From positions 1 to 5,154 of the forward strand of contig CAMBCD010000214.1 in NCBI GenBank assembly GCA_945863085.1: a DNA stretch of 5,154 nucleotides, given 5' to 3'. Below, piece after piece: positions 1 through 5,154 of this stretch. The notes under the pieces are model-generated. The model searched no databases. It was given only the letters and a program-made list of their open reading frames with translations, and was not told where the DNA came from. The first letter of the stretch is position 1, and each line of letters starts with the position of its first letter. Source of the stretch: Bordetella parapertussis. GTDB lineage: Bacteria > Pseudomonadota > Gammaproteobacteria > Burkholderiales > SG8-41. The translations under genes and the position numbers were made by a program.

Positions 1-1
1 G

Positions 2-409
2 TCTTTCGAGCCCGAGGAGCTGTTCGGTACGAAGCTGCGCGCGTTGCTGCAGCGACGCGCGAGCCGCGACCTGTTCGATTTGCATCAGGGACTGGAGCAA
101 CTTCCGCTGGCCCCGGAAAAAGTCATCGCATGCTTTGACCACTATCTGGCACTGGAAGGCAAGCCGATCACGCGCGCGATGGCAGAGCAGCGCATGCTTG
201 AAAAGCTCACACGGAGCCTGACCGAAGACATCACTCCGTTGCTGCCAGTGGGGATTCAATTTGGAGAACTGGATGCGATCCATGCCTTCGAGCGGGTTTG
301 GATAAAGCTGATCGCGAGGATGGGCGGGGAGGGGTGGAAGCTCGCGGAATCGGTGCTCGAAGAATTGCGTGAAAAACGATTTCCGGGGCTTCTGACGTCG
401 AGGGATTAG
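2..409 (+). CDS. AbiEii/AbiGii-family nucleotidyltransferase toxin, C-terminal part (5' end outside window)
   Basis: The frame is open from the window edge, so this is the last 135 residues or so of a longer protein; the internal TTG at 44 is not its start. The visible peptide begins with SFEPEELFGTKLRALLQRR and continues ASRDLFDL. This matches the conserved block of the AbiEii/AbiGii nucleotidyltransferase family, in which a Lys-x-Arg-Ala-Leu stretch is followed by the Arg-Asp-Leu-(Phe/Tyr)-Asp-Leu motif. The catalytic GS...D motif would lie upstream and is not seen. Known members are toxins of type IV toxin-antitoxin and abortive-infection systems that transfer nucleotides to cellular targets, usually encoded just downstream of an AbiEi-like antitoxin with a winged-helix domain; that partner would be left of the window. 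The stop is 41 bp before the ATG of the helicase gene on the same strand, so the two are probably co-transcribed. The exact target is unknown. Confidence 0.82.
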   Translation, partial: SFEPEELFGTKLRALLQRRASRDLFDLHQGLEQLPLAPEKVIACFDHYLALEGKPITRAMAEQRMLEKLTRSLTEDITPLLPVGIQFGELDAIHAFERVWIKLIARMGGEGWKLAESVLEELREKRFPGLLTSRD

Positions 410-450
410 TAGCGGCGTGCGTAATTATATGGACGACTTGATTGCTGGTT

Positions 451-2850
451 ATGGAGCCCATGGTTGAGCGCGATCCATCGGCGGAGTTAAAGGCCGAAAA
501 CGCCCGGCTCATCGCGCTGCTGGATGCGAACGGCATTCAATGGCGCATGCAGCAGCCAGAGCGCTCATCGCCAGCGTCAGCGCCGGAGCCCTCACGGCTT
601 TCCACCGACGAGAAGGTGGCGCTATTTCGCCGGTTGTTCCGCGGGCGCACGGATGTTTACCCTATTCGATGGGAGGGCAAGACTACGACCAAGTCCGGTT
701 ACTCACCGGCCTGCGCCAACGAATGGCGTGCCGGTGTCTGCGAAAAACCGCGCATCAAATGCGGGGATTGTAGTAACCGAATGTTGATTCCGCTGTCCGA
801 CTCGGTCATCTTCGACCATCTGGCCGGCGAGCATACAGTTGGCGTCTATCCCCTGCTGGAGGACGACACTTGCTATTTCCTCGCCATCGATTTCGACGAA
901 GCCGAGTGGCGAGAGGACGCCCGCGCCTTCGTGCAGTCGTGTAGTGAACTTGGCGTGCCTGTTGCTCTCGAGATTTCGCGCTCCGGCAAAGGGGCGCATG
1001 CCTGGGTGTTCTTCGCTGGCAGGGTCTCGGCCCGCGATGCTCGTCGCCTCGGCACGGCCATCATCAGTCACACCTGTTCGCGAACCCGGCAATTGAAGTT
1101 GGAGTCTTACGACCGCCTGTTTCCAAATCAGGACACGATGCCCAAGGGCGGCTTTGGCAACCTGATCGCATTGCCCCTGCAGAAGGTGCCTCGTGAGAAC
1201 GGTTATAGCGTTTTCGTTGATGCGGAATTGCACCCCTACCACGACCAGTGGGCGTTCTTGGCGTCCATCCATCTGATGGCACCGCACGACATCGAGCCGA
1301 TCATCCTGCGCGCGACGGGCAGGGCGCATCCACTGGATGTCACTTTCATCGACGAAGAAGACTTGGCTACGCCGTGGAAGCGTTCGGCCCCGCCCACGAA
1401 GCAGCTGCCGGGGACAATGCCGAAGTCACTAACCGTGACGCTGAGCAATCTCATCTACTTCGAGAAGGCTCAGTTGCCGCAGTCCCTGGCGAACCGTCTG
1501 ATCCGCCTCGCAGCGTTTCAGAACCCGGAGTTCTACAGGGCGCAGGCGATGCGGATGTCGGTGTGGGACAAACCACGCGTGATTGGTAACGCGGAAAACT
1601 ACCCACAGCACATTGGCCTGCTGCGCGGATGCCTGGATGCCGCAAAGGAACTGCTGAAAGACAACGGCATTGCCTGCGAACTGCGTGATGAGCGTTTTGG
1701 CGGAGAGCCGCTGGACGTCGCGTTTTTCGGTAAGCTGCGTACCGATCAGCAATCGGCTGTTGCCACAATGCTGAGCTATGACGCTGGCGTTCTATGCGCG
1801 CCTACCGCCTTCGGCAAGACGGTCGCGGCGGCAGCGATGATCGCCAAGCGTGGTGTAAACGCCCTGGTACTGGTGCATCGCACCGAGTTGCGCAAACAGT
1901 GGCAGGAGCGTCTGCAGGCCTTCCTCGGCGTCGGCAAGGGCACGATCGGCACAATCGGCGGCGGCAAAGCCAAGCCTACGGGGAAGATCGATATAGCTGT
2001 GATGCAGTCTCTGTCGCGGCAAGGCGAGGTGCACCCGCTGGTGGAGAACTACGGTCACGTCATCGTGGATGAGTGCCACCACGTCGGCGCGGTGTCATTC
2101 GACGCCATTCTGAAGCGCACCAAGGCGAAATACGTGCTCGGTCTGACCGCAACGCCGTTCCGCCGCGACGGCCAGCAACCGATCATCTTCATGCAGTGTG
2201 GCCCGATACGGCACACAGCAGCAAAACCTGCTGGTGCACCGCACGACCTCGAGGTCGTACCGTATTCGATGCATGCACGGATCGACCTCCCGACCGACGC
2301 GGGAATTCAGGATGTGTTCCGGCACCTCGCCAATGATCAGGCCCGCACGACCGCAATTTCCGACGAAATCGAGCACGCCTTCAGCCAAGGCCGCAAGGTG
2401 CTGGTGCTGACCGAGCGCACCGACCATCTCGATGCCATCTCGACGGCATTGGAGGGAAGGATTCCGCCGCCGTTCGTCCTGCACGGCCGGATGTCACGAA
2501 AGCAGCGCGCCGCGCTAATTGGGCAACTCGAGGCTTTGCCACCGGAAGCTCCGCGCGTACTGCTTGCGACCGGCAAGCTGGTAGGCGAGGGCTTCGACCA
2601 TCCTCCTCTGGACACCCTGGTTCTGGCGATGCCGGTGTCGTGGAAGGGAACCTTGCAGCAATACGCCGGGCGTCTCCACCGTGAGCATGCGACGAAGATT
2701 GATGTGCGGATCGTTGACTTCGTGGATACCGCCCATCCAGCCTTGCGACGGATGTGGGGCAAGCGCCAGCGTGGCTACCGCGCAATGGGTTATTTGATTC
2801 GCGAGGAAAGCGACGAACTGAAATCTTGCGCTATCGACAGTCCGCGATAG
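451..2850 (+). CDS. TOTE-type primase-helicase: AEP primase domain fused to SF2 DEAD/DEAH-box helicase
   Basis: About 799 residues counted from ATG 451. A TTG at 442, with GGA 8 bases upstream, would add three residues and cannot be excluded. Residues 11-28 (ELKAENARLIALLDANGI) look like the short coiled coil common at the start of this family. A Cys4 site follows (C88, C97, C104, C107, in the ACANEW...GVCEKP...KCGDC context). The AEP primase domain has the metal-binding D-F-D at 147-149 and SGKGAHAW at 178-185, whose His183 is the expected catalytic histidine, then FPNQD...GFGNLIALPLQ near 224-244. A linker holds the conserved NPEFYRAQAMR. The helicase has Walker A APTAFGKT (450-457), motif II DECHH (540-544), motif III TATP (566-569), motif V GEGFD (712-716) and motif VI QYAGRLHR (737-744). 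All key residues are present, so it should be active. Related proteins are assigned to TOTE biological-conflict systems; the role here is inferred from the family. No HKD nuclease insert is seen. The stop codon lies inside a CGATAG repeat. Confidence 0.93.
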   Translation: MEPMVERDPSAELKAENARLIALLDANGIQWRMQQPERSSPASAPEPSRLSTDEKVALFRRLFRGRTDVYPIRWEGKTTTKSGYSPACANEWRAGVCEKPRIKCGDCSNRMLIPLSDSVIFDHLAGEHTVGVYPLLEDDTCYFLAIDFDEAEWREDARAFVQSCSELGVPVALEISRSGKGAHAWVFFAGRVSARDARRLGTAIISHTCSRTRQLKLESYDRLFPNQDTMPKGGFGNLIALPLQKVPRENGYSVFVDAELHPYHDQWAFLASIHLMAPHDIEPIILRATGRAHPLDVTFIDEEDLATPWKRSAPPTKQLPGTMPKSLTVTLSNLIYFEKAQLPQSLANRLIRLAAFQNPEFYRAQAMRMSVWDKPRVIGNAENYPQHIGLLRGCLDAAKELLKDNGIACELRDERFGGEPLDVAFFGKLRTDQQSAVATMLSYDAGVLCAPTAFGKTVAAAAMIAKRGVNALVLVHRTELRKQWQERLQAFLGVGKGTIGTIGGGKAKPTGKIDIAVMQSLSRQGEVHPLVENYGHVIVDECHHVGAVSFDAILKRTKAKYVLGLTATPFRRDGQQPIIFMQCGPIRHTAAKPAGAPHDLEVVPYSMHARIDLPTDAGIQDVFRHLANDQARTTAISDEIEHAFSQGRKVLVLTERTDHLDAISTALEGRIPPPFVLHGRMSRKQRAALIGQLEALPPEAPRVLLATGKLVGEGFDHPPLDTLVLAMPVSWKGTLQQYAGRLHREHATKIDVRIVDFVDTAHPALRRMWGKRQRGYRAMGYLIREESDELKSCAIDSPR

Positions 2851-2976
2851 ATACTGAACGATCAGAGGACAAGAAAAACGCTGCCAGCGATAGGTAACGA
2901 TAGATCCCGACCGATCCTGAAGGGTTACATTCATCAGGCTGTCGATAGTCTGCGATACGTGCCGATAGATGCTGAA
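2835..2976 (+). repeat. Three degenerate repeat units of 10-bp-phased CGATAG hexamers, each ending in CTGAA
   Basis: Unit A (2835-2858) has CGACAG at 2835 and CGATAG at 2845, then CTGAA at 2854. Unit B (2888-2921) has CGATAG at 2888 and 2898, CGACCG at 2908, then CTGAA at 2917. Unit C (2943-2976) has CGATAG at 2943, CGATAC at 2953, CGATAG at 2963, then CTGAA at 2972. Within every unit the hexamers start 10 bp apart, and CTGAA always starts 9 bp after the last hexamer. An inverted CTATCG at 2831 overlaps unit A. Units A and C also share a longer imperfect match, with a 10-bp insertion in C. Ten-base phasing puts the hexamers on one face of the helix, as expected for cooperative protein binding. 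The proximity to the proposed att site suggests integrase or excisionase arm sites; that role is inference. Confidence 0.7.
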
Positions 2977-2995
2977 TGCTAATTTGGGGTATCAG

Positions 2996-3097
2996 ATGCA
3001 AATGACGGTAAATTTGACGGTAGAAATGCTACTCACCGAAAAAAGTTCTATACGTGACAACGGTTTATCGGTGCCGTTGATGATTGAATGGGAGTAA
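2996..3097 (+). CDS. Possible 33-residue small ORF ending in a GuaA-like IEWE tail
   Basis: ATG 2996 is preceded by GGGG (2986-2989) with a 6-base gap, a plausible ribosome binding site. The frame gives 33 residues starting MQMTVNLTVEMLLTEK and ending VPLMIEWE. The repeated MTVN/LTVE comes from the TGACGGTA direct repeat. The last four residues and stop equal the GMP synthase C-terminus, so the simplest explanation is a chance frame made of island-end sequence joined to the duplicated guaA tail at the att site. No known family was recognised. A real peptide is possible but unproven. Confidence 0.2.
   Translation: MQMTVNLTVEMLLTEKSSIRDNGLSVPLMIEWE
3003..3022 (+). repeat. Direct repeat TGACGGTA, two copies 12 bp apart
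   Basis: TGACGGTA occurs at 3003-3010 and 3015-3022, separated by AATT, in a locally AT-rich stretch about 60-80 bp from the proposed att core. Arm-type sites of tyrosine integrases are commonly short direct repeats at this sort of distance from the core, so this pair is a second candidate binding site distinct from the CGATAG units. The function is inferred from position only. Confidence 0.5.
3083..3097 (+). other. Candidate attachment site: duplicated 3' end of guaA at a genomic island boundary
   Basis: The bases ATTGAATGGGAGTAA encode Ile-Glu-Trp-Glu followed by a stop (the exact duplication may start a few bases either side of 3083). IEWE-stop is the conserved C-terminal end of GMP synthase; E. 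coli GuaA ends PPATIEWE. The sequence upstream does not continue as GuaA (SVPLM replaces the expected KPPAT-like residues), so only the last few codons are present. This is what integration of an island into the guaA 3' end leaves at its far end: the intact gene stays at the other junction and a short copy of its tail is kept here. GuaA 3' ends are a known hot spot for islands with tyrosine integrases, such as GIsul2. The genes that follow (yffB-like, tadA, YkuD) fit a guaA-downstream backbone. The intact guaA and integrase would lie outside the window. Confidence 0.6.
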
Positions 3098-3211
3098 TGT
3101 TTCGGAGGGCGGAGCAGGGGCCCCGCAAAACGGGGATGCGACCCCGGAGGAACGCGCCAGCGATCCTGAACAACGTGCGGTCAGCACAGGCACTGCTAAA
3201 AGGATTCTGAA
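3098..3211 (+). other. GC-rich intergenic stretch with small nested hairpin, no convincing gene
   Basis: This is the spacer between the proposed guaA tail and the yffB-like gene. CCCCG (3121-3125) and CGGGG (3131-3135) form a perfect 5-bp stem with a CAAAA loop. GGGG (3117-3120) can also pair with CCCC (3142-3145) around it. There is no T-run after the stem, so a classical intrinsic terminator is not supported. CGGAGG occurs twice (3103-3108 and 3145-3150). Two overlapping short frames stay open to about 3210-3215, but neither has a good ribosome binding site or recognisable similarity. It may be a structured leader of the downstream operon or simply spacer. Confidence 0.4.
3201..3204 (+). 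promoter_or_regulatory. Ribosome binding site AGGA supporting the TTG start of the yffB-like gene
   Basis: AGGA lies 7 bases before TTG 3212. No ATG or GTG lies near the family's usual N-terminus, and translation from this TTG gives MTITLYGIRNC, the normal beginning of ArsC/YffB proteins. The site therefore decides the start. Confidence 0.6.
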
Positions 3212-3565
3212 TTGACCATCACCCTGTACGGCATCCGCAATTGCGATACAGTCAAAAAAGCGCGCGGATGGCTGGATGCCAAGAAAATCGAATATGTCTT
3301 TCACGATTACAAAACCGCGGGCATTGACGCCGACCGCCTGCAGCTCTGGTGCAGGGAACTGGGCTGGGAAGCGCTGCTCAATCGTGCCGGCACCACCTTC
3401 CGCAAACTGCCTGATGCGGACAAACAAAGCCTCAATGAGCGCAAGGCCATTGCATTGATGCTGGCACAGCCGTCGATGATCAAACGGCCGGTGCTGGATC
3501 TCGGCAGACAGCGCCTGACCGGTTTCAAGGCCGAACTCTACGAGAACGCGTTAAACGCGGACTGA
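3212..3565 (+). CDS. yffB: ArsC/YffB-family thiol reductase (Spx/ArsC-like)
   Basis: The 117-residue protein has the usual length of the YffB branch of the ArsC/Spx thioredoxin-fold family. It opens with a beta strand and the active-site turn LYGIRNCDTVKKAR. Cys11 is the single cysteine in the N-terminal site, as in YffB, where a CxxC is absent. GTTFRKLP (60-67) and QPSMIKRPVL (86-95) are the other two conserved blocks and supply the expected basic residues Arg64 and Arg92. YffB-type proteins are thought to be glutathione-dependent thiol reductases; despite the automatic name, arsenate reduction is not established for them, and no other arsenic-resistance gene is present here. The start is TTG with AGGA 7 bases upstream. 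tadA follows after 6 bp, so it is probably the first gene of a three-gene operon. The protein is presumably cytosolic. The family is clear; the physiological substrate is not. Confidence 0.88.
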   Translation: MTITLYGIRNCDTVKKARGWLDAKKIEYVFHDYKTAGIDADRLQLWCRELGWEALLNRAGTTFRKLPDADKQSLNERKAIALMLAQPSMIKRPVLDLGRQRLTGFKAELYENALNAD

Positions 3566-4503
<938 letters not shown>

Positions 4504-4707
4504 ACAAGCTGTTATCCTGATTGGGCCGTTTTGCATGCGGCGCGTCATGGGCTTGCCTGATACCACCAGCGCCCCTATTTAGTAAAAATTATGATTAAAA
4601 ATCAATTACTTGATGCTTTACTGTGCAATCATTGTGCATCGCGCCAGAATGGGCTAAATTGTGCGCCGCAATCGCCGACCGCCGGCGATTATTACTAAAG
4701 GCTATAC
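4504..4707 (+). promoter_or_regulatory. Intergenic regulatory region upstream of the FabG-like gene
   Basis: The first 70 bases are GC-rich, followed by an AT-rich block (4576-4620) that contains the 13-bp inverted repeat TGATT-AAA-AATCA (4592-4604). TGTGCA occurs at 4622-4627 and 4633-4638, 11 bp apart, and ATTGTGC occurs at 4631-4637 and 4658-4664. A weak sigma-70-like promoter can be drawn with -35 TTGTGC (4632-4637), a 17-bp spacer and -10 TAAATT (4655-4660). Transcription would then start near 4667, just before the stem-loop at 4670-4690. The repeats could be an operator for a regulator of the downstream gene. AAAGG (4697-4701) is the ribosome binding site, 6 bases before ATG 4708. No terminator with a T-run was found for the upstream operon. 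Confidence 0.4.
4670..4690 (+). promoter_or_regulatory. Perfect 8-bp stem-loop in the leader of the FabG-like gene
   Basis: AATCGCCG (4670-4677) pairs perfectly with CGGCGATT (4683-4690) around a 5-base loop ACCGC. It ends 6 bases before the AAAGG ribosome binding site and 17 bases before the start codon. The absence of a T-run argues against an intrinsic terminator. It could stabilise the 5' end of the message or, as DNA, be an operator. Confidence 0.45.
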
Positions 4708-5154
4708 ATGCGACTCAAAGACAAGGTAGCCATCATCACCGGTGCCGGCAGGGGCATCGGGCAAGCCACCGCCGTGAAGTTTGCGCGGGAAGGCGCCAGG
4801 GTCGTGGTCTGCGACCTCACCCCGGAGTGGATCGACCAGACCGTTGCCCTGTGCAAGGAAAGCGGCGCTGAGGCCATCGGCTGCATCGCGGATGTGCGCG
4901 ACATGAAATCACTCGATGCGATGGTCAAGACCACGCTCGACAAATGGGGTAGGGTGGACTGCCTGGTCAATAACGCCGGCATCGTGATGGACGCCCAGCT
5001 GAAGAACATGACCGAGGACCAGTTCGACAAGGTCATCGACATCAATCTCAAGGGGGTTTTCAACTGCACCAAGGCCGTGGTGCAAACCATGCTGAGCCAG
5101 GAATCAGGTGTGATCCTCAACGCGTCCTCGATCGTCGGCCTCTACGGCAATTTT
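4708..5154 (+). CDS. fabG: FabG-like short-chain dehydrogenase/reductase, N-terminal part (3' end outside window)
   Basis: The first 149 codons of a classical SDR of normal family spacing (about 245 residues expected) are present; the frame is open at the right edge. The Rossmann cofactor motif TGAGRGIG is at 11-18. ADV (61-63) carries the conserved Asp62 that contacts adenine, NNAG is at 88-91, and the structural Asn113 sits in DINLKG. The catalytic Ser of ASSIVG is about residue 141; the YxxxK motif would fall just beyond the edge. FabG reduces 3-oxoacyl-ACP to 3-hydroxyacyl-ACP; close relatives include acetoacetyl-CoA reductases and other alcohol dehydrogenases. Asp36, at the end of the second strand (VVVCDL), suggests NAD(H) rather than the NADPH preference of housekeeping FabG, so it may be a paralogue with another substrate. 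The start ATG has AAAGG 6 bases upstream and its own leader region. Family assignment is firm; the specific substrate is open. Confidence 0.85.
   Translation, partial: MRLKDKVAIITGAGRGIGQATAVKFAREGARVVVCDLTPEWIDQTVALCKESGAEAIGCIADVRDMKSLDAMVKTTLDKWGRVDCLVNNAGIVMDAQLKNMTEDQFDKVIDINLKGVFNCTKAVVQTMLSQESGVILNASSIVGLYGNF

Follow-up and report, generated by a model that had tools for sequence, protein, structure and literature searches.

In the accretion described for cis-mobilizable elements, integrase-free units bounded by attachment sites stand in tandem with integrase-bearing elements, an arrangement best known from ICE families of the Firmicutes. The 3' end of guaA is the site occupied by GIsul2, which has the core GAGTGGGA and a guaA-targeting integrase; according to the available portion of its description (PMC9376610), an internal third site (attLR) delimits an integrase-free CR2-sul2 unit that the integrase excises and inserts, and attR is the dominant cointegration site. 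ICERspD18B is conjugative, measures 28.5 kb and carries resistance genes and a P4-type integrase; the accessible part of a report that takes guaA to be a hot spot on the authority of Song et al. 2012 (PMC7775301) places it at the guaA 3' end, with the repeat ACAATNGAGTGGGAATNNTT. In similarly partial texts, defence island 13 of Stenotrophomonas maltophilia is flanked by guaA and pgrR (PMC11680222), and guaA serves for strain typing only (PMC13310844). The remark in a first-pass annotation of the present locus that guaA 3' ends are known integration hot spots is borne out by two of these sources (PMC9376610, PMC7775301).

We have analysed a stretch of DNA of 5,154 nt, referred to in its entirety as the window (Table 1), by comparison with relatives, for which genomes, contigs and loci are designated G, C and L. 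These comparisons make it very likely that positions 3083-3097 represent the attR of an element integrated site-specifically at the guaA 3' end by an integrase of the guaA-targeting family.

Table 1. Features of the window and the evidence for each
Feature	Position	Strand	Evidence and remarks
AbiEii, C-terminal 135 aa; type IV TA nucleotidyltransferase toxin, element cargo	2..409	+	Pfam AbiEii 3.5e-10; PADLOC AbiEii 3.3e-28
AEP-primase + SF2-helicase, Pfam AEP-TOTE type, 802 aa from first TTG; cargo	442..2850	+	AEP-TOTE 2.9e-101; ResIII 2.7e-22
Right terminus of the putative integrated element	2830..3082	+	Conserved in L009, G073, G183, G167 and G143
Six CGATAG/CTATCG motifs (five +, one -), probable integrase arm-type sites	2831..2968	+	Role predicted
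Paired TGACGGTA (3003, 3015)	3003..3022	+	Relatives have this motif at left ends too, close to the integrase
Predicted attachment-site core, guaA codons IEWE-stop (attR)	3083..3097	+	Pattern match and alignment to relatives
8-bp core GAATGGGA	3086-3093	+	Inside attR
Native guaA 3' flank, GC-rich repeat at about 3106-3163	3098..3211	+	84% over 82 bp (from 3083) to G003
ArsC/Spx-family protein (YffB-like), native	3212..3565	+	NF008107 135 bits, cut-off 121; among the matches listed, 84% identity to L001, 82% to L002, 68% to L009
TadA tRNA adenosine deaminase, native	3572..4027	+	NF008113 204 bits, cut-off 150
YkuD-domain protein, native	4024..4503	+	YkuD 2.9e-19; resembles ElsL yet is under the model cut-off (NF040925 168 bits, cut-off 270)
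SDR-family reductase, native, truncated at window edge	4708..5154	+	Family profile matches

A detached guaA 3' end and its flank

The sequence ATTGAATGGGAGTAA, on the + strand at 3083-3097, is the sole match within 3 mismatches in the window, and since at least one such match also occurs in 11 of 200 shuffles the 15-mer by itself is weak evidence. The seam is made firm by the 82 bp that run rightward from 3083, which align at 84% to the end of guaA in G003. In that genome (the source of L001) an intact guaA ends ATTGAGTGGGAGTAA, and the DNA that starts at its IEWE-stop matches window positions 3083-3163, GC-rich repeat included; the bases after the IEWE-stop of the window are therefore guaA 3' flank, and a chance match of IEWE-stop is rejected by this comparison. 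The guaA genes compared end KPPATIEWE or KPPGTIEWE, and in the window the preceding residues are VPLM, which are not GuaA-like, with no GuaA coding sequence there. The first-pass annotation had described exactly this, an IEWE-stop with no GuaA before it, placed at the point where accessory genes give way to housekeeping genes; VPLM and the G003 flank uphold the former, and the family matches on either side the latter. The GC-rich unit at 3106-3163 recurs in tandem behind guaA in G003, with a spacing of 108 bp.

The window core GAATGGGA agrees with the published GAGTGGGA at 7 of 8 positions, with GAA here and GAG in the consensus, and given this difference the attachment site of the window may be decayed. 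One copy of the core direct repeat (GAATGGGA) lies within the window, and the position of its counterpart falls outside. A search for Rfam families and tRNA genes gave none in the window, so an island at a tRNA site is ruled out here.

The native character of the right side was examined by scanning genome contigs with the ArsC-like protein, which matched at least 593 stretches, of which the best 80 loci were kept. The L002 contig starts within guaA (...KPPATIEWE-stop) and its arsC begins 14 bp past the stop; an upstream guaA is present in 9 further loci of the best 80, at distances from overlap with arsC (L028) to 4.6 kb (L064). The two genes are not always adjacent, being about 19 kb apart in G003, and no exact core was found in the sequence examined of that stretch (C28, L138), in which a KaiC-like reading frame was seen by eye. 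In L044 (5363-6001) guaA is followed by the core, a fragment of a guaA-type integrase (47% identity over residues 6-99) and then arsC, with 623 bp between guaA and arsC, and this arrangement is what remains of a previous insertion there. A separate observation concerns G002, in which the end of L081 and the start of L002 (C22 and C38) share an exact overlap of 149 bp and L081 halts exactly at ATCGAGTGGGA; perhaps the assembly forked at the core, with empty and occupied sites coexisting in the sample.

The element terminus, candidate arm sites and integrases of relatives

In another host (L009), the terminal sequence of the window stands at the start of a contig and is followed by the core and then by that host's own arsC. 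The match is 97% over 141 bp to window positions 2953-3093; 126 of 128 bases left of the core are identical, and behind the stop the ungapped identity is 13% over 60 bp. The L009 contig begins just 130 bp left of the core, short of the cargo region. In the same genome, G001, an intact guaA stops about 130 bp short of a contig end, and GAGTGGGA is found there both behind guaA and before arsC. A further terminus, in G073, matches at 89% over 192 bp. At the level of sequence, these comparisons show the seam, establish that the right side is native, and find the left side again at this site in a different host. The proposal that everything to the left is island and everything to the right native chromosome is supported by the comparisons with G003, L002 and L009/G001, and the relatives lacking the island that had been suggested for comparison have the native flank behind an intact guaA (G003) or guaA 14 bp before arsC (L002). 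Judged on relatives, an island boundary at 3083-3097 is thus supported.

The right-end pattern was surveyed in a sample of 399 genomes from the genome collection, of the same order as the genome of L009 and many of them at contig level. Exact CCRTTGATGATYGARTGGG occurs in 10 of these genomes and the reversed-pattern control in none (0/399); a BLAST search with 2970-3097 matched in 18 of the 399, about half of the matches being short and nine having E values of about 1e-9 or better. There are five CCRTTGATGATYGARTGGG sites in G143, four of them on one contig, and this assembly (6.8 Mb) could be mixed. At E 0.01, the element end (2830-3097) had no match in E. coli genomes or plasmids and 2830-3211 none in phages; the exact right-end pattern was absent from the viral contigs searched.

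When 14 right ends are aligned, TTGATG (TTAATG in G172) is followed by ATYGARTGGGA (GGGG in G073) and then by variable DNA, and left ends in relatives run from guaA...PPAT through the ATYGARTGGGA core into element DNA. The right-hand cores of G065 and G125 are preceded by bases other than TTGATG. All six copies of CGATAG/CTATCG in the window fall within 2831-2968, and in 300 shuffles, scored in steps of three positions, no 150-bp stretch had more than 2. Among 33 hand-picked core sites (the second core of L124 is one of those omitted), CGATAG is present within 300 bp on the left of the core at 20 of 23 element right ends, the exceptions being L009 (130 bp only), G358_C27 and G301, against 0 of 10 guaA ends; right of the core it is present at 2 of the 33. 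CTATCG lies right of the core at 11 of the 33 sites, among them the guaA copies that an integrase follows (G172, G320, G183, G358) and G398, and left of it at three (the window, G178 and G073); none was seen behind guaA in G001 (133 bp examined), G244, G065, G125 or G301. This distribution points to CGATAG/CTATCG as putative integrase arm sites.

A tyrosine integrase, which the first-pass annotation had expected behind an intact guaA, does lie directly behind guaA in the relatives G172, G320 and G183, and G358 has the beginning of one before the contig breaks off. In G167 an integrase lies behind a right-end core, and a search behind guaA gave no match in G398, G244, G386, G065, G125 or G301. 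Both integrases scanned have Arm-DNA-bind_3 and Phage_integrase domains, and we infer the class of the integrase that would have acted at the window from these relatives. A. baumannii ATCC 17978 has a plasmid of 148,955 bp on which an integrase, encoded next to an AlpA gene, matches the G172 protein at 55% identity over 93%; other plasmid integrases are closer to the G172 protein (70-71%). From strain and size, the ATCC 17978 plasmid would be pAB3, which carries GIsul2 according to the available portion of its description (PMC9376610).

The AbiE-helicase unit

The AbiEii of the window, truncated at the window edge, is 92.6% identical to residues 157-291 of AbiEii in G143, and the product of 442..2850 has 91% identity with its counterpart in the G143 array. 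Two cores of G143, at 33736 and 39871, have between them AbiEi, AbiEii, the helicase and a 386-aa protein. In G143, G244 and G320 exactly 70 bp separate the start of AbiEi from the first base of a core, and the distance is the same in G359, where one core base is changed, so the homologous segment is bounded on the left too. AbiEi and AbiEii are paired in G143, G320 and G359, the AbiEi of G244 is at a contig end, and in the window part of AbiEii is present alone, the position of AbiEi being outside. The right core of the unit lies within the window and the G143 homologue has cores on both sides; from the alignment with G143, the left core is predicted about 1.35 kb beyond the left edge of the window.

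The unit left ends of G143, G244 and G320 are without CTATCG arms and, given this absence, could be deletion products. Between core and AbiEi these three have an inverted repeat, CATATGCAAAAC...GTTTTGNNTATG, which is perhaps an AbiEi operator. Behind guaA, G065 and G125 have a copy of the helicase, whose match is in pieces, and another core follows about 6.1 kb farther along. The G172 integrase, a query for the guaA-integrase type only, had no match at 1e-10 in the G143 unit or in the G065 and G125 stretches. The element of the window may be one unit of an array, in which case guaA and an integrase need not adjoin it.

The 386-aa protein (L125 5991-7151; homologues in L200/G065 and L201/G125) accompanies the AEP-helicase gene in G143, G065 and G125; it has no Pfam, NCBIfam or PADLOC match, and its gene has no match within the window. 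Patatin-like and SMODS/DncV-like genes, resembling CBASS, follow the unit-ending core at L125 2327-5106 (G143 C45). At L188 (G301 C1:2650000-2664000), on a single contig of 4.25 Mb, guaA and a second core are 3.7 kb apart, with a transposase-like ORF between them by eye.

The AEP-helicase gene is present at E 1e-50 or better in 29 of the 399 genomes; its homologues match in 292 plasmid records, with a best identity of about 80%, and at least 7999 database proteins scored. Its surroundings were examined in 16 of the 29 genomes (15 by script, and G073). The helicase stretch bears a core in six of these, exact in G143, G320, G065 and G125 and differing by one base in G073 and G359. No exact core was found near the helicase in the other ten, several on short contigs (G326, G072, G127, G032, G245, G104, G254, G263, G355 and G183); one-mismatch cores in G127, G032, G245, G104 and G355 are without the TTGATG context and are taken for chance. 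With a core in just 6 of the 16, a guaA-linked site for all AEP-helicase genes is ruled out. TOTE stands for TPR, OB, TBP and Effector in the accessible text of PMC12458937. Among the six ORFs scanned in the window the AEP-TOTE/helicase protein stands alone, and because the TPR, OB and TBP parts are absent from these ORFs we do not file the element as a TOTE conflict system, though genes for these parts could be located beyond the window.

Origin of the seam and relation to known islands

We propose that a P4-type tyrosine integrase of the guaA-targeting family would join the attP of the element to the GARTGGGA core at the guaA 3' end (attB), with the crossover falling within ATYGARTGGGA; the element would supply the last codons of guaA, and the IEWE-stop codons so displaced would remain at the far end, before the native arsC-tadA-ykuD genes. 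A seam of this kind might in principle also come from a chance IEWE-stop string at a border made by an IS, by homologous recombination or by an assembly chimera, and the matches among the shuffles lean that way. We regard this as extremely improbable, since the right flank is homologous to a guaA 3' flank, the same seam is present in an independent assembly of another host (L009), and 10 of 399 genomes have this end, against none for the control pattern. A duplication of the native region that copied the guaA 3' end as a remnant of rearrangement, with no integration, would fit the variable distance between guaA and arsC (14 bp in L002, 623 bp in L044 and about 19 kb in G003), but the IEWE is preceded by a conserved terminus with arm-like motifs and by no GuaA coding sequence, and this account is highly improbable.

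There is more to be said for a classical single island resembling GIsul2 or an ICE, with its own integrase by guaA, in which the whole left side is one element and AbiE and the helicase are its last cargo, not a separate unit. A guaA with integrase and a right end are about 85 kb apart on one contig in G320, where the intervening stretch was read in part, and guaA, integrase and right end lie within 2.7 kb in G172. Nevertheless, the core 70 bp before AbiEi in four genomes bounds the homologous segment on its left, and in G065 and G125 the helicase segment is directly behind guaA with no match to the integrase query, so that we consider the single island unlikely, if well short of negligible. 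Our preferred reading is of an integrated element at guaA whose AbiE and AEP-helicase segment would be the right-most unit of an island, probably without an integrase of its own and moved in trans, as in G143. More tentatively, and with slightly less than even confidence, we suggest that the guaA 3' end in Betaproteobacteria-like hosts is a landing pad for stackable, integrase-free defence cassettes of AbiE and AEP-primase-helicase, with CBASS-like genes alongside in G143; each would be bounded by GARTGGGA cores, have arm sites at the right end only, and depend for its insertion in trans on guaA integrases, resident or visiting. If true, this would amount to an integron-like exchange of phage defences without an integron. 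On this comparison, the AbiE and AEP-primase-helicase genes would form a module of a mobile unit that is site-specific and has defined ends, and CCGTTGATG-ATYGARTGGGA provides a sequence handle for finding such cassettes.

The use of guaA as an island site with the core GAGTGGGA is already established, and the present element carries a defence-type cargo; literature titles and abstract openings, among which subscription journals are thinly covered, gave no description of an AbiE and AEP-helicase cassette at guaA. The varied defence genes behind guaA in island 13 of S. maltophilia, as far as the available text goes (PMC11680222), parallel those seen here, in another lineage. Like ICERspD18B in the part of its report at hand (PMC7775301), the present element is inserted at the guaA 3' end, whereas the window is without a conjugation gene. 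With GIsul2, in the portion of its description available (PMC9376610), it shares the junction with the guaA 3' end, the native flank lying right of 3083 and the element end left of it, and the AbiEi-AbiEii-helicase unit of G143, set between two cores with no guaA-integrase match, resembles CR2-sul2. It differs from GIsul2 in its AbiE and AEP-helicase cargo, its Betaproteobacteria-like hosts, its core GAATGGGA and a mobility that is predicted only, and the G172 integrase is 55% identical to that on the ATCC 17978 plasmid. The comparison suggests that the mobility of the integrase-free CR2-sul2 unit may extend to the spread of phage defence, through the predicted mobility and putative defence role of the present unit. 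With a putative att-bounded unit that would have no integrase, the arrangement would also be like that of cis-mobilizable elements.
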